A model generated the notes under the pieces. It searched no databases, was not told the origin of the DNA, and saw only the letters and a list, made by a program, of their open reading frames with translations. A DNA stretch of 64,000 bases from Piscinibacter sp. (GTDB taxonomy: Bacteria; Pseudomonadota; Gammaproteobacteria; Burkholderiales; Burkholderiaceae_C): assembly GCA_019635485.1 (NCBI GenBank), contig JAHBZL010000002.1, forward strand, positions 124,001-188,000. The letters are read 5' to 3'. The position numbers and the translations under genes are program-made. The first letter of the stretch is position 1; every line of letters begins with the position of its first letter. Positions 1 through 64,000 of this stretch are shown here, piece after piece.

Positions 1-1
1 G

Positions 2-586
2 CTGTGGGCGGACGAGGGTTTCGGCGTGCGCTGCGTCGAGGCGCTGCAGCAGCGCTGGAGCTTCGACGCGGCTGGCACGCCGGTGACGCTGGTCGACGGC
101 GGCACGCAGGGGCTGTACCTGATCCAGCACGTGCAGGCGGCGCAGCGGCTGCTGATCTTCGACGCGATCGACTACGGGCTCGCGCCCGGCACGCTGAAGC
201 TGATCGAGGACGACGAGGTGCCGCGCTTCCTCGGCGCGAAGAAGATGAGCCTGCACCAGACCGGCTTCCAGGAGGTGCTGCAGCTCGCACGGCTGACCGG
301 CCGTTATCCGGCGTCGGTGCTGCTGGTCGGCTGCCAGCCGCAGGAGCTGGAGGACTTCGGCGGCAGCCTGCGGCCCGTCGTGCGCACGGCGCTCGAGGAC
401 GCCGTCGCGCTCGGCCTGGACCGGCTGCGGGCCTGGGGCGCGAGACCCGTGCCGCGCCCGGCGCCGCCCTCGCCCGACGAGGCGGTCACCGTCCCGACGC
501 TCGCGATCGACGGCTATGAAGCCGGGCGGCCGTCGGCCGAGCAGGCCTGCCGGGTCGGCGACGAACGTTTCCTGCTGCCGCGCTGA
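2..586 (+). CDS. hoxM: Hydrogenase maturation endopeptidase HoxM/HupD (5' end cut by window)
   Basis: Nickel-dependent protease that removes the C-terminal peptide of the membrane-bound [NiFe]-hydrogenase large subunit after nickel has been inserted. The reading frame is already open at the window edge and begins LWADEGFGVR, the conserved N-terminal block of the HupD/HycI family, so only about 12-15 residues are missing. The three nickel ligands expected for the family are visible: Glu in WADEGFG, Asp in FDAIDYG and His in MSLHQTGF. It is the first of a run of tightly spaced hydrogenase accessory genes; the structural genes hoxK, hoxG and hoxZ would lie just upstream, outside the window. Identification is secure from sequence plus gene order. 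Confidence 0.93.
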   Translation: MWADEGFGVRCVEALQQRWSFDAAGTPVTLVDGGTQGLYLIQHVQAAQRLLIFDAIDYGLAPGTLKLIEDDEVPRFLGAKKMSLHQTGFQEVLQLARLTGRYPASVLLVGCQPQELEDFGGSLRPVVRTALEDAVALGLDRLRAWGARPVPRPAPPSPDEAVTVPTLAIDGYEAGRPSAEQACRVGDERFLLPR

Positions 587-591
587 CCGCC

Positions 592-915
592 ATGTGCATC
601 GCCTTGCCCATGCAGGTGTTCGCGTCGGAGCCGGGCCACGCCTGGGTGGCCGGGCGCGGCGAACGGCGCCGCGTCAGCACCGCGCTGGTCGGCGACTGCG
701 CGGTCGGCGACTGGCTGCTCGTGTTCCTCGACAGCGCCCGCGAGCGCATCGATGCGGCCCGCGCCGCCGAGGTCGACGCGCTGCTCGACCTGGTGAGCGA
801 CGCCCTCGCGGGCCGCCCGCCCGCGGCCGTCCCGCGCGACCCCGGCTTCGAACTGCCCTCACGCCTGGACCCCGCCGCGCTCGCCGCGCTCGCGGGACCT
901 TCCTCTTCCGCCTGA
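592..915 (+). CDS. hoxL: HypC-family chaperone HoxL/HupF
   Basis: Small chaperone specific to the membrane-bound hydrogenase large subunit, thought to carry the Fe(CN)2CO group to the apo-large subunit. The 107-residue protein begins MCIALP; Cys2 is the invariant functional cysteine of HypC/HybG/HupF proteins. It is about 30 residues longer at the C terminus than the general HypC encoded at 6539-6772, the usual difference between the two paralogues. It starts 5 bases after hoxM ends. The HypC-family call is seen in the sequence; the HoxL assignment follows from the position between hoxM and hoxO. Confidence 0.9.
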   Translation: MCIALPMQVFASEPGHAWVAGRGERRRVSTALVGDCAVGDWLLVFLDSARERIDAARAAEVDALLDLVSDALAGRPPAAVPRDPGFELPSRLDPAALAALAGPSSSA

Positions 916-933
916 ACTGCCCCCGACATCTCC

Positions 934-1368
934 ATGGACACCCCCCTGCCGCCCCCGGTCATCCGCCGCCTCGTCGAGTCGTTCGACGCCGCGCTCGTCG
1001 ACGAGACCTCGCTCGACACCTTCCTGCAGCGCCCGGGCGACCAGGTGCTGTTCCTCAGCGGCGACCCGGTGCAGTTCCCGGAAGGCCTGGATGTCGCGGT
1101 GGTGCTGCCGGAGCTGCGTGCCGCGGTGAAGACGCCGTTCGGCATCGGCGTCGTCGCGCGCGACAGCCAGGAGGCGATCGCGCGCCGCTACGGCAACCAG
1201 CGCTGGCCGGCGCTGGTGTTCCTGCGCGACGGCCGCTACGTCACGACGCTGGCCGGGATGCACGACTGGGACGACTACGTGGCCCGCGTCGCCGCGGCGC
1301 TCGCTGCGCCGACCACGCGCGCCCCGATCGCGGTGGCCGGTCCGGCCGCGGCCTCCTCCTGCCACTGA
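934..1368 (+). CDS. hoxO: Thioredoxin-like hydrogenase chaperone HoxO/HupG (HyaE family)
   Basis: Accessory protein that in relatives binds the Tat signal or small subunit of the membrane-bound hydrogenase during assembly. The 144-residue sequence has the HyaE/HupG pattern (early LDTFLQRPGDQVLFL; later AIARRYGNQRWPALVFLRDG followed by a glycine and a MHDWDDY segment). The thioredoxin-like fold is known for the family. No CxxC redox pair is present, so it should act as a chaperone and not as a reductase. It lies 18 bases after hoxL and 25 before hoxQ. Confidence 0.88.
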   Translation: MDTPLPPPVIRRLVESFDAALVDETSLDTFLQRPGDQVLFLSGDPVQFPEGLDVAVVLPELRAAVKTPFGIGVVARDSQEAIARRYGNQRWPALVFLRDGRYVTTLAGMHDWDDYVARVAAALAAPTTRAPIAVAGPAAASSCH

Positions 1369-1393
1369 TGCCCCGCTTGCGACCCTGCCTGCC

Positions 1394-2269
1394 ATGAACG
1401 TCCGCCCCTTCCCGATTCCCGTCGTCGCGTTCGGCCCCGGCAGCCAGGCCGAGGACGAGACGCTCGACTACCCGGTCCTGCCCAGCGGCATGGACACCTA
1501 CCGTCCGCCGGTGCTGCCGGAACCCGAGCAGCTCGCCGGCCACGGCGGCACGCGGCAGGTGCTCGAGCAGGTGCTGGAGGCGCTGCGCGCCGGCCGCGGC
1601 GCCTCGATCCCGCTGCGCCAGCTGTCCACTGGCGACGCGCGCCTGCTCGGCCAGGTGCTGGGCGAAGGCGAGGTCAGCGCGCAGGTGCTCGCCGCGCCCG
1701 GGCTGCGCCACTTCGACAACAGCGCGGCCCGCGCCCGCGTGCAGGAATCGGTGTTCGCGGGCGTCTGGCGCGTGCAGTCGCTGGGCGACGACGGGGCACT
1801 GCACGACCACCTCGAAGTCGGCGCGGTGCCGGCGCTGCTGCGCGCCGCTGCCGAGCAGGACGCGGCCACGCCGCGCACGCCGCCCGGCCCGCTGCCCGAG
1901 GATCTCTACAACGTGCCGACGCTGCTGGTCGAACTGGCGGACCGGCGCGCGCGCTGGCAGCCGGGCGACCCGGCGCATGTCGTCAACCTCAGCCTGCTGC
2001 CGCTTCGCCCGGAGGACATCGCACACCTGGACCATCAGCTCGGCACCGGCCGTGTCGTGATCCTGTCGCGCGGCTACGGCAACTGCCGCATCACCGACAC
2101 GCTGGTGCCGCACACCTGGCGCGTCGTCTACTACAACTCGCAGGACGCGGTGATCCTCAACACGATCGAGGTCGGCGCGCTGCCGGAGGTCGCCTGCGCG
2201 GCGCCCGAGGACCTGGCCGACAGCGCCGAACGGCTGGCCGAGGTGCTGCAGTGGCTCGACCAGGCGTGA
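1394..2269 (+). CDS. hoxQ: Hydrogenase maturation protein HoxQ/HupH (HyaF family)
   Basis: Protein needed for small-subunit Fe-S maturation or quality control of O2-tolerant membrane-bound hydrogenases; with HoxO it forms the export-control pair in Cupriavidus. The 291-residue product shows the HupH/HyaF features: an N-terminal FPIPVVAFGPGSQ segment, a central YNVPTLLVELADRR motif and a C-terminal SRGYGNCRITDT segment followed by TWRVVYYNSQD. The length matches the family (about 280). Start ATG at 1394; the next gene, hoxR, begins 22 bases after the stop. No export signal is seen, so it is cytoplasmic. Confidence 0.9.
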   Translation: MNVRPFPIPVVAFGPGSQAEDETLDYPVLPSGMDTYRPPVLPEPEQLAGHGGTRQVLEQVLEALRAGRGASIPLRQLSTGDARLLGQVLGEGEVSAQVLAAPGLRHFDNSAARARVQESVFAGVWRVQSLGDDGALHDHLEVGAVPALLRAAAEQDAATPRTPPGPLPEDLYNVPTLLVELADRRARWQPGDPAHVVNLSLLPLRPEDIAHLDHQLGTGRVVILSRGYGNCRITDTLVPHTWRVVYYNSQDAVILNTIEVGALPEVACAAPEDLADSAERLAEVLQWLDQA

Positions 2270-2291
2270 CGGCGGGGCGCGACGGCCGGCC

Positions 2292-2510
2292 ATGAGCTTC
2301 GAAGGCAGCTACCTGGGCGATGCGGCACGGCTGCCGGCCAACGCGCGCCTGGAGTGCAAGATCTGCTGGTGGGTCTACGACCCCGCACAGGGCGATCCGG
2401 TCTGGCAGGTCGCGCCCGGCACGCCGTTCACCGCGCTGCCCGCGCACTGGCGCTGCCCGCAATGCGACGGCGCGGCCGAGCAGTTCATGGTGCTGGGAGC
2501 CGACGCGTGA
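2292..2510 (+). CDS. hoxR: Rubredoxin-like protein HoxR/HupI
   Basis: Small iron protein used during assembly of the membrane-bound hydrogenase under oxygen; in C. necator HoxR is needed for correct small-subunit Fe-S clusters at high O2. The 72-residue protein contains the rubredoxin iron site, CKICWWVYD near residues 22-30 and CPQCDG near residues 56-61, with the conserved P-x-T-x-F-x-x-L-P spacing between them. A short N-terminal extension before the first CxxC is typical of HupI. It is followed 10 bases later by hoxT. Confidence 0.92.
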   Translation: MSFEGSYLGDAARLPANARLECKICWWVYDPAQGDPVWQVAPGTPFTALPAHWRCPQCDGAAEQFMVLGADA

Positions 2511-2520
2511 AGGAGCCGGC

Positions 2521-3000
2521 ATGACCGGGCTGGCCGCGCGCATCGCGCAGCTGGAGGCGACGTTCCACGCCATCCAGCGCGAGCGCCTGCACGATGTGCC
2601 GGTGCTGAACGCCGCCCTGGCCGTCCAGGCGGTGGACTTCGAGACCATGCCGGGGGATGCGGCCGGGAGCGTGGCGCTGGGTGTGCTGGTCACCCCCTGG
2701 TTCATGAACCTGGTCCGCCTGCCGCTGCAGCCGGGCCTGGCGCTGCTGCCGGTCGGCGCGAGCGCCGCGCGCGAGGTCGGCGCGCACCGGATCGATTTCA
2801 TCGGCGGCCACGAGGCCGGCCTCGGCGCCTTCGAGGCCTGCTCGCTGTTTTCGCCGATGGGTGAGTTCGCCGACCAGGCCGCGGCGGTTGCCACCGCCCG
2901 CGCCGTGCTGCAGCAGCTGCGCGGGCGGCCGCATTCCACGCCGCCCGAGCGGCCGGCGCGGCGCGGCTTCCTGTTCGGCCGCCCTGGCGTGCCTGCATGA
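2521..3000 (+). CDS. hoxT: HybE-family hydrogenase assembly chaperone HoxT/HupJ
   Basis: Chaperone of the HybE/HupJ family, associated with small-subunit maturation and proofreading of Tat export. The 159-residue protein has the expected core: a start region with helix LEATFHAIQRERLHDVPVLN, then a central VLVTPWFMNLVRLP motif, then FIGGHEAGLGAFEACSLFSPM. I chose the ATG at 2521 because the upstream in-frame sequence belongs to the overlapping hoxR frame and the GAAGGAG run at 2509-2515 fits as its ribosome site. The stop overlaps the hoxV start by four bases (ATGA). Confidence 0.9.
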   Translation: MTGLAARIAQLEATFHAIQRERLHDVPVLNAALAVQAVDFETMPGDAAGSVALGVLVTPWFMNLVRLPLQPGLALLPVGASAAREVGAHRIDFIGGHEAGLGAFEACSLFSPMGEFADQAAAVATARAVLQQLRGRPHSTPPERPARRGFLFGRPGVPA

Positions 3001-4079
3001 TCTCCGGCGCGCTCCAGCTGCGCCCGGGTGGCGCGCCGCCGACGGTCAGCGGGCACCGGCCGCTGCTGGTGCCGCGCATCGCGCCGGGTCGGCGTGCCGA
3101 CGAGCTGCCCGACCTGCTCGGTGCGCTGTTCACGCTGTGCAGCCATGCGCAGCGCGGCACGGCACGCCGCGCCGTGGCCGCGGCGCGCGGCGACGACGCG
3201 CTCTCCACGCCGGCGCAGCGCCAGGCCCTGCGGGTGGCGACCGCGCGTGAACAGATGCTGCGCATCGCACACGACTGGCCGCGCCTGCTGCCGGAGGCGT
3301 CTGCGGCGGACCCCGAGCCGACGACCTCGCCGCTGCGCAGCTGCCCGCTGTGGCGCGACGACTGGCCCGTCGAGCAGCGCCTCGCCGGGCTGCCAGGCTG
3401 GCTGGCGCAGCACTGGCTCGGCCTGCCACTCGAATCCTGGCTGCAGCGCTACGAGGCCGAGCCCGAGGCGTGGCCGCTGCAGTGGTGCCGCACGGTGGCC
3501 ACCCCCACCGCGCTGCTGCTGCGCGCGCAGGCCGGCGCGCTGCGCCGCCTCGCGACGCCGGCGCGCCCGCTGCGCCTGCTCGACCAGCCGCTGGCGACCG
3601 TGCCGCGCCTGGCCCGGCAGCTGGCGGAGCGATCGGATTTCTGTACCGCGCCGGACTGGCTCGGCGAGCCGGCCGAGACCGGGCCGTGGACGCGGATCAA
3701 CGACCCGGTGCCGCTGACGCTCCACAATGCATGGATGCGCCTGATCGCCCGCCTCGTCGACGTGCTGCGGCTGGCCATGCCGGCGGGCGACCGCTGGCTG
3801 GCCGAAGGCGCGCTGCCGCTCGCATCCGGCGAGGGCATCGCCTGGACCGAAACCGCGCGCGGGCTGCTCGTGCACCGCGTCGAGCTGGCACCGGACGGGC
3901 GCGTGCGCGCGGCGCAGGTGCTGGCGCCGACCGAATGGAACTTCCACCCGCGCGGCGTGCTCGCGCAGGCGCTGGCGGCACTGCGCGGGCCGGACCGCGC
4001 CGCGCAGGCCGCGCGTGCCGCGGTCGCGTTCGACCCCTGCGTCGAGTTCGTCGTCGCGGCGGAGGCGGCCCATGCATGA
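2997..4079 (+). CDS. hoxV: Hydrogenase scaffold protein HoxV/HupK
   Basis: HoxV is known as a scaffold on which the Fe(CN)2CO group is held before transfer to the membrane-bound hydrogenase large subunit. The 360-residue protein looks like a degenerate large subunit: where a large subunit has an N-terminal CxxC it keeps a single Cys (LFTLCSHA, about residue 44), and its C terminus has FDPCVEF with only one Cys of the usual DPCxxC pair. This one-plus-one cysteine pattern is what is expected for a scaffold that holds iron but cannot bind nickel. It overlaps hoxT by 4 bases and hypA by 8. Confidence 0.9.
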   Translation: MISGALQLRPGGAPPTVSGHRPLLVPRIAPGRRADELPDLLGALFTLCSHAQRGTARRAVAAARGDDALSTPAQRQALRVATAREQMLRIAHDWPRLLPEASAADPEPTTSPLRSCPLWRDDWPVEQRLAGLPGWLAQHWLGLPLESWLQRYEAEPEAWPLQWCRTVATPTALLLRAQAGALRRLATPARPLRLLDQPLATVPRLARQLAERSDFCTAPDWLGEPAETGPWTRINDPVPLTLHNAWMRLIARLVDVLRLAMPAGDRWLAEGALPLASGEGIAWTETARGLLVHRVELAPDGRVRAAQVLAPTEWNFHPRGVLAQALAALRGPDRAAQAARAAVAFDPCVEFVVAAEAAHA

Positions 4080-4419
4080 GCTGAGCCTGGCCGGCGGCAT
4101 CGTGCGGCTCGTCGAGGACGCCGCGGCGCGCGAGCATTTCCGGCGCGTCTCGATGCTGCGCCTCGAGGCCGGCGCGCTGGCCGGCGTCGAGGTGCGTGCG
4201 CTGCGCTTCGCGCTCGAGTCCGTCGCGCCGGGCACCTGCCTGGAAGGCGCCTCGATCGAGATCGACGAACCGCCCGGCACGGCCTGGTGCCTGCGCTGCG
4301 CCTGCCACATCGAGATCGCTGCGCGCACCGATGCGTGCCCGCGCTGCGGCGGCTTCCAGATCCAACCGACCGGCGGGACCGAGCTGCGTGTGCTCGACCT
4401 GCTGGTCCACGACGACTGA
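4072..4419 (+). CDS. hypA: Nickel insertion protein HypA
   Basis: Delivers nickel, together with HypB, to the hydrogenase large-subunit precursor. The 115-residue protein starts MHELSL; His2 with Glu3 is the invariant nickel site of HypA. The structural zinc site is seen as CLRCAC followed by CPRCGG near residues 73-95. The ATG at 4072 overlaps the end of hoxV by 8 bases and is required to place His2 correctly, which rules out the in-frame start further upstream. The gene is followed 12 bases later by hypB. Confidence 0.95.
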   Translation: MHELSLAGGIVRLVEDAAAREHFRRVSMLRLEAGALAGVEVRALRFALESVAPGTCLEGASIEIDEPPGTAWCLRCACHIEIAARTDACPRCGGFQIQPTGGTELRVLDLLVHDD

Positions 4420-4431
4420 AGGAGAGCGGCC

Positions 4432-5256
4432 ATGTGTGTCGTCTGCGGCTGCGCGAATCCCACCGCCCCCCACCCCGAGCACGCCCACGTGAGCGTCGCG
4501 GCGGCGACCGGCGACCTGCACTTCGGCGCCGGTGCGGCGCGTGTCTCGGTGCCCGGCATGAGCCAGGCGCGCGCGATCCGGCTCGAGGCCGACGTGCTGG
4601 GCGAGAACAACCGGATCGCCGCGGCCAACCGCGCACACTTCGCGGACCACGGCGTGACGGCCTACAACCTCGTCTCCAGCCCGGGATCGGGCAAGACGAC
4701 GCTGCTGGTCGCGACCATCGAGCTGCTGCGGCGCCGCGCCCCCGATCTGCCGCTGGCGGTGATCGAAGGCGACCAGCAGACCACGCACGACGCGGACCGC
4801 ATCCGCGCCACCGGTGCCCCGGCGATCCAGATCAACACCGGCAAGGGCTGCCACCTCGACGCGCAGATGGTGGGCGAGGCTTTCGGGCGCCTGCCGCTGC
4901 ACGCAGCATCGCACGCTGGCGGCGACGCGCACACGCCGGGCACCCTGCTTTTCATCGAGAACGTCGGCAACCTGGTCTGCCCCGCGATGTGGGACCTGGG
5001 CGAGGCCGCGAAAGTGGCGATCCTGTCGGTGACCGAAGGCGAGGACAAGCCGCTGAAGTACCCCGACATGTTCGCCGCGGCAAAGCTGATGGTGCTGAAC
5101 AAGATCGACCTGCTGCCGCACCTGGACTTCGACGTGCCGCAATGCATCGCCTACGCGCAGCGGGTCAACCCGGGCATCGAGGTGCTGCTCGTCTCGGCCC
5201 GCAGCGGCGCCGGCATGGACGCCTGGGCCGACTGGCTGCTGCAGGCGGACGCATGA
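4432..5256 (+). CDS. hypB: GTPase HypB, nickel delivery
   Basis: GTP-dependent nickel carrier partnered with HypA. The 274-residue protein begins MCVVCGC, the high-affinity metal motif with Cys2, Cys5 and Cys7. A histidine-rich nickel-storage stretch, long in some relatives, is reduced here to a short HPEHAH. The GTPase core has the P loop [11 protein letters not shown] near residues 79-89, the [13 protein letters not shown] block, a cysteine/histidine site near KGCHLDAQM and the NKIDLLP guanine-specificity motif. It ends at the start of an unusual 118-bp segment that separates it from hypF. Confidence 0.95.
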
Positions 5257-5380
5257 GCCACCCTGTGTCAGCCAGTCTGCCGCGGGCCGAGAGCGCCGAG
5301 CCGCTCCCAAACAAAGCCCGCATCCCCAGCGGGGGATCGTCGAACGTACTCGTTCGACGAGGAATTGATCATGAGCCACC
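5253..5380. repeat. Segment flanked by 10-bp direct repeats at the hypB/hypF junction
   Basis: The sequence ATGAGCCACC occurs at 5253-5262, where its TGA is the hypB stop, and again at 5371-5380, where its ATG is the hypF start. Between the copies lie 108 bases that encode nothing recognisable but contain two adjacent hairpins (5322-5337 and 5337-5360). Other junctions of this operon (hoxT/hoxV, hypC/hypD, 9594/hypX, hoxA/hoxB) overlap as ATGA, so the simplest reading is that hypB and hypF once overlapped and a short element was inserted with duplication of the junction. The inserted end also supplies the GAGGAA ribosome site of hypF. Confidence 0.6.
5337..5360 (+). promoter_or_regulatory. 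Perfect 10-bp hairpin just before the hypF ribosome site
   Basis: TCGTCGAACG (5337-5346) pairs perfectly with CGTTCGACGA (5351-5360) across a four-base loop TACT. The right arm runs into the GAGGAA that serves hypF, so folding could partly mask it. A second stem, ATCCCC (5322-5327) with GGGGAT (5332-5337), abuts it. There is no T run, so this is not a standard terminator. Possible roles are a translation-tuning or mRNA-processing element, or a palindromic core of a small repeat. Confidence 0.45.
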
Positions 5381-6537
5381 TGGCCCTGCCCCGCCCGGCC
5401 CCGGCACGCGCGCTCGGCTGCGGCGCGTTCCTGAAGAACCGCGCCGGGCGGCTGGACGGCGCGCGCTTCGCGTGGTCGGCCGAACACGGCGACCTCGGGC
5501 AGGCCGACGCCTGCACCGCGCTGGAGGCCTCGGCCGAGGCCCTGCTGGCCGCCGGCGGCGTCGACGCGCTGGCGCACGACCTGCACCCAGACTTCCACAG
5601 CACGCGCGTCGCGGCGGCGCTCGCGGCGCGGCTGGGTGTGCCGGCCATCGCCGTGCAGCACCACCATGCGCACATCGCGGCGGTGATCGCCGAATGCGGC
5701 CTGGACGAGCCGGTGATCGGCATCGCGCTCGATGGCGTCGGCCTCGGCAGCGACGGGCTCGCGTGGGGCGGCGAACTGCTCTGGGTCGACGGCGGCGCGC
5801 GCGCGCACCGCTGGCAGCGTGTCGCTCACCTGAGCCCGCTCGCGCTCCCGGGTGGCGATGTCGCGGCACGCGAACCCTGGCGCCTGGCGGCGGCCGTGCT
5901 GCACGAACTCGGGCGCGGCGACGAGATCGAGGTTCGTTTCGAGCCGGCCGTCGGTGCGCCGGCCGCGCGGCTCGTGCACACCATGCTGCAGCGCGGGCTG
6001 AACTGCCCGGCCAGCACCGGCGCAGGACGTTGGTTCGATGCCGCGGCCGGAGCGCTCGGCCTGTCGGTGCGCCAGGCCGCCGAGGCCGAGGCCGCGATCG
6101 CGCTCGAGCAGTTCGCCACGCGCGCGCTGGGACGCGCGCCGGACCGCGTCCCCTTCACCCGCGGGCTGGACCTGCACGGCGTCGTCGCCGACCTGTTCGA
6201 CGTGCCGCCGCACGACACGGAGGCCCGCGAACGCGCTGCGCTGCACTTCCATCTCGCGCTCGCCGACGGCCTGGCCGACGCGGCGGCCGCTGCCGCGCGG
6301 CAGCATGGGGCCGGAATCGCGGTCTTCGGCGGCGGCTGCTTCATGAACCGGGTGCTGCGCGAGCGGCTCGCAGCGCGCCTGCAGGCACTCGGCCTCGCGG
6401 TCCACGCGCCGGGCAGCGTGCCGTGCGGCGATGCTGGCCTCGCGCTCGGCCAGGCCTGGGTGGCCGCCTGCACCCTCGCCGACGGGCCGGACCCGGCCCG
6501 GACCGCCAATCAGGCCGTCGCGTTGGAAGTGAACTGA
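5371..6537 (+). CDS. hypF: Truncated carbamoyltransferase HypF (HypF1 type)
   Basis: HypF makes the cyanide ligands of the hydrogenase iron by transferring carbamoyl from carbamoyl phosphate to the C-terminal Cys of HypE. This 388-residue form holds only the Kae1/HypF C-terminal catalytic part: a histidine-rich metal motif AVQHHHAHIAAVIAE near residue 96, ALDGVGLGSDG, and FGGGCFMNRVL near the C terminus. The acylphosphatase, zinc-finger and YrdC-like domains of a normal HypF of about 750 residues are absent and there is no room for them upstream. A similarly short HypF1 is known in the C. necator membrane-bound hydrogenase operon, so it is probably a real gene. Start ATG at 5371 with GAGGAA 8 bases upstream. 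Confidence 0.88.
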   Translation: MSHLALPRPAPARALGCGAFLKNRAGRLDGARFAWSAEHGDLGQADACTALEASAEALLAAGGVDALAHDLHPDFHSTRVAAALAARLGVPAIAVQHHHAHIAAVIAECGLDEPVIGIALDGVGLGSDGLAWGGELLWVDGGARAHRWQRVAHLSPLALPGGDVAAREPWRLAAAVLHELGRGDEIEVRFEPAVGAPAARLVHTMLQRGLNCPASTGAGRWFDAAAGALGLSVRQAAEAEAAIALEQFATRALGRAPDRVPFTRGLDLHGVVADLFDVPPHDTEARERAALHFHLALADGLADAAAAAARQHGAGIAVFGGGCFMNRVLRERLAARLQALGLAVHAPGSVPCGDAGLALGQAWVAACTLADGPDPARTANQAVALEVN

Positions 6538-6538
6538 C

Positions 6539-6772
6539 ATGTGCCTCGCCTTGCCCGCCCGTGTGGTGGAACTCCAAGCGCCGGACAACGCGATCGTCGA
6601 CCTCGGTGGCGTGCGCAAGACCGTCTCGGTCGCGCTGACGCCGGAGGCCGACGTCGGCGACTACGTGATCGTGCACGTCGGTCATGCGATCGGCCTGCTC
6701 GATGCGCAGGAGGCCGAGCGCACGCTCGCGCTGTTCGCCGAGCTGGCCGCCCAGCAGGAACGCACGGCATGA
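6539..6772 (+). CDS. hypC: Hydrogenase chaperone HypC
   Basis: General Fe(CN)2CO carrier that works with HypD. The 77-residue protein begins MCLALPARV; Cys2 is the essential cysteine. A central DLGGVRK stretch followed by VGDYVIVHVGHAIGLL is characteristic. It starts one base after the hypF stop and overlaps hypD by four bases (ATGA), so translation is probably coupled. It is clearly shorter than the HoxL paralogue at 592-915, the usual split between general and enzyme-specific HypC proteins. Confidence 0.95.
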   Translation: MCLALPARVVELQAPDNAIVDLGGVRKTVSVALTPEADVGDYVIVHVGHAIGLLDAQEAERTLALFAELAAQQERTA

Positions 6773-7908
6773 AGTACATCGACGAGTTCCGCGACGGCGC
6801 GGTGGCGCAGGGCCTGGCCCGGCGCATCGCCGCCGAGGCCGACCCGGCACGGCGCTACAGCTTCATGGAGTTCTGCGGCGGCCACACGCACGCCATCTCG
6901 CGCTACGGCATCGCCGAACTGCTGCCGGCCAACCTGCGCATGATCCACGGCCCCGGCTGCCCGGTCTGCGTGCTGCCGATCGGCCGCATCGACCAGGCCA
7001 TCGCGCTGGCACTGGAGCGCGGCGTCATCCTCTGCACCTACGGCGACGTGATGCGCGTGCCGGCCAGCCAATCCTTGTCGCTGATGCGCGCCAAGGCACG
7101 CGGCGCCGACATCCGCATGGTGTACTCCGCCGCCGACGCGCTGAAGCTGGCCCGCGAGCACGCCGACCGCGAGGTCGTGTTCCTCGCGATCGGCTTCGAG
7201 ACCACCACGCCGCCGACCGCGCTCGTGATCCGCCAGGCCGCGCAGGCATCGGTGGCCAACTTCAGCGTGCTGTGCAATCACGTGCTGACCCCCAGCGCGA
7301 TCACGCACATCCTCGAATCGCCCGAGGTGCGCCAGTACGGCACGGTGCCGATCGACGGCTTCGTCGGGCCCGCGCACGTGAGCATCGTGATCGGGTCGCG
7401 GCCGTACGAGCATTTCGCGGCCGAGTACCGCAAGCCGGTGGTGATCGCCGGCTTCGAGCCGCTGGACGTGATGCAGGCGATCCTGATGCTGGTGCGGCAG
7501 GTCAACACCGGGCGCGCGGAGGTCGAGAACGAGTTCACCCGCGCCGTCACGCGCGACGGCAACCGCGCCGCGCAGGCGATCGTCTCGGAGGTGTTCGAGT
7601 TGCGCTCGAGCTTCGAGTGGCGCGGCCTCGGCGAGGTACCGTACTCGGCGCTGAAGATCCGCCCGGCGTTCGAGCGCTTCGACGCCGAGAAGCGCTTCGG
7701 GCTCGACTACCGCAGCGTGCCGGACCACAAGCAGTGCGAGTGCGGCGCGATCCTGCGTGGTGTGAAGAAGCCGACCGACTGCAAGCTGTTCGGCACCGTC
7801 TGCACGCCAGAGAACCCGATGGGGTCGTGCATGGTGTCGTCAGAAGGCGCTTGCGCGGCGCACTACTCCTACGGGCGGTTCCGCGACATCCCGGTGGTGG
7901 CCGCATGA
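6769..7908 (+). CDS. hypD: HypD, Fe(CN)2CO assembly protein
   Basis: Iron-sulfur scaffold on which the iron receives its two cyanide groups from HypE and its CO. The 379-residue protein has all the expected motifs: FCGGHTHAISRYG near residue 30, GPGCPVCVLPIG near 60, GFETTTPPTA near 144, and a C-terminal set of cysteines (ECGAIL, TDCKLFGTVCTP, GSCMVSSEGAC) that bind the [4Fe-4S] cluster. The ATG overlaps the hypC stop. The stop overlaps a GGCCGCATGAAG repeat that reappears at the hypE start. Confidence 0.96.
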   Translation: MKYIDEFRDGAVAQGLARRIAAEADPARRYSFMEFCGGHTHAISRYGIAELLPANLRMIHGPGCPVCVLPIGRIDQAIALALERGVILCTYGDVMRVPASQSLSLMRAKARGADIRMVYSAADALKLAREHADREVVFLAIGFETTTPPTALVIRQAAQASVANFSVLCNHVLTPSAITHILESPEVRQYGTVPIDGFVGPAHVSIVIGSRPYEHFAAEYRKPVVIAGFEPLDVMQAILMLVRQVNTGRAEVENEFTRAVTRDGNRAAQAIVSEVFELRSSFEWRGLGEVPYSALKIRPAFERFDAEKRFGLDYRSVPDHKQCECGAILRGVKKPTDCKLFGTVCTPENPMGSCMVSSEGACAAHYSYGRFRDIPVVAA

Positions 7909-8020
7909 AGCGAAGGGCGAGGGGCCCCGTCCACGGGGATCGACCCGCGCAATGCGGCCGGGCCGCCGACCTCTCGGCGCTTCGGATCACCACCAGACCT
8001 TCGGAGGCGGCCGCATGAAG
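7899..8020. repeat. 12-bp direct repeat bracketing extra DNA between hypD and hypE
   Basis: GGCCGCATGAAG is present at 7899-7910, containing the hypD stop, and again at 8009-8020, containing the hypE start. The 98 bases between have no recognisable coding content; they hold a CCCCGTCCACGGGG palindrome at 7925-7938. The left copy would itself form an ATGA overlap starting M-K, exactly the first two residues of HypE. This mirrors the arrangement at hypB/hypF and suggests the same kind of junction-duplicating insertion, or a tandem duplication of the junction. The two inserted segments are not obviously alike in sequence, apart from a G-rich stem followed by GATCG. Confidence 0.55.
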
Positions 8021-9067
8021 AAGGACTACGTCCGGCCGCTGGACCTCAAACACGGCCGCGTCGACATGAACCACGGCGCGGGTGGCCGCGCCTCGGCCCA
8101 GCTGGTGGAGGAGTTGTTCGCGCGCGCGTTCGACAACGAGTGGCTCCGCCAGGGCGACGACGGCGCGCTGCTGCCGGCGCCACCCGCCGGGCACCGGCTG
8201 GTGATGGCCACCGACGCCCACGTGATCTCGCCGCTGTTCTTTCCCGGCGGCGACATCGGCGCGCTGGCCGTGCACGGCACGGTCAACGATGTCGCGATGC
8301 TCGGCGCAACGCCGCTGTACCTGAGCGCGAGCTTCGTGCTCGAGGAGGGCTTCCCGCTCGCCGACCTGAAGCGCATCGTCGAATCGATGGCGGCGGCCGC
8401 GCGCGCCGCGGGGGTGCCGATCGTCACCGGCGACACCAAGGTCGTCGAGCAGGGCAAGGGCGATGGCGTGTTCATCTCCACCACCGGCCTGGGCAGCCTG
8501 CCGCCGGGCCGCGCGATCGGCGGCGCACGCGCCCGGCCCGGCGATGCGGTGCTGATCTCCGGCACGATCGGTGACCACGGCGTCGCGGTGCTCTCGAAGC
8601 GCGAGTCGCTCGAGTTCGAGACCACGATCGAGTCCGACAGCGCCGCGCTGCACACGCTGGTGGCGCGGCTGCTGGCCGCCGTGCCCGAGGGCAGCGTGCG
8701 CACGCTGCGCGACCCGACGCGCGGCGGCCTGGCGACGACACTGAACGAGATCGCCCGCCAGTCCGGCGTCGGCATGCTGCTGGACGAGGCCGCGATCCCG
8801 ATCCGCCCGCAGGTCGCGGCGGCCTGCGAGCTGCTCGGACTGGACCCGCTGTACATCGCCAACGAAGGCAAGTGCCTCGTGATCTGCGACCCATCCGTCG
8901 CCGACGGCGCGCTCGACGCGCTGCGCGCGCACCCGCTTGGCCGCGACGCCGCGCGCATCGGCAGCGTCAGCGCCGACCCGCACCGCTTCGTGCAGATGGC
9001 CACGGCCTTCGGCGGCCGGCGCGTGGTCGACTGGCTCAGCGGGGAGCCGTTGCCGCGCATCTGCTGA
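8015..9067 (+). CDS. hypE: HypE, cyanide ligand synthesis
   Basis: ATP-dependent dehydratase that turns a carbamoylated C-terminal Cys into thiocyanate and passes cyanide to HypD-bound iron. The 350-residue protein ends PRIC; this terminal Cys is the modified residue. N-terminal MNHGAGGRASAQL and the GTVNDVAMLGATPLYLS and VTGDTKVVEQGKGDG blocks are typical of the PurM/AIR-synthase fold. I chose ATG 8015 because CGGAGGCGG lies just upstream and it begins the conserved part; an in-frame start at 7952 would add an unrelated extension. The stop shares one base with the next start. Confidence 0.95.
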   Translation: MKKDYVRPLDLKHGRVDMNHGAGGRASAQLVEELFARAFDNEWLRQGDDGALLPAPPAGHRLVMATDAHVISPLFFPGGDIGALAVHGTVNDVAMLGATPLYLSASFVLEEGFPLADLKRIVESMAAAARAAGVPIVTGDTKVVEQGKGDGVFISTTGLGSLPPGRAIGGARARPGDAVLISGTIGDHGVAVLSKRESLEFETTIESDSAALHTLVARLLAAVPEGSVRTLRDPTRGGLATTLNEIARQSGVGMLLDEAAIPIRPQVAAACELLGLDPLYIANEGKCLVICDPSVADGALDALRAHPLGRDAARIGSVSADPHRFVQMATAFGGRRVVDWLSGEPLPRIC

Positions 9068-9594
9068 TGGCGCGCGAGATCTACCGCAAGACCGCGGCGG
9101 GCCACGCCGAAGTGCGGCAGCGGGGGCTCGGACTGGACGCGCGCACGCGCGGCCTGCTGATCCTGGCCAACGGCGAGCTGAGCACCGAGCAGCTGGCGCA
9201 GCGGGTCGGCTTCGATCCGGCCGGTGCGATCGCCATGCTGGTCGCGGCCGGGCTGCTCGAAGTCTTGCCGGCGCCGCCGCGGCCCCGCGTGGCACCGGTG
9301 GCGGCACCGGTTCCTCCGGCCGCAACGCCCGTGACGCCCGCACCGGCAGCGGCCGCCGTGTCGGCCGCGACGTTGCTGGTACCGTCCGACCTGCCGGCCG
9401 CGCGCACGCGGGCCGTCACGGTGCTCGCGCCGCACTACGGGCCCGATGCGCTGCGCATGGCCGAATCGCTGCGCTCGGCGGTCACGCCGCCGGAGTTCGG
9501 GCGCGCGCTGGCGGAGCTGCGCGCGACGCTGGCGGTGCACCTGGGCAAGCGGCTCGCCGAACAGCTGGCGACGCAGATCGCGCACGGGCCATGA
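9067..9594 (+). CDS. Uncharacterised winged-helix-like protein inserted in the hyp operon
   Basis: Not a recognised Hyp or Hox protein. The 175-residue product has three parts: an N-terminal domain of about 65 residues (YRKTAAGHAEV, then LDARTRGLLILANGELSTEQLAQR and a short hydrophobic end) resembling a compact winged-helix domain seen in many Burkholderiales regulators; an Ala/Pro linker at about 70-105; and a helical C-terminal domain (LPAARTRAVTVLAPHYGPDAL through LGKRLAEQLATQIA). No signal peptide or membrane span. It begins on the last base of hypE and overlaps hypX by four bases, so it is made as part of the maturation operon. Function unknown; a regulator or adaptor for hydrogenase maturation is only a guess. 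Confidence 0.8.
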   Translation: MAREIYRKTAAGHAEVRQRGLGLDARTRGLLILANGELSTEQLAQRVGFDPAGAIAMLVAAGLLEVLPAPPRPRVAPVAAPVPPAATPVTPAPAAAAVSAATLLVPSDLPAARTRAVTVLAPHYGPDALRMAESLRSAVTPPEFGRALAELRATLAVHLGKRLAEQLATQIAHGP

Positions 9595-11297
9595 AACTGC
9601 TGCTGCTCGCCCACGCCTTCAACGGCCTGACGCAGCGCCTGTTCGTCGCGCTGCGCGAGGCGGGGCACGACGTCACGGTGGAACTCGACATCGCCGACGC
9701 GGTGACGGAGGAAGCCGTCGCGCTGGCCGACCCGGACCTCGTGATCGCGCCGTTCCTGAAGCGGCGCATTCCCGAATCGGTCTGGTCGGTGCGGCCCTGC
9801 CTGGTCGTGCATCCCGGCCCGCCGGGCGACCGTGGACCGGCCGCGCTGGACTGGGCCGTGCTGGAGGACTGCCGCGATTGGGGCGTCACCGTGCTGCAGG
9901 CCACCGGCGACTACGACGCCGGCCCGGTGTGGGCCTGGCGCGCACTGCGCCTGCGCCCGGACGCGACCAAGGCCGGCAGCTACCGGCAGGAAGTGACACG
10001 CGCCGCCGTCGAGGCGGTACTCGAGGCCCTCGAGCGTTTCGCGCGCGGCGAGGCGCTGCCGGCGCCGGAAGCGACCGGCCACGGTTGGCGCGGGCCGGTG
10101 CCGCCCGAGACACGCGCGATCGACTGGCGGCGCGACGACAGCGCGTCCGTGCTGCGCCGGATCCGCAGCGCGGACGGCCACCCGGGCATCGCCGACACGC
10201 TGTTCGGACGCGACTGTCGGCTGCACGATGCCCACCCGGCGACAGCGGCCGCGCTGGCCGCGGCGCCGGCCGGCGCGCCGGGCGAGATCGTCGCGCGGCG
10301 TGGCCCGGCGCTGCTGCGCCGCACGGTCGACGGCGGCGTCTGGATCGGCCATGTGCGCCTCGGTCCGCTCAAGCTCGCCGCGACCCGGGCCTTTGCCGCC
10401 GAGGCGGCGGCGCTGCCCGAGCTCGCGGTGCCGCTGCAGCGCGACCCGCTCGAATGGGACGAGTTGCACTACGCCGAGTCGGGACCCGACGGCGCCCGTG
10501 TCGGCTGGCTGCGCTTCGACTTCCACAACGGCGCGATGTCCACGCGCCAGTGCGAGCGCCTGCGCGACGCGCTGCGCTTCGCGCGCGGGCGCGACACGCA
10601 GGTGCTGGTGCTGCAAGGCGGCAGCGACTTCTTCTGCAACGGCATCCACCTGCACGACATCGAGGCGAGTGCGGACGCGCCCGGCGACAGCGCGGCCGAC
10701 GCCTCGTGGCGCAACATCCAGGCCATGGACGATGCCGTGCTGGAGCTGCTGACGCTGACCGACCGCCTGACCGTCGCGCAGCTGTCCGGCAACGCCGGCG
10801 CCGGCGGCTGCTTCCTCGCCTTCGCGACGGACCTGGTCTGGGCCCATGCCGGCGTGGTGCTGAACCCGCACTACAAGAACATGGGCAACCTGTACGGCTC
10901 GGAGTACTGGACCTACACGCTGCCGCGCCGCGCCGGTGCCGCGGGCGCGGCGGTGCTGCAGCGGCGGCTGCCGATGGGCGCGCGCGAGGCGGCCGCGCTC
11001 GGCCTGGTCGATAGCGTGTGGGGCGTGGACGCCCCGTCGCTGGCACAGCGCGCCGAGCACGAGGCCCTCGCGCTGGCCGCGGCGCACAATCGGGCCGAGC
11101 GCATCGTGGCCAAGCAGCGCGCGCGTGCCGAGGACGAGGCGCGGCGCCCGCTGGCCGCCTACCGCGACGACGAACTGCAGCAGATGCACCGCAACTTCTA
11201 CGGCTTCGACCCGAGCTACCACGTGGCACGGCACCACTTCGTGACCCGCAAGCCGCACGCCTGGACGCCGCGCCACCTGGCCGTGCACCGGACCTGA
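9591..11297 (+). CDS. hypX: HypX/HoxX, CO ligand synthesis for hydrogenase under air
   Basis: Produces the CO ligand of the hydrogenase active site from a formyl group (formyl-tetrahydrofolate via formyl-CoA) under oxic conditions. The 568-residue protein has two domains: an N-terminal formyltransferase-like half with the folate motif HPGPPGDRGPAALDWA near residues 63-78, and a C-terminal crotonase-like half with QGGSDFFCNGIHLHDIE and GNAGAGGCFLAFATDLVWA, followed by LNPHYKNMGNLYGSEYW. Length and domain order match HypX. It overlaps the preceding gene by four bases. HypX is typical of aerobic hydrogen oxidisers. Confidence 0.95.
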   Translation: MKLLLLAHAFNGLTQRLFVALREAGHDVTVELDIADAVTEEAVALADPDLVIAPFLKRRIPESVWSVRPCLVVHPGPPGDRGPAALDWAVLEDCRDWGVTVLQATGDYDAGPVWAWRALRLRPDATKAGSYRQEVTRAAVEAVLEALERFARGEALPAPEATGHGWRGPVPPETRAIDWRRDDSASVLRRIRSADGHPGIADTLFGRDCRLHDAHPATAAALAAAPAGAPGEIVARRGPALLRRTVDGGVWIGHVRLGPLKLAATRAFAAEAAALPELAVPLQRDPLEWDELHYAESGPDGARVGWLRFDFHNGAMSTRQCERLRDALRFARGRDTQVLVLQGGSDFFCNGIHLHDIEASADAPGDSAADASWRNIQAMDDAVLELLTLTDRLTVAQLSGNAGAGGCFLAFATDLVWAHAGVVLNPHYKNMGNLYGSEYWTYTLPRRAGAAGAAVLQRRLPMGAREAAALGLVDSVWGVDAPSLAQRAEHEALALAAAHNRAERIVAKQRARAEDEARRPLAAYRDDELQQMHRNFYGFDPSYHVARHHFVTRKPHAWTPRHLAVHRT

Positions 11298-11343
11298 TGC
11301 GACACCGCCCGCCCGCCGCCCGCGCGTGCCCGGAGCAGCCGGC

Positions 11344-12786
11344 ATGACGCCCACCGTGCTGCTGGTCGACGACGAGCCGCGCTCGCTGGACGCGATGCGG
11401 CGCACGCTCGACGAGGACTTCGCGATCCTGACCGCGACCGACACCGACACGGCGCGCGGCCTGCTGGAGCGCCAGGAGGTCGACGTGATCCTGTGCGACC
11501 AGCGCATGCCCGGCCAGACCGGCGTGGAGTTCCTGCGCGAGGTCCGCGAGCGCTGGCCGGACACGGTGCGCATCGTGATCTCCGGCTACACCGACAGCGA
11601 GGACATCATCGCCGGCATCAACGAGGCCGGCATCTGGCAGTACATCCTCAAGCCATGGGTGCCGGACCACCTGCTGCTGACGGTGCGCGGCGCGGCCGAG
11701 GCGCGCACGCTGCAGCACGGGCTCGCGCGGCTCGACCTCGAACTGCGCGGCGGCGCGCGCACGCTGCGCGCGAAGAGCCAGTCGCGCCTGGCGGAGGTGC
11801 GCGCGAGCTTCGACTTCGAGCGCATCGTGCGCGCCCCCGGCAGCCCGCTGGACGCGCTGTGTGCCGCCGCCGCCCGCGTCGCGCGCCACGACCTCTCGGT
11901 GCTGCTGCTGGGCGAATCGGGCACCGGCAAGGAGCTGCTCGCCCGGGCGATCCACTACGCGAGCCCGCGCCTGGCGGGCCCGTTCGTGGTGGAGAACTGC
12001 GCCGCGATCCCCGACACGCTGCTCGAAAGCGAGCTGTTCGGCCACAAGCGCGGCGCCTTCACCGGGGCGGTGGACGACCATGTCGGCCTGTTCCAGCGGG
12101 CGCACGGCGGCACCGTCTTCCTGGACGAGATCGGCGAAACGTCGCCCGCCTTCCAGGTGCGCCTGCTGCGCGTGCTGCAGGAGGGTGAGTTGCGCCCGGT
12201 GGGCTCGACACGACCGGTGCCGGTGGACGTGCGCGTGATCTCCGCGACGCACCGCGACCTGGAGGCCGACGTGCGCGCCGGCCGCTTCCGCGAGGACCTC
12301 TACTACCGCCTCGCCGGCGTCACGCTCGCGGTGCCGCCGCTGCGCGAGCGCCCCGGCGACATCGTGCCGATCGCCGAGCGGATCCTCGCGGACGTGGCCG
12401 CGGAGCTGGGCCTGCCGGCGGCCCGCTTCGACGCCGACGCGCGGGCCGTGCTGATCGGCTACCCCTGGCCGGGCAACGTGCGTGAGCTGCGCAACGAGAT
12501 CGCGCGTGCGCTGGCGCTCGGCGACGGCCCGCAGCTGGCAGCGCACGCCTTTTCGCGCAAGCTGCTGGCCGGCCAGGCCGGCACCGCGCTGCCTGAAGCC
12601 GGTTCGCCCGCGCTGCCGGCCACCGGCACGCTGGCCGAGCGGCTCGACGCGATCGAGGCGATGGTGCTGCGCGAGACGCTGCTGCGGCACCGCTGGAACA
12701 AGACCCGCGCGGCGCAGGAACTGGGCCTCTCGCGCGTCGGCCTGCGCGCCAAGCTGCAACGATTCGGGCTGGAGGACAAGGCATGA
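11344..12786 (+). CDS. hoxA: HoxA, NtrC-type activator of hydrogenase genes
   Basis: Sigma-54-dependent response regulator that switches on hydrogenase genes. The 480-residue protein has a receiver domain (acidic D9, D10; phosphoacceptor D52 in LCDQRMPG; conserved Lys in LKPW), a AAA+ domain with Walker A GESGTGKE, the sigma-54 contact loop GAFTGA and Walker B TVFLDEIGE, and a C-terminal Fis-type HTH ending LSRVGLRAKLQRFGL. In C. necator the unphosphorylated form is the active one. ATG at 11344 follows GGAGCAGCC. It overlaps hoxB by four bases, putting activator, sensor and kinase in one transcript. Confidence 0.96.
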   Translation: MTPTVLLVDDEPRSLDAMRRTLDEDFAILTATDTDTARGLLERQEVDVILCDQRMPGQTGVEFLREVRERWPDTVRIVISGYTDSEDIIAGINEAGIWQYILKPWVPDHLLLTVRGAAEARTLQHGLARLDLELRGGARTLRAKSQSRLAEVRASFDFERIVRAPGSPLDALCAAAARVARHDLSVLLLGESGTGKELLARAIHYASPRLAGPFVVENCAAIPDTLLESELFGHKRGAFTGAVDDHVGLFQRAHGGTVFLDEIGETSPAFQVRLLRVLQEGELRPVGSTRPVPVDVRVISATHRDLEADVRAGRFREDLYYRLAGVTLAVPPLRERPGDIVPIAERILADVAAELGLPAARFDADARAVLIGYPWPGNVRELRNEIARALALGDGPQLAAHAFSRKLLAGQAGTALPEAGSPALPATGTLAERLDAIEAMVLRETLLRHRWNKTRAAQELGLSRVGLRAKLQRFGLEDKA

Positions 12787-13778
12787 ACGTCCTGTGGCTG
12801 CAATCCGGCGGCTGCGGCGGCTGCAGCATGTCGCTGCTGTGCGCCGACACGGCCGACTTTCCGGGCCTGCTGAAGGCCGGCGGCATCGAGCTGCTGTGGC
12901 ATCCGTCGCTGTCGCTCGCGAGCGGCGCCGAACTGATCGCGCTGCTCGAGGATTGCCGTGACGGCCGCCGCCCGCTCGACATGCTGTGCGTCGAGGGTGC
13001 GCTGCTGCGCGGGCCGAACGGCAGCGGGCGTTTCCACCTGCTGGCCGGCACCGGCGTGCCGATGGTCGACTGGGTGCGCGCCCTGGCGCAGGTGGCCACG
13101 CATGTGGTCGCGGTCGGCTCCTGCGCGGCCTGGGGCGGCATCAGCGCGACCGGCGCCAACCCCACCGAGGCCTGCGGCCTGCAGTACGAGGACGACCGCC
13201 CGGGCGGCCTGCTCGGGGCGAGCTTTGTCGCCCGCGGCGGCCTGCCGGTGGTGAACGTCGCCGGCTGCCCGACCCATCCCGGCTGGGTGATCGACACGCT
13301 GATGGCGCTGGCCGCCGGCCTCTTCACACGCGCCGACCTCGACCCGCTGAACCGGCCGCGTTCGTACGCCGACCAGCTGGTGCACCACGGCTGCACGCGC
13401 AACGAGTACTACGAGTTCAAGGCGAGCGCCGAGAAGCCGTCCGACCTCGGCTGCATGATGGAGCACCTGGGCTGCAAGGGAACGCAGGCGCATGCCGACT
13501 GCAACACGCGGCTGTGGAACGGCGAAGGCTCGTGCACACGCGGCGGCTATGCCTGCATCTCCTGCACCGAGCCGGGTTTCCAGGATCCGGGGCACCCGTA
13601 CCACCAGACGCCCAAGCTGGCCGGCATCCCGATCGGCCTGCCGACCGACATGCCGAAGGCCTGGTTCGTCGCCCTGGCCTCGCTGTCCAAGAGCGCGACG
13701 CCCAAGCGCGTGAAGAGCAATGCGACGGCGGACCATGTCGTCGTCGCGCCGGCCGTGCGCAGGACGCGGCTGAAGTAG
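12783..13778 (+). CDS. hoxB: Regulatory (H2-sensing) hydrogenase small subunit HoxB
   Basis: Fe-S subunit of the cytoplasmic H2 sensor. The 331-residue protein starts almost directly at the proximal cluster motif SGGCGGC (Cys11 and Cys14), so there is no Tat signal, which separates it from the exported energy-conserving HoxK type. Further cluster ligands are seen in VGSCAAWGG, NVAGCPTHP, and the C-terminal series HHGCTRNEYYEF, LGCMMEHLGCKG, DCNTRLWNGEGSC and GGYACISCTEPGF. The C-terminal tail after about residue 300 is short and basic. hoxC follows 12 bases later. Confidence 0.95.
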   Translation: MNVLWLQSGGCGGCSMSLLCADTADFPGLLKAGGIELLWHPSLSLASGAELIALLEDCRDGRRPLDMLCVEGALLRGPNGSGRFHLLAGTGVPMVDWVRALAQVATHVVAVGSCAAWGGISATGANPTEACGLQYEDDRPGGLLGASFVARGGLPVVNVAGCPTHPGWVIDTLMALAAGLFTRADLDPLNRPRSYADQLVHHGCTRNEYYEFKASAEKPSDLGCMMEHLGCKGTQAHADCNTRLWNGEGSCTRGGYACISCTEPGFQDPGHPYHQTPKLAGIPIGLPTDMPKAWFVALASLSKSATPKRVKSNATADHVVVAPAVRRTRLK

Positions 13779-13790
13779 GCGCCATCGCCC

Positions 13791-15245
13791 ATGACGCGCC
13801 TGGTGGTCGGCCCGTTCAACCGCGTCGAGGGGGACCTCGAGGTGCGCCTCGAGGTCGCCGACGGCCGCGTCGCCGAAGCGCGCGTCAACGCGCCGATGTA
13901 CCGCGGCTTCGAGCAGATGCTCGCGGGGCGCGCGCCGCACGATGCGCTGGTGATCGTGCCGCGCATCTGCGGCATCTGCTCGGTGTCGCAGTCGGTCGCC
14001 GCGGCGCGCGCGCTCGCCGACGCGGCCGGCACCGAGGTGACACCCAACGGCGTGCACACGCTGAACCTGATGCTGGCGTGCGAGAACCTCGCGGACCACC
14101 TGTCGCACTTCTATCTCTTCTTCATGCCCGACTTCACGCGCCCGGCCTACGCCGGCCGGCCGTGGTTCGCCGAGGCGACGCGCCGCTTCGCGGCGCTGGC
14201 CGGCGAGCACGCGCGCGCGGCGATCGCGGCGCGCCAGCGCTGGTTCGAGATCATGGGCACGCTGGGCGGCAAGTGGCCCCACACCGGCAGCGTGCAGCCC
14301 GGCGGCAGCGCGCGCGCCGTCGAGGCGGCCGAGCGCATCCGGCTGCTGGCCAAGGTGCGCGAGATGCGCGCCTTCCTGGAGGCGACCACCTTCGCGGCCC
14401 CGCTCGAGGAGGTCGCCGCGCTCTCGAGCGAGGCCGAGCTGCAGCGCTGGCATGCCGCCGGCCCCGAGCGCGGGGACCTGCGCCTGTTCCTCACCATCGC
14501 GGCCGACACCGCGCTCGAGTCGCTCGGCCGCGGCCCGGGGCGTACGCTGAGCTACGGCGCCTACCGGCAGCCGGACGGATCGCATCGCCTCGCGCCCGGC
14601 GTATGGGACGCCGCCGCGCAGACGCTGCGCGGCGCCGACCCCGGCGCGATCACGGAGGACACGACCTACGCCTGGCTGGCCGGCGACGCGCCGCTGCATC
14701 CGCGGGCCGGCCACACCGAGCCGCTGGCCGACAAGCCGGGCGGCTACACCTGGAACAAGGCGCCGCGGCTCGCGGGGGCGGTGGTGGAGACCGGCGCGAT
14801 CGCCCGCCAGCTCGCCGACGGCCAGCCGTTGCTGCGCGCCGCCGTGGTGCGCAGCGGCGCCAACGTGGCCACGCGCGTGCTCGCGCGGCTGGTCGAGGTG
14901 GCGCGGGTGCTGCCGATGATGGAGCAGTGGCTGGCCGCGCTGGTGCCGCGCGAGCCCTTCTTCGCGCCGGACCGGCTGCCCGCCGACGGCGCCGGCGTCG
15001 GCCTGACCGAGGCGGCGCGCGGGGCGCTCGGCCACTGGGTGCAGCTGCGCCACGGGCGCATCGCGAACTACCAGATCGTCGCGCCGACCAGCTGGAACTT
15101 CTCGCCGCGCGACGCCGCCGGCACGCCCGGCGCGCTGGAGGCCGCGCTGGTCGGCGCGCCGGTCGGGCCGGGCGAGGCGACGCCGGTCGCCGTGCAGCAC
15201 GTCGTGCGCTCGTTCGACCCGTGCATGGTCTGCACGGTGCATTGA
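13791..15245 (+). CDS. hoxC: Regulatory hydrogenase large subunit HoxC
   Basis: Active-site subunit of the H2 sensor. The 484-residue protein carries both nickel motifs: RICGIC (Cys60, Cys63) and DPCMVCTVH at the end (Cys478, Cys481). It stops exactly at the final His, so there is no cleavable C-terminal peptide and no maturation protease is needed, a hallmark of regulatory hydrogenases. Ile62 and Phe110 are present at the positions reported in the C. necator sensor to narrow the gas channel and give O2 insensitivity. It lies between hoxB and hoxJ. Confidence 0.96.
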   Translation: MTRLVVGPFNRVEGDLEVRLEVADGRVAEARVNAPMYRGFEQMLAGRAPHDALVIVPRICGICSVSQSVAAARALADAAGTEVTPNGVHTLNLMLACENLADHLSHFYLFFMPDFTRPAYAGRPWFAEATRRFAALAGEHARAAIAARQRWFEIMGTLGGKWPHTGSVQPGGSARAVEAAERIRLLAKVREMRAFLEATTFAAPLEEVAALSSEAELQRWHAAGPERGDLRLFLTIAADTALESLGRGPGRTLSYGAYRQPDGSHRLAPGVWDAAAQTLRGADPGAITEDTTYAWLAGDAPLHPRAGHTEPLADKPGGYTWNKAPRLAGAVVETGAIARQLADGQPLLRAAVVRSGANVATRVLARLVEVARVLPMMEQWLAALVPREPFFAPDRLPADGAGVGLTEAARGALGHWVQLRHGRIANYQIVAPTSWNFSPRDAAGTPGALEAALVGAPVGPGEATPVAVQHVVRSFDPCMVCTVH

Positions 15246-15260
15246 CCGGGCGGTCCCGAG

Positions 15261-16610
15261 ATGTCGCGCCACCCCGACCGGCCCGCCAGCCGCGAGACGC
15301 TCGAGGCGCTGAGCCGCATCGACGGCGTCGACGACTCGGCGTGGCTGGACGTGATCCAGAAGATGGACGAGGTGTACTCGCAGCTGGTGCAGGACGAGAT
15401 CGCGCTGGAAGAAAAGAACAGCCAGCTCGAACAGAGCCAGCAGTTCATCTTCAGCCTGCTCAGCGCGATGAGCGACGTGCTGGTCGCCTGCGACGAGGCC
15501 GGCCGGATCGAGGAGACCAATGCCGCGCTGTGCGAGCTGGTCGGGCGCCACGAGGCGGCGCTGCGTGGCGTGCCGCTGGCGGACCTGCTGGCCGACGCGG
15601 CGGCCGCGGACCGCCTGCGGCACACGCTGACCACGATGGAGCGCGGCGGCAGCACGATCGAGATCGACCTGCGCGACGCGGCCGGGGAACCCGTGCCGGT
15701 GGACCTGAACGTCACGCCGCGCCTGAATGCCGCGGGGCAGCGCGTCGGGCACGTCTTCGTCGGGCGCCCGCTGGGCGAACTCAAGCGCGCCTACCAGGAG
15801 CTGCGCGAGGCGCACGAGGCCCTCAAGCGCACGCAGCAGCAGCTGCTGCACTCCGAGAAGATGGCCTCGCTCGGGCGGCTGGTGGCGGGCGTCGCGCACG
15901 AGCTGAACAACCCGATCAGCTTCGTGCTCGGCAACGTGCACGCGCTGCAGCGCTACAGCACGCGGCTGCGCGAGTACCTCGCGGCGCTGCATGCCGGCGC
16001 CTCGGGCGACGAGCAGGCGCGGCTGCGCGCGAAGCTGCGCATCGACCACCTGCTCGCCGACCTGCCCTCGCTGATCGAGGGCACGCTGGAAGGTGCGCAG
16101 CGCACTGCCGACATCGTGCAGGGCCTGAAGCGCTTCTCGGCGATGGACCGCGAGGAGCGCAGTGCGGTCGACCTGAACGGCGTGATCGAGCGCGCCATCC
16201 ACTGGGTGCGCAAGGGCACCGCCCCGTCCTTCGTCGTGCACTGGTCGCCGGGACCGCCGTGCCTCGTCACCGGCAGCGCGGGACAGCTGCTGCAGGTGCT
16301 GATGAACCTGGTGCAGAACGCCTACGACGCCGCTGCCGCGCAGCCGGCGCCGGCGCTGTGGATCACGCTGCAGCGCGACGCCGGCACGGTGCGCCTGCGC
16401 CTGCGCGACAACGGCCCGGGCATCGCGAGCGAGCACCTGTCGCGCCTATTCGATCCGTTCTTCACGACCAAGCCGGTCGGCAAGGGCACCGGGCTCGGCC
16501 TGTCGATCAGCTACGGCATCGTCGAGCAGCACGGCGGGCGGCTGACCGCCGGCAACCCTCCGGAAGGCGGCGCCGAGTTCGTGCTCGAGTTGCCCTGCGC
16601 CGGGGCCTGA
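15261..16610 (+). CDS. hoxJ: HoxJ, PAS histidine kinase of the H2 sensor
   Basis: Kinase that reads the redox state of HoxBC and phosphorylates (inactivates) HoxA when H2 is absent. The 449-residue cytoplasmic protein has an N-terminal coiled coil (about 40-62), a PAS domain (about 62-170, LSAMSDVLVACDEAGRIEE), a second coiled coil (172-198), the phosphorylated His213 in GVAHELNNPIS, and a catalytic domain with an N box NLVQNAYDA and an intact glycine box GKGTGLGLS near residue 407. All catalytic motifs look functional. It is the last gene of the hydrogenase cluster; a convergent gene starts 48 bases on. Confidence 0.93.
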   Translation: MSRHPDRPASRETLEALSRIDGVDDSAWLDVIQKMDEVYSQLVQDEIALEEKNSQLEQSQQFIFSLLSAMSDVLVACDEAGRIEETNAALCELVGRHEAALRGVPLADLLADAAAADRLRHTLTTMERGGSTIEIDLRDAAGEPVPVDLNVTPRLNAAGQRVGHVFVGRPLGELKRAYQELREAHEALKRTQQQLLHSEKMASLGRLVAGVAHELNNPISFVLGNVHALQRYSTRLREYLAALHAGASGDEQARLRAKLRIDHLLADLPSLIEGTLEGAQRTADIVQGLKRFSAMDREERSAVDLNGVIERAIHWVRKGTAPSFVVHWSPGPPCLVTGSAGQLLQVLMNLVQNAYDAAAAQPAPALWITLQRDAGTVRLRLRDNGPGIASEHLSRLFDPFFTTKPVGKGTGLGLSISYGIVEQHGGRLTAGNPPEGGAEFVLELPCAGA

Positions 16611-16658
16611 GCGAACCCGACCCGTTCCCTCCGGCCTCGGATGGCGCGCGGGGGCTGG

Positions 16659-17870
16659 TCAGGCAGCCCGGATCGCCCCCTCGGCCAGCAGCGCCTCGAT
16701 CTCCGCGCCCTCGAAGCCATGCTCGAGCAACACCTCGCGCGTGTGCTGGCCGAAGGTCGGCGCCGGGCGGCGGACGCTGCCGGGCGTGGCGCTGAACTTC
16801 ACCGGCACGCCCAGCGCACGCGTGCGGCCCGCGACCGGGTGCTCGAGCTCGACCACCATCTCGCGCGCCAGCGTCTGCGGGTCCGCGGCCATCTCGCCGA
16901 TGCTGCGGATCGGCCCGGCCGGGATGCCGGCCGCGTCCAGCTCGCGCAGCCAGTCCGCGGTGTCGCGCTCGCGCAGGTGCGCGGCGAGCAGCGCGGCGAG
17001 TTCGTCGCGGTGCACCATGCGCGCGCTGTTGTCGCGAAATCGTGGATCGTCGATCAGCTCCGGCGCGCCGACCAGCCGTGCGATGCGCTCCCAGTTCGAC
17101 TGGTTCGCGCCGCCGATGTTGATCCAGCCGTCGCGGGTCGGGAACGCCTGGTAGGGCGCGGCCAGTACGTGCGCCGAGCCGCCCGGCCCGGGCGACACGC
17201 CGGTGGCGAAGAAGATCGCCGCCTGCCAGGCCGTCTGGTGGATGCCGGCCTCGAGCAGCGAGGTGTCGACGAACTGGCCCTGGCCGGTCTTCAGCCGGTG
17301 CACGTAGGCCGAGACGATGCCCAGCGCCGCCAGCAGCCCGGCGTTCATGTCGGTGACCGGGCTGCCGACCTTGACCGGCGCACCGCCGGGCTCGCCGGTG
17401 ATGCTCATCAGGCCCGACACGCCCTGCGCGATCAGGTCGAAGCCGCCCTTGTCGGCCGCCGGGCCGGTGCGGCCGTAACCCGAGATGGCACAGTAGATCA
17501 GCGCCGGGTTCAGCGCGTGCAGCGCCTCGTAGCCGAGGCCGAGCCGGTCCAGCGCGCCGCGGCGGTAGTTCTCGGTCAGCACGTCGGCCCGCTCGGCGAG
17601 GCGGCGCAGCACGCGCCGCCCGCCGTCCGTCTTCAGGTCGACGGCGATCGAGCGCTTGTTGCGGTTCATCATCATGAACGCCGCCGATTCGCCGTTCACC
17701 TGCGGCTCGGCGTAGCGCCGCGTGTCGTCGCCGCCCGGGATCTTCTCGACCTTGATGACCTCGGCGCCGAGGTCGGCGAGCAATGCGCCGCAGCTCGGCC
17801 CGGCCATGATCTGCGCCAGCTCGATCACCTTCAGCCCCGCCAGCGGGCCGGTGGCCGGCGCGGTGTTCAT
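16659..17870 (-). CDS. CaiB/BaiF-type (class III) CoA-transferase
   Basis: Transfers CoA between carboxylic acids. The 403-residue protein opens with GLKVIELAQIMAGPSCGALLADLGAEVIKVEKIPGG-type family sequence, has NRNKRSIAVDLK and the catalytic Asp in PVTDMNAGLL (about residue 178), and ends with a typical ARPAPTFGQHT-like tail (here APTFGQHTREVLLEHG). Length is normal for the family. It is the last gene of a leftward operon and overlaps the crotonase-like gene by four bases, so the two probably act on the same acid. The substrate cannot be read from the sequence. Confidence 0.9.
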   Translation of the reverse strand: MNTAPATGPLAGLKVIELAQIMAGPSCGALLADLGAEVIKVEKIPGGDDTRRYAEPQVNGESAAFMMMNRNKRSIAVDLKTDGGRRVLRRLAERADVLTENYRRGALDRLGLGYEALHALNPALIYCAISGYGRTGPAADKGGFDLIAQGVSGLMSITGEPGGAPVKVGSPVTDMNAGLLAALGIVSAYVHRLKTGQGQFVDTSLLEAGIHQTAWQAAIFFATGVSPGPGGSAHVLAAPYQAFPTRDGWINIGGANQSNWERIARLVGAPELIDDPRFRDNSARMVHRDELAALLAAHLRERDTADWLRELDAAGIPAGPIRSIGEMAADPQTLAREMVVELEHPVAGRTRALGVPVKFSATPGSVRRPAPTFGQHTREVLLEHGFEGAEIEALLAEGAIRAA

Positions 17871-18670
17871 CGCCCGGTGAACTCCGGCACCGTCTTGGCC
17901 AGGAAGGCGCGGTAGCCGATACGGAAGTCCTCGCTGTCGTAGCAGCGGAAGCCCTCGTCGCGCTGCGCCTCGGTCAGCGGCCCGCCCGCGGCCAGCTCGC
18001 GCAGGAACTGCTTGTGCCAGCGCGCCACGAGCGGCGCGCCGGCGGCGATGCGTTGCGCGCAGGCCATCGCCTCACGCTCGAGCTCGGCATCGGGCAGCAC
18101 GCGGTGCACGAGGCGCTTCTCCAGCGCCTCGCGGGCGCCGAACACACGCCCTTCGAGCAGCATCTCGAGCGCCACGGCGCGGCCGGCCAGCTGCACGAGC
18201 GCCGCCAGTTCGGCATGCGCCATCACGAGGCCGAGCTTGTTGATCGGCACACCGAAGCGTGCCGACTCGTTGCACAGCCGCAGGTCGCACAGCGCCGCGA
18301 TCTCCAGGCCGCCGCCGACGCAGATGCCTTCGATCAGCGCCAGCGTCGGGTGGCGGCAGTCGGCGAGCGCACCGAGCGCGTCGTGCAGCACCGCGCCGTA
18401 GGCCTTGCCCTGCGCGAAGTTGCTGCGCTCGGTCTCGAACTCGGCAATGTCGTTGCCCGGCGCGAAGGCCTTGCCGCCGGCGCCGCGCAGCACGACGCAG
18501 CGCACGCCGTCGTCGGCCGAGACCTCGCGCAGCAGCGCCCCGAGCCGCTGCCACATCGGCTTGGTCAGGGCGTTGAGCTTGTCGGGCCGGTTCAGCAGCA
18601 CGGTGGCGATCGCCCCGTCGCGCCGCAGCAGCACCTGATCCCGCGCGTCATTCATCGCCGCTTCAGCCAT
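17867..18670 (-). CDS. Crotonase-superfamily protein (enoyl-CoA hydratase/isomerase-like)
   Basis: Acts on a CoA thioester, probably the product of the neighbouring CoA-transferase. The 267-residue protein has the crotonase oxyanion-hole regions KAFAPGNDIAEF and GICVGGGLEIAALCDLRL. The Glu of the GGGxE motif is kept, but the second catalytic Glu of true enoyl-CoA hydratases, in the xFGxPE motif, is replaced: the sequence reads ARFGVPINKLGL. So hydration is doubtful, and an isomerase, lyase or hydrolase activity is equally possible. Start is uncertain: ATG at 18670 overlaps the TRAP permease stop by 8 bases; ATG at 18655 (MNDARDQ) is the alternative. Confidence 0.88.
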   Translation of the reverse strand: MAEAAMNDARDQVLLRRDGAIATVLLNRPDKLNALTKPMWQRLGALLREVSADDGVRCVVLRGAGGKAFAPGNDIAEFETERSNFAQGKAYGAVLHDALGALADCRHPTLALIEGICVGGGLEIAALCDLRLCNESARFGVPINKLGLVMAHAELAALVQLAGRAVALEMLLEGRVFGAREALEKRLVHRVLPDAELEREAMACAQRIAAGAPLVARWHKQFLRELAAGGPLTEAQRDEGFRCYDSEDFRIGYRAFLAKTVPEFTGR

Positions 18671-19946
18671 AGAACAGGTGCACGAGGGACATCGGCACCG
18701 CCGGCACGTAGGTCACCAGCAGCAGCACCGCGAGCAGCACGCCGATGAAGGGCAGGTTCACGCGCGTGACCTTCCACATGTCGGCCTTCGCGATCGAGCA
18801 CGAGGCCATCAGCACGCTGGCCACCGGCGGGGTCTGCTGGCCGATGCCGAGGTTCAGCGTCACGATCAGCCCGAAGTGCACCGGGTCGATGCCCACCGCC
18901 TTGACCAGCGGCAGCACGATCGGCACGACCAGGATGATCGCCGCGGCCGAATGCAGGAACAGGCCGATCACGAGGAAGAACAGGTTCAGCAGCCCGAGCA
19001 CGGCGTAGCGGTTGCTGGTGATGCCCGAGAGCCACTGCGCCAGCTGCTGCGGCAGCTGCTGCTCGGTCAGGTACACGCCCAGCAGCGCCGAGGCAGCCAC
19101 CAGCAGCATCACCGTGGCGGTCTGGGTCGCGCCTTCGATCATCGCGGCGTACAGGTGACGCCAGTCGAGTTCGCGGTAGATCACGCCGCCGATCAGCAGC
19201 GCCGCCAGCACGGCCAGCGCCGCGCCCTCGGTCGCGGTGACGATGCCGCCGAAGATGCCGCCCAGGATGATCAGCGGCAGCAGCAACGCCCAGGCCGCCT
19301 CGCGGAACGCGGTGCCCACGCGCTTCAGGCTGAACACCTCCTCGACCGGGTAGTCGTAGCGGCGCGCGTACCAGTAGGCCAGCCCCATCATGCCGAGCCC
19401 GCCGAGCACGCCGGGGATGATGCCGGCGACGAAGATCTGCACCACCGACGCATCGGCCATCACCGCGTACAGGATCATCGGGATCGAGGGCGGGATGATC
19501 ACCGCCAGCGTCGCCGCCGACGAGGTCACCGCGGCGGCGAACTCCTTCGGATAGCCCTTCTTCTTCATCGCCGGGATCAGCAGCGAGCCGATCGCCGCGA
19601 CGTCGGCCACCGCCGAGCCGGAGATCTCGGCGAAGAACATCGAGGTGCCGATGTTGATCATCGCCAGCCCGCCCTTGATGAAGCCGAACAGCGCCGAGGC
19701 GAGCGCGATCAGACGGCGCGACAGGCCGGACGAGTTCATGATCGCGCCGGCCAGGATGAACAGCGGGATCGCCAGCAGCGGGAAGCTGGTGGCGCCGGTG
19801 AACATCACGATCGCCGAGTTCAGCAGCGCGTCGATCCCGCCCGAGTAGACCATCGCGCCCATCGCGACGATGCCCAGCGCGATCGCGATCGGCACGTTCA
19901 GCAGGATCAGGCCCACCAGGCCCAGGAACATCAGCGCGACGGTCAT
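18663..19946 (-). CDS. dctM: TRAP transporter large permease DctM
   Basis: Twelve-helix membrane subunit of a sodium-dependent tripartite carboxylate importer. The 427-residue protein is almost entirely hydrophobic segments, starting MTVALMFLGLVGLILLNVPIAIALG, with the DctM signatures NIGTSMFFAEISGSAVADVAAIG and MKKKGYPKEFAAAVTSSAATLAVIIPPSIPM in the middle (quoted in pieces: FFAEISGSAVAD; GYPKEFAAAVT; IIPPSIPMILYA). The ATG at 19946 overlaps the dctQ stop by four bases. Signature and length are typical. Confidence 0.95.
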   Translation of the reverse strand: MTVALMFLGLVGLILLNVPIAIALGIVAMGAMVYSGGIDALLNSAIVMFTGATSFPLLAIPLFILAGAIMNSSGLSRRLIALASALFGFIKGGLAMINIGTSMFFAEISGSAVADVAAIGSLLIPAMKKKGYPKEFAAAVTSSAATLAVIIPPSIPMILYAVMADASVVQIFVAGIIPGVLGGLGMMGLAYWYARRYDYPVEEVFSLKRVGTAFREAAWALLLPLIILGGIFGGIVTATEGAALAVLAALLIGGVIYRELDWRHLYAAMIEGATQTATVMLLVAASALLGVYLTEQQLPQQLAQWLSGITSNRYAVLGLLNLFFLVIGLFLHSAAAIILVVPIVLPLVKAVGIDPVHFGLIVTLNLGIGQQTPPVASVLMASCSIAKADMWKVTRVNLPFIGVLLAVLLLVTYVPAVPMSLVHLFYG

Positions 19947-20464
19947 GACGCGAGCGCTTCCTCGACCGGCTTCTGCTCGTGGTCGGTCAGGCCGGCGCCG
20001 CGCGCCTGCGCCAGCACCTCGGGCAGGCTGAGCAGCTGCGCGACGATGAACAGCGCCCCGCCGATCGGGATCACCGACTGCGTGAAGCGCGTCGGCACGC
20101 TCGGCAGGCTGACCATCGTGTCGCCGGCGAGGATCGCCAGCACCTGCACGCCGAACCAGGTCAGCAGCGCGAAGAAGCCGATCACGCAGGCCTCGCCGAA
20201 CCACACCGCGGCGACACGCAGCGCCGGCGGCAGGGCGTTGACCAGCCCGGGAAAGCCGATGTGCGCGCGCTTCAGCGCCGCCAGCGCGGCGCCGTAGTAG
20301 GTCAGCCAGGCGAGCATGATGGAGGCGCCCTCGTCGTACCAGACCAGCGCGATGCCGAGCTTGCGGCAGGCCACGCCGACCAGCACCAGCACGGCCAGCG
20401 CCGCGAGCAGGAAGATGACGAAGGCGGTGAGCGTGCGGTCGAAGGCGAGGCGCAGGCCGGGCAT
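19943..20464 (-). CDS. dctQ: TRAP transporter small permease DctQ
   Basis: Four-helix membrane subunit that links DctM and the binding protein. The 173-residue product has four hydrophobic stretches and the DctQ pattern WYDEGASIMLAWLTYYGAALA, followed by KRAHIGFPGL. The start at 20464 is 5 bases after the dctP stop. The C-terminal tail of about 25 residues is charged and cytoplasmic. Order dctP-dctQ-dctM is the standard TRAP arrangement. Confidence 0.93.
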   Translation of the reverse strand: MPGLRLAFDRTLTAFVIFLLAALAVLVLVGVACRKLGIALVWYDEGASIMLAWLTYYGAALAALKRAHIGFPGLVNALPPALRVAAVWFGEACVIGFFALLTWFGVQVLAILAGDTMVSLPSVPTRFTQSVIPIGGALFIVAQLLSLPEVLAQARGAGLTDHEQKPVEEALAS

Positions 20465-20469
20465 GGCGC

Positions 20470-21453
20470 TCACATGCCCTTGCCGAGCGAGATCGCCTGC
20501 TCGACCAGCTTGCCGCCGTCCGGCACTTCCTTGGCGAACTCGTCGTAGACGCCCTTGCTGGCGGCGATGAAGGCGTCCTTGTCGGCCTCGTTGACCTTCA
20601 CGCCGGCCGCCTTGATCTTGTCCAGCAGGTCGTTGTCGAGCTTGGCGGCCTGTTCGTAGACGTACGGCTGGGTGTCCTTCGCGGCCTGCGCCAGCACCGC
20701 CTGCACGTCCGGCGGCAGCGTGCCGAAGCGGCGCGCGCCGGTGGCCAGGAAGGCCGGCGTGTAGACGTGGCCGGTCATCGACAGGTACTTCTGCACCTCC
20801 TGGAACTTGGAGGAGTAGATCTGCGTCAGCGGGTTCTCCTGGCCGTCCATCACGCCGGTCTGCAGCGCGACGAACACCTCCGACAGCGCCATCGGCGACG
20901 GGTTCGCGCCGTAGGCCTGGAACATCTTCACGCGCCACTTGCCCTGCGGCACGCGCAGCTTCATGGCGCCCAGGTCGGCCGGCTTGACGATCGGCTTGGT
21001 GTTGGTCGTGATGTGGCGGAAGCCGTTCTCCCACACCGCGAGCAGCTTGTAGCCCTTGGCCTCGGCCAGCGGCGCGAGCGCGGGCCACACCACGCCGGCC
21101 TCGATCTTCTTCATGTGCTCGCGGTTCTTCACGAGGTAGGGCATCTCGAACATGCCGAACGCGTCGACCTCGGAGGACATGACGGTCGAGGGAATCGCGA
21201 AATCCACCGTGCCCAGGCGCAGCTTCTGCATCAGCTCGCGGTCGCCGCCGAGCTGGCTGGAGCCGAACACGACCACCTTGGCCTTGCCGCCGAGCTTCTC
21301 GTTCGCGCGCCGCGCGAACTCGTTGGCCGACAGTTCGAACAGCGACCCGGGCCCGCCGACATGGCCGAGCTTGAGTTCGACCTGCGCCGCGGCGGGCAGC
21401 GCGACGAAGGCGGCCAGGGCGGCGGCGAGCAGGGAGCGGCGGCGGTTCGGCAT
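20470..21453 (-). CDS. dctP: TRAP transporter solute-binding protein DctP
   Basis: Periplasmic protein that binds a carboxylate and hands it to DctQM. The 327-residue protein has a cleavable signal (MPNRRRSLLAAALAAFVALPAAAQ), then VELKLGHVGGPGSLF, the conserved substrate-carboxylate Arg segment MKLRVPQGKWRVKMFQAYGA and the PMALSEVFVALQTGVMDGQENP block typical of DctP proteins, including the YSSKFQEVQKYLSMTGH element. Start ATG 21453 has a CAGGAGAC ribosome site. The substrate is unknown; neighbouring genes suggest a hydroxy- or keto-acid. Confidence 0.94.
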   Translation of the reverse strand: MPNRRRSLLAAALAAFVALPAAAQVELKLGHVGGPGSLFELSANEFARRANEKLGGKAKVVVFGSSQLGGDRELMQKLRLGTVDFAIPSTVMSSEVDAFGMFEMPYLVKNREHMKKIEAGVVWPALAPLAEAKGYKLLAVWENGFRHITTNTKPIVKPADLGAMKLRVPQGKWRVKMFQAYGANPSPMALSEVFVALQTGVMDGQENPLTQIYSSKFQEVQKYLSMTGHVYTPAFLATGARRFGTLPPDVQAVLAQAAKDTQPYVYEQAAKLDNDLLDKIKAAGVKVNEADKDAFIAASKGVYDEFAKEVPDGGKLVEQAISLGKGM

Positions 21454-21500
21454 GGTCTGTCTCCTGGGTTGTTGAATGTTGGGCCGACGGCGCGGCCGCT

Positions 21501-22742
21501 TCAGGCCGCCGAGCGCAGCCCCTGCGGGGCCGGGTGCGCGGCGAAGTAGCTCATCGCGGCCTGCACGCCGCTGCCGGCGGTCGGCACGCCCGCGAGCTTC
21601 AGCCCCATCTCGACGCCGGCCAGCGCGGCCATCAGCGTCAGGTCGTTGCAGTCGCCGAGGTGGCCGATGCGGAACATGCGCCCGCGGACCTTGCCCAGGC
21701 CGGTGCCGAGCGAGAGGTCGAAGCGCTCGTGGATGAGGCGGCGCAGCGCATCCGCGTCGACGCCGGCCGGCGTGATCACCCCGGTCAGCACCGGCGAGTA
21801 GACCGCCGCGTCGGCGCACTGGATCGGCAGCCCCCAGGCGCGCACGGCGCTGCGCACACCCTCGGCCCAGCGCTGGTGGCGCGCGAACACCGCGTCCAGA
21901 CCCTGCTCCAGCAGCATGTCCAGCGCCTCGCTCAGGCCATACAGCAGGTTCGTGTTCGGCGTGTACGGCCAGTAGCCGGACTTGTTCATCTCGACGATCT
22001 CGTCCCAGGCCCAGAAGCTGCGCGGCAGCTTCGCGACCCGGCTCGCCTCGAGCGCCTTCGGCGACAGCGCGTTGAAGCTGATGCCCGGCGGCAGCATCAG
22101 GCCCTTCTGCGAGCCGCTGATGGTGACATCCACGCCCCATTCGTCGTGCCGGTAGTCGGCCGAGGCGAGGCCGGAGATCGTGTCCACCATCAGCAGCGCC
22201 GGGTGGCCGGCGGCGTCGATGGCGCGCCGCACCGCGGCGATGTCCGAGGTGACGCCGGTGGAGGTCTCGTTGTGCACCACGCAGACGGCCTTGATCGCGT
22301 GGCCGGTGTCGGCGCGCAGGCGCTGCTCGATCAGGTCCGCCTGCACGCCGCGCCGCCAGCTCCAGGGCAGCCCGGTGGCCGGGTCGGTGCCGGGCAGCGC
22401 GAGGAACTCGGGCTGCAGGCCGAGCCGCTCCGCCATCTTCTTCCACAGGCTGGCGAAGTGACCGGTCTCATACATCAGCACCGCATCGCCCGGGCTCATG
22501 GTGTTGGCCAGCGCCGCTTCCCACGCGCCGGTGCCCGAGGCCGGGTAGATCGCCACCGGGTGGCGGGTGCGGAACACCTGCTTGAGCCCGTCGATCACCT
22601 TCAGGCCGAGCGCGCCGAACTCCGGGCCGCGGTGGTCGATGGTGGGCAGGCTGATCGCGCGCAGGATGCGGTCCGGCACCGGGCTCGGACCGGGAATCTG
22701 CAGGAAATGGCGACCGCTGGGGTGGTGGTCGAGAGCGATCAT
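21501..22742 (-). CDS. Class V aminotransferase, serine/alanine-glyoxylate type
   Basis: PLP enzyme that most resembles serine-glyoxylate aminotransferase, which converts glyoxylate to glycine. The 413-residue protein has the family opening LQIPGPSPVPDRILRA followed by PTIDHRGPEFG, the glycine-rich PASGTGAWEAALAN cofactor site, HNETSTGVTSDI and the PLP-lysine motif TISGSQKGLMLPPG. I chose ATG 22742, which has GGAGG 7 bases upstream; a start at 22778 would begin inside the regulatory repeat at 22768-22779. First gene of the leftward operon, divergent from the GntR gene. Alanine or another amino donor is possible. Confidence 0.88.
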   Translation of the reverse strand: MIALDHHPSGRHFLQIPGPSPVPDRILRAISLPTIDHRGPEFGALGLKVIDGLKQVFRTRHPVAIYPASGTGAWEAALANTMSPGDAVLMYETGHFASLWKKMAERLGLQPEFLALPGTDPATGLPWSWRRGVQADLIEQRLRADTGHAIKAVCVVHNETSTGVTSDIAAVRRAIDAAGHPALLMVDTISGLASADYRHDEWGVDVTISGSQKGLMLPPGISFNALSPKALEASRVAKLPRSFWAWDEIVEMNKSGYWPYTPNTNLLYGLSEALDMLLEQGLDAVFARHQRWAEGVRSAVRAWGLPIQCADAAVYSPVLTGVITPAGVDADALRRLIHERFDLSLGTGLGKVRGRMFRIGHLGDCNDLTLMAALAGVEMGLKLAGVPTAGSGVQAAMSYFAAHPAPQGLRSAA

Positions 22743-22767
22743 CGTGGCCTCCGAAAGTCGTTCAAGT

Positions 22768-22845
22768 TTTGCATACAAAATTCATTTGTCAAGGCGGTTC
22801 ACCTATAATCCGCTCCGGAATGCTCTTCTTGGATTTGCATACAAA
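22768..22845. promoter_or_regulatory. Twin operator sites and promoters between divergent operons
   Basis: The 12-mer TTTGCATACAAA, with TTTG/CAAA inverted arms, occurs twice without a mismatch: 22768-22779 and 22834-22845, 66 bp apart. Its form (TTGnnnnCAA core) suits FadR/FCD-family GntR regulators, one of which starts at 22861. Between the copies is a perfect -10 box TATAAT (22804-22809) reading towards the GntR gene and, on the other strand, a perfect TTGACA (complement of 22787-22792) reading towards the aminotransferase. The right copy overlaps the likely transcript start of the regulator; the left one lies downstream of the opposite TTGACA. Negative autoregulation and divergent control are inferred. 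Confidence 0.7.
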
Positions 22846-22860
22846 CAGAGGGTAATCCCC

Positions 22861-23550
22861 ATGGCCGAGGTCATCTCGATTCCCCGCCAGGTGCTCCACC
22901 AGGAAGTCGCCGTGCGGCTGCGGCAGCGCATCGTCGAAGGCCACCTGGCGCCGGGCAGCAAGCTCAACGAGCGCACGCTGTGCGAGTTGCTGCAGGTCTC
23001 GCGCACGCCGCTGCGCGAGGCGATCAAGATGCTCGCCGCGGAAGGGCTGGTCGAACTGCTGCCCAACCGCGGCGCGGTGGTCGCGCAGATGTCCGAGCAG
23101 GACGTGGCCGACACCTTCGAGGTGATCGCCGGGCTGGAAGGCCAGTCGGGCGAGCTCGCCGCGCAGCGCATCGGCGCCGCGGAGCTGGCCGAGATCCGCG
23201 CCCTGCACTACGAGATGCTGGCCGCCTACACCCGGCGCGACCTGCCGACCTACTACCGGCTCAACGCGCAGATCCACACGCTGATCAACGCCGCGGCGCG
23301 CAACCCGGTGCTGACGCAGACCTGGCGCACCGTCAACGCGCGGCTGCAGGCGCTGCGCTTCCGTTCCAACTTCGACGAGACCAAGTGGAAGCGGGCCGTT
23401 CAGGAGCACGAACGCATGGTCGAGCTGCTCGCGCGGCGCGATGCCGCCGGCCTGCGGGCCCTGCTGGTGCAGCACCTGGAACACAAGCGCGACGCGGTGC
23501 TCGACCTGATGCGCAGCGGCCAGATCGGCGTTGCGCAGGCCGGGGCATGA
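22861..23550 (+). CDS. GntR-family (FCD-type) transcriptional regulator
   Basis: Metabolite-responsive DNA-binding protein. The 229-residue product has an N-terminal winged helix (EVAVRLRQRIVEGHLAPGSKL then NERTLCELLQVSRTPLREAI, quoted in parts) and a C-terminal all-helical FCD ligand domain with the metal/ligand residues expected of this group: D in NAQIHTLI region, H and the closing EHERMVELLARRDAAGL and VQHLEHKRD. ATG 22861 follows AGAGGGTAATCCCC. It overlaps the dehydrogenase gene by four bases (ATGA). It most likely binds the TTTGCATACAAA pair upstream and responds to the substrate of the locus. Confidence 0.92.
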   Translation: MAEVISIPRQVLHQEVAVRLRQRIVEGHLAPGSKLNERTLCELLQVSRTPLREAIKMLAAEGLVELLPNRGAVVAQMSEQDVADTFEVIAGLEGQSGELAAQRIGAAELAEIRALHYEMLAAYTRRDLPTYYRLNAQIHTLINAAARNPVLTQTWRTVNARLQALRFRSNFDETKWKRAVQEHERMVELLARRDAAGLRALLVQHLEHKRDAVLDLMRSGQIGVAQAGA

Positions 23551-26549
23551 ACGCGCCCTTGCCCGCTGCCGCGACGGTAGAGACCGCCGAGCTCGCGCGC
23601 CGGCTCGCGCGCGAGACCCGCGGCGAAGTGCTGTTCGACGCCGCTTCGCGCGGCCGCTACGCGACGGACGCGTCGATCTACCAGGTCATGCCGCTGGGCG
23701 TGTTCGTGCCGGCCACGCCGCAGGACGTGGCGATCGCGCTGCAGATCGCCCGCGAGCTGGGCGCGCCGCTGCTGCCGCGCGGCGGCGGCAGCTCGCAGTG
23801 CGGCCAGACCACCGGCACGGCGCTGGTGCTCGACTTCAGCAAGCACCTGCGGCGCGTGCTGGCGCTGGACGTCGAGAAACGCGAGGTGCAGGTCGAGCCC
23901 GGCATCGTGCTGGACCACCTGAACGCGCAGCTGCGCCGGCACGGACTGTGGTACCCGGTCGACGTGTCGACCAGTGCGCAGGCGACGCTCGGCGGCATGG
24001 CCGGCAACAACTCCTGCGGCAGCCGCAGCATCGCCTACGGCAACATGGTGCACAACGTCGAGCGCATCGCGGCCTGGCTGGCCGACGGCAGCGAGCTCGA
24101 CTTCGGCCCGCTCGCCACGCTGGGGCCAGCCGAGCGGGCCATCGCCGAGCACGTGTGCGGCCTGGCCGAGGCACTCGCGCCGGAGATCGACGCGCAGTGG
24201 CCGACCGTGATGCGGCGTGTCGCCGGCTACAACCTGGACATCTTCCGCCCGCGCAGCGAGCGGCCCTACACGGCCGACGGCAGCGTCAACCTGGCGCACC
24301 TGCTGGTCGGCGCGGAAGGCACGCTGGCGGTGACGAAGAGCCTGACGCTGCGGCTCGCGCCGCTGCCGCGCGCGCGGGTGCTCGGCGTGGTCAACTTCCC
24401 GACCTTCCGCGCGGCGATGGCCGCGGCGCAGCACATCGTCAAGCTCGGGCCCAGCGCGGTCGAGCTGGTCGACCGCACGATGATCGAGCTGGCGCGCGCC
24501 AACCCGGCGTTCCGCCCGGTGATCGAGGCGGCGCTGATCGGCACGCCGGAGGCGATCCTGCTGGTCGAGTTCAGCGGCGAGGAGCGCACCCCGCTGCTCG
24601 CGCAGCTGCACACGCTGGTCGAGCTGATGGGCGACCTCGCGCTGCCCGGCAGCGTGGTCGAAATGCCCGACGAGGCGGCCCAGAAGGCGCTCTGGGAAGT
24701 GCGCAAGGCGGGCCTGAACATCATGATGAGCCTGAAGGGCGACGGCAAGCCGGTCAGCTTCATCGAGGACTGCGCGGTGCCCCTCGAGCACCTGGCCGAC
24801 TACACCGACGCGCTGACCGAGGTCTTCGCGCAGCACGGCACGCGCGGCACCTGGTATGCACACGCGTCGGTCGGCACGCTGCACGTGCGGCCGATCCTGG
24901 ACATGCGCCAGGGCGGCCCGGAGGGTGGCGCCGCGAAGATGCGCCGCATCGCCGAGCAGGCGGCCGAACTGGTGCGGCGCTACCGCGGCGCCTACAGCGG
25001 CGAACATGGCGACGGGCTGTGCCGCGGCGAGTGGATCCGCTGGCAGTTCGGCCCGCGCATCGACGACGCGTTCCGCGCCATCAAGCAGCGCCTGGACCCG
25101 GCCAACCTGCTGTGCCCCGGCCGCATCGTCGACCCGCCGAAGATGGACGACGTGCGGCTGTTCCGCTATCCGCCCTCCTACCGCACGATCCCGCTGACCC
25201 CGGTGCTGGACTGGTCGGCGTGGAACGTGCAGAACGATCCGGCCACCGAGCGCATCGGCGCGCCGGGCAGCGGCGGCGACAACACCGGCGGCCTCGCGAA
25301 GGCCGTCGAGATGTGCAACAACAACGGCCACTGCCGCAAGTTCGACGCCGGCACGATGTGCCCGAGCTACCGCGTCACGCGCGACGAGCAGCATGTCACC
25401 CGCGGCCGGGCGAACACGCTGCGGCTCGCGCTGTCCGGCCAGCTCGGCGACGCGGACGCGGCCGACGCCGCGGTGCACGAGGCGCTCGACCTGTGCGTGG
25501 CCTGCAAGGGCTGCAAGCGCGACTGCCCGACCGGCGTCGACATGGCGCGCCTGAAGATCGAGTTCACGGCCCGCCGCAAGGCCCGCCACGGCCACACGCT
25601 GCGCGACCGGCTGATCGCGCACCTGCCGCGCTACGCCCGCTGGGCCAGCCTGCTGCCGGCGCTGCCGAACCTGCGCAACCGCGTGCCGGCGCTCGCGCGC
25701 CTCGGCCAGCGCTGGTTCGGACTGGCCGCGCAGCGCAGCCTGCCGCGCTGGCGGCGCGACACCTTCTGGCGCCAGGCGCCGTCGCTGCCGCTGGTCGACG
25801 CGGGCGCGGCGCTGGCCGCGTCGAAGTCCGTCGTGCTATGGGTCGACACCTTCAACGGCTGGTTCGAACCGGAGAACGCGACCGCCGCCGTGCGGGTGCT
25901 GCAGGCCGCCGGCTATGTCGTGCACGTGCCGGGCCATGCCGGCGCGGCGCCGTGCTGCGGCCGTACCTACCTCGCCACCGGCATGCCGGAGCGGGCGAAG
26001 GCGCAGCTGCGCGCACTGCTGGACATGCTGCTGCCGTTCGCGCAGCGCGGCATCCCGATCGTCGGGCTGGAACCGTCCTGCCTGCTGACGCTGCGCGACG
26101 AGGCACTGGTGTTCGGGCTCGGCGACGCGGCCGCGACCATCGCGGCGCAGGCGTCGACCTTCGAGGAGTTCCTCGCCCGCGAGGCACGCGCCGGCCGCTT
26201 CGCGCCGAAGCTGAGGCCGGCCACGCAGGCGCTGCGCGTGCACGGCCACTGCCACCAGAAGGCGTTCGGCGTGCTGTCCCCGGTGCTCGAGGTGCTGCGA
26301 TTGATTCCGGGCGCGACGCCGGAGCTGATCGAGAGTTCCTGCTGCGGCATGGCCGGCGCGTTCGGCTACGAGGCGGAGCATTTCGCCGTTTCGGCCCGCA
26401 TGGCCGAACTGAGCCTGCTGCCGGCGGTGCGCGCCGCCGCCGATGCGCTGATCGTCGCCGACGGTGCGAGCTGCCGGCACCAGATCGCCGACGGCGCCGG
26501 CCGCGACGCACTGCATGTCGCCCGCGTGCTGGCCGAGCATCTGATCTGA
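23547..26549 (+). CDS. FAD-linked oxidase fused to Fe-S and CCG domains (D-2-hydroxyacid dehydrogenase type)
   Basis: Large dehydrogenase of the GlcD/Dld2-YdiJ type that oxidises a D-2-hydroxy acid (lactate, 2-hydroxyglutarate or glycolate-like) and passes electrons towards quinones. The 1000-residue protein has a vanillyl-alcohol-oxidase-type FAD domain (PRGGGSSQCGQTTGTALVLD, GNNSCGSRSIAYG, residues 50-240), the FAD-oxidase C domain (to about 540), two [4Fe-4S] motifs (CNNNGHCRKF...MCPSYR near 588; CVACKGCKRDCPTG near 649) and two CCG domains (PCCGRT near 802, SSCCGMAG near 930). Length and order match YdiJ-like enzymes. Translationally coupled to the GntR gene. Substrate unknown. Confidence 0.9.
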   Translation: MNAPLPAAATVETAELARRLARETRGEVLFDAASRGRYATDASIYQVMPLGVFVPATPQDVAIALQIARELGAPLLPRGGGSSQCGQTTGTALVLDFSKHLRRVLALDVEKREVQVEPGIVLDHLNAQLRRHGLWYPVDVSTSAQATLGGMAGNNSCGSRSIAYGNMVHNVERIAAWLADGSELDFGPLATLGPAERAIAEHVCGLAEALAPEIDAQWPTVMRRVAGYNLDIFRPRSERPYTADGSVNLAHLLVGAEGTLAVTKSLTLRLAPLPRARVLGVVNFPTFRAAMAAAQHIVKLGPSAVELVDRTMIELARANPAFRPVIEAALIGTPEAILLVEFSGEERTPLLAQLHTLVELMGDLALPGSVVEMPDEAAQKALWEVRKAGLNIMMSLKGDGKPVSFIEDCAVPLEHLADYTDALTEVFAQHGTRGTWYAHASVGTLHVRPILDMRQGGPEGGAAKMRRIAEQAAELVRRYRGAYSGEHGDGLCRGEWIRWQFGPRIDDAFRAIKQRLDPANLLCPGRIVDPPKMDDVRLFRYPPSYRTIPLTPVLDWSAWNVQNDPATERIGAPGSGGDNTGGLAKAVEMCNNNGHCRKFDAGTMCPSYRVTRDEQHVTRGRANTLRLALSGQLGDADAADAAVHEALDLCVACKGCKRDCPTGVDMARLKIEFTARRKARHGHTLRDRLIAHLPRYARWASLLPALPNLRNRVPALARLGQRWFGLAAQRSLPRWRRDTFWRQAPSLPLVDAGAALAASKSVVLWVDTFNGWFEPENATAAVRVLQAAGYVVHVPGHAGAAPCCGRTYLATGMPERAKAQLRALLDMLLPFAQRGIPIVGLEPSCLLTLRDEALVFGLGDAAATIAAQASTFEEFLAREARAGRFAPKLRPATQALRVHGHCHQKAFGVLSPVLEVLRLIPGATPELIESSCCGMAGAFGYEAEHFAVSARMAELSLLPAVRAAADALIVADGASCRHQIADGAGRDALHVARVLAEHLI

Positions 26550-26661
26550 CCGGCATCAGCGTTTCCCCGCGCCGGCCGGTGGCTTACGTAGTTTCCGCCA
26601 TGGCGCGGGGGGTGGCCCTGAACACAATTCGCCATCCCGATTCCGCCCGAAAGGACGTTTC

Positions 26662-27633
26662 ATGAAGCGTTTCGTGCTGGCCGCCCTGGCCGCTGCCTCT
26701 GCCACCGCCGCCTTCGCCGAGTACCCGGAGAAGGCGGTCACGATCGTCGTGCCGTTCGCGGCCGGCGGGCCGACCGACAAGGTCGCGCGCGACCTCGCCG
26801 AAGCGCTGCGCAAGCCGCTCGGCAACGCGACCATCGTGATCGACAACACGGGTGGTGCCGGCGGCACGCTGGGAGCGACCAAGGTGGCACGGGCCAGCAA
26901 CGACGGCTACACGCTGCTGCTGCACCACATCGGCATGGCCACCTCGCCGGCGCTGTACCGTTCGCTGCAATTCAAGACCCTGGAAGACTTCGAGTACCTC
27001 GGCATGGTCAACGAGGTGCCCATGACGCTGATCGGCAAGCCGACGCTGCCGGCCAACAACTATGCCGAGCTGGTGAAGTGGCTGGAGGCGAACAAGGGCA
27101 AGATCAACCTCGCCAACGCCGGCCTGGGCGCGGCCTCGCACCTGTGCGGGCTGCTGTTCCAGCAGCGCATGAACATCGACATGCAGACCGTGCCGTACAA
27201 GGGCACCGCCCCGGCGATGAACGACCTGCTGGGCGGCCAGGTCGACATCATGTGCGACCAGACCACCAACACGACCGGCCAGATCGAGGCGGGCAAGGTC
27301 AAGGCCTACGCGGTCACGACGTCCAAGCGACTGCACACGCCGGCGCTGGCCAAGTTGCCGACGCTGGACGAGAGCGGCCTGAAGGGCTTCGACGTCAGCA
27401 TCTGGCACGGCCTGTATGCGCCGAAGGGCACGCCCAAGGCGGTGGTCGACAAGATCAACGCCGCGCTCAAGGTGGCGCTGAAGGATCCGGATTTCGTGAA
27501 GCGCCAGGAAGCACTGGGCGCCGTGGTGGTCACCGACGCGCGCACCAACAGCGCCGACCACAAGAAGTTCGTCGAGGCCGAGATCGCCAAGTGGGGCCCG
27601 GTCATCAAGGCCGCCGGCCAGTACGCGGACTGA
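26662..27633 (+). CDS. Bug/TctC-family periplasmic binding protein
   Basis: Extracytoplasmic solute receptor of the tripartite tricarboxylate group, greatly expanded in Burkholderiales. The 323-residue protein has a signal peptide (MKRFVLAALAAASATAAFA, cleavage before EYPEKAV), the opening VTIVVPFAAGGPTDKVAR, GAGGTLGATKVA, a VPYKGTAPAMNDLLGGQVDIM block and the usual HGLYAPKGTPKAVVDKINAAL near the end. Its membrane partners TctA/TctB are not in the window, as is normal for Bug orphans. AAAGGA lies 6-11 bases upstream of the start. Likely the receptor of a related carboxylate, but the ligand is unknown. Confidence 0.92.
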   Translation: MKRFVLAALAAASATAAFAEYPEKAVTIVVPFAAGGPTDKVARDLAEALRKPLGNATIVIDNTGGAGGTLGATKVARASNDGYTLLLHHIGMATSPALYRSLQFKTLEDFEYLGMVNEVPMTLIGKPTLPANNYAELVKWLEANKGKINLANAGLGAASHLCGLLFQQRMNIDMQTVPYKGTAPAMNDLLGGQVDIMCDQTTNTTGQIEAGKVKAYAVTTSKRLHTPALAKLPTLDESGLKGFDVSIWHGLYAPKGTPKAVVDKINAALKVALKDPDFVKRQEALGAVVVTDARTNSADHKKFVEAEIAKWGPVIKAAGQYAD

Positions 27634-28104
27634 TCAGCCTCCGTCCCGGCGTGCCGGCGCTGCCGGCCGCCGGACCGTCAGCGGCAGCGTGACCGGGCCG
27701 TCGTTGACCAGGTGCACCTGCATGTGCGCGCCGAACTCGCCGGCCGCCACTTGAGGATGTGCCGCCCGCGCCGCCGAGAGCACCCGTTCGTAGAGGCGCC
27801 GGCCGAGGTCCGGCGGCGCCGCACCGCTGAAGCTGGGGCGGTTGCCGCCGGCGGTGTCCGCGGCCAGCGTGAACTGGCTGACCACCAGCAGGGCGCCGAC
27901 GTCCGCCACGCTGCGGTTCATCTTCCCGTCGGCATCGCCGAAGATGCGCAGCTTCAGCAGCCGGGTCACGAGGCGGTCCGCCTCGGCCTCGCCGTCGTCC
28001 GGCTCCGCGCAGACGAACACCAGCAGCCCCGGCCCGATCTCGCCCACGGTGCGGCCGGCCACCTCGACGCGTGCCTGCGCAACGCGCTGCAGCAGCGCGA
28101 TCAC
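27634..28104 (-). CDS. dtd: D-aminoacyl-tRNA deacylase Dtd
   Basis: Removes D-amino acids (and misacylated glycine) from tRNA. The 156-residue protein starts at GTG 28104 (read as Met), giving the family start [15 protein letters not shown]. The catalytic SQFTL motif ([11 protein letters not shown]) and the GPVT motif (NDGPVTLPL), the two signatures of DTD, are both present, with the usual [10 protein letters not shown] segment. It is about 10 residues longer than the E. coli enzyme because of a Pro/Arg-rich tail. It overlaps the upstream cation transporter gene by four bases (GTGA) and its stop abuts the convergent Bug gene with no gap. Confidence 0.95.
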
Positions 28105-28991
28105 AGCAGATCCTTCGGATCGTCGAAATGCGCCTCGACGTCGGTGGGCAGCAGCTGGATCGTCGCGCGCAGGCCCGGCACCGCGCTCATCAGCGCCTGC
28201 TCGACGCTCGTGCGCAGCGCCGCAGCGCGGCCGAGCGTCCAGCCGGCCGGCATGTGCATGTGCACGTCGACGAAGCGGCGCTGGCCGGCGCGGCGCGTCA
28301 CCACATGGTCGAAGCGGATCGTCGGGTGCGCGAACTGCGCCAGCGTGCGGTCGATCGTCGACCGCACCTCGGGCTCGACGGCCGTGTCCATCAGGCCGTC
28401 GACCGAGCGGGTCGCGAGGCGGTAGCCTTCGTAGAGGATGTTCAGCGCGACACCGATCGCGAGCAGGGGATCCAGCCACAGCCAGCCGGTCGCCGCGACC
28501 AGCAGCAGGCCGAGCACGACACCCGCGGAAGTCCAGACGTCGGTGAACAGGTGGCGTGCATCCGCCTCCAGCGCGATCGACCGCTGCTCGCGCGAGGCGA
28601 CCAGCATGCGCCAGGCGAGCAGTCCGTTCACTGCCGAGCTGGCCACCGACAGCGCCAGGCCCCAGCCGAGCTGCTCGAGCGGCTGCGGCTCGATGAAGCG
28701 CTGCACCGCCGCCCAGATGATGCCGCCGGCCGCGCCGACGATCAGCAGGCCCTCGAAACCGCTCGAGAAGTACTCGGCCTTGTGGTGGCCGAACGGGTGA
28801 TCCGCGTCCGCGGGGCGCTCGGCGATCGTCACCATCAGCACCGCGAACAGCGCCGCCGCCAGGTTGACGAAGGACTCCATCGCGTCCGACAGCAGGCCGA
28901 CCGAGCCGGTGATCCACCAGGCGCCGGTCTTCATCACGATGGTCGCGATCGCCGCGACCACCGAGAGCTTCAGCAGGGTCTTCGCCTGCAC
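28101..28991 (-). CDS. Cation diffusion facilitator (FieF-like)
   Basis: Membrane transporter that exports divalent metals such as zinc or iron by proton exchange. The 296-residue protein has six hydrophobic segments, a DAMESF motif in TM2, the loop motif [12 protein letters not shown], a HxxxD metal pair in TM5 ([11 protein letters not shown]) and a cytoplasmic C-terminal domain with the [22 protein letters not shown] pattern. GTG start at 28991 gives [10 protein letters not shown]. It lies 4 bases after tyrS on the same strand. The metal cannot be assigned from sequence. Confidence 0.92.
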
Positions 28992-28995
28992 GCGC

Positions 28996-30234
28996 TCAGC
29001 TCGTCAGCGTGACGCGCGCGAACCGGCGCTTGCCCACCTGGACGACGTAGGTGCCGGGGCCGAGCTTGAGTCCCTTGTCGCCGACCACGCCGCCGTCCAC
29101 GCGCACGCCGCCGCCGTCCACCAGGCGCAGCGCCTCGCTGGTCGACGGCGCGAGGTTCGCCTGCTTCAGCAGCGCCCCGATCGGCAGCGGCGCGCCGGCC
29201 AGCGCGACGGCCGGGATCTCGTCCGGCACGCCGCCGCGGGCGCGGTTCGCGAAGTCCGCCTCGGCCGCATCGGCCGCCGCCGCGCTGTGGAAGCGCGTGG
29301 TGATCTCCTTCGCCAGCTGCACCTTGGCGTCCTTCGGGTTGCGGCCCGCATCGACCTCGGCCTTCAGCGCCGCGATGTCGCGCTCGCTGCGGAAGCTCAG
29401 CAGCGTGAAGTACTTCCACATCAGCGTGTCGCTGATCGACAGCAGCTTGGCGAACATGTCGTTCGCCGGCTCGGCGATGCCGATGTAGTTGCCCTTGCTC
29501 TTGGACATCTTCTCGACGCCGTCGAGCCCCTCGAGCAGCGGCATCGTCAGGATGCATTGCGGCTCCTGGCCGTACTCCGACTGCAAGGCGCGGCCGACCA
29601 GCAGGTTGAACTTCTGGTCGGTGCCGCCGAGTTCGAGGTCGGACTGAAGCGCCACCGAGTCGTAGCCCTGCATCAGCGGATAGAGGAACTCGTGCACGCT
29701 GATCGGCGTGCCGGCCTTGAAGCGCTCGGCGAAGTCGTTGCGCTCCATCATGCGCGCCACCGTGTAGCGGGCGGCCAGCTGGATCATGCCGCGCGCGCCC
29801 AGCGGGTCGCTCCATTCGGAGTTGTAGCGGATCTCGGTCCGGTCCGGATCCAGCACCAGGCTGGCCTGGCGGTAGTAGGTCTGCGCGTTGGCCTCGATCT
29901 GCTCGCGCGTCAGCGGCGGGCGGGTGGTGTTGCGGCCGGACGGGTCGCCGATCATCGACGTGAAGTCGCCGATCAGGAAGATCACCGTGTGCCCCAGGTC
30001 CTGCAGCTGGCGCATCTTGTTGAGCACGACGGTGTGGCCGAGGTGGATGTCCGGCGCCGTCGGGTCGAGACCCAGCTTGATGCGCAGTGGCACGCCGGTT
30101 GCTTCGGAGCGGGCAAGCTTGGCGGTCCAGTCCGCCTCCGGTAACAGCTCGTCGCAACCTCGCCTGGAGACGCTCAGCGCCTCTCGAACGCGGTCGGTCA
30201 CGGGGTAGGACGGGGGCGGGGTGCCGACGGACAT
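28996..30234 (-). CDS. tyrS: Tyrosyl-tRNA synthetase
   Basis: Charges tRNA-Tyr. The 412-residue class I enzyme has the HIGH motif as PDIHLGHTV (about residue 60), the KMSKS loop as VEKMSKSKGNY (about 240) and a C-terminal S4 RNA-binding domain (LRLVDGGGVRVDGGVV). The motif set is that of the TyrZ-like branch common in proteobacteria. Start ATG 30234. It is divergent from the M23 peptidase gene; between them (30235-30396) I see a TATACT (30282-30287) that could be a -10 for the peptidase, with no convincing -35. Confidence 0.96.
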   Translation of the reverse strand: MSVGTPPPSYPVTDRVREALSVSRRGCDELLPEADWTAKLARSEATGVPLRIKLGLDPTAPDIHLGHTVVLNKMRQLQDLGHTVIFLIGDFTSMIGDPSGRNTTRPPLTREQIEANAQTYYRQASLVLDPDRTEIRYNSEWSDPLGARGMIQLAARYTVARMMERNDFAERFKAGTPISVHEFLYPLMQGYDSVALQSDLELGGTDQKFNLLVGRALQSEYGQEPQCILTMPLLEGLDGVEKMSKSKGNYIGIAEPANDMFAKLLSISDTLMWKYFTLLSFRSERDIAALKAEVDAGRNPKDAKVQLAKEITTRFHSAAAADAAEADFANRARGGVPDEIPAVALAGAPLPIGALLKQANLAPSTSEALRLVDGGGVRVDGGVVGDKGLKLGPGTYVVQVGKRRFARVTLTS

Positions 30235-30396
30235 TCGGGGCTCTAGTGGGTTCTACGCAATGGTCCGCAGCACCTGGCCGGTATACTGCGGCGCGGTCTT
30301 GCACCGCCTGCGACCGGCCCGCGACGGGCCCGTCAAGCGCACGGATTCTAGTGGACGGGCCTCGGCCTCCAGGTCGGCACCGTCTCCCGCAGCCAG

Positions 30397-31812
30397 ATGA
30401 ACCGAGCCTTCGGGCGACCGGAACAAGAATTGAAGTCGTTGGTTTCGCTTGAACGCCGCGTCGGCGCCGGACTGGCCGGCCTTGCCAGATTCGTCTCCGC
30501 CCACCCGCGCAGCCTGGCCGCGGCGGTGGCGTTGTCGCTCACCGGTTTCGGCGCGACGGCCTGGGGCATCGCCACGCAGGGTCCCGACCCGGCCGACCTG
30601 CCGCGTCGCCTGGTGACGGAAATGGTCACCCCGGAAGACGTGCAGAGCCAGCTCGAAGCCCTGGCCGAGCATGAGCTCGAGCTCTATCGCAGCGACTTGA
30701 CCCGCAGCAGCGACACGGCCGACAGCCTGCTCGCCCGGCTCGGCGTCAGCGATGCCGAGGCGGCCGCCTTCCTGCGCCGCGACCCGGTGGCCCGCCGCAT
30801 CCTCGAAGGCCGCGCCGGCAAGATGGTCCGTGCGGTGACGGGGGAGTCCGGCGCCCTGACCGAGCTGGTGGCGCGCTACGCCCCGACCGATTCCAAGCTG
30901 CTCGGCACCCACTTCACGCGCTTGACGGTCAAGCGCGATGCGGTCGGCCTGACCGCCAGCGTCGACACCGACGTGCTGGCCCGCCAGGTCCGGCTCGGCA
31001 GCGGGACGATCCAGACATCGCTGTTCGCCGCGACCGACGAGGCACGCATCCCCGACGGCGTGGCGAGCCAGCTGGCCGAGGTGTTCTCCACCGACGTCGA
31101 TTTCCACCGCGAGCTGCGCAAGGGCGACACCTTCTCGGTCGTCTACGAGGCGCTGACCGCCGACGGCGAGCCGATCACCTGGAGCAACTCGAGCGGCCGC
31201 GTGCTGGCCGCCGAGTTCGTCAACAAGGGCCGTTCCCTCTCGGCGGCGTGGTTCACCGACGAGAACGGCAAGGGCGGCTACTACGACCTCGACGGCCGCA
31301 GCAAGCGGCGCGCATTCCTGGCCAGCCCGATGGCGTTCTCGCGCGTCACGTCGGGCTTCGCGATGCGCATGCACCCGATCCTGAACCAGTGGCGGCAGCA
31401 CAAGGGCGTCGACTACGGCGCGCCGAAGGGCACGCCAGTGCGCACCGTCGGTGACGGCGTGGTCGAGTTCGCCGGCTGGCAGAACGGCTACGGCAACGTG
31501 GTCGAGATCAAGCACAGCAACGACCGGTCGACGGTCTACGCCCACCTGAGCCGCATCGACGTGCGGCGCGGCCAGCGCGTCGAGCAGGGCACGAACATCG
31601 GCGCCGTCGGCGCGACCGGCTGGGCGACCGGCCCGCACCTGCACTTCGAGGTGAAGGTGCGCGGCGAGCAGCGCAACCCGATCACGATCGCTCAGACCTC
31701 CGAGGCGATCGAGCTGACCGAGGCGTCCCGGCCGCGCTTCGCCGCGCTGGCGGCGAGCCTGCGGGGCCAGCTGGACGCCGCGAGCTCGCTGGGCGGCGCC
31801 GTCGCCGAGTAA
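30397..31812 (+). CDS. M23-family (LytM/DipM-like) metallopeptidase, membrane anchored
   Basis: Likely peptidoglycan endopeptidase. The 471-residue protein has an N-terminal cytoplasmic stretch, one membrane anchor near residues 43-60 (SLAAAVALSLTGFGATAWGI), a central region with coiled and LysM-like/OapA-like character, and a C-terminal LytM domain (about 320-430) with zinc ligands in MHPILNQWRQHKGVDYGAPKG and the HLHFEV motif, plus YAHLSRIDVRRGQRV. All catalytic histidines and the Asp are present, so it should be active. It shares a transcript direction with anmK, 16 bases on; both concern cell-wall turnover. Confidence 0.93.
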   Translation: MNRAFGRPEQELKSLVSLERRVGAGLAGLARFVSAHPRSLAAAVALSLTGFGATAWGIATQGPDPADLPRRLVTEMVTPEDVQSQLEALAEHELELYRSDLTRSSDTADSLLARLGVSDAEAAAFLRRDPVARRILEGRAGKMVRAVTGESGALTELVARYAPTDSKLLGTHFTRLTVKRDAVGLTASVDTDVLARQVRLGSGTIQTSLFAATDEARIPDGVASQLAEVFSTDVDFHRELRKGDTFSVVYEALTADGEPITWSNSSGRVLAAEFVNKGRSLSAAWFTDENGKGGYYDLDGRSKRRAFLASPMAFSRVTSGFAMRMHPILNQWRQHKGVDYGAPKGTPVRTVGDGVVEFAGWQNGYGNVVEIKHSNDRSTVYAHLSRIDVRRGQRVEQGTNIGAVGATGWATGPHLHFEVKVRGEQRNPITIAQTSEAIELTEASRPRFAALAASLRGQLDAASSLGGAVAE

Positions 31813-31828
31813 CTTCCGGCCGCGCGAG

Positions 31829-32947
31829 GTGGCCGCCGAGGCGTACATCGGCCTGATGTCCGGCACCTCGCTGGACGGCGTCGATGGCGTGCTGGTCGAG
31901 CTGGATGTCGATCAACCGCAGGCGCTGTCCGTGCGCGCCCACGTGCACCGGGCTTTCGATCCGGCCCTGGCCGCCGAGCTGCTCGCGCTCAACGAACCTC
32001 AGCCCGACGAATTGCACCGGGCCGCGCTGGCCGGCAACGCCCTGGCGCTGGCCTACGTGGCGGTGGTTGCCGAGCTGCTGACGCAGGCGGAGGGCCCCGC
32101 AGGGCCGGTCCGCGCGATCGGCGCACACGGCCAGACGGTCCGCCACCGGCCGCAGCAGTTCGATGGCCATGGCTACACCCTGCAGCTGCTGAACCCGGCC
32201 CTGCTCGCCGAGCAGACGAGCATCGACGTGGTGGCCGACCTGCGCAGCCGCGATCTGGCGGCTGGCGGCCAGGGCGCGCCGCTGGTGCCGGCGTTCCATC
32301 GGGCCCTGTTCTCGCGCCCGGACATGGACGTGGCCGTGCTCAACCTCGGCGGCATCGCCAACCTGAGCCTGCTGAAGGCCGACGGCCAGGTCACGGGTTT
32401 CGACTGCGGCCCCGCCAATGCCCTGCTGGACCACTGGGCCGGGCGCCACCTCGGCCGGCCGTTCGACGACGAGGGCCGCTGGGCGGCCGGCGGGCGAGTC
32501 GATCCGACACTGCTCGCCGCGGCGCAGCGCGAACCCTACTTTGCGCTGCCACCGCCCAAGAGCACCGGCCGCGACCTGTTCAACCCGCGTTGGTTGCAGT
32601 CGCTGCCGCTGGACGGAGTCGCGCCGCGTGACGTTCAAGCCACGCTCGCCGAGCTCACGGCCTGGGCCTGCGCGCGCGACCTGCAGCGGCTGGCACCAGA
32701 GACTCGGGAACTGCTCGTCTGCGGAGGAGGCGCCTTCAACCGGGACCTGCTTGCGCGACTCGCCAACCGGCTGCCCGGCGTGACGGTCCTTCCCAGCCGC
32801 GCCCGGGGATTGCCGCCCGACCAGGTCGAGGCCTGCGCGTTCGCGTGGCTGGCGGCCATGTTCGTGCATCGCCGCCCGGCCAGCCTGCCGGCAGTGACGG
32901 GTGCGCGCGGAGCGCGCCTGCTGGGCGCGCTGTACCCCGCCGCCTGA
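31829..32947 (+). CDS. anmK: Anhydro-N-acetylmuramic acid kinase AnmK
   Basis: Phosphorylates and opens 1,6-anhydro-MurNAc released from the cell wall, allowing recycling. The 372-residue protein has the nucleotide loop MSGTSLDGVDGVL, the AIGAHGQTVRHRP block, LNLGGIANLSLL, FDCGPANALLD and the late CGGGAFNRDLL motif. The start is GTG at 31829 with GCGAGG just upstream; it is 16 bases after the M23 peptidase. Pairing with a wall hydrolase is common in betaproteobacteria and makes functional sense. Confidence 0.96.
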   Translation: MAAEAYIGLMSGTSLDGVDGVLVELDVDQPQALSVRAHVHRAFDPALAAELLALNEPQPDELHRAALAGNALALAYVAVVAELLTQAEGPAGPVRAIGAHGQTVRHRPQQFDGHGYTLQLLNPALLAEQTSIDVVADLRSRDLAAGGQGAPLVPAFHRALFSRPDMDVAVLNLGGIANLSLLKADGQVTGFDCGPANALLDHWAGRHLGRPFDDEGRWAAGGRVDPTLLAAAQREPYFALPPPKSTGRDLFNPRWLQSLPLDGVAPRDVQATLAELTAWACARDLQRLAPETRELLVCGGGAFNRDLLARLANRLPGVTVLPSRARGLPPDQVEACAFAWLAAMFVHRRPASLPAVTGARGARLLGALYPAA

Positions 32948-32953
32948 AACGAC

Positions 32954-32977
32954 GAAGGCCGCCCGGAGGCGGCCTTC
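32954..32977. terminator. Strong hairpin between convergent anmK and erpA
   Basis: GAAGGCCGCC (32954-32963) pairs without mismatch with GGCGGCCTTC (32968-32977) over a CGGA loop. It lies 6 bases after the anmK stop and 34 bases after the erpA stop. A few T residues follow it on the minus strand (GTCGTTTC), little on the plus strand. Best read as a shared transcription terminator, stronger for erpA. Confidence 0.7.
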
Positions 32978-33011
32978 ACGCGGCGGCGCCTGCGCGCCCG
33001 GCGTTCTCGAT

Positions 33012-33392
33012 TCAGACGGAGAAGCTCGATCCGCACCCGCAGGTGGTGGTGGCGTTCGGGTTCTTGATGACGAATTGCGCGCCCTGCAGGTCGTCCTTGT
33101 AGTCGATCTCGGCACCGACCAGGTACTGCAGGCTCATCGCGTCGATCAGCAGCGTGACGCCGTTCTTCGTCATCTGCGTGTCGTCCTCGTTGACCACCTC
33201 GTCGAAGGTGAAGCCGTACTGGAAGCCGGAACAACCGCCGCCCTGCACGAAGACGCGCAGCTTCAGGTCCGGGTTGCCTTCCTCGTCGACCAGTTCCTTG
33301 ACCTTGCCGGCCGCGCTGTCCGTGAAGACGATCGGCGCCGGCGGCTCTTCCATCGGGACCGCGGTCTGGACGTTGTCGGCCACTGCACTCAT
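33012..33392 (-). CDS. erpA: Iron-sulfur cluster insertion protein ErpA
   Basis: A-type carrier that delivers Fe-S clusters to apoproteins. The 126-residue protein has the three conserved cysteines, one in [11 protein letters not shown] and two in the C-terminal CGCGSSFSV, with [18 protein letters not shown] in front. ATG 33392 is preceded by GGAGCGAACG; an in-frame start at 33410 would add six residues. The neighbouring bactofilin gene upstream runs in the same direction, a layout common in Burkholderiales. Confidence 0.95.
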
Positions 33393-33429
33393 CGTTCGCT
33401 CCTTCGGCACCTTGCCGGGGAACCCATTG

Positions 33430-33822
33430 TCACATGTTGGCGGCGGCCAGCTTCAGGGATGGTTTTTCCTCGGCCTTCAGCGGCCGCAGTTCGCCGTCGA
33501 TGGTCGCGCCCTGATGCATCTCCAGCACCTCGTAGCGCACGTCGCCGGTGATCTGGGCCTTGGGCTGCAGTTCGAGAAGGTCGTTGGACTGGATCGGCCC
33601 GATGACCGTGCCGTTGACGATCACGTGCCCGGCATTGACCTTGCCTGTGATGCGGGCTTTCTCGCTGATGACGAGGATGCTGTAGCCCTCGCCGGTCGCG
33701 ATCACGTCGCCGATGACCTCGCCGTCGATGCGCAGCCCATCGGCAAAACGCAACTCACCGTGGATCACGGTGCCTTCGCCGATGAGCGTGCGGATGGGCG
33801 GTTGCTTCTTCTTGCTGAACAT
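33430..33822 (-). CDS. Bactofilin (polymer-forming cytoskeletal protein)
   Basis: Self-assembling beta-helical cytoskeletal protein that positions cell-envelope enzymes. The 130-residue product has a short basic N terminus ([15 protein letters not shown]) and a run of about six-residue beta-helix rungs ([59 protein letters not shown]), then a short variable tail. Length is typical. It follows the membrane coiled-coil gene by 26 bases. In other bacteria bactofilins recruit M23 peptidases; one is encoded nearby at 30397-31812, although a link is only suggestive. Confidence 0.93.
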
Positions 33823-33848
33823 GGGCAGGTCCCTCCGGAGACAGAGAA

Positions 33849-34556
33849 TTACATCCTGAGCGTGTGGGTTGCAAGAACCGCACCGCGGCTGTCGGTGACC
33901 TTTACTGTCACCGTGCGGACCTGGACCTCGCGCGGATGGTCGAGCAAGCCCTCGATGCGCCGGTACTGGCGGAACTGCAGGTCCTTGGGTCCGCCCGGGG
34001 AGGTCCAGGGTTTTCCCTCCAGCGTGCCGGCCAGCGTGATCTCGTAGCGGCCGTTGAAGTCCGCACGCCCCTTGCCCGTCTGCATCAGCAGCAGTTGGTA
34101 GCGCAGCTGACCGCTTTCGACTTCCTCCGCCTGCAGGCCCCGGATGCTCAATCCCGTGTCGGCTGCGCCGGCCGGCAGCAGTCGCTCGAAGAAGCCGAGG
34201 TCGTTCTTGAGCGCCAGGTTCTCGGCTTCGACCTGCTTCAGCTGCTGGACGAGCCGGTCCTGGGCGGTGCGCTCGGCCTTCAGCAGGCTGTCCGCGGTAT
34301 TGGCGATCGAGAGCGCCTTCTCGCGTTCCGTGCGCAGTTCGGCCACCTCGACGCGAAGGCGTCCCAGTTCGTCCTTGGCGTCGCGGTCCAGGCCGGCGAT
34401 GTCCTTGCCGAACTCGAAGGCCCACAGCGCCAGCGCCGCCGAGAAGCCGAGCGCCAGGGCCGCCACGGCCCAGCGGAAGGGCCAGGGCAGGTGGCTGCGG
34501 ACGATCATCCGAGGCGCGCTCACCGAGAGCCGCCGCCGCAACAGTTTCCAACGCAT
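33849..34556 (-). CDS. Membrane-anchored coiled-coil protein (DUF6776-like)
   Basis: Function not known. The 235-residue protein has a short basic cytoplasmic start, one membrane helix (WAVAALALGFSAALALWAF, about residues 30-50), a periplasmic coiled coil (about 60-130: DELGRLRVEVAELRTEREK, LLKAERTAQDRLVQQLKQ) and a C-terminal beta-rich domain (YQLLLMQTGKGRADFNGRYEI onward). I recall the type as DUF6776, regularly found with bactofilin in betaproteobacteria, but could not check this. ATG 34556 is chosen over 34601 because MRWKLLRRRL begins the conserved part. A wall-linked partner of the bactofilin is plausible. Confidence 0.82.
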   Translation of the reverse strand: MRWKLLRRRLSVSAPRMIVRSHLPWPFRWAVAALALGFSAALALWAFEFGKDIAGLDRDAKDELGRLRVEVAELRTEREKALSIANTADSLLKAERTAQDRLVQQLKQVEAENLALKNDLGFFERLLPAGAADTGLSIRGLQAEEVESGQLRYQLLLMQTGKGRADFNGRYEITLAGTLEGKPWTSPGGPKDLQFRQYRRIEGLLDHPREVQVRTVTVKVTDSRGAVLATHTLRM

Positions 34557-34600
34557 CGCGTCTGCCGTATCGCTTCGTAAGCAGACCCCGGAAACGAACA

Positions 34601-34620
34601 AGGCCGCGCAGCGGCGGCCT
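34601..34620 (-). terminator. Putative terminator of the rplM-rpsI operon
   Basis: AGGCCGC (34601-34607) pairs with GCGGCCT (34614-34620) over a six-base loop, 26 bases beyond the rpsI stop. On the minus strand it is followed by TGTTCGTTTCC, a moderately T-rich tail. Fits a rho-independent terminator separating the ribosomal genes from the coiled-coil gene. Confidence 0.6.
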
Positions 34621-34646
34621 CGTCGTGGCAGGGTCTGTGCGGCCCC

Positions 34647-35039
34647 TCAGCGCTTGCTGAACTGCTTCCGGCGACGCGCGCCGTGCAGGCCGACCTTCTT
34701 GCGCTCGACCTCGCGCGCATCGCGCGTCACGAAGCCGGCCCGGCTCAGCTCGGGCTTGAGCGCAGCGTCGTAGTCGATCAGCGCACGCGTGATGCCGTGC
34801 CGCACCGCGCCGGCCTGGCCGGATTCGCCGCCGCCGTGCACGTTGACCTTGATGTCGAACGCCGCGTCGTTGGCCGTCAGCATCAGCGGCTGCTTGACGA
34901 TCATGATCGACGTCTGGCGGCCGAAGTACTGCTCGACCGGCCGGCCGTTGACGAGGATCTGTCCACTGCCCTTCTTGATGAACACGCGGGCGACCGACGA
35001 TTTGCGGCGGCCCGTGCCGTAGTTCCAGTTTCCGATCAT
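34647..35039 (-). CDS. rpsI: 30S ribosomal protein S9
   Basis: Small-subunit protein whose C-terminal tail reaches the P-site tRNA. The 130-residue protein starts [20 protein letters not shown] and ends [11 protein letters not shown], as in all S9. Start ATG 35039 is preceded by AAGGAGCGGTG; the codon before it is GTG, so a one-residue longer start is possible. It lies 9 bases after rplM, the universal rplM-rpsI pair. Confidence 0.99.
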
Positions 35040-35048
35040 CACCGCTCC

Positions 35049-35477
35049 TTAGATCGCCAGCGCCTTCGGCTGCTGGGCGGTGTGCGGATGCGTGGCACCG
35101 GCATACACCTTCAGCTTCTTCACCATCGCGTAGCCCAACGGGCCCTTCGGCAGCATGCCCTTGACCGCCTTCTCGAGCGCGCGCCCGGGATGCTTGGCCT
35201 GCATGTCCTTGAACTTGGTGCCGTAGATGCCGCCCGGGAAGCCCGAGTGGCGGTAGTACACCTTGTCCTCGGCCTTGTTGCCGGTGACGCGGATCTTGTC
35301 GGCGTTGACGACGATGATGAAATCGCCGGTATCGACGTGAGGCGTGTAGATGGCCTTGTGCTTGCCGCGCAGGCGGAGGGCGACTTCACTGGCCACCCGT
35401 CCGAGGACCTTGTCGGTCGCGTCAATCACAAACCACTCATGCGTCACTTCGGCCGGCTTGGCGCTGAAGGTTTTCAT
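35049..35477 (-). CDS. rplM: 50S ribosomal protein L13
   Basis: Large-subunit assembly protein. The 142-residue sequence begins [20 protein letters not shown], contains [20 protein letters not shown] and [12 protein letters not shown], and ends [13 protein letters not shown], all diagnostic. First gene of the rplM-rpsI operon. The 237-base region upstream (35478-35714), shared with the divergent GNAT gene, has no strong canonical promoter that I could pick out. Confidence 0.99.
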
Positions 35478-35714
35478 GGATGTGGAGGTCTGGTTCAAAG
35501 CCCCGCGGCCGGGACCGGCCGCCGCACTACAGGTTCCGCTTCGATCGGCGGGCTCTGGAGGGCTTCCCGAGGGGGCACGCTGCGGGAAAACGCGCGATGT
35601 TAGCAGAGATCCACCACTCCCGCACGCTCCACGCGCGGACCTCCCGACCTGGGGTGCCACGCCCCGGGCTCGAATCGTCTAGACTGGGGTTTACCCTTAC
35701 CAGAGGAGGTCGAC

Positions 35715-36443
35715 ATGACCCTTCGCGACGACCAGCAGCCCGACGCCGGGCTGCGAGGGGGTTCACAAGACCCCCGGCCGGCCGATCCCGCCAAGGCTGC
35801 CACGCGCTGGGCCTGGGTGCCCACCCGTTCGCTGGGCCCGCGGCACCGCGACCGCATTGCCGCCCACCTGCTGGGCCTGGACGAGCAGGACCGCTACCTG
35901 CGCTTCGGCTACGCCGCCACCGACGCCCAGATCGCGAAGTACGTCGACCTGCTGGACTTCGACCACGACGAGGTGTTCGGCATCTTCAACCGCCGTCTCG
36001 AGCTGATCGCCCTGGCGCACCTCGCCTTCGGCAGTTCGCCGGGCGAGAACGCGCGGGGCGCGATGGCCGAGTTCGGCGTTTCGGTCGTGCGCAAGGCGCG
36101 TGGACGCGGCTTCGGCGCGCGCCTGTTCGAGCACGCGGTGTTGCACGCGCGCAACCGGGGCGTGCAGACGCTGTTCATCCATGCGCTCAGCGAGAACACG
36201 GCGATGCTGAAGATCGCCCGCAATGCGGGCGCCACGGTGGAGCGCGACGGCCCGGAATCGGAGGCCTGGCTACGCCTGCCGCCCGACACCTTCGCTTCGC
36301 ACATGGAGCAGCTGATGGGCGACCAGGCTGCAGAGTTCGATTATCAGTTGAAGTTGCACGCCAGCAACATGAGCCGGATTCTGGACACCATCTCGGAAGT
36401 GAAGGCAAACTTGTCAAAGGCCTCGCACATCGCCGGCGAGTAG
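35715..36443 (+). CDS. GNAT-family N-acetyltransferase
   Basis: Acetyl-CoA-dependent acetyltransferase of unknown substrate. The 242-residue protein has an N-terminal disordered stretch (to about residue 30), then a GNAT core with LLGLDEQDRYLRFGYAATDAQI, the acetyl-CoA loop VVRKARGRGFGARL (R/Q-x-x-G-x-G/A form) and HALSENTAMLKIARNAGATVE. A 45-residue helical tail follows the core. Excellent ribosome site AGAGGAGG at 35702-35709. This GNAT type is common in Burkholderiales beside rplM-rpsI, but I know of no assigned function. Confidence 0.88.
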   Translation: MTLRDDQQPDAGLRGGSQDPRPADPAKAATRWAWVPTRSLGPRHRDRIAAHLLGLDEQDRYLRFGYAATDAQIAKYVDLLDFDHDEVFGIFNRRLELIALAHLAFGSSPGENARGAMAEFGVSVVRKARGRGFGARLFEHAVLHARNRGVQTLFIHALSENTAMLKIARNAGATVERDGPESEAWLRLPPDTFASHMEQLMGDQAAEFDYQLKLHASNMSRILDTISEVKANLSKASHIAGE

Positions 36444-36527
36444 GTGCGAGCGTCGTGCCCGCCCCGCTTCGGCCCCCAGGTCGGGGATCGGGCGCACGCC
36501 AGATGAATCCGTAACATCCTGTACATT

Positions 36528-36549
36528 GCCGATCGGGGCCGCGATCGGC
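36528..36549 (+). other. 8-bp inverted repeat in the leader of the DUF2726-like gene
   Basis: GCCGATCG (36528-36535) and CGATCGGC (36542-36549) flank a GGGCCG spacer, ending 34 bases before the next start. No T run follows. It could be an operator, a leader hairpin or a weak terminator of the GNAT gene; the sequence alone does not decide. Confidence 0.35.
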
Positions 36550-36583
36550 GGAGGCCCCGTCAAGTAGATGCGGGTCTCCAAAG

Positions 36584-37387
36584 ATGCAGTCCATTCCCTG
36601 GATCGTCGTGGGCGCAGCAACGCTGGCGGGTTTCGCGCTGGCGGCGCTCGTCGGCCTGTGGTGGCTGCGTCGCCCGCGCAAGCCGGTGCCTTTGCCCACC
36701 GAATGGTCGCTGGCGTCGCGCCCGGTGTTCTCGACTGACGAGCGCCGTGTCTACCGCCTGCTGCGCGAGGCGTTGCCGCATCACATCGTCCTGTCCAAGC
36801 TGCCGCTGGTGCGCTTCAGCCAGCCGATCGATCCGGGACGCGTGCGCTTCTGGTATGAGCTGCTCGGCTCGATCCACGTGACCTTCGCCGTCTGCAGCGC
36901 CAATGGGCGCGTGCTGGCGGCCGTCGACCTCGACACCGATCGCGGCAATTCGCGCCGCGTGCTGCAGATCAAGCAGTCGGTGCTCGGCGCCTGCCGCGTG
37001 CGCTACCTGCGCTGCCCAGTCGACCACCTGCCGTCGGTCGCGGAATTGCAGCTGCTGGTGCCTCAGTCGGGCGGCGCATCGCGCGGCCCGCAGGCCGTGC
37101 CTCCTCCCGCCAGCCTCGACCAGGCACGCGACACCCTGTCCAGCACGGTGGCGAACCGGCGCGCGGAACGCACGGCCCTGTGGCAGGACTCCTCGCTGTT
37201 CCAGGACTCGTTCTTCGCGCCGGATACACGCGCCGATGGCTTCTCGGGCAGCGAATTCGGCAGCCTGGCCGGGCCGCGCCAGGCGCCGGGACCGACCGAG
37301 TCTGCGCGGCACGGTGACGCCGGCGGCGACGACATCGGCGGCGTGGTGGTGGACAACCCGAGGTATTCGGCGAACTCGCGCTTCTGA
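36584..37387 (+). CDS. Membrane-anchored DUF2726-like protein
   Basis: Function unknown. The 267-residue protein has one N-terminal membrane helix (WIVVGAATLAGFALAALVGL, residues 5-24), then a cytoplasmic domain (about 48-160: FSTDERRVYRLLREALPHH, VLAAVDLDTDRGN, LRCPVDHLPSVAELQLLV) resembling the DUF2726 nuclease-like fold, and a long low-complexity tail with repeated DSS/DSF acidic-aromatic stretches (about 195-240). The ribosome site is weak. The tail looks disordered. The DUF2726 comparison rests on the pattern of the central domain and needs a profile search. Confidence 0.75.
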   Translation: MQSIPWIVVGAATLAGFALAALVGLWWLRRPRKPVPLPTEWSLASRPVFSTDERRVYRLLREALPHHIVLSKLPLVRFSQPIDPGRVRFWYELLGSIHVTFAVCSANGRVLAAVDLDTDRGNSRRVLQIKQSVLGACRVRYLRCPVDHLPSVAELQLLVPQSGGASRGPQAVPPPASLDQARDTLSSTVANRRAERTALWQDSSLFQDSFFAPDTRADGFSGSEFGSLAGPRQAPGPTESARHGDAGGDDIGGVVVDNPRYSANSRF

Positions 37388-37429
37388 GCCCGTGCCCGCC
37401 CGGCACGGCGCCCGCGCTTAGGATGCGGC

Positions 37430-38494
37430 ATGCCTGCCCATCCCACCCCGGCCCCCGAAGCCGCGACCCCCTACGCCGGCCTGTCGCCGGACACCGTGCT
37501 CGACGCGTTGGACGCGGTGGGCTTGCGCGGCGACGGCCGGCTGCTGCAGCTGAACTCCTACGAGAACCGGGTGTTCCAGGTGTTCCTCGAGGACGGACGG
37601 GTCGTGGTCGGCAAGTTCTATCGGCCCGGACGCTGGAGCGACGCGCAGATCCTCGAGGAGCATGGATTTGCAGCCGAACTGGCCGAGCAGGAGGTCCCGC
37701 TGGCCGCGCCGTGGCCGCTGGTGCCGGATGCGGATTCGTTGCATGCCGACCGTGTCTCGCTGTGCGGTCCGACGCTCGCCAGCTACGAGACGCCCGATGG
37801 CCCCTACCGCTTCGCGGTGGCCGCGCGCATGGCCGGCCGCGCCCCGGAGACGGAACAGCCGGAGGTGCTCGAATGGATCGGGCGTTTCCTGGGCCGCATC
37901 CACGCCGTCGGACGGCAGCGGCCCTTCGAAGCACGCCTGAGCCTCGACATCGCGACGCTCGGCCACGCACCGCGCGACTGGCTGCTCGCGCAGGACTGCA
38001 TCCCGCCCGACGCCCTGCCCGCCTGGTCAGGCGTCAGCGCGGCGGCACTGGTGGCCGTGCAGCAGGCCTTCGAGGCCGTGCCCGATTTGCGGCACCTGCG
38101 CCTGCACGGCGACTGCCACCTCGGCAACATCCTCTGGACGACCGACGGACCGCATTTCGTCGACCTCGACGACGCGATGAACGGCCCGGCGGTGCAGGAC
38201 CTGTGGATGCTGCTGGCCGGCAGCCGGGCCGAACGCACACGCCAGCTGGCCGCGCTGCTGGACGGCTACGAGCAGTTCATGACCTTCGACTGGCGCGAAC
38301 TGCGCCTCGTCGAGGCCCTGCGCACGCTGCGCATGCTGCACCACAGCGCCTGGATCGCGAAACGCTGGACCGACCCGGCCTTTCCGATCGGATTCCCGTG
38401 GTTCGAGAGTCCGTCGTACTGGGCCGAGCAGACCACGCGCCTGCGCGAGCAGATCGAGGCGATGGCCGAGCCGCCGCTCGGCACCCCCGGCTGA
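37430..38494 (+). CDS. srkA: Stress-response kinase SrkA (YihE/RdoA)
   Basis: Ser/Thr protein kinase of the choline-kinase fold that in E. coli counteracts MazF-mediated death and envelope stress. The 354-residue protein has the family opening YAGLSPDTVLDALDAVGL, LNSYENRVFQVFLEDG, KFYRPGRWSD (ATP-binding Lys), the catalytic loop RLHGDCHLGNILW and the metal motif FVDLDDAMNGPAVQDLW, with the C-terminal FPWFESPSYWAEQ. All kinase residues appear intact. Convergent with htpG; the two stop codons are adjacent with no spacer. Confidence 0.93.
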   Translation: MPAHPTPAPEAATPYAGLSPDTVLDALDAVGLRGDGRLLQLNSYENRVFQVFLEDGRVVVGKFYRPGRWSDAQILEEHGFAAELAEQEVPLAAPWPLVPDADSLHADRVSLCGPTLASYETPDGPYRFAVAARMAGRAPETEQPEVLEWIGRFLGRIHAVGRQRPFEARLSLDIATLGHAPRDWLLAQDCIPPDALPAWSGVSAAALVAVQQAFEAVPDLRHLRLHGDCHLGNILWTTDGPHFVDLDDAMNGPAVQDLWMLLAGSRAERTRQLAALLDGYEQFMTFDWRELRLVEALRTLRMLHHSAWIAKRWTDPAFPIGFPWFESPSYWAEQTTRLREQIEAMAEPPLGTPG

Positions 38495-40375
38495 TCAGGC
38501 CGCGAGCAGTGCGTTGACGCGGCGCACGTAGGCGGCCGGGTCTTCGACCTGCCCGCCCTCGGCGAGCAGGGCCTGGTCGAACAGGATGTGCGCCAGGTCG
38601 TCGAAGTGCGCGCTGCCGTCCAGGCGCTTCACCAGCGCATGCTCGGCGTTGACCTCCAGGATCGGCATGCCCTTGGGCGCCTCCTGCCCGGCCTGCTTGA
38701 GCAGCCGCGCGAGGTGCCCGCTCATGTCGCCCTCCTCGACGACCAGGCAGGCCGGCGAGTCGACCAGCCGCGTCGTCACGCGGACATCCTTCGCACGGTC
38801 CTTCAGTGCCTCCTTCAACTTCTCCAGCACCGGCTTGAAGGCCTCGGCGGCCTGCTCGGCCTGCTTCTTCTCGTCCTCGTCCTGCAGCTTGCCGAGGTCG
38901 ACCGCGCCCTTGGCCACGCTCTGCAGCGGCTTGCCGTCGAACTCGTACAGGTGCGCGAGCATCCACTCGTCGACCCGATCCGCGAGCAGCAGCACCTCGA
39001 TGCCCTTCTTGCGGAAGATCTCCAGCTGCGGGCTGCTCCGGGCCGCGGCCAGCGTGTCGGCGGTGATGTAGTAGATCGCCTCCTGGCCGTCCTTCATGCG
39101 TCCGAGGTAGTCCTTCAGCGAGACGCCTTCGTCAGCGTGGGTGGACGCGAAGCGCAGCAGCTTGGCCAGGCGCTCCTGGTTGGCATGGTCCTCGCCGATG
39201 CCTTCCTTCAGCACCACGCCGAAGTCCTTCCAGAACTTCGCGTACTTCTCGCGCTCCGCCGCGTCCTCGCTGTCGGCCAGGCCTTCCAGCATCGACAGCA
39301 CCCGCTTGGTCGATCCCTCGCGGATCGCCTTCACGTCGCGGCTTTCCTGCAGCAGCTCGCGGCTGACGTTCAGCGGCAGGTCGGCACTGTCGATCACGCC
39401 CTTGACGAAGCGCAGGTACACCGGCATCAGCGCCTCGGCGTCGTCCATGATGAAGACGCGCTTGACGTACAGCTTCACGCCGCCACGCTTGTCGCGGTTC
39501 CACAGGTCGAACGGCGCCTTGGCCGGCACGTAAAGCAGCTGGGTGTATTCGCTGCGGCCTTCGACGCGGTTGTGCGTGTAGGCGAGCGGCGCCTCGGTGT
39601 CGTACGAGATCTGCTTGTAGAACTCCTCGTACTGCTCCGGGGTGATGTCGTTCTTCGCGCGCGTCCACAACGCCGAGGCCTTGTTGACCGGTGCCCATTC
39701 GTCGGTCAGCTTCTGCTTGCCGGCCTCGCTGTCCCACTCCTCCTTGCGCATCAGGATCGGCAGCGAGATGTGGTCCGAGTACTTGCCGATGATCGAGCGC
39801 AGCTTCCAGCTGGCGAGGAACTCGTCCTCGCCCTCGCGCAGGTGCAGGATCACGCTGGTGCCACGCTCGGGGCGCGTGATCGTCTCGACCTCGAACTCGC
39901 CGGCACCCTCGGACACCCAGCGCACCCCCTCCTCCGGCTTGAGCCCGGCGCGGCGCGACTCGACGGTGATCCTGTCCGCCACGATGAAGCCGCTGTAGAA
40001 GCCGACGCCGAACTGGCCGATCAGGTTCGCGTCCTTCTTCTGGTCGCCTTCGAGCCGGGCCATGAACTCGCGCGTGCCGCTCTTGGCGATCGTGCCGAGG
40101 TTGGCCACCGCCTCGAATTCCGACAGGCCGATGCCGTTGTCGGTGATCGTGATGGTCTTGGCCTCGGCATCGAACGCGACGCGCACTTCCAGGTTTGGCG
40201 CGTCCCCGTACAGCTCGGCGTGGTTCAGCGCCTCGAAGCGCAGCTTGTCGCAGGCGTCGGACGCGTTGGAGACCAGCTCGCGCAGGAAGATCTCCTTGTT
40301 CGAGTACAGCGAATGCGTGACCAGGTGCAGGATCTGCTTGACCTCGGCCTGGAAGGAGAGGGTCTGTTTGCTCAT
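38495..40375 (-). CDS. htpG: Chaperone HtpG (Hsp90)
   Basis: ATP-dependent molecular chaperone. The 626-residue protein has the GHKL ATPase N domain ([44 protein letters not shown] in pieces, [15 protein letters not shown]), the middle domain ([25 protein letters not shown]) and the C-terminal dimer domain with [16 protein letters not shown]-like end (here [15 protein letters not shown]). Length matches bacterial HtpG. Start ATG 40375. Monocistronic by position, with a hairpin upstream separating it from the pullulanase gene. Confidence 0.98.
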
Positions 40376-40447
40376 GTTCGGAAGTGTCGATACCCGCCGG
40401 TCCACCCGCCGGCGGGGGGAGTATGGGGGCTGCGCAAGGCGATTCAA

Positions 40448-40466
40448 GGCCCGCCCGCGGCGGGCC
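40448..40466 (-). terminator. Putative terminator after the pullulanase gene
   Basis: GGCCCGCC (40448-40455) pairs with GGCGGGCC (40459-40466) over a CGC loop, 10 bases past the pullulanase stop on the minus strand, followed there by TTGAATC. Very stable but poor in T, so a hairpin terminator or an RNA-protecting 3' end. Confidence 0.5.
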
Positions 40467-40476
40467 CTGACGCCGC

Positions 40477-43400
40477 TCAGTGCACGACGAACACCACGGC
40501 GCTGCGCGGCGGGATCGTGAAGTGGCCGCTGGCCGGCTCGTAGGACGCGTCGTTCGCGGCGCGCCGGTCCGCCGCGCCGGGCGCGAGGTGCACCGGGTGC
40601 AGCACCCAGGCCTTGCCCCGGTCGGCTTCCAGCGTCAAGGCGTGCGCGGCCTTGTCGACGTTGACGAAGTACAGCAGCTCGGCGAAACGCGCGCCGGGGT
40701 AGCCGCGGCCGTCCAGGTGCCCTGCCAGCACGGTGGGTTCCTGGGTCGAGCCGGTGTTGCGAAACGCGAGCCGGGCCTTCACGTCGTCGGCTGTGCGCAG
40801 GCGGAACAGCGTCGAGCTGCCGCGGATCGCGAGCAGGTCGCGGAACGCATCGCGTGTCCAGGCGATGTCGTCCGGCGTCGGCTTGAGGGCCGGGTTCGCG
40901 AGCCGCGGCTTGATCAGGAACCAGTTGTCGCCGTTGTCGCCCTGCGGCGGCGCGCCGACGCCGAAGTTGTTGTCCCGGTAGCTCCAGTCGAGGCGGTTGA
41001 ACCAGTCGCCCGAGTTGTAGCTGTTGCGGTCCATCGACTTGCTGCGCAGCGTGTCGATGCCGGCGTGGAAGTACGCGATGCCCTGGCTGAACGCGTTGAT
41101 CGCCGCGCCGAGCATCTGCACGCGGGCGCGGTCCTCGGTCGAGGTCGCGATCGGCAGCTTGTAGGCGTCGATGTCGAACAGCGTCTGGTTGTCGTGGTTC
41201 TCGACGTAGTTGACCACCTCGTCCGGGCCGCTGACGTAGCCGGCCGGCTGCCCGTTGTAGTCGAGCTGGTCCAGGCGCAGCAGCGCGTCCCAGTGGGTCG
41301 TCAGCGTGAAGTCGCGCACCGAGCCGGCCAGGCCGACCTTGACCAGGTCGGCGGACCACATCAGGTCGGTGCGGCTCTTGCCCGCGCCGCTGCCGTTGTC
41401 GTCGTACCAGAGTCCGTTGATCAGGCCCTGGTTGCGCACCAGGGCCTCGCCGCCGTCGAACGGGCCGCCGCCGCGCACGTGGTCGCGCGCCCGGTCGCTG
41501 AAGGTCGCGATGCCCGAGCCGTTCAGAGACAGCTGCGAGGCCTGCACGAAGCGGGCCCCGTTGGCCACCTCGCCGAAGTTCCAGCCCTCGCCGATCAGCG
41601 GCACGGGACGGCCGGCCGCGGCGTCGACGGTCTTCTTCAGCTGTTCCATCACCGCACGCGGCTGGTGGGCCATCAGGTCGAAGCGGAACGAGTCGATGCG
41701 GTACTGCGTCGCCCAGGTCTTCACCGAGTCGATCATCAGCTTGCCCATCATCAGGTGCTCGGTCGCGGTGTTCTCGCAGCAGGTCGAGCGTTCGACGTTA
41801 CCGCTCGCGTCCAGCCGGTGGTAGTAGCCGGGCACGACGCGGTCGAGCACCGACCGTTCGTTCTGCCCCGAGGCCGAGGTGTGGTTGTAGACCACGTCCA
41901 TGCCGACGCGCAGGCCGGCACGGTGCAGCGCCATCACCATCTGGCGGAACTCGACGATGCGCGTCGCGCCGTCCGCCGCGTCGCTCGCGTAGCTGCCCTC
42001 CGGCGTCGTGTAGTGGAACGGGTCGTAGCCCCAGTTGAAGCAGTCCGCGTCCCGCACGGCGTTCACCGCCGCCTGCTGCGTCTCGGCGTCCGGCGCGTCG
42101 TTCGGCACGGCGGGTGTCACGCAGCCCGCCTCGGGCACCGAGGCGATGTCGAACACCGGCAGCAGGTGCACGTCGGTCAGCCCGGCCTCGGCCAGCGCAT
42201 GCAGGTGCCGCATGCCGTTCGAGTTCGCCCAGGTGAAGGCGCGGTACTTGCCGCGGTCCGCCAGCGGCACCGTCGGGTCGTTGATCGAGAAGTCGCGCAC
42301 GTGCAGCTCGTAGATCGACATGTCGGTCTGCGCCGGCAGACGCGGGACCCGGTGCTGGTCCCAGCCGGCAGGCTTCAGGTGCCGATCGTCCAGGTCGGCC
42401 ACGTAGCTGCGCGCCGAGTCGGTGGTCAGCCCGATCGCGTACGGATCGGTGACGAGGTTGCGCACCAGCCCGACGCCGCGCACGAACACCTGCACGGCGT
42501 AGCGGTAGTACTGGCCGTCGGCCTGCGCGCGCTGCGCGCTCCAGACGCCGGTGTCGCGGTCGAACCGCATGGCCTCGACGGCGCGGGCCGGACCGTCGCC
42601 GCGGTCGTACAGGCACAGTTGCACCCGCTGCGCGGTCGGTGCCCAGAGCTTGAAGTGCGCCGACCGGCCGTGCAGCGCGACGCCGAGACGATCCTCGCGC
42701 GCCGCGCGGGCGAACATCGTGTCGAGCGCGCCCGGCAGCTGCGCGGTGGTCGCGTTCTGCACCCGGCCCGTGGCGTCTTCCTGCACCAGCACCAGCTGGC
42801 TCGCGATCAGGCTGCGCGCGAGCCGCTCGGCGTCGCGCCGCGATGCCGCGAGCACGACGCCGGGCGCCACGAACTTGAAGCGCGTCGCGACCTCGGCCGG
42901 CACGCTGCCGCCGAAGACCTGCAGCGCGATCGCCCCATCGGCGCCGCTGACTACCGCATCGCGCTGCGCGACGATCTGCCCGCGCGCCGAGTGGTAGAGC
43001 TTGAACGTGCCGCCGGTGTCCATGCGCGGCCATTGCAGCAGCCGGTCGGTCAACCAGTAGGCCCGCGCGTCGGTGGTGGAGATCTGCCGCAGGTCGGGCG
43101 CGCGGTAGAAGACCGTGGGTGTCTCCTGCACCAGCCAGATCTCGGCCACGCCGCCGACGGCGCTCAGGTTGGCGTAGTCGACGCGGATGTTGTTCGACCA
43201 GCCGTCCTTGTTGTCGCTGCCGCCGTTCGGATTGCCGGGCGTACCGTGGATGATGAACTCGACGGACGTACGTGCGGCATCGTCCTTCGGGTTCAGCACC
43301 GGCAGGTCGAACACCACCTCGTTCGCCCCGGCGACGTACCCGGGCATCGCGGCGAACGGGATCGGCTGACCCCAGTCGTTCAGCGTCAGGCCCGGCAGGC

Positions 43401-44079
43401 GCGCCGCGTCGATGCGGCTGGTGTCCCACAGGTGCAGGCCCCAGGGCACGAAGTCGCCGTCGAAACGACGGTAGTGCACGCGCAGCGTCGTCAGGTCGAG
43501 CGACGCCAGCGCGTCCGGATCGGTGCGGTACACGGTCGCGTCACCCGACTTCAGCCACAGTTCGGCGCCGTCGGCGATTTGCCAGTGCCGGTCGAGGCCG
43601 GGCGGATCGCCGTCGGCGCCCGGGCGGTGCACGATGAAGCCGAAGCCTGCGGCCTCGGCCCGGAACAGGCTGGCGTCGATCAGCCAGTAGGCGCCGTAGC
43701 CGTCCACGCCGGCGCGCGGCAGCGGGTTCGGCCAGCTGACGTTCGGGTAGTCGCCGATGTAGGCGTTCCCAGCGTCCACCTGCCAGACATGCAGGCCGTA
43801 GTCGGCGTAGTCGCCGTCGGCGCGCTGGTAGTGCACCTTGACCATGCCGCTCGGCGGCGGCGTCTGCGGCACCGGCACGGCCGCCAGCACGGTACCCAGG
43901 TCGGTGGCGTTGCAGACCGCCAGCGCGTCGCCGTGCGGCCAACCCTGGGCCGTCGCACGCTCGTCGCCCGCAGCGGCCGCCAGCGTGTCGCCCTCCCCGC
44001 CTCCGCAGGCCGCCAGCGCGGCCATCGTCAGCAGCACCGTCAGCACCGTCCAGAGCCTGCCCAGCACACTGCGTTGCAT
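40477..44079 (-). CDS. pulA: Pullulanase-type alpha-1,6-glucosidase lipoprotein (GH13)
   Basis: Debranches pullulan or starch outside the cytoplasm. The 1200-residue protein starts at 44079 with a lipoprotein signal (LAALAAC-type lipobox, Cys25). Domains in order: two pullulanase-associated/CBM41-like beta domains (about 57-165 and 175-310, each with a VHYxRxDGDYxxxGLHxW repeat), a linker domain, a CBM48 domain (about 490-600, [18 protein letters not shown]), and a GH13 barrel with nucleophile in [12 protein letters not shown], acid/base in LIGEGWNFG and the [10 protein letters not shown] site, then a C-terminal beta domain. Organisation is that of GH13_14 pullulanases. Divergent from an amylase gene. 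Confidence 0.92.
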
Positions 44080-44204
44080 GTCGTGTCTCCTCACCGTCCG
44101 GCAGGGGCGGGGCAGCGATGGTATTGAAGTCAAACTACAGGTCCAATCTCGGGCTTTCCCCTAGACAGCGCCGCTTACGTCATAGGTTCGTCATGTAGTC
44201 GACC

Positions 44205-44226
44205 GTAGTTGGGGTAATCCAACTAC
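44205..44226. promoter_or_regulatory. Palindromic operator candidate between divergent starch genes
   Basis: GTAGTTGG (44205-44212) and CCAACTAC (44219-44226) form a perfect 8-bp inverted repeat with a GGTAAT centre. A further AACTACAG half lies at 44133-44140 and a GTAGT at 44195-44199. The 181-base intergenic region (44080-44260) is notably less GC-rich than its surroundings and serves both start sites, so control of both genes from these sites is likely. The regulator is unknown. Confidence 0.55.
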
Positions 44227-44260
44227 AGAGCCCGGGATTCCATCGCTACAGTCACGCCCC

Positions 44261-45871
44261 ATGAAGCTCCGATGCCTTCGCGCGCGGCCCGCGGCCGCCC
44301 TGCTGCTGCTTGCCCTGGCCGCCTGCGGGGGCGGCGGTGGTGGCAATGACGGGCCGCTGCCCACCTTCGACACCAGCGCCGTCGCGGCCGCCGACCCGGG
44401 CAGCCCGCTGCCGGCCGACTGGCGCAGCGGCGTTTTCGCCGAGATCTTCGTGCGCGCCTACAAGGACAGCGACGGCGACGGCATCGGCGATCTGCGCGGG
44501 CTGACCGCGCAGCTCGACTACCTGCGCGACCTCGGTGTCTCCGGGCTGTGGCTGATGCCGGTGATGCCCAGCCAGGACGGCGACCACGGCTACGCCGTCA
44601 CCGACTACCGCACGATCGAGCCGCGCTACGGCAGCCTCGCGGATTTCGACGAACTGCTGCGGCAGGCGCATGCCCGCGGCATCGGCGTCGTGATCGACTA
44701 CGTGATGAACCACAGCGCCGCGCAGCACCCGGCGTTCGTCAACTCGCGCGACAGCAGCGCCAATCCCTGGCGCGACTGGTACGTCTGGCAGCCGAGCAAG
44801 CCGGGCGGCTGGAACGTGTTCGGCGCCGACCCGTGGCACAACGCCGGCAACGGGTACTACTACTACGGCGCCTTCTGGGACCAGATGCCCGACTTCAACC
44901 TGAAGAACGCGGCGGTGGTCGGCTGGCACCACGACAACCTGCGCTTCTGGCTCAACCGCGGTGTCGACGGCTTCCGCTTCGACGCGGTAGGGAACCTCGT
45001 GGAGAACGGGCCGAGCGCATGGGAGAGCCAGCCCCAGAACTACGTGCTGATGGACCAGGTGCGGCAGCTCGCCGGCGGCTACGCGCAGCGCTACGTGGTC
45101 TGCGAATCGCCGGCCAATCCCATTCCGTTCGCGACCGCCTGCGGCGCCGCGTTCGCCTTCGGGCACCAGTTCGACGTCATCAACGCCGCCAAGGGCGACA
45201 CGGCGGCGGTCCAGGCGGTGGCCGGGTACTTCGCGACCGCCCCGCTGGGCATGGCCACGTTCGCGTCGAACCACGACAGCTTCGCCGGGCAGCGCCTGTG
45301 GGACCAGCTCGGCGGCGACCAGGCCCGCTACCGGATGGCCGCCGCCACCACCTTGCTGCAGCCGGGCACGCCGTTCATCTACTACGGCGAGGAGATCGGC
45401 ATGGCGGGCGCGGCCAGCCTGACGGGCGACCCGAAGCTGCGCACCCCGATGAGCTGGAGCGGCACGGCGGCCGGCTTCACGAGCGGCACGCCGTTCCGGG
45501 CAGTTTCGGCCAACATCGCGACGCAGAACGTCGCGGCGCAGCAGGCGGATCCGAACTCGCTGCTGAACTACTACAAGGCATTGATCTCGCTGCGGCGCAG
45601 CCTGCCCTCGCTGTCGCAAGGCAGCTATGCGGCCGGGTCCGCCGCCGGGACGCTGCTGACGTTCCAGCGTGTGGCCGGCGGCGAGCGCAGCGTGGTGGTC
45701 ATCAACTACGGCACCGCGCCGGCGACCGCCACGGTAGGCGGGCTCCCGGCCGGCACCGTGCTGGCCAACGCCTTCCCGCCCAGCGGGACCGACCTGAGCA
45801 CCGATGCCGGCGGCACGCTGTCCGTCCCGGTGCCGGCGCAGTCGGTGCGCGTGCTGGTGCTGCGCTCCTGA
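44261..45871 (+). CDS. Alpha-amylase-family lipoprotein (GH13)
   Basis: Starch- or maltooligosaccharide-cleaving enzyme anchored as a lipoprotein (LLALAAC lipobox, Cys22, followed by a Gly-rich linker). The 536-residue protein has GH13 motifs: a calcium/turn segment [13 protein letters not shown], region I DYVMNHSA, region [12 protein letters not shown] (nucleophile Asp), region III with Glu in VVCESPAN and region IV FASNHDS. The [14 protein letters not shown] block is also standard. The [10 protein letters not shown] pattern suits alpha-glucosidase/amylase subfamilies that act on short malto-oligosaccharides. Divergent partner of the pullulanase; together they degrade branched starch at the cell surface or periplasm. 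Confidence 0.92.
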
Positions 45872-45890
45872 GGCGTCGCGCGGCCGGGCC

Positions 45891-46313
45891 TCACACCAGG
45901 CCCAGCGTGTGGTGCCACAGCAGGTCGCCGAGGTAGCGGCCGGGCAGCAGCGCGAACGCGCCGGCGCCGACGCAGGCGCCCAGGTAGGCGGACCACATCG
46001 CCTTGCGGTGCGCATCGATGCGGCGCTTCACGACCAGGTACACGCCGCGTCCCACCGTGGCGAAGGTGATCAGCACGAGCAGGTGGATCGGCGTGAAGCC
46101 GGCCAGATTGGGCAGCCGGAAGTCGCGGATGAACAGCGCCGACAGCGCGGCACCCAGCATCAGCGCCACCCAGGTGTAGCCGCCGGCGCGGTGCAGGCGG
46201 CTGCCCTTGCGGGCGGTCAGCGCGAGCGGGCCGAGCAGCAGCGCACCGGTGGCCAGCACCAGGTGGACGATGACGGCCGGCGGCAGGGTCGAGAGGCTGG
46301 CGGCGTGGACCAT
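45891..46313 (-). CDS. DUF2306-like small membrane protein
   Basis: Four-helix membrane protein of unknown function. The 140-residue product has hydrophobic segments at about 12-30, 44-62, 75-95 and 108-128, with [33 protein letters not shown] and a histidine-bearing [17 protein letters not shown] loop. The conserved His and the HRxxG pattern are those of DUF2306 proteins. ATG 46313 has a good CGAGGAG site. Upstream (46314-46547) is 234 bases of non-coding sequence where I see no clear signal. Confidence 0.8.
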
Positions 46314-46547
46314 GGCGGTTCTCCTCGGGTGGGTCTTGCGATGGGCGGGATGCTCGGCGCCCACGAGTCCGCCGGCCAGCGCGGCGCGACGAAACGCCGC
46401 TGCGCGGCGCGAGCGGTCCCCGGGGCGGCGCGAGACGTGTCAAGACCACGGCCGATTGCCCGCGCATGCGGCACGGAATCGGGCGCGTCATCGACGGGCC
46501 TGCGCTTCGGTGGTACGTTCGCGCCGTCGCAGCGCAGGAGATTCCGG

Positions 46548-47000
46548 ATGGCCAGGCTGAACGTGAACGGCAAGGTGCGTGAGTTCGAGGCCGAGCCCGA
46601 CACGCCCCTGCTGTGGGTGCTGCGCGAACAGCTCGGGCTGACCGGCACCAAGTACGGCTGCGGCATCGCGCAGTGCGGCGCCTGCACCGTGCACGTGGAC
46701 GGCACGGCGACGCGCTCCTGCGTGCGCCCGCTGTCCACGCTGTCCGGCGACGAGAAGATCGTCACCATCGAGGGACTCTCGCCCGAGGGCGACCACCCAG
46801 TGCAGGTGGCCTGGGCCAAGCTCGACGTGCCGCAGTGCGGGTTCTGCCAGTGCGGCATGCTGATGGCCGCGGCCGCACTGCTGAAGGAGAAGCCGAAGCC
46901 GACCGATGCCGACATCGACGCGACGATCACCAACATCTGCCGCTGCGGCACCTACAACCGGGTGCGCGCGGCGATCAAGCTCGCGGCCTCGCAGGCCTGA
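46548..47000 (+). CDS. [2Fe-2S] subunit of a molybdenum hydroxylase (IorA-like)
   Basis: Electron-transfer subunit of a xanthine-oxidase-family enzyme. The 150-residue protein has a plant-ferredoxin [2Fe-2S] site ([18 protein letters not shown], with a later Cys in TRSC) and the helical second [2Fe-2S] domain ([17 protein letters not shown] and [15 protein letters not shown]). It has no signal peptide and is probably exported with the Tat-dependent catalytic subunit encoded 17 bases downstream. AGGAGATTCCGG lies just upstream of the start. First gene of the Sox-linked cluster. Confidence 0.93.
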
Positions 47001-47017
47001 GGCGAAGGAGCCGAACC

Positions 47018-49201
47018 ATGAGCGAAGCGCCCGCCGTCTCGCGCCGCGGCTTCCTCGGCGGCTCGGCCGCCGTCGCCGGCAGCCTCGTCGTCGGTTTCCC
47101 CGTGCCCGCCGCCCAGCCCTCCGCCATGTCGCAACAGAAGCTCGTTCCCGAGGTCAATGCCTGGGTCGTCGTGCAGCCCGACAACCGCGTGATCATCCGC
47201 ATTGCCCGTTCCGAGATGGGCCAGGGTTCGCTGACCGGGCTCGCGCAGCTCGTCGCCGAGGAGCTCGACTGCGACTGGAGCAAGGTGCGCACCGAGTACC
47301 CGACACCCGGCCAGAACCTGGCGCGCAACCGCGTCTGGGGCAACTTCTCCACCGGCGGCAGCCGCGGCATCCGCGAGTCGCACGACTACGTGCGCAAGGG
47401 TGGCGCCACCGCTCGGCTGATGCTGATCCAGGCCGCGGCCGAGCAGTGGAACGTGCCGGCGGCGGAATGCACGACGAACGCCGGCGTGATCACCCACGCG
47501 CCGTCCGGCCGCCAGACGACCTACGGCGCGATGGCGCCGGCCGCCGCAAAGCTGAAGCCGCCGGCCGACGTGAAGCTGAAGGATCCGAAGGACTGGAAGA
47601 TCGCCGGCAAGCCGCTGCCGCGCCTGGACACGCTGGACAAGCTGACCGGCGAGCAGATCTACGGCATGGACCTGAGCCTGCCGGGCATGCTCAACGCGGC
47701 GATCCGCGACTGCCCGGTGTTCGGCGGCAAGGTCCGGTCCGTCGACGCCGCGGCGGTGATGAATCGGCCGGGGGTCCGGAAGGTCGTGCGCGTCGGCGAC
47801 AGCGCCGTCGCGGTCGTGGCCGACACCTGGTGGCACGCGAAGACCGCACTCGACGCGCTGCCGATCGAGTGGGATGAAGGCGCGCACGCGCAGGCCAGCA
47901 GCGCGGCGACCGCGGCCGTGCTGAAGGCCGGCCTGGACGCGAGCGATGCGGTGGTCGGCAACACGGTGGGCGACGCGCGGGCCGCGCTCGCCGCGGCGGC
48001 CCGGCGCATCGAGGCGGTGTACTCGTACCCGCACCAGAACCACGCGACGATGGAGACGATGAACGCGACGGCGCGCTGGACGCCCGAGCGCTGCGAGGTC
48101 TGGACACCGACGCAGAACGGCGAGGCGGCGCTGGCCGCCACCGCCGAAGCGGCCGGCCTGAAGCCGCAGCAGTGCGAGGTCTACAAGCTGCACCTGGGCG
48201 GCGGCTTCGGCCGGCGCGGCGCGGTGCACGACTGGGTGCGCCAGGCGGTGCTGATCGCGCGCGAGCTGCCGGGCACGCCGGTCAAGCTGATCTGGTCGCG
48301 CGAGGAGGACATGACGCACGGCCGCTACCACCCGGTGACGATGTGCAAGCTGAGCGCCGGCCTCGACGCGCAGGGCAATGTCAGCGCGCTGCACATGCGC
48401 ATCTCCGGGCAGTCGATCCTGGCCGGCGTGTTCCCGCAGAACATCCGCGACGGCCGGGATCCGGTGGTGTTCCAGGGCCTGAACGCGCCGGGGCCGGAGG
48501 CCTCGATCGGCTACGGCGTGCCGAACCTGCTGGTCGACCACGCGATGCGCAACCCGCACGTGCCGCCGGGGTTCTGGCGCGGCGTGAACCTGAACCAGAA
48601 CACGCTCTACCTCGAGTGCTTCATCGACGAGATCGCCCACGCGACGAAGCAGGACCCGCTCGCGCTGCGCCGCAAGCTGATGGCGGGGCACCCGAAGCAC
48701 CTGGCCGTGCTCGAGGCGGTGGCGAAGAAGGTCGGCTGGGACCGGCCCGCGCCCGCCGGCGTGGCCCGCGGCCTCGCGCAGACGATGGGTTTCGGCAGCT
48801 ACGTGGCCGCCTGCGCGGAAGTGTCCGTCAGCGCCGAGGGCACGCTGAAGATCCACCGCATCGTCGCCGCGACCGACTGCGGCCACGCCGTCAACCCGCA
48901 GCAGATCGAGGCGCAGGTCGAAGGCTCGTTCGTCTACGGCCTGTCGGCCGCGCTGTGGGGCGAATGCACGGTCGAGAAGGGCCGCATCGTGCAGACCAAC
49001 TTCGACACCTACCCGGTGATGAAGATGGACATGATGCCCAAGGTCGAGACCATCGTGATGCCCAGCGGCGGCTTCTGGGGCGGCGTCGGCGAGCCGACCA
49101 TCGCGGTGGCGGCGCCGGCCGTGCTGAACGCGATCTTCGCCGCCACCGGCCAGCGCATCCGCGAGCTGCCGCTGCGGCACCACAGCCTGAAGAAGGCGTG
49201 A
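47018..49201 (+). CDS. Molybdopterin-binding catalytic subunit (IorB-like, Tat-exported)
   Basis: Molybdenum hydroxylase catalytic subunit related to isoquinoline 1-oxidoreductase beta and periplasmic aldehyde dehydrogenases. The 727-residue protein has a Tat signal ([20 protein letters not shown]), the duplicated aldehyde/xanthine dehydrogenase domains ([55 protein letters not shown]) and the active-site base Glu692 in [13 protein letters not shown]. The substrate is not known. It overlaps the next gene, a SoxX-like cytochrome, by four bases, so it is translated together with Sox components, which is unusual. Confidence 0.93.
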
Positions 49202-49653
49202 GCCGATGGCGGGTGGCGGTGCGGAGCCCGGCCGGTCTCGCGGCCGCCGTGCTGATCGGCAGCGGCGCCTGGGCCGCCCCGCCCACGTGGGTGGGCGACA
49301 CGCTGCCCGCACCGCTGACCGCCACGCCCGGCGACGCGGCACGCGGCCGGGCGATCGTCGCCAACCGCCAGCTCGGCCTGTGCCTGCTGTGCCACCCGGC
49401 GCCGATCCCCGAGCAGCCGCTGCAGGGCAACCTCGCCCCCGACCTGGCGGGCAGCGGCAGCCGCTGGAGCGCGGCGCAGCTGCGCGCAAGGCTGGTCGAC
49501 GCACGGCGCCTCGATCCGCGCACGACCATGCCGCCCTTCCACGCGACCGATGGCCTGGTGCAGGTCGGCGCGGCCTGGCAGGGCCGGCCGCTGCTCGACG
49601 CGCAGCAGATCGAGGACGTGGTCGCCTACCTGCTCACGCTGCGCTCGCCTTGA
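49198..49653 (+). CDS. soxX: SoxX-like monohaem cytochrome c
   Basis: Periplasmic haem protein; in the Sox system SoxX pairs with SoxA to attach sulfur compounds to SoxY. The 151-residue protein starts at GTG 49198 (GTGA overlap with the molybdenum enzyme), has a signal peptide ending AWA, a haem site CLLCH at residues 62-66 and the axial Met111 in [12 protein letters not shown], with the SoxX-type block [30 protein letters not shown]. The match to SoxX is good, and a soxA lies at 55662-56465. An alternative is a dedicated electron acceptor of the IorAB-like enzyme. Confidence 0.8.
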
Positions 49654-49687
49654 TCGACGCGGCACGCGTGGCGCATCGGCCCCAGCG

Positions 49688-50125
49688 ATGAATCCGACCC
49701 GCCGCGCCCTCCTGCTGGCCCCGGCCGCGCTGGTCGTGCTGCGCCCGGCACATGCGACGCCGCTGCAGATGGAAGTCGCGATCGCCGCATTCACCGGCGG
49801 CGCGCCGCTGCGCGACGGCCGCGTGACCCTCGAGATCGCGGCCCTGGTCGAGAACGGCAACACCGTGCCCGTCAGCGTCAGCGTCGACAGCCCGATGAGC
49901 GCGGCCGACCATGTGCAGGCGATCGCCCTGTTCACCGCGGGCAACCCGCAGCCGCCGGTGGCCGTGTTCCAGCTCGGCCCGCGCAGTGGCCGCGCGCGGG
50001 TCGACACGCGCATGCGGCTGGCCACCTCGCAGACCGTCGTCGCGGTCGCCCGCCTGTCCGACGGCAGCCACTGGCGGCGCGCCGTCGAGGTCATCGTCAC
50101 GCTGGCGGCGTGCGTGGAGAGCTGA
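49688..50125 (+). CDS. SoxY-like carrier protein with atypical AACVES arm
   Basis: Periplasmic swinging-arm carrier. The 145-residue protein has a twin-arginine-like leader (NPTRRALLLAPAALVVL), an immunoglobulin-like SoxY body with GGAPLRDGRVTLEIAALVENGNTVPV and VSVDSPM, and ends VTLAACVES. Real SoxY ends GGCGG with the carrier Cys near the terminus; here a single Cys142 is followed by Val-Glu-Ser. I recall an annotation class called SoxY-related AACIE arm proteins that fits, unverified. The Cys is kept, so a covalently bound intermediate is expected, but the arm differs, suggesting a different cargo or partner. Followed immediately by soxZ. Confidence 0.85.
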   Translation: MNPTRRALLLAPAALVVLRPAHATPLQMEVAIAAFTGGAPLRDGRVTLEIAALVENGNTVPVSVSVDSPMSAADHVQAIALFTAGNPQPPVAVFQLGPRSGRARVDTRMRLATSQTVVAVARLSDGSHWRRAVEVIVTLAACVES

Positions 50126-50452
50126 ATGGCCGTCCGCGCGATCGTCACCCTGCCGCCGGCCGTCGCGCCGGGCGAGATCGTCGAGCTGCGCACGCTGATC
50201 AGCCACCCGATGGAGACCGGCTACCGGCGCGACGCCGACGGCCGGCCCCTGCCGCGCGACCTGATTCGCCGCTTCAGCTGCCACTGCGACGGCGAGCTGG
50301 TGTTCGCCGCCGAGCTGCACGCGGCCATCGCGGCGAACCCCTACCTGGCGTTCCCGCTGCGCGTCGGCGACGGGCCAGGGCTGCTCGAGTTCCGCTGGGA
50401 GGGCGACAACGGCTTCGCCCACCAGGAGCAGCGCACGCTCAAGCGGCGCTGA
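50126..50452 (+). CDS. soxZ: SoxZ-like protein
   Basis: Partner of SoxY in the YZ carrier heterodimer. The 108-residue protein begins MAVRAIVTLPPAVAPGEIVELRTLISHPMETGYRRD (read in parts: GEIVELRTLISHPMETG), the signature of SoxZ, followed by FSCHCDGELVFAAELH and a GPGLLEFRWEGDNG stretch. No signal peptide, as usual: SoxZ is exported bound to the Tat-borne SoxY. The ATG follows the soxY-like stop directly, so the two are translated in equal amounts. Confidence 0.92.
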   Translation: MAVRAIVTLPPAVAPGEIVELRTLISHPMETGYRRDADGRPLPRDLIRRFSCHCDGELVFAAELHAAIAANPYLAFPLRVGDGPGLLEFRWEGDNGFAHQEQRTLKRR

Positions 50453-50552
50453 GCGCCGGCTCGGGGTCGGCCAGCGGCATCCACAACACCACTTCGGTGC
50501 CGCCACCCGGCCAGCTCGCGATGTCGACGCGGCCGCCCTGCAGTTCGGTGAT
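50439..50552 (-). pseudogene. C-terminal remnant of a sensor histidine kinase
   Basis: On the minus strand this frame reads ITELQGGRVDIASWPGGGTE followed by VVLWMPLADPEPALSAA and a stop. That is the closing part of a histidine-kinase ATPase domain (the HGGRVxxxSxPGxGTxxxxWLPL-type end). It overlaps the last 14 bases of soxZ. Upstream of it on the same strand the similarity stops in an AT-rich join (50555-50571, CACTTTTATCATTTGAA) unlike the surrounding GC-rich DNA, and a different, complete kinase ends at 50610. Best explained as the leftover of a kinase gene deleted or replaced. Confidence 0.75.
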
Positions 50553-50609
50553 CTCACTTTTATCATTTGAAGGCCAAGGCATTCCGTCACGCTTTGCCGC
50601 CACAGCGGC

Positions 50610-53078
50610 TCAGAGCAGCTCGTCGGCCGGCTGGGTGTCGGCGAAGCCGCGCAGGGGCAGGTGGATGTGGAACACGCTGCCGCCGCCGGCGGCGTTCTCG
50701 GCGTGGACGCGCCCGCCGTGCGCCATCACGATCTTCCGGCAGATCGCGAGGCCGAGCCCGGTGCCGCCGGAGCCGTCCTTGGTCTGGGTCGATTGCACGA
50801 AGGCCTCGAAGATGGTCTCCAGCTCCGCGGGCGGGATGCCCGGGCCGCGATCGCGCACGGCGATGTGCGCCTCGCCGTCGACAGTCGCCTCGGCCAGCAC
50901 GTCGATCGCGTGGCCGCGGGCGCAGAACTTGATGGCGTTGGCGAGGATGTTGCGGATCGCCTGCTGGAAACGCAGCGGGTCGACCTTGGCCACCAGCGGG
51001 GCCTCGCCCAGGCGCGCGTCGATGCGCAGCTGTCGCGGGGCGAGCAGCGGGTCGAGTTCCCGGATCACCTCGCGCAGCAGCGCGCGCAGGTCGGTGCGCT
51101 CGAGGTGGAAGGTGCCGACCGTGCTCTCGATCTTGGCCACGTCCAGCAGGTCGTTGACCAGTGCCAGCATGCGCCGGCCCGAGGCGTGGATGTCGGTGAA
51201 CATGGCGGCCAGCTTCTCGTGCGCCCGGCCGCGCACCATGCCGAGTTCGGAGAAGCCGATGATCGACTGCAGCGGCGTGCGCAACTCGTGGCTGATGTTG
51301 GCGATGAACTCGGACTTCGCACGCGAGGCCTCCTCCGCCGCGTCGCGCGCCTCCAGCGTCGCGCGTTCGGCGTGGCGCAGCTCGGTGACATCCATGAAGG
51401 CCGCCAGGATGCCGCTGGCCCGGCCGTCCTCGCCGGGCACCGCCACCTTGCTGATCAGCAGGTCGGCGCGCGTGCCGTCGGCCCGCACGAAGCCGGCCTC
51501 GTAGCGGCGGCTGCCGCCGAGTGCCAGCAGCTCGCGGTCGACCTCGCCGTGCCGCTGCGCGTCCTCGGGCGTCTGGAAGTCGCGCGCGGCGCGCCCGACG
51601 ACGTCCCGGCGCAGGCGCCCGGCGAACTGTTCCCAGGCCCGATTGACGGTGACGTAGCAGCCGGCGGCATCGAGCATCGCGACCGGGATCGGGACCATCG
51701 CGAGCAGCAACTCGTTGAAGTCCAGCTGGGCCTGCAGCTGCTGCTGCGCCACCCAGCGGTCGGTGATGTCGACGGCGCTGCCGGCGAAGCCGAGCAGGCG
51801 CCCCTGCTCGCGCAGCGGCGTCACGCTGATGTCGAACCGCCGGCCACCCGGGCTGCCCTGCGCATCGCGCAGCCGGGCCTGCACGCTGCGCGGCGCGCCG
51901 CCGTCGTCGTCGTTGAACAGCTGCGCGAGGCCGGCCGCGTCGGAAGGCAGGGCCAGCGAGGCGAACGTGCGGCCGATCGGGTCGGTCGCGCCGTCCCAGC
52001 GGGCATTGACGAAGGTCAGCACGCCGCTTGCGTCGGTGCGGAACAGCAGCTCGTGCACGCTGCCGACGATCAGGCTCAGCTCGCGCTCGCTGCGCGCCAC
52101 CTGCTCGCGGGCCGCCTCGCGTGCGCGCAGGCTGCGCGCCGCGATCGTCGAGGCCAGCAGCACGAACAGCGCGACGACGGCGCCGCCGCTCAGCAACGTG
52201 ATCTCGTCGACATGGCGCTGCGCCACCACGTCGGCCCGCGCGCGGTCGACCAGCAGCACCAGCGGCAGGCGGCGCGCAGCCCGGTAGGCCACCACCTGGT
52301 CGTGTCCGGCCGGGCCGGGCCCGACGAACCCGTCGTGGTCGCGCGCGGCGAGCCGCTCGCGCCAGCGCGCGGCGTCGGGGATCGGGCGGCCCGGCACGGT
52401 GCGACGCGAGTCGGTGGCCGCCAGCACTTGGCCGTCGTAGGACATCAGCACACCGAGCGTCGACGCGTCGTTCAGCACCAGGCCCATGTGGCTGGACCAG
52501 CCTTCGGCATGCAACAGCGCGACCAGCAGCAGCGCCCGGCCATCGCGGCCGCTCGCCCGGCGCAGCAGCGGCAGTGTGCCGACCCCCGCGGGCACGGTCG
52601 CCGCGGCCCCCGGCACCAGGTCGGCGAAGCCGCGCGCCGCCAGGTAGGGACCCAGGCGGTCGGCACCCGGCGCCGGGAGCGGTCCCAGCCGCGCCAGGTC
52701 GACCTGCGCGCCCACGTCGCGCGGCGCGCTGCTGGCCAGCACACGGCCCTGCTCGTCCAGCACCGCGAGCGCGCGCAGCTGCGGCAGGCTCGACAGCTCG
52801 GTCGCGAAGGCCTTGGCCGCGAGCGGCTCGGCGCCGCCGGCCGCGGCCGCCGCGGCCACGCTGCTCAGCGCCAGCCGCGTGCTCTCGACGCTGCGGGTCA
52901 CGTGGTCCTCGAGCACGCGCGCGAACAGTTCGTTGCGCTCGAGCTGCTGTTCGACCTGGCGCTCGCGCTCCTCGTGGATCTCGGCCAGCAGCGCCAGCAT
53001 GATCGCCAGCGCCAGCGCGATGCCCACCACCAGCACCCAGCGGCTGGCGGCGGGTGCGACGGGGCGCGCCTGGTGCAT
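50610..53078 (-). CDS. Membrane sensor histidine kinase with extracellular and PAS domains
   Basis: Sensor kinase, partner of a binding protein encoded upstream. The 822-residue protein has a membrane helix at about 13-33, a periplasmic sensor domain of about 240 residues, a second helix near 290-310, two PAS domains (about 330-450 and 455-580, with WVAQQQLQAQLDF linker), the HisKA site His597 in SHELRTPLQ and an HATPase domain with NILANAIKF and GSGGTGLGLAI. No receiver domain is attached. ATG 53078 is 5 bases after the binding-protein stop; an in-frame start at 53186 would overlap that gene. Probably phosphorylates the receiver proteins encoded at 54308-55665. Confidence 0.88.
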   Translation of the reverse strand: MHQARPVAPAASRWVLVVGIALALAIMLALLAEIHEERERQVEQQLERNELFARVLEDHVTRSVESTRLALSSVAAAAAAGGAEPLAAKAFATELSSLPQLRALAVLDEQGRVLASSAPRDVGAQVDLARLGPLPAPGADRLGPYLAARGFADLVPGAAATVPAGVGTLPLLRRASGRDGRALLLVALLHAEGWSSHMGLVLNDASTLGVLMSYDGQVLAATDSRRTVPGRPIPDAARWRERLAARDHDGFVGPGPAGHDQVVAYRAARRLPLVLLVDRARADVVAQRHVDEITLLSGGAVVALFVLLASTIAARSLRAREAAREQVARSERELSLIVGSVHELLFRTDASGVLTFVNARWDGATDPIGRTFASLALPSDAAGLAQLFNDDDGGAPRSVQARLRDAQGSPGGRRFDISVTPLREQGRLLGFAGSAVDITDRWVAQQQLQAQLDFNELLLAMVPIPVAMLDAAGCYVTVNRAWEQFAGRLRRDVVGRAARDFQTPEDAQRHGEVDRELLALGGSRRYEAGFVRADGTRADLLISKVAVPGEDGRASGILAAFMDVTELRHAERATLEARDAAEEASRAKSEFIANISHELRTPLQSIIGFSELGMVRGRAHEKLAAMFTDIHASGRRMLALVNDLLDVAKIESTVGTFHLERTDLRALLREVIRELDPLLAPRQLRIDARLGEAPLVAKVDPLRFQQAIRNILANAIKFCARGHAIDVLAEATVDGEAHIAVRDRGPGIPPAELETIFEAFVQSTQTKDGSGGTGLGLAICRKIVMAHGGRVHAENAAGGGSVFHIHLPLRGFADTQPADELL

Positions 53079-53083
53079 GGGCC

Positions 53084-53872
53084 TCAGCGGGCGACGATCG
53101 CCCCGAGGCCGTGGCGTCGCGCGGCGGCATCGAGGCGACCGTCGCGCTGGATGCGCTGCACGAAGCCGTCCATCGCCGCGAGCCACTCGTCGTCGCCGGG
53201 GTTCACGGCATAGGCATAGGGCAGCGGATGGAACGGCGCCGGCGGCTCGATCAGCGCAGCCCAGTCGGCGTTGTCGAGCAGGCGGCGGCTGTACGGGTAG
53301 TCGGTCATGAACACGTCGACCCGTCCAGCCTCGAGCTCGCGCTCGCGCGTGGCCGGCGGACGGACCACGACGAGGGTGCCGCGCTTCAGCGCCGCCGCCA
53401 TCACCGGCTCCATGAAGGTTCCCGCCTGCACCGCGACCTGCACGCCGGTCTGGTCGATGTCGGCCCAGGTCTTCACGACGCGGCTGCCCTTGCTCGCGAT
53501 CGCGACGATGTCGCTGCGCAAATAGGGCCGCGTGAAGCGCAGGTGCTGCTGGCGCTGCGGCAGCAGCGCGACGGCGAACATCGCGACGTCGCAGCGCCCG
53601 CCCTTCAGGTCATCGATCAGGGTCGCGAAGGACGAGTCCACGTACTCGATCCGCGCACCGAGGTCGTGTCCGAGTTCGGCCGACAGGTCGATGTCGATGC
53701 CGTTGAGGCGGCCGGTGCGCGGGTCGCGCAGGCTGATGCCGTAGTAGTCGGGCCAGATGCACACGCGCACCTGACCGGTGGCCTGGATGCGGTCCAGCAC
53801 CGGACCGGCGGTTGCGGCCAGCGGGGACACCAAGGAGGCCGCCAGGGCGGCCGCACGCAACAATTGCTTCAC
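53084..53872 (-). CDS. Family 3 periplasmic solute-binding protein
   Basis: Periplasmic receptor of the amino-acid-binding (SBP_bac_3) family. The 262-residue protein has a signal peptide (MKQLLRAAALAASLVSPLAATA) and the family blocks VRVCIWPDYYGISLRDPRTGRLNGIDIDLS, DLKGGRCDVAMFAVALLPQRQ, VAVQAGTFMEPVM and RVDVFMTDYPYSRRLL. No ABC permease or ATPase lies nearby; it sits in an operon directly before a sensor kinase, so it probably senses a ligand for that kinase and does not feed a transporter. It overlaps the preceding small gene by four bases. Confidence 0.88.
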   Translation of the reverse strand: MKQLLRAAALAASLVSPLAATAGPVLDRIQATGQVRVCIWPDYYGISLRDPRTGRLNGIDIDLSAELGHDLGARIEYVDSSFATLIDDLKGGRCDVAMFAVALLPQRQQHLRFTRPYLRSDIVAIASKGSRVVKTWADIDQTGVQVAVQAGTFMEPVMAAALKRGTLVVVRPPATRERELEAGRVDVFMTDYPYSRRLLDNADWAALIEPPAPFHPLPYAYAVNPGDDEWLAAMDGFVQRIQRDGRLDAAARRHGLGAIVAR

Positions 53873-54192
53873 GAGATCGATCCTCCGGGCGGCCTCTCCA
53901 GCGCGCGCGGGCCGCGCACGAGATCGGCGAAGCTGGGCTGGACGCGGTTGACCTTCTCGCGCAGCACGATGAACTGCTCGGCGTGCGCCAGGAACAGGTC
54001 GGTCAGCCGCGGATCGAAGGCGCGGCCGCGCTCGCTGCGCCCGTTGCGCTCGCGGTGCATGCGCGCGAAGTCGGCGACGAAGCGCTCCATCTGCGCGCCC
54101 GCCGCCGGTTCGAAGGACAGGCCGCCCTCGCCCAGGATCAGGGGGGCCGGGGTGCCGGGAGGATCGGCGGCAACGGACAACATCGGGGGCAT
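53869..54192 (-). CDS. Small protein of unknown function, first gene of the sensor operon
   Basis: Not recognised. The 107-residue product has a proline-rich start (to about residue 20) and a helical core (QMERFVADFARMHRERNG, DPRLTDLFLAHAEQFIVLRE) with several His and Arg but no Cys pairs. No signal peptide or membrane helix. Start ATG 54192 is assumed; ATG 54183 (MLSVAAD) is possible. It overlaps the binding-protein gene by four bases and lies just downstream of a Fur-like palindrome, so it is expressed with the sensor genes. Confidence 0.65.
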   Translation of the reverse strand: MPPMLSVAADPPGTPAPLILGEGGLSFEPAAGAQMERFVADFARMHRERNGRSERGRAFDPRLTDLFLAHAEQFIVLREKVNRVQPSFADLVRGPRALERPPGGSIS

Positions 54193-54221
54193 GCGGAACT
54201 CAGGGGCTCGGCTCGGAGCTC

Positions 54222-54235
54222 ATAATGATCATTAT
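54222..54235. promoter_or_regulatory. Fur-box-like palindrome in the divergent promoter
   Basis: ATAATGATCATTAT is a perfect 14-bp palindrome inside a 20-base AT-only-rich island (54222-54241) in DNA of about 70% GC. It carries three overlapping NATWAT-type hexamers (ATAATG, ATCATT, ATTATC), the pattern of Fur/Zur-family boxes. It lies between the leftward sensor operon (start 54192) and the rightward HTH-receiver/receiver-Hpt/soxA operon (start 54308), 29 and 72 bases from the two starts. Metal control of the locus is inferred. Confidence 0.55.
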
Positions 54236-54307
54236 TATCATCTTGTGTGGCCTCACCGGGGGAGAGCAAGCGTGCGAAGCCGGCAAATCTTGGCAGAATC
54301 GACCGGG

Positions 54308-54952
54308 ATGAAACAAGCCCGTTCGCAGCCCGCCTCGCCCACCGGCGACTTCAGCACACTCGAAGTGGCACGCATGCTCGGCATGGCCGTGCGCTCCGTG
54401 CAGCTGATGGTCGATCGCGGCGAGCTGTCGGCATGGAAGACACCGGGCGGACACCGGCGCATCGCGGCCGAGTCCGTCCAGCGCTGGCTGGACCGGCGCG
54501 CCAACGCGGCATCGGCCGCGGCCGCGCCGGCCACGGAAGCACCGCCTCCCGCGGCGCGCAGCGGCGGCACGGCGACGGCGCTGCTGATCGAGGACTCCAA
54601 GCACTACCAGAACCTGATCGGCCTGATCGTGCGGCAGCAGTTCCCGGAACTGACGCTGCAGATCGCCGACGACGGCATCTCGGGCCTCGCGATGGCCGGG
54701 CAGCTGCGTCCGCAGGTGCTGATCGTCGACATCCTGCTGCCCGGCATCGACGGGGCCACGCTGATCACCAGCCTGCGCTCGCACCGCCAGTTCGACGGCA
54801 CCCAGCTGATCGTCGTGACCTCGCTGGACGACGCCGACCGCGACCCGTACCGCTTCGCGCTCGAGGGCCTGCCGGTGGTGCACAAATCGCAGCTGGTCGC
54901 CGAACTGCCGCAGCGCCTGCGCGACTGCCTCGCGGCGGCCGGCCTGCGCTGA
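54308..54952 (+). CDS. MerR/excisionase-type HTH fused to a response-regulator receiver
   Basis: DNA-binding response regulator with reversed domain order. The 214-residue protein has an N-terminal helix-turn-helix of the excisionase/MerR type (FSTLEVARMLGMAVRSVQLMVDRGEL then WKTPGGHRRI, residues 15-60, quoted in parts), an Ala/Pro linker (65-88) and a C-terminal receiver (LLIEDSKHY; phosphoacceptor Asp141 in LIVDILLPGIDG; Thr in VVTSLDD; Lys in VHKSQL). Probably the DNA-binding output of the neighbouring kinase. Eleven bases separate it from the receiver-Hpt gene. Confidence 0.9.
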   Translation: MKQARSQPASPTGDFSTLEVARMLGMAVRSVQLMVDRGELSAWKTPGGHRRIAAESVQRWLDRRANAASAAAAPATEAPPPAARSGGTATALLIEDSKHYQNLIGLIVRQQFPELTLQIADDGISGLAMAGQLRPQVLIVDILLPGIDGATLITSLRSHRQFDGTQLIVVTSLDDADRDPYRFALEGLPVVHKSQLVAELPQRLRDCLAAAGLR

Positions 54953-54963
54953 CGGGGCCGGGC

Positions 54964-55665
54964 ATGGCCGCGCGGGTCGTGCTGGTCGAGGACGATCCGA
55001 CCATCCGACGCTTCTTCGCCCTGGCGGTCGAGGAGCTGCCGCTGGACCTGGTCGAATGCGCCAGCCTGGCACAGGGCCGGGAGGCGCTCGCCTCGGCACC
55101 CACGGCGCTGCTCGTCACCGACCTCATGCTGCCGGATGGCCACGGCGTCGATCTGCTCGAGTCGGTGGCCGCGCAGCCGGCCCCGCGGCCGCGCTGCATC
55201 GTCTTCAGCGCCGGCGTCAACGCCGCGCTGCGGCAGCGGCTGGAGGCGCTGGGCAGCTGGCGCATCCTGGACAAGCCGGTCGCGATCGGCGTGCTGCTCG
55301 AGGCGGTCGAGTCCGCGCTCGCCGGTGGCCCATCGGTCGCCGAGGCGAAGGCGGCCGACCCCGCGGGCGACCCGGTTCAGCGTCACTTCGGCGGCGATGC
55401 GGCGCTGTACACGGCGTTCCGCGATTCGGCCCTGCAGCAGTTCGCGGCCGACATCGCCGAAGGCGAGCGCTGCGCGGCGGCGGCCGACCTGCCCGCGCTG
55501 CGGCGCCTCGCCCACAGCCTGAAGTCGGTGTTGCTGTTGCTTGGCGACGACGCCGGTTCGGAACAGGCCCGCGCGCTGGAACGCCAGGCGGCCGGCGGCG
55601 CGCCGGACAGCGTCGCCGCCTGGCCGGCGCTGCGCGACCGGCTGGCGGGCTGGGCAACGCGATGA
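54964..55665 (+). CDS. Receiver-Hpt phosphorelay protein
   Basis: Signal relay without DNA-binding domain. The 233-residue protein has an N-terminal receiver (LVEDDP; phosphoacceptor Asp53 in VTDLMLPDG; Lys in ILDKP) and a C-terminal histidine phosphotransfer domain (HFGGDAALYTAFRDSALQQF, His184 in LRRLAHSLKSV). It could pass phosphate between the sensor kinase and the HTH-receiver protein. Its stop overlaps the soxA start by four bases (ATGA), a strong sign that signalling and SoxA production are linked. Confidence 0.9.
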   Translation: MAARVVLVEDDPTIRRFFALAVEELPLDLVECASLAQGREALASAPTALLVTDLMLPDGHGVDLLESVAAQPAPRPRCIVFSAGVNAALRQRLEALGSWRILDKPVAIGVLLEAVESALAGGPSVAEAKAADPAGDPVQRHFGGDAALYTAFRDSALQQFAADIAEGERCAAAADLPALRRLAHSLKSVLLLLGDDAGSEQARALERQAAGGAPDSVAAWPALRDRLAGWATR

Positions 55666-56465
55666 TCCCGTCGGGGCGCGCGGCCCTGCTCGCTGCGGCG
55701 CTCATGGTCGGCTGCGCGGCCGAACCGGCACCGGCGCCAACCGCGCTGTCGGCGCCCCCTGCCGCAGCGCGCCGCTCCGGCTTCCAGGACATGGGCCCCA
55801 CGCTGCAGGCCCTGCAGCGCGACGACACGCAGAACCCGGGCCTGCTGTGGGTGCTCGAGGGCGAATCGCTGTGGCAGGCGCCGGCCGGCCCGCGCGGGCA
55901 GCGCTGCACCGACTGTCATGCCGGCGAACCGTCGCACACGCTGCGTGGCGTTGCCCTGCGCTACCCACGCTACGACAGCGCGCTCGGCCGGCCGATCACC
56001 CTCGCGCAGCGCATCGCGCAATGCCGGGCGCGCCAGGGCGTCGTTGCGCCGGCGCCGGACAGCCGGGACCTGCTCGCGCTGGAAGCCTTCGTCGCACGGC
56101 AGTCGCGCGGCCTGCCGATCGCGCCGGACGACGACCCGCGCCTCGCTCCGGCGGCCGAGCGGGGCCGCGCCTTGTTCGAACGCCGGCTCGGCGCCCTCAA
56201 CCTGTCGTGCGCGCAATGCCACGATCATCTGGCGGGCGGACGCCTCGGCGGCAGCCCGATCCCGCAGGGCCATCCGACCGGCTACCCGATCTACCGGCTG
56301 GAGTGGCAGGGGCTCGGCTCGCTGCAGCGCCGCCTGCGCGGCTGCGTCACCGGTGTACGAGCTGAACCCTGGCCCGCCGGCGCGCCGGAGTGGGTCGAGC
56401 TCGAGCTGTACCTGATGCGGCGCGCCGCCGGGATGGCGCTGGAAACGCCGGCCGTGCGGCCGTGA
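55662..56465 (+). CDS. soxA: SoxA-type dihaem cytochrome c
   Basis: Catalytic cytochrome of SoxAX, which joins a thiol-type substrate to the SoxY cysteine. The 267-residue protein has the SoxA opening NPGLLWVLEGESLW, haem sites CTDCH (82-86) and CAQCH (183-187), the block GGSPIPQGHPTGYPIYRLEW and the Cys228 haem ligand in LRGCVTGVRAEPW. Two haems are kept, as in the dihaem SoxA type. A lipoprotein-like Cys18 follows the signal (LMVGC). It is separated from soxX/soxY/soxZ by the regulatory genes but is translationally coupled to them through the receiver-Hpt gene. Confidence 0.93.
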   Translation: MIPSGRAALLAAALMVGCAAEPAPAPTALSAPPAAARRSGFQDMGPTLQALQRDDTQNPGLLWVLEGESLWQAPAGPRGQRCTDCHAGEPSHTLRGVALRYPRYDSALGRPITLAQRIAQCRARQGVVAPAPDSRDLLALEAFVARQSRGLPIAPDDDPRLAPAAERGRALFERRLGALNLSCAQCHDHLAGGRLGGSPIPQGHPTGYPIYRLEWQGLGSLQRRLRGCVTGVRAEPWPAGAPEWVELELYLMRRAAGMALETPAVRP

Positions 56466-56466
56466 A

Positions 56467-56487
56467 GCGCTGACCCGCGTTCAGCGC
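56467..56487. terminator. Hairpin between convergent soxA and pfp
   Basis: GCGCTGA (56467-56473) pairs with TCAGCGC (56481-56487) over a seven-base spacer. It lies directly after the soxA stop and its right arm includes the stop codon of the convergent phosphofructokinase gene. No T run; a weak bidirectional terminator is the likely role. Confidence 0.4.
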
Positions 56488-57704
56488 CCCTGGGCCAGCA
56501 CCTTGGCGACCGGGTTGGGCCGCAGCCGGAAGGCGTCGGGCATGCCGGAGCCGAGCAGCGGGCGCAGGTAGAGCCGGAACGCGTCGGTCACGTCGGTGCC
56601 GCTGGCGCTGATGAAGGCATCGTCCATCGTGCGGGTCTTGCCGGCCACGGTCTCGAGCGGCACGAGCTCGTAGTCGACCGAGTAGAAGCCGGTGCGCTTG
56701 ATCGCCACCGAACCGTCGCGGTCGCCCCACATCGCGTACTGCACGGCCTTCTCGCCGACTTCGCGCGCCTCGCGCTGGTCGACGTCGCTGACGCAGCCGA
56801 TGAAGGAGCGCTGCACGTAGCCGAAGGTGTCGCCGCGCACGCGCTTGATGCCGAGCTTGCTCTTGATCTCCTCGCACAGCAGGTCGGCCAGCGCACCGCT
56901 GCCGGACAGCTGCACGTTGCCGTGCGCGTCGTGTTCGAGGTCCTTGGCGAGCTGCGCCGCGATCGGCGTGCCGCCGGCGTCGTGGATGCCCTCGGAGACC
57001 GCGATCACGCAGCGCCGGTGGCGCTCGTACACCGCCTTCACGTCGGCCAGGAACTTCTCCAGCACGAAGGTGCGCTCGGGCACGTAGATCAGGTGCGGTC
57101 CGTCGTCCGGGAACTTCTTGCCCAGCGCCGAGGCCGCCGTCAGGAAGCCGGCGTGCCGCCCCATCACGACCGCGACGTAGACGCCCGGCAGCGCCGCGTT
57201 GTCGAGGTTCGCGCCGGCGAAGGCCTGGGCGACGAAGCGCGCCGCGGACGGGAAGCCGGGCGTGTGGTCGTTGCCGACCAGGTCGTTGTCGATCGTCTTC
57301 GGGATGTGGATCGAGCGCAGCGGGTAGTTCGCCTTGCGCGCCTCCTCGCTGACGATGCGCACGGTGTCCGACGAGTCGTTGCCGCCGATGTAGAAGAAGT
57401 GGCCGATCTCGTGGGCCTGCAGGACCTTGAAGATCTCCTGGCAGTACTTCAGGTCCGGCTTGTCGCGCGTGGAGCCGAGCGCCGAGGACGGCGTGCCCGC
57501 GACCAGCTCGAGGTTGTGGCTGGTCTCCTGCGTCAGGTCGACGAAGTCCTCGTTGACGATGCCGCGCACGCCGTGGCGCGCGCCGTAGACCAGCCGGATG
57601 TCGCGGAAGCGCCGCGCCTCGAGCACCGCACCGACCAGCGACTGGTTGATCACCGCGGTGGGACCGCCGCCCTGGGCGACGAGGATCTTGCCGGATTGCT
57701 GCAT
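56481..57704 (-). CDS. pfp: Pyrophosphate-dependent 6-phosphofructokinase
   Basis: Reversible phosphorylation of fructose 6-phosphate using PPi, replacing ATP-PFK in glycolysis or running in the gluconeogenic direction. The 407-residue protein has GGGPTAVINQSL near the start, the phosphate-donor motif GGNDSSDT (Asn where most have Asp; the Gly-to-Asp type change that favours PPi is present at GGND), the catalytic PKTIDNDL and VVMGRHAGFLTAASAL. A late FISASGTDVTD tail is typical of this clade. Single gene, start 57704. Confidence 0.9.
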   Translation of the reverse strand: MQQSGKILVAQGGGPTAVINQSLVGAVLEARRFRDIRLVYGARHGVRGIVNEDFVDLTQETSHNLELVAGTPSSALGSTRDKPDLKYCQEIFKVLQAHEIGHFFYIGGNDSSDTVRIVSEEARKANYPLRSIHIPKTIDNDLVGNDHTPGFPSAARFVAQAFAGANLDNAALPGVYVAVVMGRHAGFLTAASALGKKFPDDGPHLIYVPERTFVLEKFLADVKAVYERHRRCVIAVSEGIHDAGGTPIAAQLAKDLEHDAHGNVQLSGSGALADLLCEEIKSKLGIKRVRGDTFGYVQRSFIGCVSDVDQREAREVGEKAVQYAMWGDRDGSVAIKRTGFYSVDYELVPLETVAGKTRTMDDAFISASGTDVTDAFRLYLRPLLGSGMPDAFRLRPNPVAKVLAQGR

Positions 57705-57763
57705 GCGGGCCTCCTGGTTCCGGCGGGGATCCTACCCCCGCCGGGACCGTGGAGGCACGCGGT

Positions 57764-58003
57764 TCAGGCCGCCAGCCGCAGCGGCTCGCGGCGCGCGCCT
57801 TCGTAGCCCTGCAATTCGGCCAGCGCGCGGCGGATGTCCGCCTCGTCGCCGTCGATCACCGCGCGGTCGGCGCGGCGCAGCGACGCCTCGATCAGCGCCG
57901 ACGCGAACGCGCCGGCCGAGCCGATCGACACGTACTTGCGGACCAGTTCGCGGCAGCGGGCCTGTTCGGCAGGCAGGGCGTGGAGCAGATGGGTGTTGAG
58001 CAT
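57764..58003 (-). CDS. Small protein of unknown function
   Basis: Not recognised. The 79-residue protein is mostly helical with a Cys-Arg-rich early segment (AEQARCRELVRKYVSIGSAG) and an acidic middle (DGDEADIRRALAELQGYEG). No signal peptide or membrane span. AGGGGAA 5 bases before ATG 58003 is a reasonable ribosome site. The upstream 235 bases (58004-58238) are non-coding and contain, at 58127-58142, a motif shared with the promoter of the TPR regulator gene, suggesting common control. Confidence 0.65.
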   Translation of the reverse strand: MLNTHLLHALPAEQARCRELVRKYVSIGSAGAFASALIEASLRRADRAVIDGDEADIRRALAELQGYEGARREPLRLAA

Positions 58004-58126
58004 GGTGTTCCCCTGGTTCGGTCAAGTCGTCGGACGGCAGGTTCAGCGCGTCGTCCGGGCTTCATTGCAGTCCGGCCCGGTTCCCATTGCGACGCAGCGC
58101 ATCGCCATCCCCTGTTCCGTTCAACG

Positions 58127-58142
58127 ACGATCGCCAGACGAT
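58127..58142. promoter_or_regulatory. Candidate regulator site, copy 1
   Basis: ACGATCGCCAGACGAT here matches ACGATCGTGAGACGAT at 59947-59962 at 14 of 16 positions. It lies 124 bases upstream of the 79-residue gene. Identity at this level between two non-coding regions flanking one locus suggests a common operator; the core ACGATCG is near-palindromic. Confidence 0.45.
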
Positions 58143-58238
58143 CCGGACATTAGGGATGTACGGAGCGGCGAAAGCAGCGGACGCGGCTCGGCCGGCAGCC
58201 GGGCCGGTCGGCCGCGGGGGCGCGCGCGATCGGGACGT

Positions 58239-59852
58239 TCAGCCCGCGCGGGGCCCCGTCGGCCGGTACGGGCCGGACGGGCGGTGCAGCTGCTTGCACG
58301 GGTCCCCGCCCTGCGGCTTCTTCGGCTCGAAGCTGGCGTTGAAGACCGGGAACTCGGGAATCGCGGCCGGCAGCAGGCGCACGAAGCTGCCGTCCAGCGG
58401 CGAATCGCGGTGGTATTCGATCAGGAAGTCGACCCAGTCGGTCACCTTGACGAACTCGATGATGTGCGGCTGCACCGGCGGGCGCGCCGGGTCGGGGTTG
58501 ACGTCCAGGTAGAACGGGCTGCGCCAGTCCCAGACGCCGCGCAGCAGCGGGTCCGGCAGGAAGATGTTCATCGCCAGCTGGTTGGACGTGAAGTTCCAGG
58601 TGATGCCGGTCCCGTCGGCCACCCAGGGCTGATCCGCGTCGCCGTAGACCTTGATGCCCTTCAGCGCGTCCTGCAGCGCCCGGCAGGCCGGATGCACCGG
58701 GTGCGGCCGGAAGTCGAACTTCAGCAGCGCAGACGCGAAGCTGTACAGGTCCGTCAGCTGGTCCGGCGTCTCCAGCGCGAAGCCGGCCTCGGTGTCGTAC
58801 TGCTGGGCCAGGATGATCGCGTTCATGATGCGCTGGACCACCACCTGCCGGTCGCCCGGGTTCGGGGCGCTGCGCAGTGCGGCCAGCAGGGCGTCGGCCA
58901 GGTCGTCGACGCACTCCGCGACGGCGTGCATGCGCGACAGCCGCACCACGCAGCCGGCCGTCGGGTGGTTGCCCTTGGCCTTCAGCACCGCATGGTTGCC
59001 CTCCGCGAACCACTGCGAGAGCTGCTGCGCCGTCGCCGTGCCCTGCTGGCGCAGCCGGTCGAACACGGCCGGGTACGGTTGACCGGCGGTGAAGAAGTTG
59101 TAGTTCGGGTAGCCGGTGGCGTAGTCGGCGTACGGGGCGACCGTGTGCAGCACCTCGGCCGACATGTTGAAGCAGTTGTCGAAGTGGATCACCGCCAGCT
59201 TCGGCACGCCGGCGTCCAGCGCCGCCTTGAGTGCGGCGCCGAGGCCCCAGGTCGACAGCGGCATGTGGTTGACCGGCAGCAGCGGCGAGCCCTGCGGCAG
59301 CAGCGGAGAGCCCTGGGGCAGCAGGGGCGACCCCTGCGGCAGCAGCGGCGAGCCCTGCGGCAGCACCGGGGCACCCGCGCCGGCACTGATGCGCCATTCG
59401 AAGCGGCCGTTCTCGGTCAGCGTGGCCGCGCTCAGCTGGGTGCGGTCGATCTCGGGCAGGTAACCCGCGCCGTGCCCTTCCAGCGCCAGCACGATCGCGG
59501 CGGTCGGCCGGCTGCGGTGCGCGTGGCGCAGGAACCCGGCCAGGTTGCGCGGGTGGGCCATGTCCTGCTTCCAGCGCGAGGTGACGACCATGCCCGCCGG
59601 CTTGCCGGCCTCGATCTCGATCAGCCAGGTGTCGTCGTCGACGCGGTCGACCAGTGCCGCCACGTGCACGCCGCTTTCGGCCACCTTCAGCAGGCCCTGC
59701 ACCAGCGGGTGCTGGGCCAGCGTCTGCGAACTGCCGTCGGGGTAGGTGCTGAGCACCGGGTCGGTCCCGAACGGGGCGTAGACCGCCAGCAGCACGCTGT
59801 CCGTGCGCTGCGGTTCTCCGGATTTCTCGGGCAGCAGCCGGGGCAGGTTCAT
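58239..59852 (-). CDS. Caspase-like (C11/clostripain-type) peptidase with heptad repeat
   Basis: Probable cytoplasmic cysteine peptidase of the clostripain/caspase fold. The 537-residue protein has the two expected catalytic elements in order: His127 in ALEGHGAGYLP and Cys227 in IHFDNCFNMSAEV, each after a hydrophobic strand. Between them is an insertion built from four LPQGSPL repeats (about residues 164-192). The C-terminal 250 residues have no motif that I know; the last 20 are Pro/Arg-rich. No signal peptide. ATG 59852 follows AGGAGAAGAAGAC. Divergent from a TPR regulator. Activity and target are unknown. Confidence 0.75.
   Translation of the reverse strand: MNLPRLLPEKSGEPQRTDSVLLAVYAPFGTDPVLSTYPDGSSQTLAQHPLVQGLLKVAESGVHVAALVDRVDDDTWLIEIEAGKPAGMVVTSRWKQDMAHPRNLAGFLRHAHRSRPTAAIVLALEGHGAGYLPEIDRTQLSAATLTENGRFEWRISAGAGAPVLPQGSPLLPQGSPLLPQGSPLLPQGSPLLPVNHMPLSTWGLGAALKAALDAGVPKLAVIHFDNCFNMSAEVLHTVAPYADYATGYPNYNFFTAGQPYPAVFDRLRQQGTATAQQLSQWFAEGNHAVLKAKGNHPTAGCVVRLSRMHAVAECVDDLADALLAALRSAPNPGDRQVVVQRIMNAIILAQQYDTEAGFALETPDQLTDLYSFASALLKFDFRPHPVHPACRALQDALKGIKVYGDADQPWVADGTGITWNFTSNQLAMNIFLPDPLLRGVWDWRSPFYLDVNPDPARPPVQPHIIEFVKVTDWVDFLIEYHRDSPLDGSFVRLLPAAIPEFPVFNASFEPKKPQGGDPCKQLHRPSGPYRPTGPRAG
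59275..59358 (-). repeat. Four tandem 21-bp repeats coding LPQGSPL
   Basis: Four in-frame units of 21 bp (59275-59295, 59296-59316, 59317-59337, 59338-59358) with one to four differences each, followed by a partial fifth. They encode a Pro/Gly-rich heptapeptide inside the caspase-like protein, between the two catalytic residues. Units of this kind change copy number by slippage, so strain variation is likely. Confidence 0.9.
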
Positions 59853-59940
59853 GTCTTCTTCTCCTGGTTGTCCTTGCCCGCAACGGTAACCCCCGGCACG
59901 TCGCATTCACAAGCATCTCGTCCGTCGGTGGGATGGCGAC

Positions 59941-59960
59941 CGTCAGACGATCGTGAGACG
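59941..59960. promoter_or_regulatory. Candidate regulator site, copy 2 (interrupted palindrome)
   Basis: CGTCAGACGATCGTGAGACG has inverted arms CGTC/GACG and a palindromic ACGATCGT centre; 16 of 20 positions are symmetric. It lies 13 bases before the regulator start at 59974 and about 90 bases upstream of the divergent peptidase start. Position and symmetry fit an autoregulatory operator of the HTH protein. Confidence 0.5.
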
Positions 59961-59973
59961 ATTTCCGATCGCC

Positions 59974-62223
59974 ATGGAAACATCCGCACACACTTTCTCG
60001 GCCGCCCTGCCGCCGCGCCTGCGCAGGGCGTCGCCGGCGGTCTCGGAGGCCCTGGTCGGCGCTGCGCTGGCGGCCCACAAGGCCGGCACGCTGGACGACT
60101 GGCTGCGCCGCCACCCGCGCGTCACACGCTGGCTGCTGGCGCACTGGCTGGGCCCGTTGCTCGCGGCGGCCGGCGAGGCACCGCGCGAGGGCGGCACCGC
60201 GGCGGCGGCCGCGCTGCTGCTGCGCTGGGCCGTGCTGCAGCTGCGCCCCGACCGCGGCGCCGAGGGCGACCCGATCGGCCGCTCCGAGTGGCTCGACCGG
60301 ACCAGCTGGCGCCCGATGCTGGCGCTGTGGTGCCAGTTCGGGTTCGGCACCGTGCCCGCCTTCCGCGACCGCTACCACGGCCACGCCGACGAGCCGGCGG
60401 CCAGCCACCTGTGCGGCCTCTGGTCGGTCGGCGCCAGCACCTACTACCGCTATCTCGACAAGGGCAAGCGGTCTCTGGCCGGCCTGCTGCGTGAGGGGCC
60501 GGCGCCGGCCGACCGGCTCGGGCTGCGCGAGCTGGCCCTGGCGCGCACTGCGGCGGCACCGGCGGCGCCGGCCGAGCGCCATGCCTGGCACGGCCGGCTG
60601 GCGCAGGAGGCCCTGGGCCGCCACGACGCCAGCTCGGCGCTGTGGCATTGGCTGCGCAGCGGCGACGTGGCCGGCTTCATCCGCGTGCTGCAGCGGCACA
60701 GCGTCGAGCTGGCCAACGACGGCGAGACCGAGCTGCTGGTGGCCGGCGCCGCGGACCTCGTGCAGACGCCGCGCGAACGCTTCGACCTGCTTTTGGCGCA
60801 GGCCGCGCTGTACCGCATGCGCGGCGCCTCCGAGCCGGAGCAGCAGGCCTACGAGCAGGCGCTGCGGCTGGCCGCCGACGCCGACGACGCGCTGATGCTG
60901 GGCATCGTGTACGGCGCGCTGGGCAAGTTCCACGAGCCGCGCGACCTCGACCGCGCCTTCGCCTGCTACCAGGACAGCGCCGACTGCCTGTGGCGCTCCG
61001 GCATCGCCGACGACCGCGCGGCGGCCGCCCCGATCGTCGAGGAGTACGTCGCGACGCTGGTCAAACTCGCCTGGCTGTACGTGCTGCGCAACGACCCGCG
61101 CGGCAAGGCGGTGCTGGAACGCGCCGCGCAGCTGCGCGACCGGCATCCGCTGTCGGTGCCGGCGCTGGCGATGCTGGAGCAGACCTGGGGCGAGTACTGG
61201 CGCCGCGCCGGCGACGGCGCGCGCGCGCTCGAGCACAAGCACCGGGCGCTGAATCTCTACGAGCGCATCGCCGACCACCAGGCGATCCTGAAGACCTGCG
61301 GCAACCTCGCACTGATCTACGGCGAGGCGCGCGACTTCGAGCGCGCGATCGCCTACTCGCAGCGGGTGCTGTCGCTGGCGGCAACGCTGACGGTCGAGCC
61401 CGAGATCGTCGCCAGCACGCACCTGAACCTGGGCGTGGCGTACTTCTGGCAGGGCGACTACGAGCCCGCGCTGCGCGAGTACCAGGCGGCGCTGGACATC
61501 GCGCTGCGCGCGCAGCTGCGCCTGGTGGTGCGCCGGGCCCACTACAACCTCGCCGAGGTGCACTACATCCGCTTCAAGGCCAGCCGCGACCCGCAGGACG
61601 AGGCACGCGGCGACGCCCATGCGGCCGCAGCGCTGGCCGCCTGGCCCGAGGAGAGCGACCCGGCGCACGTGCAGGCCACCAAGAGCCTGAAGCGCGAGGT
61701 GCTCGGGCCGGGCAACGACCGCGCCTACGACCGCCTGCTGCCGCAGGAGTTCGCGGCGCACCATGCGCAGATGGCGGAGATCCAGCGCCAGCGCGAGCTG
61801 CTCGCGGTGCCGGTCGGGCCGGAGCAGCACGTACGCGCCTACCTGGCGATCGCCAACGCGTACCTCGCGATCTCGGTCCGGGAGCGCGAGGCGGCACTCG
61901 CGCTGATCGAGAAACACGGGCTCGGGAGCCGCTTTGCCGACGAGCTGGACGGCCTGCGCCGCACCTTCGACCGGCAGCTGACGCGCGAGCAGCGCCTGGC
62001 CGCCGCCTGGCGCGCGGCCACCGCCGACCTGCTCAGCGCGCAGCGCTGCACGGCGCTGGTCGAGCACCTGCTGGCGGACGGCGCGTTGAACAAGAGCCGC
62101 TACGCGGAACTCTGCGGCCTCAGCCCGGCGACGGCGTCCAAGCACCTCGGCCTGCTGGCGGAGCGCGGTCTGCTGGCGCAGTCCGGCAAGGGGCCGAGCA
62201 CGCGCTACACGTTGCCGGCGTAG
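59974..62223 (+). CDS. TPR-repeat protein with C-terminal winged helix
   Basis: Likely a signal-responsive transcription regulator. The 749-residue protein has an N-terminal region of about 190 residues with a possible helix-turn-helix (GASTYYRYLDKGKRSLAGLL), a large tetratricopeptide region (about 205-560, for example LNLGVAYFWQGDYEPALREY and ICGNLALIYGEARDFERAI-like units) and a C-terminal winged helix (NKSRYAELCGLSPATASKHLGLLAERGLL in parts: LCGLSPATASKHLGLL). I prefer ATG 59974 because the in-frame GTG at 59953 falls inside the palindrome. Divergent from the caspase-like gene, which it may control. Confidence 0.8.
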   Translation: METSAHTFSAALPPRLRRASPAVSEALVGAALAAHKAGTLDDWLRRHPRVTRWLLAHWLGPLLAAAGEAPREGGTAAAAALLLRWAVLQLRPDRGAEGDPIGRSEWLDRTSWRPMLALWCQFGFGTVPAFRDRYHGHADEPAASHLCGLWSVGASTYYRYLDKGKRSLAGLLREGPAPADRLGLRELALARTAAAPAAPAERHAWHGRLAQEALGRHDASSALWHWLRSGDVAGFIRVLQRHSVELANDGETELLVAGAADLVQTPRERFDLLLAQAALYRMRGASEPEQQAYEQALRLAADADDALMLGIVYGALGKFHEPRDLDRAFACYQDSADCLWRSGIADDRAAAAPIVEEYVATLVKLAWLYVLRNDPRGKAVLERAAQLRDRHPLSVPALAMLEQTWGEYWRRAGDGARALEHKHRALNLYERIADHQAILKTCGNLALIYGEARDFERAIAYSQRVLSLAATLTVEPEIVASTHLNLGVAYFWQGDYEPALREYQAALDIALRAQLRLVVRRAHYNLAEVHYIRFKASRDPQDEARGDAHAAAALAAWPEESDPAHVQATKSLKREVLGPGNDRAYDRLLPQEFAAHHAQMAEIQRQRELLAVPVGPEQHVRAYLAIANAYLAISVREREAALALIEKHGLGSRFADELDGLRRTFDRQLTREQRLAAAWRAATADLLSAQRCTALVEHLLADGALNKSRYAELCGLSPATASKHLGLLAERGLLAQSGKGPSTRYTLPA

Positions 62224-63953
62224 CCGGGCATCTCGGGGCGCCGCACGCAGCAGCCCTTGCCGCGCTGCTTGCCGGTGTACATCGCGGCGTCCGCCTGGCG
62301 CAGCAGGCTGACCGGGTCGAGCCCGTCCAGCGGCACCAGCACGTAGCCGATCGTCAGGCCGACCTCGATGCGGCGTTCGCCGGAGAGCACGAACGGCTCG
62401 CGGAAGGCCTCCACCAGCTTGGCGCCGATGTCGCGCGCCTGATGCTCGTCGGAGAGTCCGCCGGCAGTGACGACGAACTCGTCGCCGCCGAGCCGGGCCA
62501 CCACGTCGCTCGCGCGCAGGTTGGCCTGCAGCCGCTGGCCGACGGCGACCAGCAGTTCGTCGCCGATGTCGTGGCCGTACTGGTCGTTGACCTGCTTGAA
62601 GCCGTCCAGGTCGAGCATGTAGACCGCGAGCAGCCGATCCGGGGCGCACCCCGCCATCGCCGCCGCCAGGCGCGTGTCCAGCCCGCGGCGGTTCGGCAGG
62701 CCGGTCAGCGCGTCGGTGTGGGCCATCGAGACGAACACGTCGCGCTCGCGCACCGCATGCATCGCGGCGACGTGCAGCGACTTCATGCGCAGCCCGAGCA
62801 CGCGCAGGAACAGCACCATGTCCAGCGTGGCCCCGGCCTGGAACGAGTGCAGCGTCCAGGCGTTCGCGTCCACATGGCCCTTGATCACGCCGACCATCGT
62901 CGCGGTCGACACGAAGTAGCCGGTCCAGGCGATCAGGAAGTACCAGCCGATGCGGTCGCCCCGGCGCGCGCGGCGCACCGCGCCGGGCAGGCCCATCAGC
63001 GCCGGCAGCAGGCCGAGCGTGCCGATCACCGTGCTGACGGTGTGCACGTGGATCAGGTCGGTCGCGTAGAGCAGCGCGGCGACCCCCAGCAGCGCGGCGC
63101 CGCCATACATCACCCGGCTGAAGTAGCGGCTGACCTCCGGGCCGCGCAGCACCTCCTCGACGAACAGGAAGGTGCATGCCGAGGCGAGCAGCGCAGCGAG
63201 CGCGGCGGCATGCTGCTCGACCCAGAGCTGGTCGCGCCACAGGTACATGCCGCCGAGGCCGAACTGCACCACCGAGAACAGCAGGCTGCCGAAGGTCAGC
63301 AGCGCGTACTTGATGAACAGCGGCTCGCGCGTCGAGACCCACTGCGCCAGCGAGTACAGCACGAGGCACAGTCCGAGCCCGGTCAGCAGGCCCTGCAGCA
63401 GCATCTCGTCCTGCGCACGGCTGTGGAACTCGGTCAGGCGCGTGAAGGCGATCGGCAGGATCATGCCGCCGAGCGTCTCGACCCGCATCAGCAACTCGTG
63501 CCGGACGCCCGGCTGCAGATCCAGCAGCACGGCATGCGAGCGCGAGGCGACCGGCCGGTCCGAGTACGGCTGCAGGTTGCCCAGCCGTGCGCGCTGCACC
63601 ACCTGGCCTTCGCGCAGCAGGAAGACGTCGACGCGGTTCAGCACCGCGTAGTCGATGTCCAGCAGCCAGCGCGCCTGGCTGCCCGCCGCGGACTGCACCG
63701 GCACGCGCACCCAGACCGGCTCCTTGCGCAGCCCGAGCGTCGCGTGGGCCGACTTCGGCACTTCGAAGCGGGCGCTGGCGCGCAGGGCACCGGCCCAGTC
63801 GAGCTCGCGCTGCGGGTCGGGCAGGATCTCGACCGCGCTCCAGGCCTCCACCCGGCGCTGCTGGTCGTCCAGCCGAATCGGCTCGACCGCGCCGGCCGTC
63901 CCGGCAAGCGCCCACCCCAGGGCGACCAGCAGCAGGGCCAGCAGGCGCCTCAT
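62205..63953 (-). CDS. Diguanylate cyclase with 7TMR-DISM sensor
   Basis: Makes the second messenger cyclic di-GMP. The 582-residue protein has a signal peptide (to about residue 22), a periplasmic 7TMR-DISM extracellular domain (about 25-170, VWVRVPVQSAAG and LLDIDYAVLNRVDVFLL), seven membrane helices (about 175-390) and a GGDEF domain with substrate motif HTDALTGLPNRRGLD, metal DLDGFKQVND and an intact GGDEF in ARLGGDEFVV. No RxxD inhibitory site precedes GGDEF, so feedback inhibition is unlikely. ATG 63953 overlaps the preceding gene stop (ATGA). Convergent 3' end overlaps the TPR regulator gene by 19 bases. Confidence 0.92.
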   Translation of the reverse strand: MRRLLALLLVALGWALAGTAGAVEPIRLDDQQRRVEAWSAVEILPDPQRELDWAGALRASARFEVPKSAHATLGLRKEPVWVRVPVQSAAGSQARWLLDIDYAVLNRVDVFLLREGQVVQRARLGNLQPYSDRPVASRSHAVLLDLQPGVRHELLMRVETLGGMILPIAFTRLTEFHSRAQDEMLLQGLLTGLGLCLVLYSLAQWVSTREPLFIKYALLTFGSLLFSVVQFGLGGMYLWRDQLWVEQHAAALAALLASACTFLFVEEVLRGPEVSRYFSRVMYGGAALLGVAALLYATDLIHVHTVSTVIGTLGLLPALMGLPGAVRRARRGDRIGWYFLIAWTGYFVSTATMVGVIKGHVDANAWTLHSFQAGATLDMVLFLRVLGLRMKSLHVAAMHAVRERDVFVSMAHTDALTGLPNRRGLDTRLAAAMAGCAPDRLLAVYMLDLDGFKQVNDQYGHDIGDELLVAVGQRLQANLRASDVVARLGGDEFVVTAGGLSDEHQARDIGAKLVEAFREPFVLSGERRIEVGLTIGYVLVPLDGLDPVSLLRQADAAMYTGKQRGKGCCVRRPEMPGYAGNV

Positions 63954-64000
63954 GGCGCCGCCTTCCCACACCAGGTCTGCATCATCTGCTGCGCCTGGCC
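63950..64000 (-). CDS. C-terminal end of an upstream gene (partial)
   Basis: The minus strand from the window edge reads GQAQQMMQTWCGKAAP and stops with TGA overlapping the cyclase ATG. The four-base overlap is the usual coupling in this genome, so this is probably the tail of a real gene that lies mostly outside the window. Sixteen residues are too few to say what it is. Confidence 0.45.
   Translation of the reverse strand, partial: GQAQQMMQTWCGKAAP

Follow-up and report, generated by a model that had tools for sequence, protein, structure and literature searches.

Gene content of the locus

The window analyzed here is a 64,000-nt stretch of Piscinibacter sp. (GCA_019635485.1, contig JAHBZL010000002.1, positions 124,001 to 188,000). 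At 46548-56465, numbered from window position 1, it carries genes in the order iorA-iorB-soxX-soxY-soxZ, followed by an insertion of sensor and relay genes and then soxA. The components named in the original prediction, an IorAB-like enzyme, SoxX, a SoxY-like arm protein, SoxZ and SoxA, are all present as described.

The molybdenum enzyme is encoded on the plus strand by iorA (46548..47000), a small subunit of 150 residues with two [2Fe-2S] domains (Pfam Fer2 and Fer2_2), and iorB (47018..49201), a large subunit of 727 residues with a Tat signal (TIGR01409). The name isoquinoline 1-oxidoreductase applies to IorAB by analogy, as a name only. Pfam MoCoBD_1/2 matches together with a glutamate place IorB in the xanthine oxidase (XO) family of molybdenum hydroxylases. 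This residue, Glu692 in GGVGEP, which we take from the family motif to be the catalytic glutamate, is kept in all 111 aligned cassette IorB sequences, nearly all of which belong to one clade. Trp687, five residues before Glu692, is found in 110/110 IorB proteins of the cassette type, and the 15 compared relatives outside the clade all have proline. Arg61, Arg103, Arg461 and Arg511 are further cassette-type residues that could bind an anionic group.

The GTG start codon of soxX (49198..49653, plus strand; TIGR04485, 77.2 bits, cut-off 61) overlaps the iorB stop codon in the sequence GTGA, which makes the proposed translational coupling plausible. SoxX is a mono-heme cytochrome c whose CxxCH motif and Met111 are kept in 108/108 aligned sequences. 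Its expected partner SoxA (55662..56465, plus strand; TIGR04484, 202.6 bits, cut-off 110) is a di-heme cytochrome with two CxxCH motifs; the canonical SoxA of the same genome has one. Cys228 of SoxA, presumably a heme ligand, is kept in 103 of 106 sequences, with a gap at this position in the other three, and the cysteine aligns with that of the solved SoxA chain 1h31 (E 1.8e-43). By alignment, the ligands looked for in a SoxXA pair (CxxCH and Met in SoxX; CxxCH hemes and Cys in SoxA) thus appear to be intact, in keeping with the SoxAX part of the original prediction.

The SoxY-like carrier (49688..50125, plus strand) ends in LAACVES, and its cysteine, the predicted carrier residue Cys142, is invariant in alignments of 19 and of 14 sequences. 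The protein passes TIGR04487, the "SoxY-related AACIE arm protein" (196.9 bits, cut-off 172), but fails TIGR04488, the canonical thiosulfate-oxidizing class (90.4 bits, cut-off 125), and has no GGCGG end: an Ala-Ala-Cys-aliphatic-acidic arm (AACVES) takes its place. An end of the form xxC[LIVTW][ED] occurs in 106/106 loci with local SoxX and SoxA (103 distinct). SoxX, SoxA and the AACIE-type SoxY all pass the cut-offs of their curated models; soxZ (50126..50452, plus strand) is above the Pfam SoxZ threshold (87.1 bits) and just under the NCBIfam TIGR04490 cut-off (72.8 vs 76 bits).

Between soxZ and soxA lie, on the minus strand, a sensor histidine kinase with PAS, HisKA and HATPase domains (50610..53075; 76% to Piscinibacter defluvii), a periplasmic solute-binding protein of family 3 (53084..53872; Pfam SBP_bac_3; 85% to Piscinibacter), both lineage-specific insertions, and a small ORF that overlaps the solute-binding gene (53869..54192; no Pfam match, partial match in Piscinibacter). 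They are followed on the plus strand by a regulator with an excisionase/MerR-type HTH and a receiver domain (54308..54952; Pfam HTH_17, Response_reg) and a receiver-Hpt relay protein (54964..55665; Pfam Response_reg, Hpt). The locus had been described as devoted mostly to its own sensing and relay; these genes do occupy about half of its span, but among the relatives compared the same insertion was found in Piscinibacter defluvii only. The kinase query matched at 10 of 80 and 4 of 40 related loci, the former including Piscinibacter, and the matches outside Piscinibacter are distant (about 29-38%). We therefore reject the sensor genes as a general part of the system.

Conservation of the cassette beside canonical sox genes

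Related loci were compared in two sets, the best 80 relatives kept from named genomes and 40 further loci. Among the best 80, the locus contains soxX (80/80), soxZ (80/80), soxA (79/80), iorB (77/80) and iorA (68/80). Where iorB (three loci) or iorA (12 loci) is missing, the locus starts at a contig end, and the single locus without soxA is a Piscinibacter one whose soxA was found further on. Neither SoxB nor SoxD gave a match in the fetched flanks of these 80. In the second set iorB is present at 38/40 loci, at one merely as a fragment, and a minimal form, iorAB-soxYZ alone, makes up 13/40; all 13 genomes with this form have SoxA over the cut-off elsewhere, and three of them (G169, G039 and G016) have no SoxB over the cut-off. 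Many Burkholderiales and Alphaproteobacteria are hosts, including, among the best 80 loci, Bradyrhizobium, Microvirga, Massilia and Polaromonas, with Polaromonas sp. JS666 as one example; six genomes with the cassette measure 1.7-2.1 Mb. Across eight genes compared between the window and Piscinibacter (two genomes), dN/dS is 0.23-0.44. The predicted co-occurrence of IorAB-like enzymes with this SoxY class is thus borne out, and sequence comparison indicates that the conserved unit consists of the enzyme and carrier genes and not the regulators. Overall, the cassette gives the impression of a genuine functional unit alongside the usual sulfur pathway.

Beyond the original prediction, a cluster of flavoproteins of the flavocytochrome c sulfide dehydrogenase (FCSD) type is represented at 45/81 loci (three flavoproteins were checked against Pfam) and a small c-type cytochrome at 21/81. 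About half of the loci, the window locus among them, have no FccAB-type genes.

SoxB and SoxCD are absent from the locus, as had been noted, but not from the genome. On another contig (C2), profile searches place soxB (869.5 bits), soxC (583.6 bits), soxX, soxA, soxY and soxZ above their cut-offs; where soxD would be expected, a protein with two stretches of cytochrome c is encoded. The two scores lead us to reject a genome without SoxB and SoxCD. The one match of the genome to a SoxF-like flavocytochrome lies near this operon, not at the window locus. A complete sox operon elsewhere, together with unexpressed cassette genes, had been named in advance as one outcome that would speak against the prediction; the operon, one half of that pair, is there. 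A system operating without SoxB is accordingly not what this genome has, although it is seen elsewhere: 6/40 and 4/12 cassette genomes have no SoxB over the cut-off, counts that include several draft assemblies, one genome (G093) without iorAB beside its SoxY and one (G293) with soxXYZA but without iorAB in the flanks. On these counts we reject a dependence of the cassette on SoxB.

A tentative carrier-bound route for organic sulfur

What might the cassette do? We observe that the cassette is conserved, that its IorB proteins form a clade devoted largely to it, that the cofactor ligands are intact, that dN/dS between two genomes is low and that several cassette genomes yielded no SoxB. The reading that we prefer, tentatively, is an accessory periplasmic Sox module apart from the thiosulfate-oxidizing operon, in which a thiol organosulfur compound is loaded, its carbon oxidized by IorAB and its sulfur cleared. 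SoxXA would first couple a thiol or sulfane-sulfur compound, most likely an organic thiol, oxidatively onto Cys142 of the AACxE-type SoxYZ. The SoxY arm would then offer the bound group to IorAB, which would hydroxylate a carbon next to the sulfur with water; the electrons would leave IorAB by way of the two [2Fe-2S] clusters and reach c-type cytochromes, either SoxX or, at loci that encode it, the small FccA-like one. The sulfur of the carrier would finally leave as persulfide or sulfide and be oxidized either by the FccAB-like dehydrogenase that about half of all cassettes encode or by canonical Sox proteins encoded outside the cassette. The full periplasmic pathway, in which SoxXA loads organosulfur on SoxYZ, a dedicated IorAB oxidizes the carbon of the tethered cargo and a flavocytochrome strips the sulfur, we regard as possible and hold more loosely.

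XO-family enzymes hydroxylate C-H bonds, and action on carbon is chemically reasonable for a member of this family; the organic-thiol loading, the oxidation at carbon, the hand-over between proteins and the substrate are what we infer. Several observations argue against this model: FccAB-type genes are missing as described, the fetched flanks of four cassette-clade IorB proteins contain no SoxY, and at one locus with soxXYZA (L063) the flanks contain no iorAB. The co-occurrence with SoxB is also compatible with a part in the metabolism of inorganic thiosulfate, and in the Starkeya novella cluster discussed below expression was very low and SoxAX and SoxYZ went undetected (PMC3797975).

The alternative that survives best, although we consider it unlikely, is that IorAB substitutes for SoxCD and oxidizes sulfane sulfur on the AACxE SoxY, which would make the module a further route for thiosulfate, polysulfide or sulfide, dependent on the main operon's SoxB to release sulfate. 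In the order sample SoxB and the cassette co-occur more than expected by chance (23/25 against 162/374), and SoxC over the cut-off is lacking in 13/40 genomes, eight of which have SoxB. SoxXA and FCSD-type partners, moreover, handle inorganic sulfur. However, SoxC is also present in 26/34 SoxB genomes, some cassette genomes lack SoxB over the cut-off, the SoxY arm has no GGCGG, and we know of no XO-family enzyme that oxidizes sulfur. Bradyrhizobium soxY2, probably the same kind of gene as the cassette soxY, is moreover described in PMC5748708 as dispensable for thiosulfate oxidation, which, if it is this gene, also argues against the substitution.

Somewhat less probably, IorAB could be a conventional periplasmic oxidase of aldehydes or N-heterocycles, with SoxXA, SoxYZ and FccAB acting after export to deliver or mend the sulfido ligand of its molybdenum. 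The XO family requires a Mo=S ligand, the minimal units are iorAB-soxYZ, and among solved structures an aldehyde dehydrogenase subunit comes closest to IorB. Cofactor sulfuration is, however, generally placed in the cytoplasm, ahead of Tat export, and no AACIE-type SoxY was found in the fetched flanks (short for two) of 20 other IorB homologues, of which 16 lie outside the cassette clade, so related enzymes seem to manage without it. The same structural relative fits SoxYZ as an aldehyde or C1 carrier, with a thiohemiacetal on Cys142 oxidized by IorAB, and so do the fused SoxYZ-like genes that accompany PQQ alcohol, methanol and formate dehydrogenases (PMC11237559, PMC12997753); this we consider improbable, as the linked SoxXA with its intact Cys ligand and the FCSD-type genes would be left unexplained. 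A redundant sox duplicate without present function, which the authors of PMC3797975 suggest for the barely expressed S. novella cluster, is very improbable given gene order and residues conserved over Alpha- and Betaproteobacteria, presence in the 1.7-2.1 Mb genomes noted above and the low dN/dS.

If the full pathway of organosulfur loading, carbon oxidation and sulfur removal is real, common soil and freshwater bacteria would have a carrier-bound route for organic sulfur. A carrier that hands organic sulfur to a molybdenum hydroxylase would link the cycling of organic sulfur in soil and fresh water to that of inorganic sulfur. The cassette is widespread and conserved in order and catalytic residues, yet in the open-licence literature we found no substrate assigned to it.

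Relation to known systems

The closest solved chain to IorB is PDB 8gy3_C, the large subunit of an aldehyde dehydrogenase, with a match that covers residues 2-724 (E 1.7e-74). It has Pro where IorB has Trp687 and lacks counterparts to the stretch around Arg103; to our knowledge it has no SoxYZ partner. TIGR04487, above whose cut-off the window SoxY scores, names the protein only, and its table states no cassette or function. The quinoprotein dehydrogenase-associated SoxYZ-like carrier (TIGR04557) is similar in placing a SoxYZ-type carrier beside a periplasmic carbon-compound dehydrogenase, but it is a fused protein with a PQQ enzyme, and the window SoxY and SoxZ score far below its cut-off. 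With canonical SoxXAYZBCD the cassette shares SoxX, SoxA, SoxY and SoxZ homologues with heme ligands and a carrier cysteine; it differs in AACVES vs GGCGG, in the absence of SoxB and SoxCD from the locus and in a molybdenum enzyme of another family.

In the open-licence literature, no paper was found on an AACIE SoxY, on soxYZ and soxXA combined with isoquinoline 1-oxidoreductase or with xanthine dehydrogenase, or on soxY and soxA alongside a molybdenum hydroxylase. A survey of SoxY dropped sequences without the GGC motif (PMC11237559) and thereby probably left out the AACIE class. In SAR324, a flavocytochrome c is flanked by low-identity SoxY and SoxZ with no further sox subunits, and an isoquinoline 1-oxidoreductase is reported separately from these genes (PMC4782131).

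The nearest published relative is the second sox cluster of Starkeya novella (2013), soxX2Y2Z2A2F2 with an XO-family molybdenum enzyme (Snov_1975-1982), in which SoxB and SoxCD are missing and a full sox operon lies elsewhere (PMC3797975). It is the single expression study that we found for this kind of cassette: the cluster was barely expressed in the cultures tested, with one flavocytochrome subunit at a low level (PMC3797975). Going by the description of the genes in that paper, the two are of the same gene kind: the window, too, has soxX, soxY, soxZ and soxA with an XO-family molybdenum enzyme, and neither soxB nor soxCD lies in the cluster. It differs in having no SoxF-like or other flavocytochrome genes and in carrying sensor and relay genes between soxZ and soxA.

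Gene content and conservation of the cassette

The locus at 46548-56465 comprises ten genes, which were searched against protein families, and one small ORF. It opens with iorA, encoding two [2Fe-2S] domains, followed by iorB, a xanthine-oxidase (XO)-family molybdenum subunit with a Tat signal. Directly next comes soxX, its GTG start codon overlapping the stop codon of iorB; soxY and soxZ follow in that order. An insertion between soxZ and the distal soxA contains, in order, a kinase gene, the gene for a solute-binding protein, the small ORF and the genes for the HTH-receiver and receiver-Hpt proteins. Curated family models place the SoxY in TIGR04487 (SoxY-related AACIE arm protein, cut-off 172 bits) and not in canonical SoxY. 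The top matches of SoxA are solved SoxA chains, and the Cys acting as haem ligand in SoxA is aligned with theirs. Beyond the locus, the window holds a 555-aa ORF of the clostripain family (Peptidase_C11; 58239-59906, minus strand) with about four tandem copies of the seven-residue unit LPQGSPL.

The grouping of the cassette genes exceeds chance, and the association of an IorAB-like enzyme with TIGR04487-type SoxY, central to the original prediction, is conserved in other genomes. A profile from 14 SoxY proteins recovered at least 481 relatives in named genomes; the 80 best of these were examined together with up to 8 kb of flanking sequence. Among these best 80 of at least 481, soxX and soxZ occur in 80/80 loci, soxA in 79/80, iorB in 77/80 and iorA in 68/80; the 3 loci without iorB and the 12 without iorA start at a contig end, and the sole locus without soxA is from Piscinibacter, where soxA lies further downstream. 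About 5 kb separate soxX from soxY in one locus (L086). As these 80 loci are the closest by SoxY, this set favours a good result. The second set derives from a sample of 399 genomes of the order, in which 205 gave at least one match with E no higher than 0.001, and consists of all 25 places above the curated cut-off, the window excepted, and 15 hand-picked below it. Here iorB is present in 38/40 loci (in L055 as a fragment only), soxX in 26/40 and soxA in 25/40; the 15 loci without soxA are a short contig (L068), a locus without iorAB (L071) and 13 iorAB-soxYZ loci. In L063, soxXYZA is present and iorAB is absent from the flanks. Queries with SoxB and SoxD gave no match in the flanks of either set (80 and 40 loci). 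In a phylum sample, 15/398 genomes lie above the TIGR04487 cut-off. Two loci carry additional copies: iorB is duplicated next to the cassette in L060 (9234-14137), and a second iorAB pair, cut off by the contig end, adjoins it in L042 (1-12546).

Carrier arm and IorB clade

Both sets, which overlap slightly, were pooled into 123 SoxY loci with 120 distinct SoxY; of the three repeated pairs, two are apparently one contig taken twice. All 106 loci with local SoxX and SoxA end in xxC[LIVTW][ED]. The 15 loci without either have AACLE (5), SACID or SACLD (2), or Gly directly after the Cys (8, including L071, which has no cassette); in the other 2 only SoxX is in view. L071 aside, the Gly-type arms are confined to one IorB clade of seven rows, and may thus stem from a single event. 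SoxA is found above cut-off elsewhere in 14/14 genomes (the 13 with iorAB-soxYZ loci and G093), so that SoxXA could load the carrier there too. The window genome also has a weak SoxY-profile match (51 bits, G000:C3:71259-71558) inside a longer reading frame, which might encode a quinoprotein-type carrier with SoxY- and SoxZ-like parts fused.

In a midpoint-rooted IorB tree built by a quick method from 79 of 131 collected rows, 58/59 cassette rows group together, along with four rows without nearby SoxY. This 62-row branch has 88% SH-aLRT, below the starred level, and suggests that cassette IorB is largely a dedicated enzyme clade. The exception, L204, belongs to another lineage, where it is closest to L191, an IorB that the window genome has outside the cassette; it adjoins another soxYZ pair, with a SACLDGG arm (6765-7400; G143 contig C51), possibly a second origin of the IorAB-SoxYZ pairing.

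Twenty-one positions, Arg61, 103, 461 and 511 among them, discriminate 110 cassette IorB rows (L204 excluded) from 15 others (L187 and the in-clade L202, L203, L205 and L206 excluded). At position 687, five residues ahead of Glu692, Trp occurs in 110/110 cassette rows and Pro in 15/15 others. Across all 20 non-cassette rows the counts are 16 Pro and 4 Trp; since the 15 compared rows all have Pro, the four Trp rows are among the five excluded. The nearest solved chain, 8gy3_C, has Pro aligned opposite Trp687.

Canonical Sox genes and neighbouring functions

The original prediction described a system without SoxB or SoxCD, which holds for the locus and not for the genome: contig C2 carries soxB, soxC, soxX, soxA, soxY and soxZ above cut-off and, in the place of soxD, a gene whose product contains two cytochrome c stretches, assigned by position and eye. 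The canonical SoxA there (L003, 8659-9465) has one CxxCH versus two in the cassette SoxA, so the two seem to differ in haem number. SoxB occurs in 23/25 genomes above the TIGR04487 cut-off versus 162/374 others (Fisher p ~1e-6, overstated since the genomes are related). With the 15 genomes below the cut-off added, drafts included, SoxB is above cut-off in 34/40 genomes and SoxC in 27; neither is in 5/40 (G169, G039, G100, G016 and G210), with draft assemblies as a caveat. Among named genomes, 8/12 have SoxB. The cassette hence accompanies the Sox pathway, yet SoxB is not always present, draft assemblies again being a caveat.

ORF clustering of the window with the best 80 of at least 481 loci found a flavoprotein in 45/81 and a small c-type cytochrome in 21/81. 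For the flavoprotein gene, the usual place in Alphaproteobacteria is between iorB and soxX, and in Massilia, Duganella and Noviherbaspirillum it is 3' of soxA; in L103 the gene precedes iorA. Three flavoproteins examined by Pfam are the flavin subunit of flavocytochrome c sulfide dehydrogenase (FCSD). The only FCSD-type flavoprotein of the window genome is on contig C2, near the canonical sox operon.

Sensing and relay genes had also been counted as part of the system. Among the compared loci the same insertion recurs only in Piscinibacter defluvii, with an extra kinase-like stretch and with soxA and a phosphofructokinase-like gene retained at the far end; the remaining loci of both sets have at most distant kinases nearby. 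Within the insertion, the HTH-receiver and receiver-Hpt proteins (54308-55665), beside a kinase without a Pfam receiver, look like a multi-step phosphorelay whose output protein has an excisionase-type DNA-binding domain. The small ORF at 53869-54192 overlaps the solute-binding gene, has no Pfam match and is partly conserved in P. defluvii.

Possible function and published relatives

Three observations speak for a real function of the cassette: low dN/dS (0.23-0.44 over eight genes, window versus Piscinibacter, one genome pair), intact cofactor ligands in alignments, and its occurrence in 1.7-2.1 Mb genomes. XO-family enzymes hydroxylate carbon, sulfide is oxidised by FCSD, and SoxXA couples sulfur compounds to its SoxY partner; given these chemistries, an organic thiol would fit all parts best as cargo of the carrier. 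If methanethiol were bound, for instance, hydroxylation of its methyl group would yield free formaldehyde, and the arm would be left carrying a persulfide. In an alternative and less likely reading, IorAB would oxidise SoxY-bound sulfane sulfur in place of SoxCD.

Cassettes of this kind are already in print; for their breadth, clade structure and residue pattern we found no report in the open-licence literature searched. Each of seven Bradyrhizobium genomes has an AACIE SoxY, and in 6/7 there is also a SoxY match with a low score and the canonical extent. In Bradyrhizobium diazoefficiens, which has soxY1 and soxY2, thiosulfate oxidation is reported to require only soxY1 (PMC5748708); soxY2 is probably the AACIE gene. 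For the second sox cluster of Starkeya novella, the study describes very low expression, with SoxAX and SoxYZ undetected in the proteome and one flavocytochrome subunit at low level, and its authors consider that the cluster might be functionless or important under other conditions (PMC3797975). By that paper's description, the S. novella cluster has the same parts as the cassette and, within the cluster, SoxB and SoxCD are missing.
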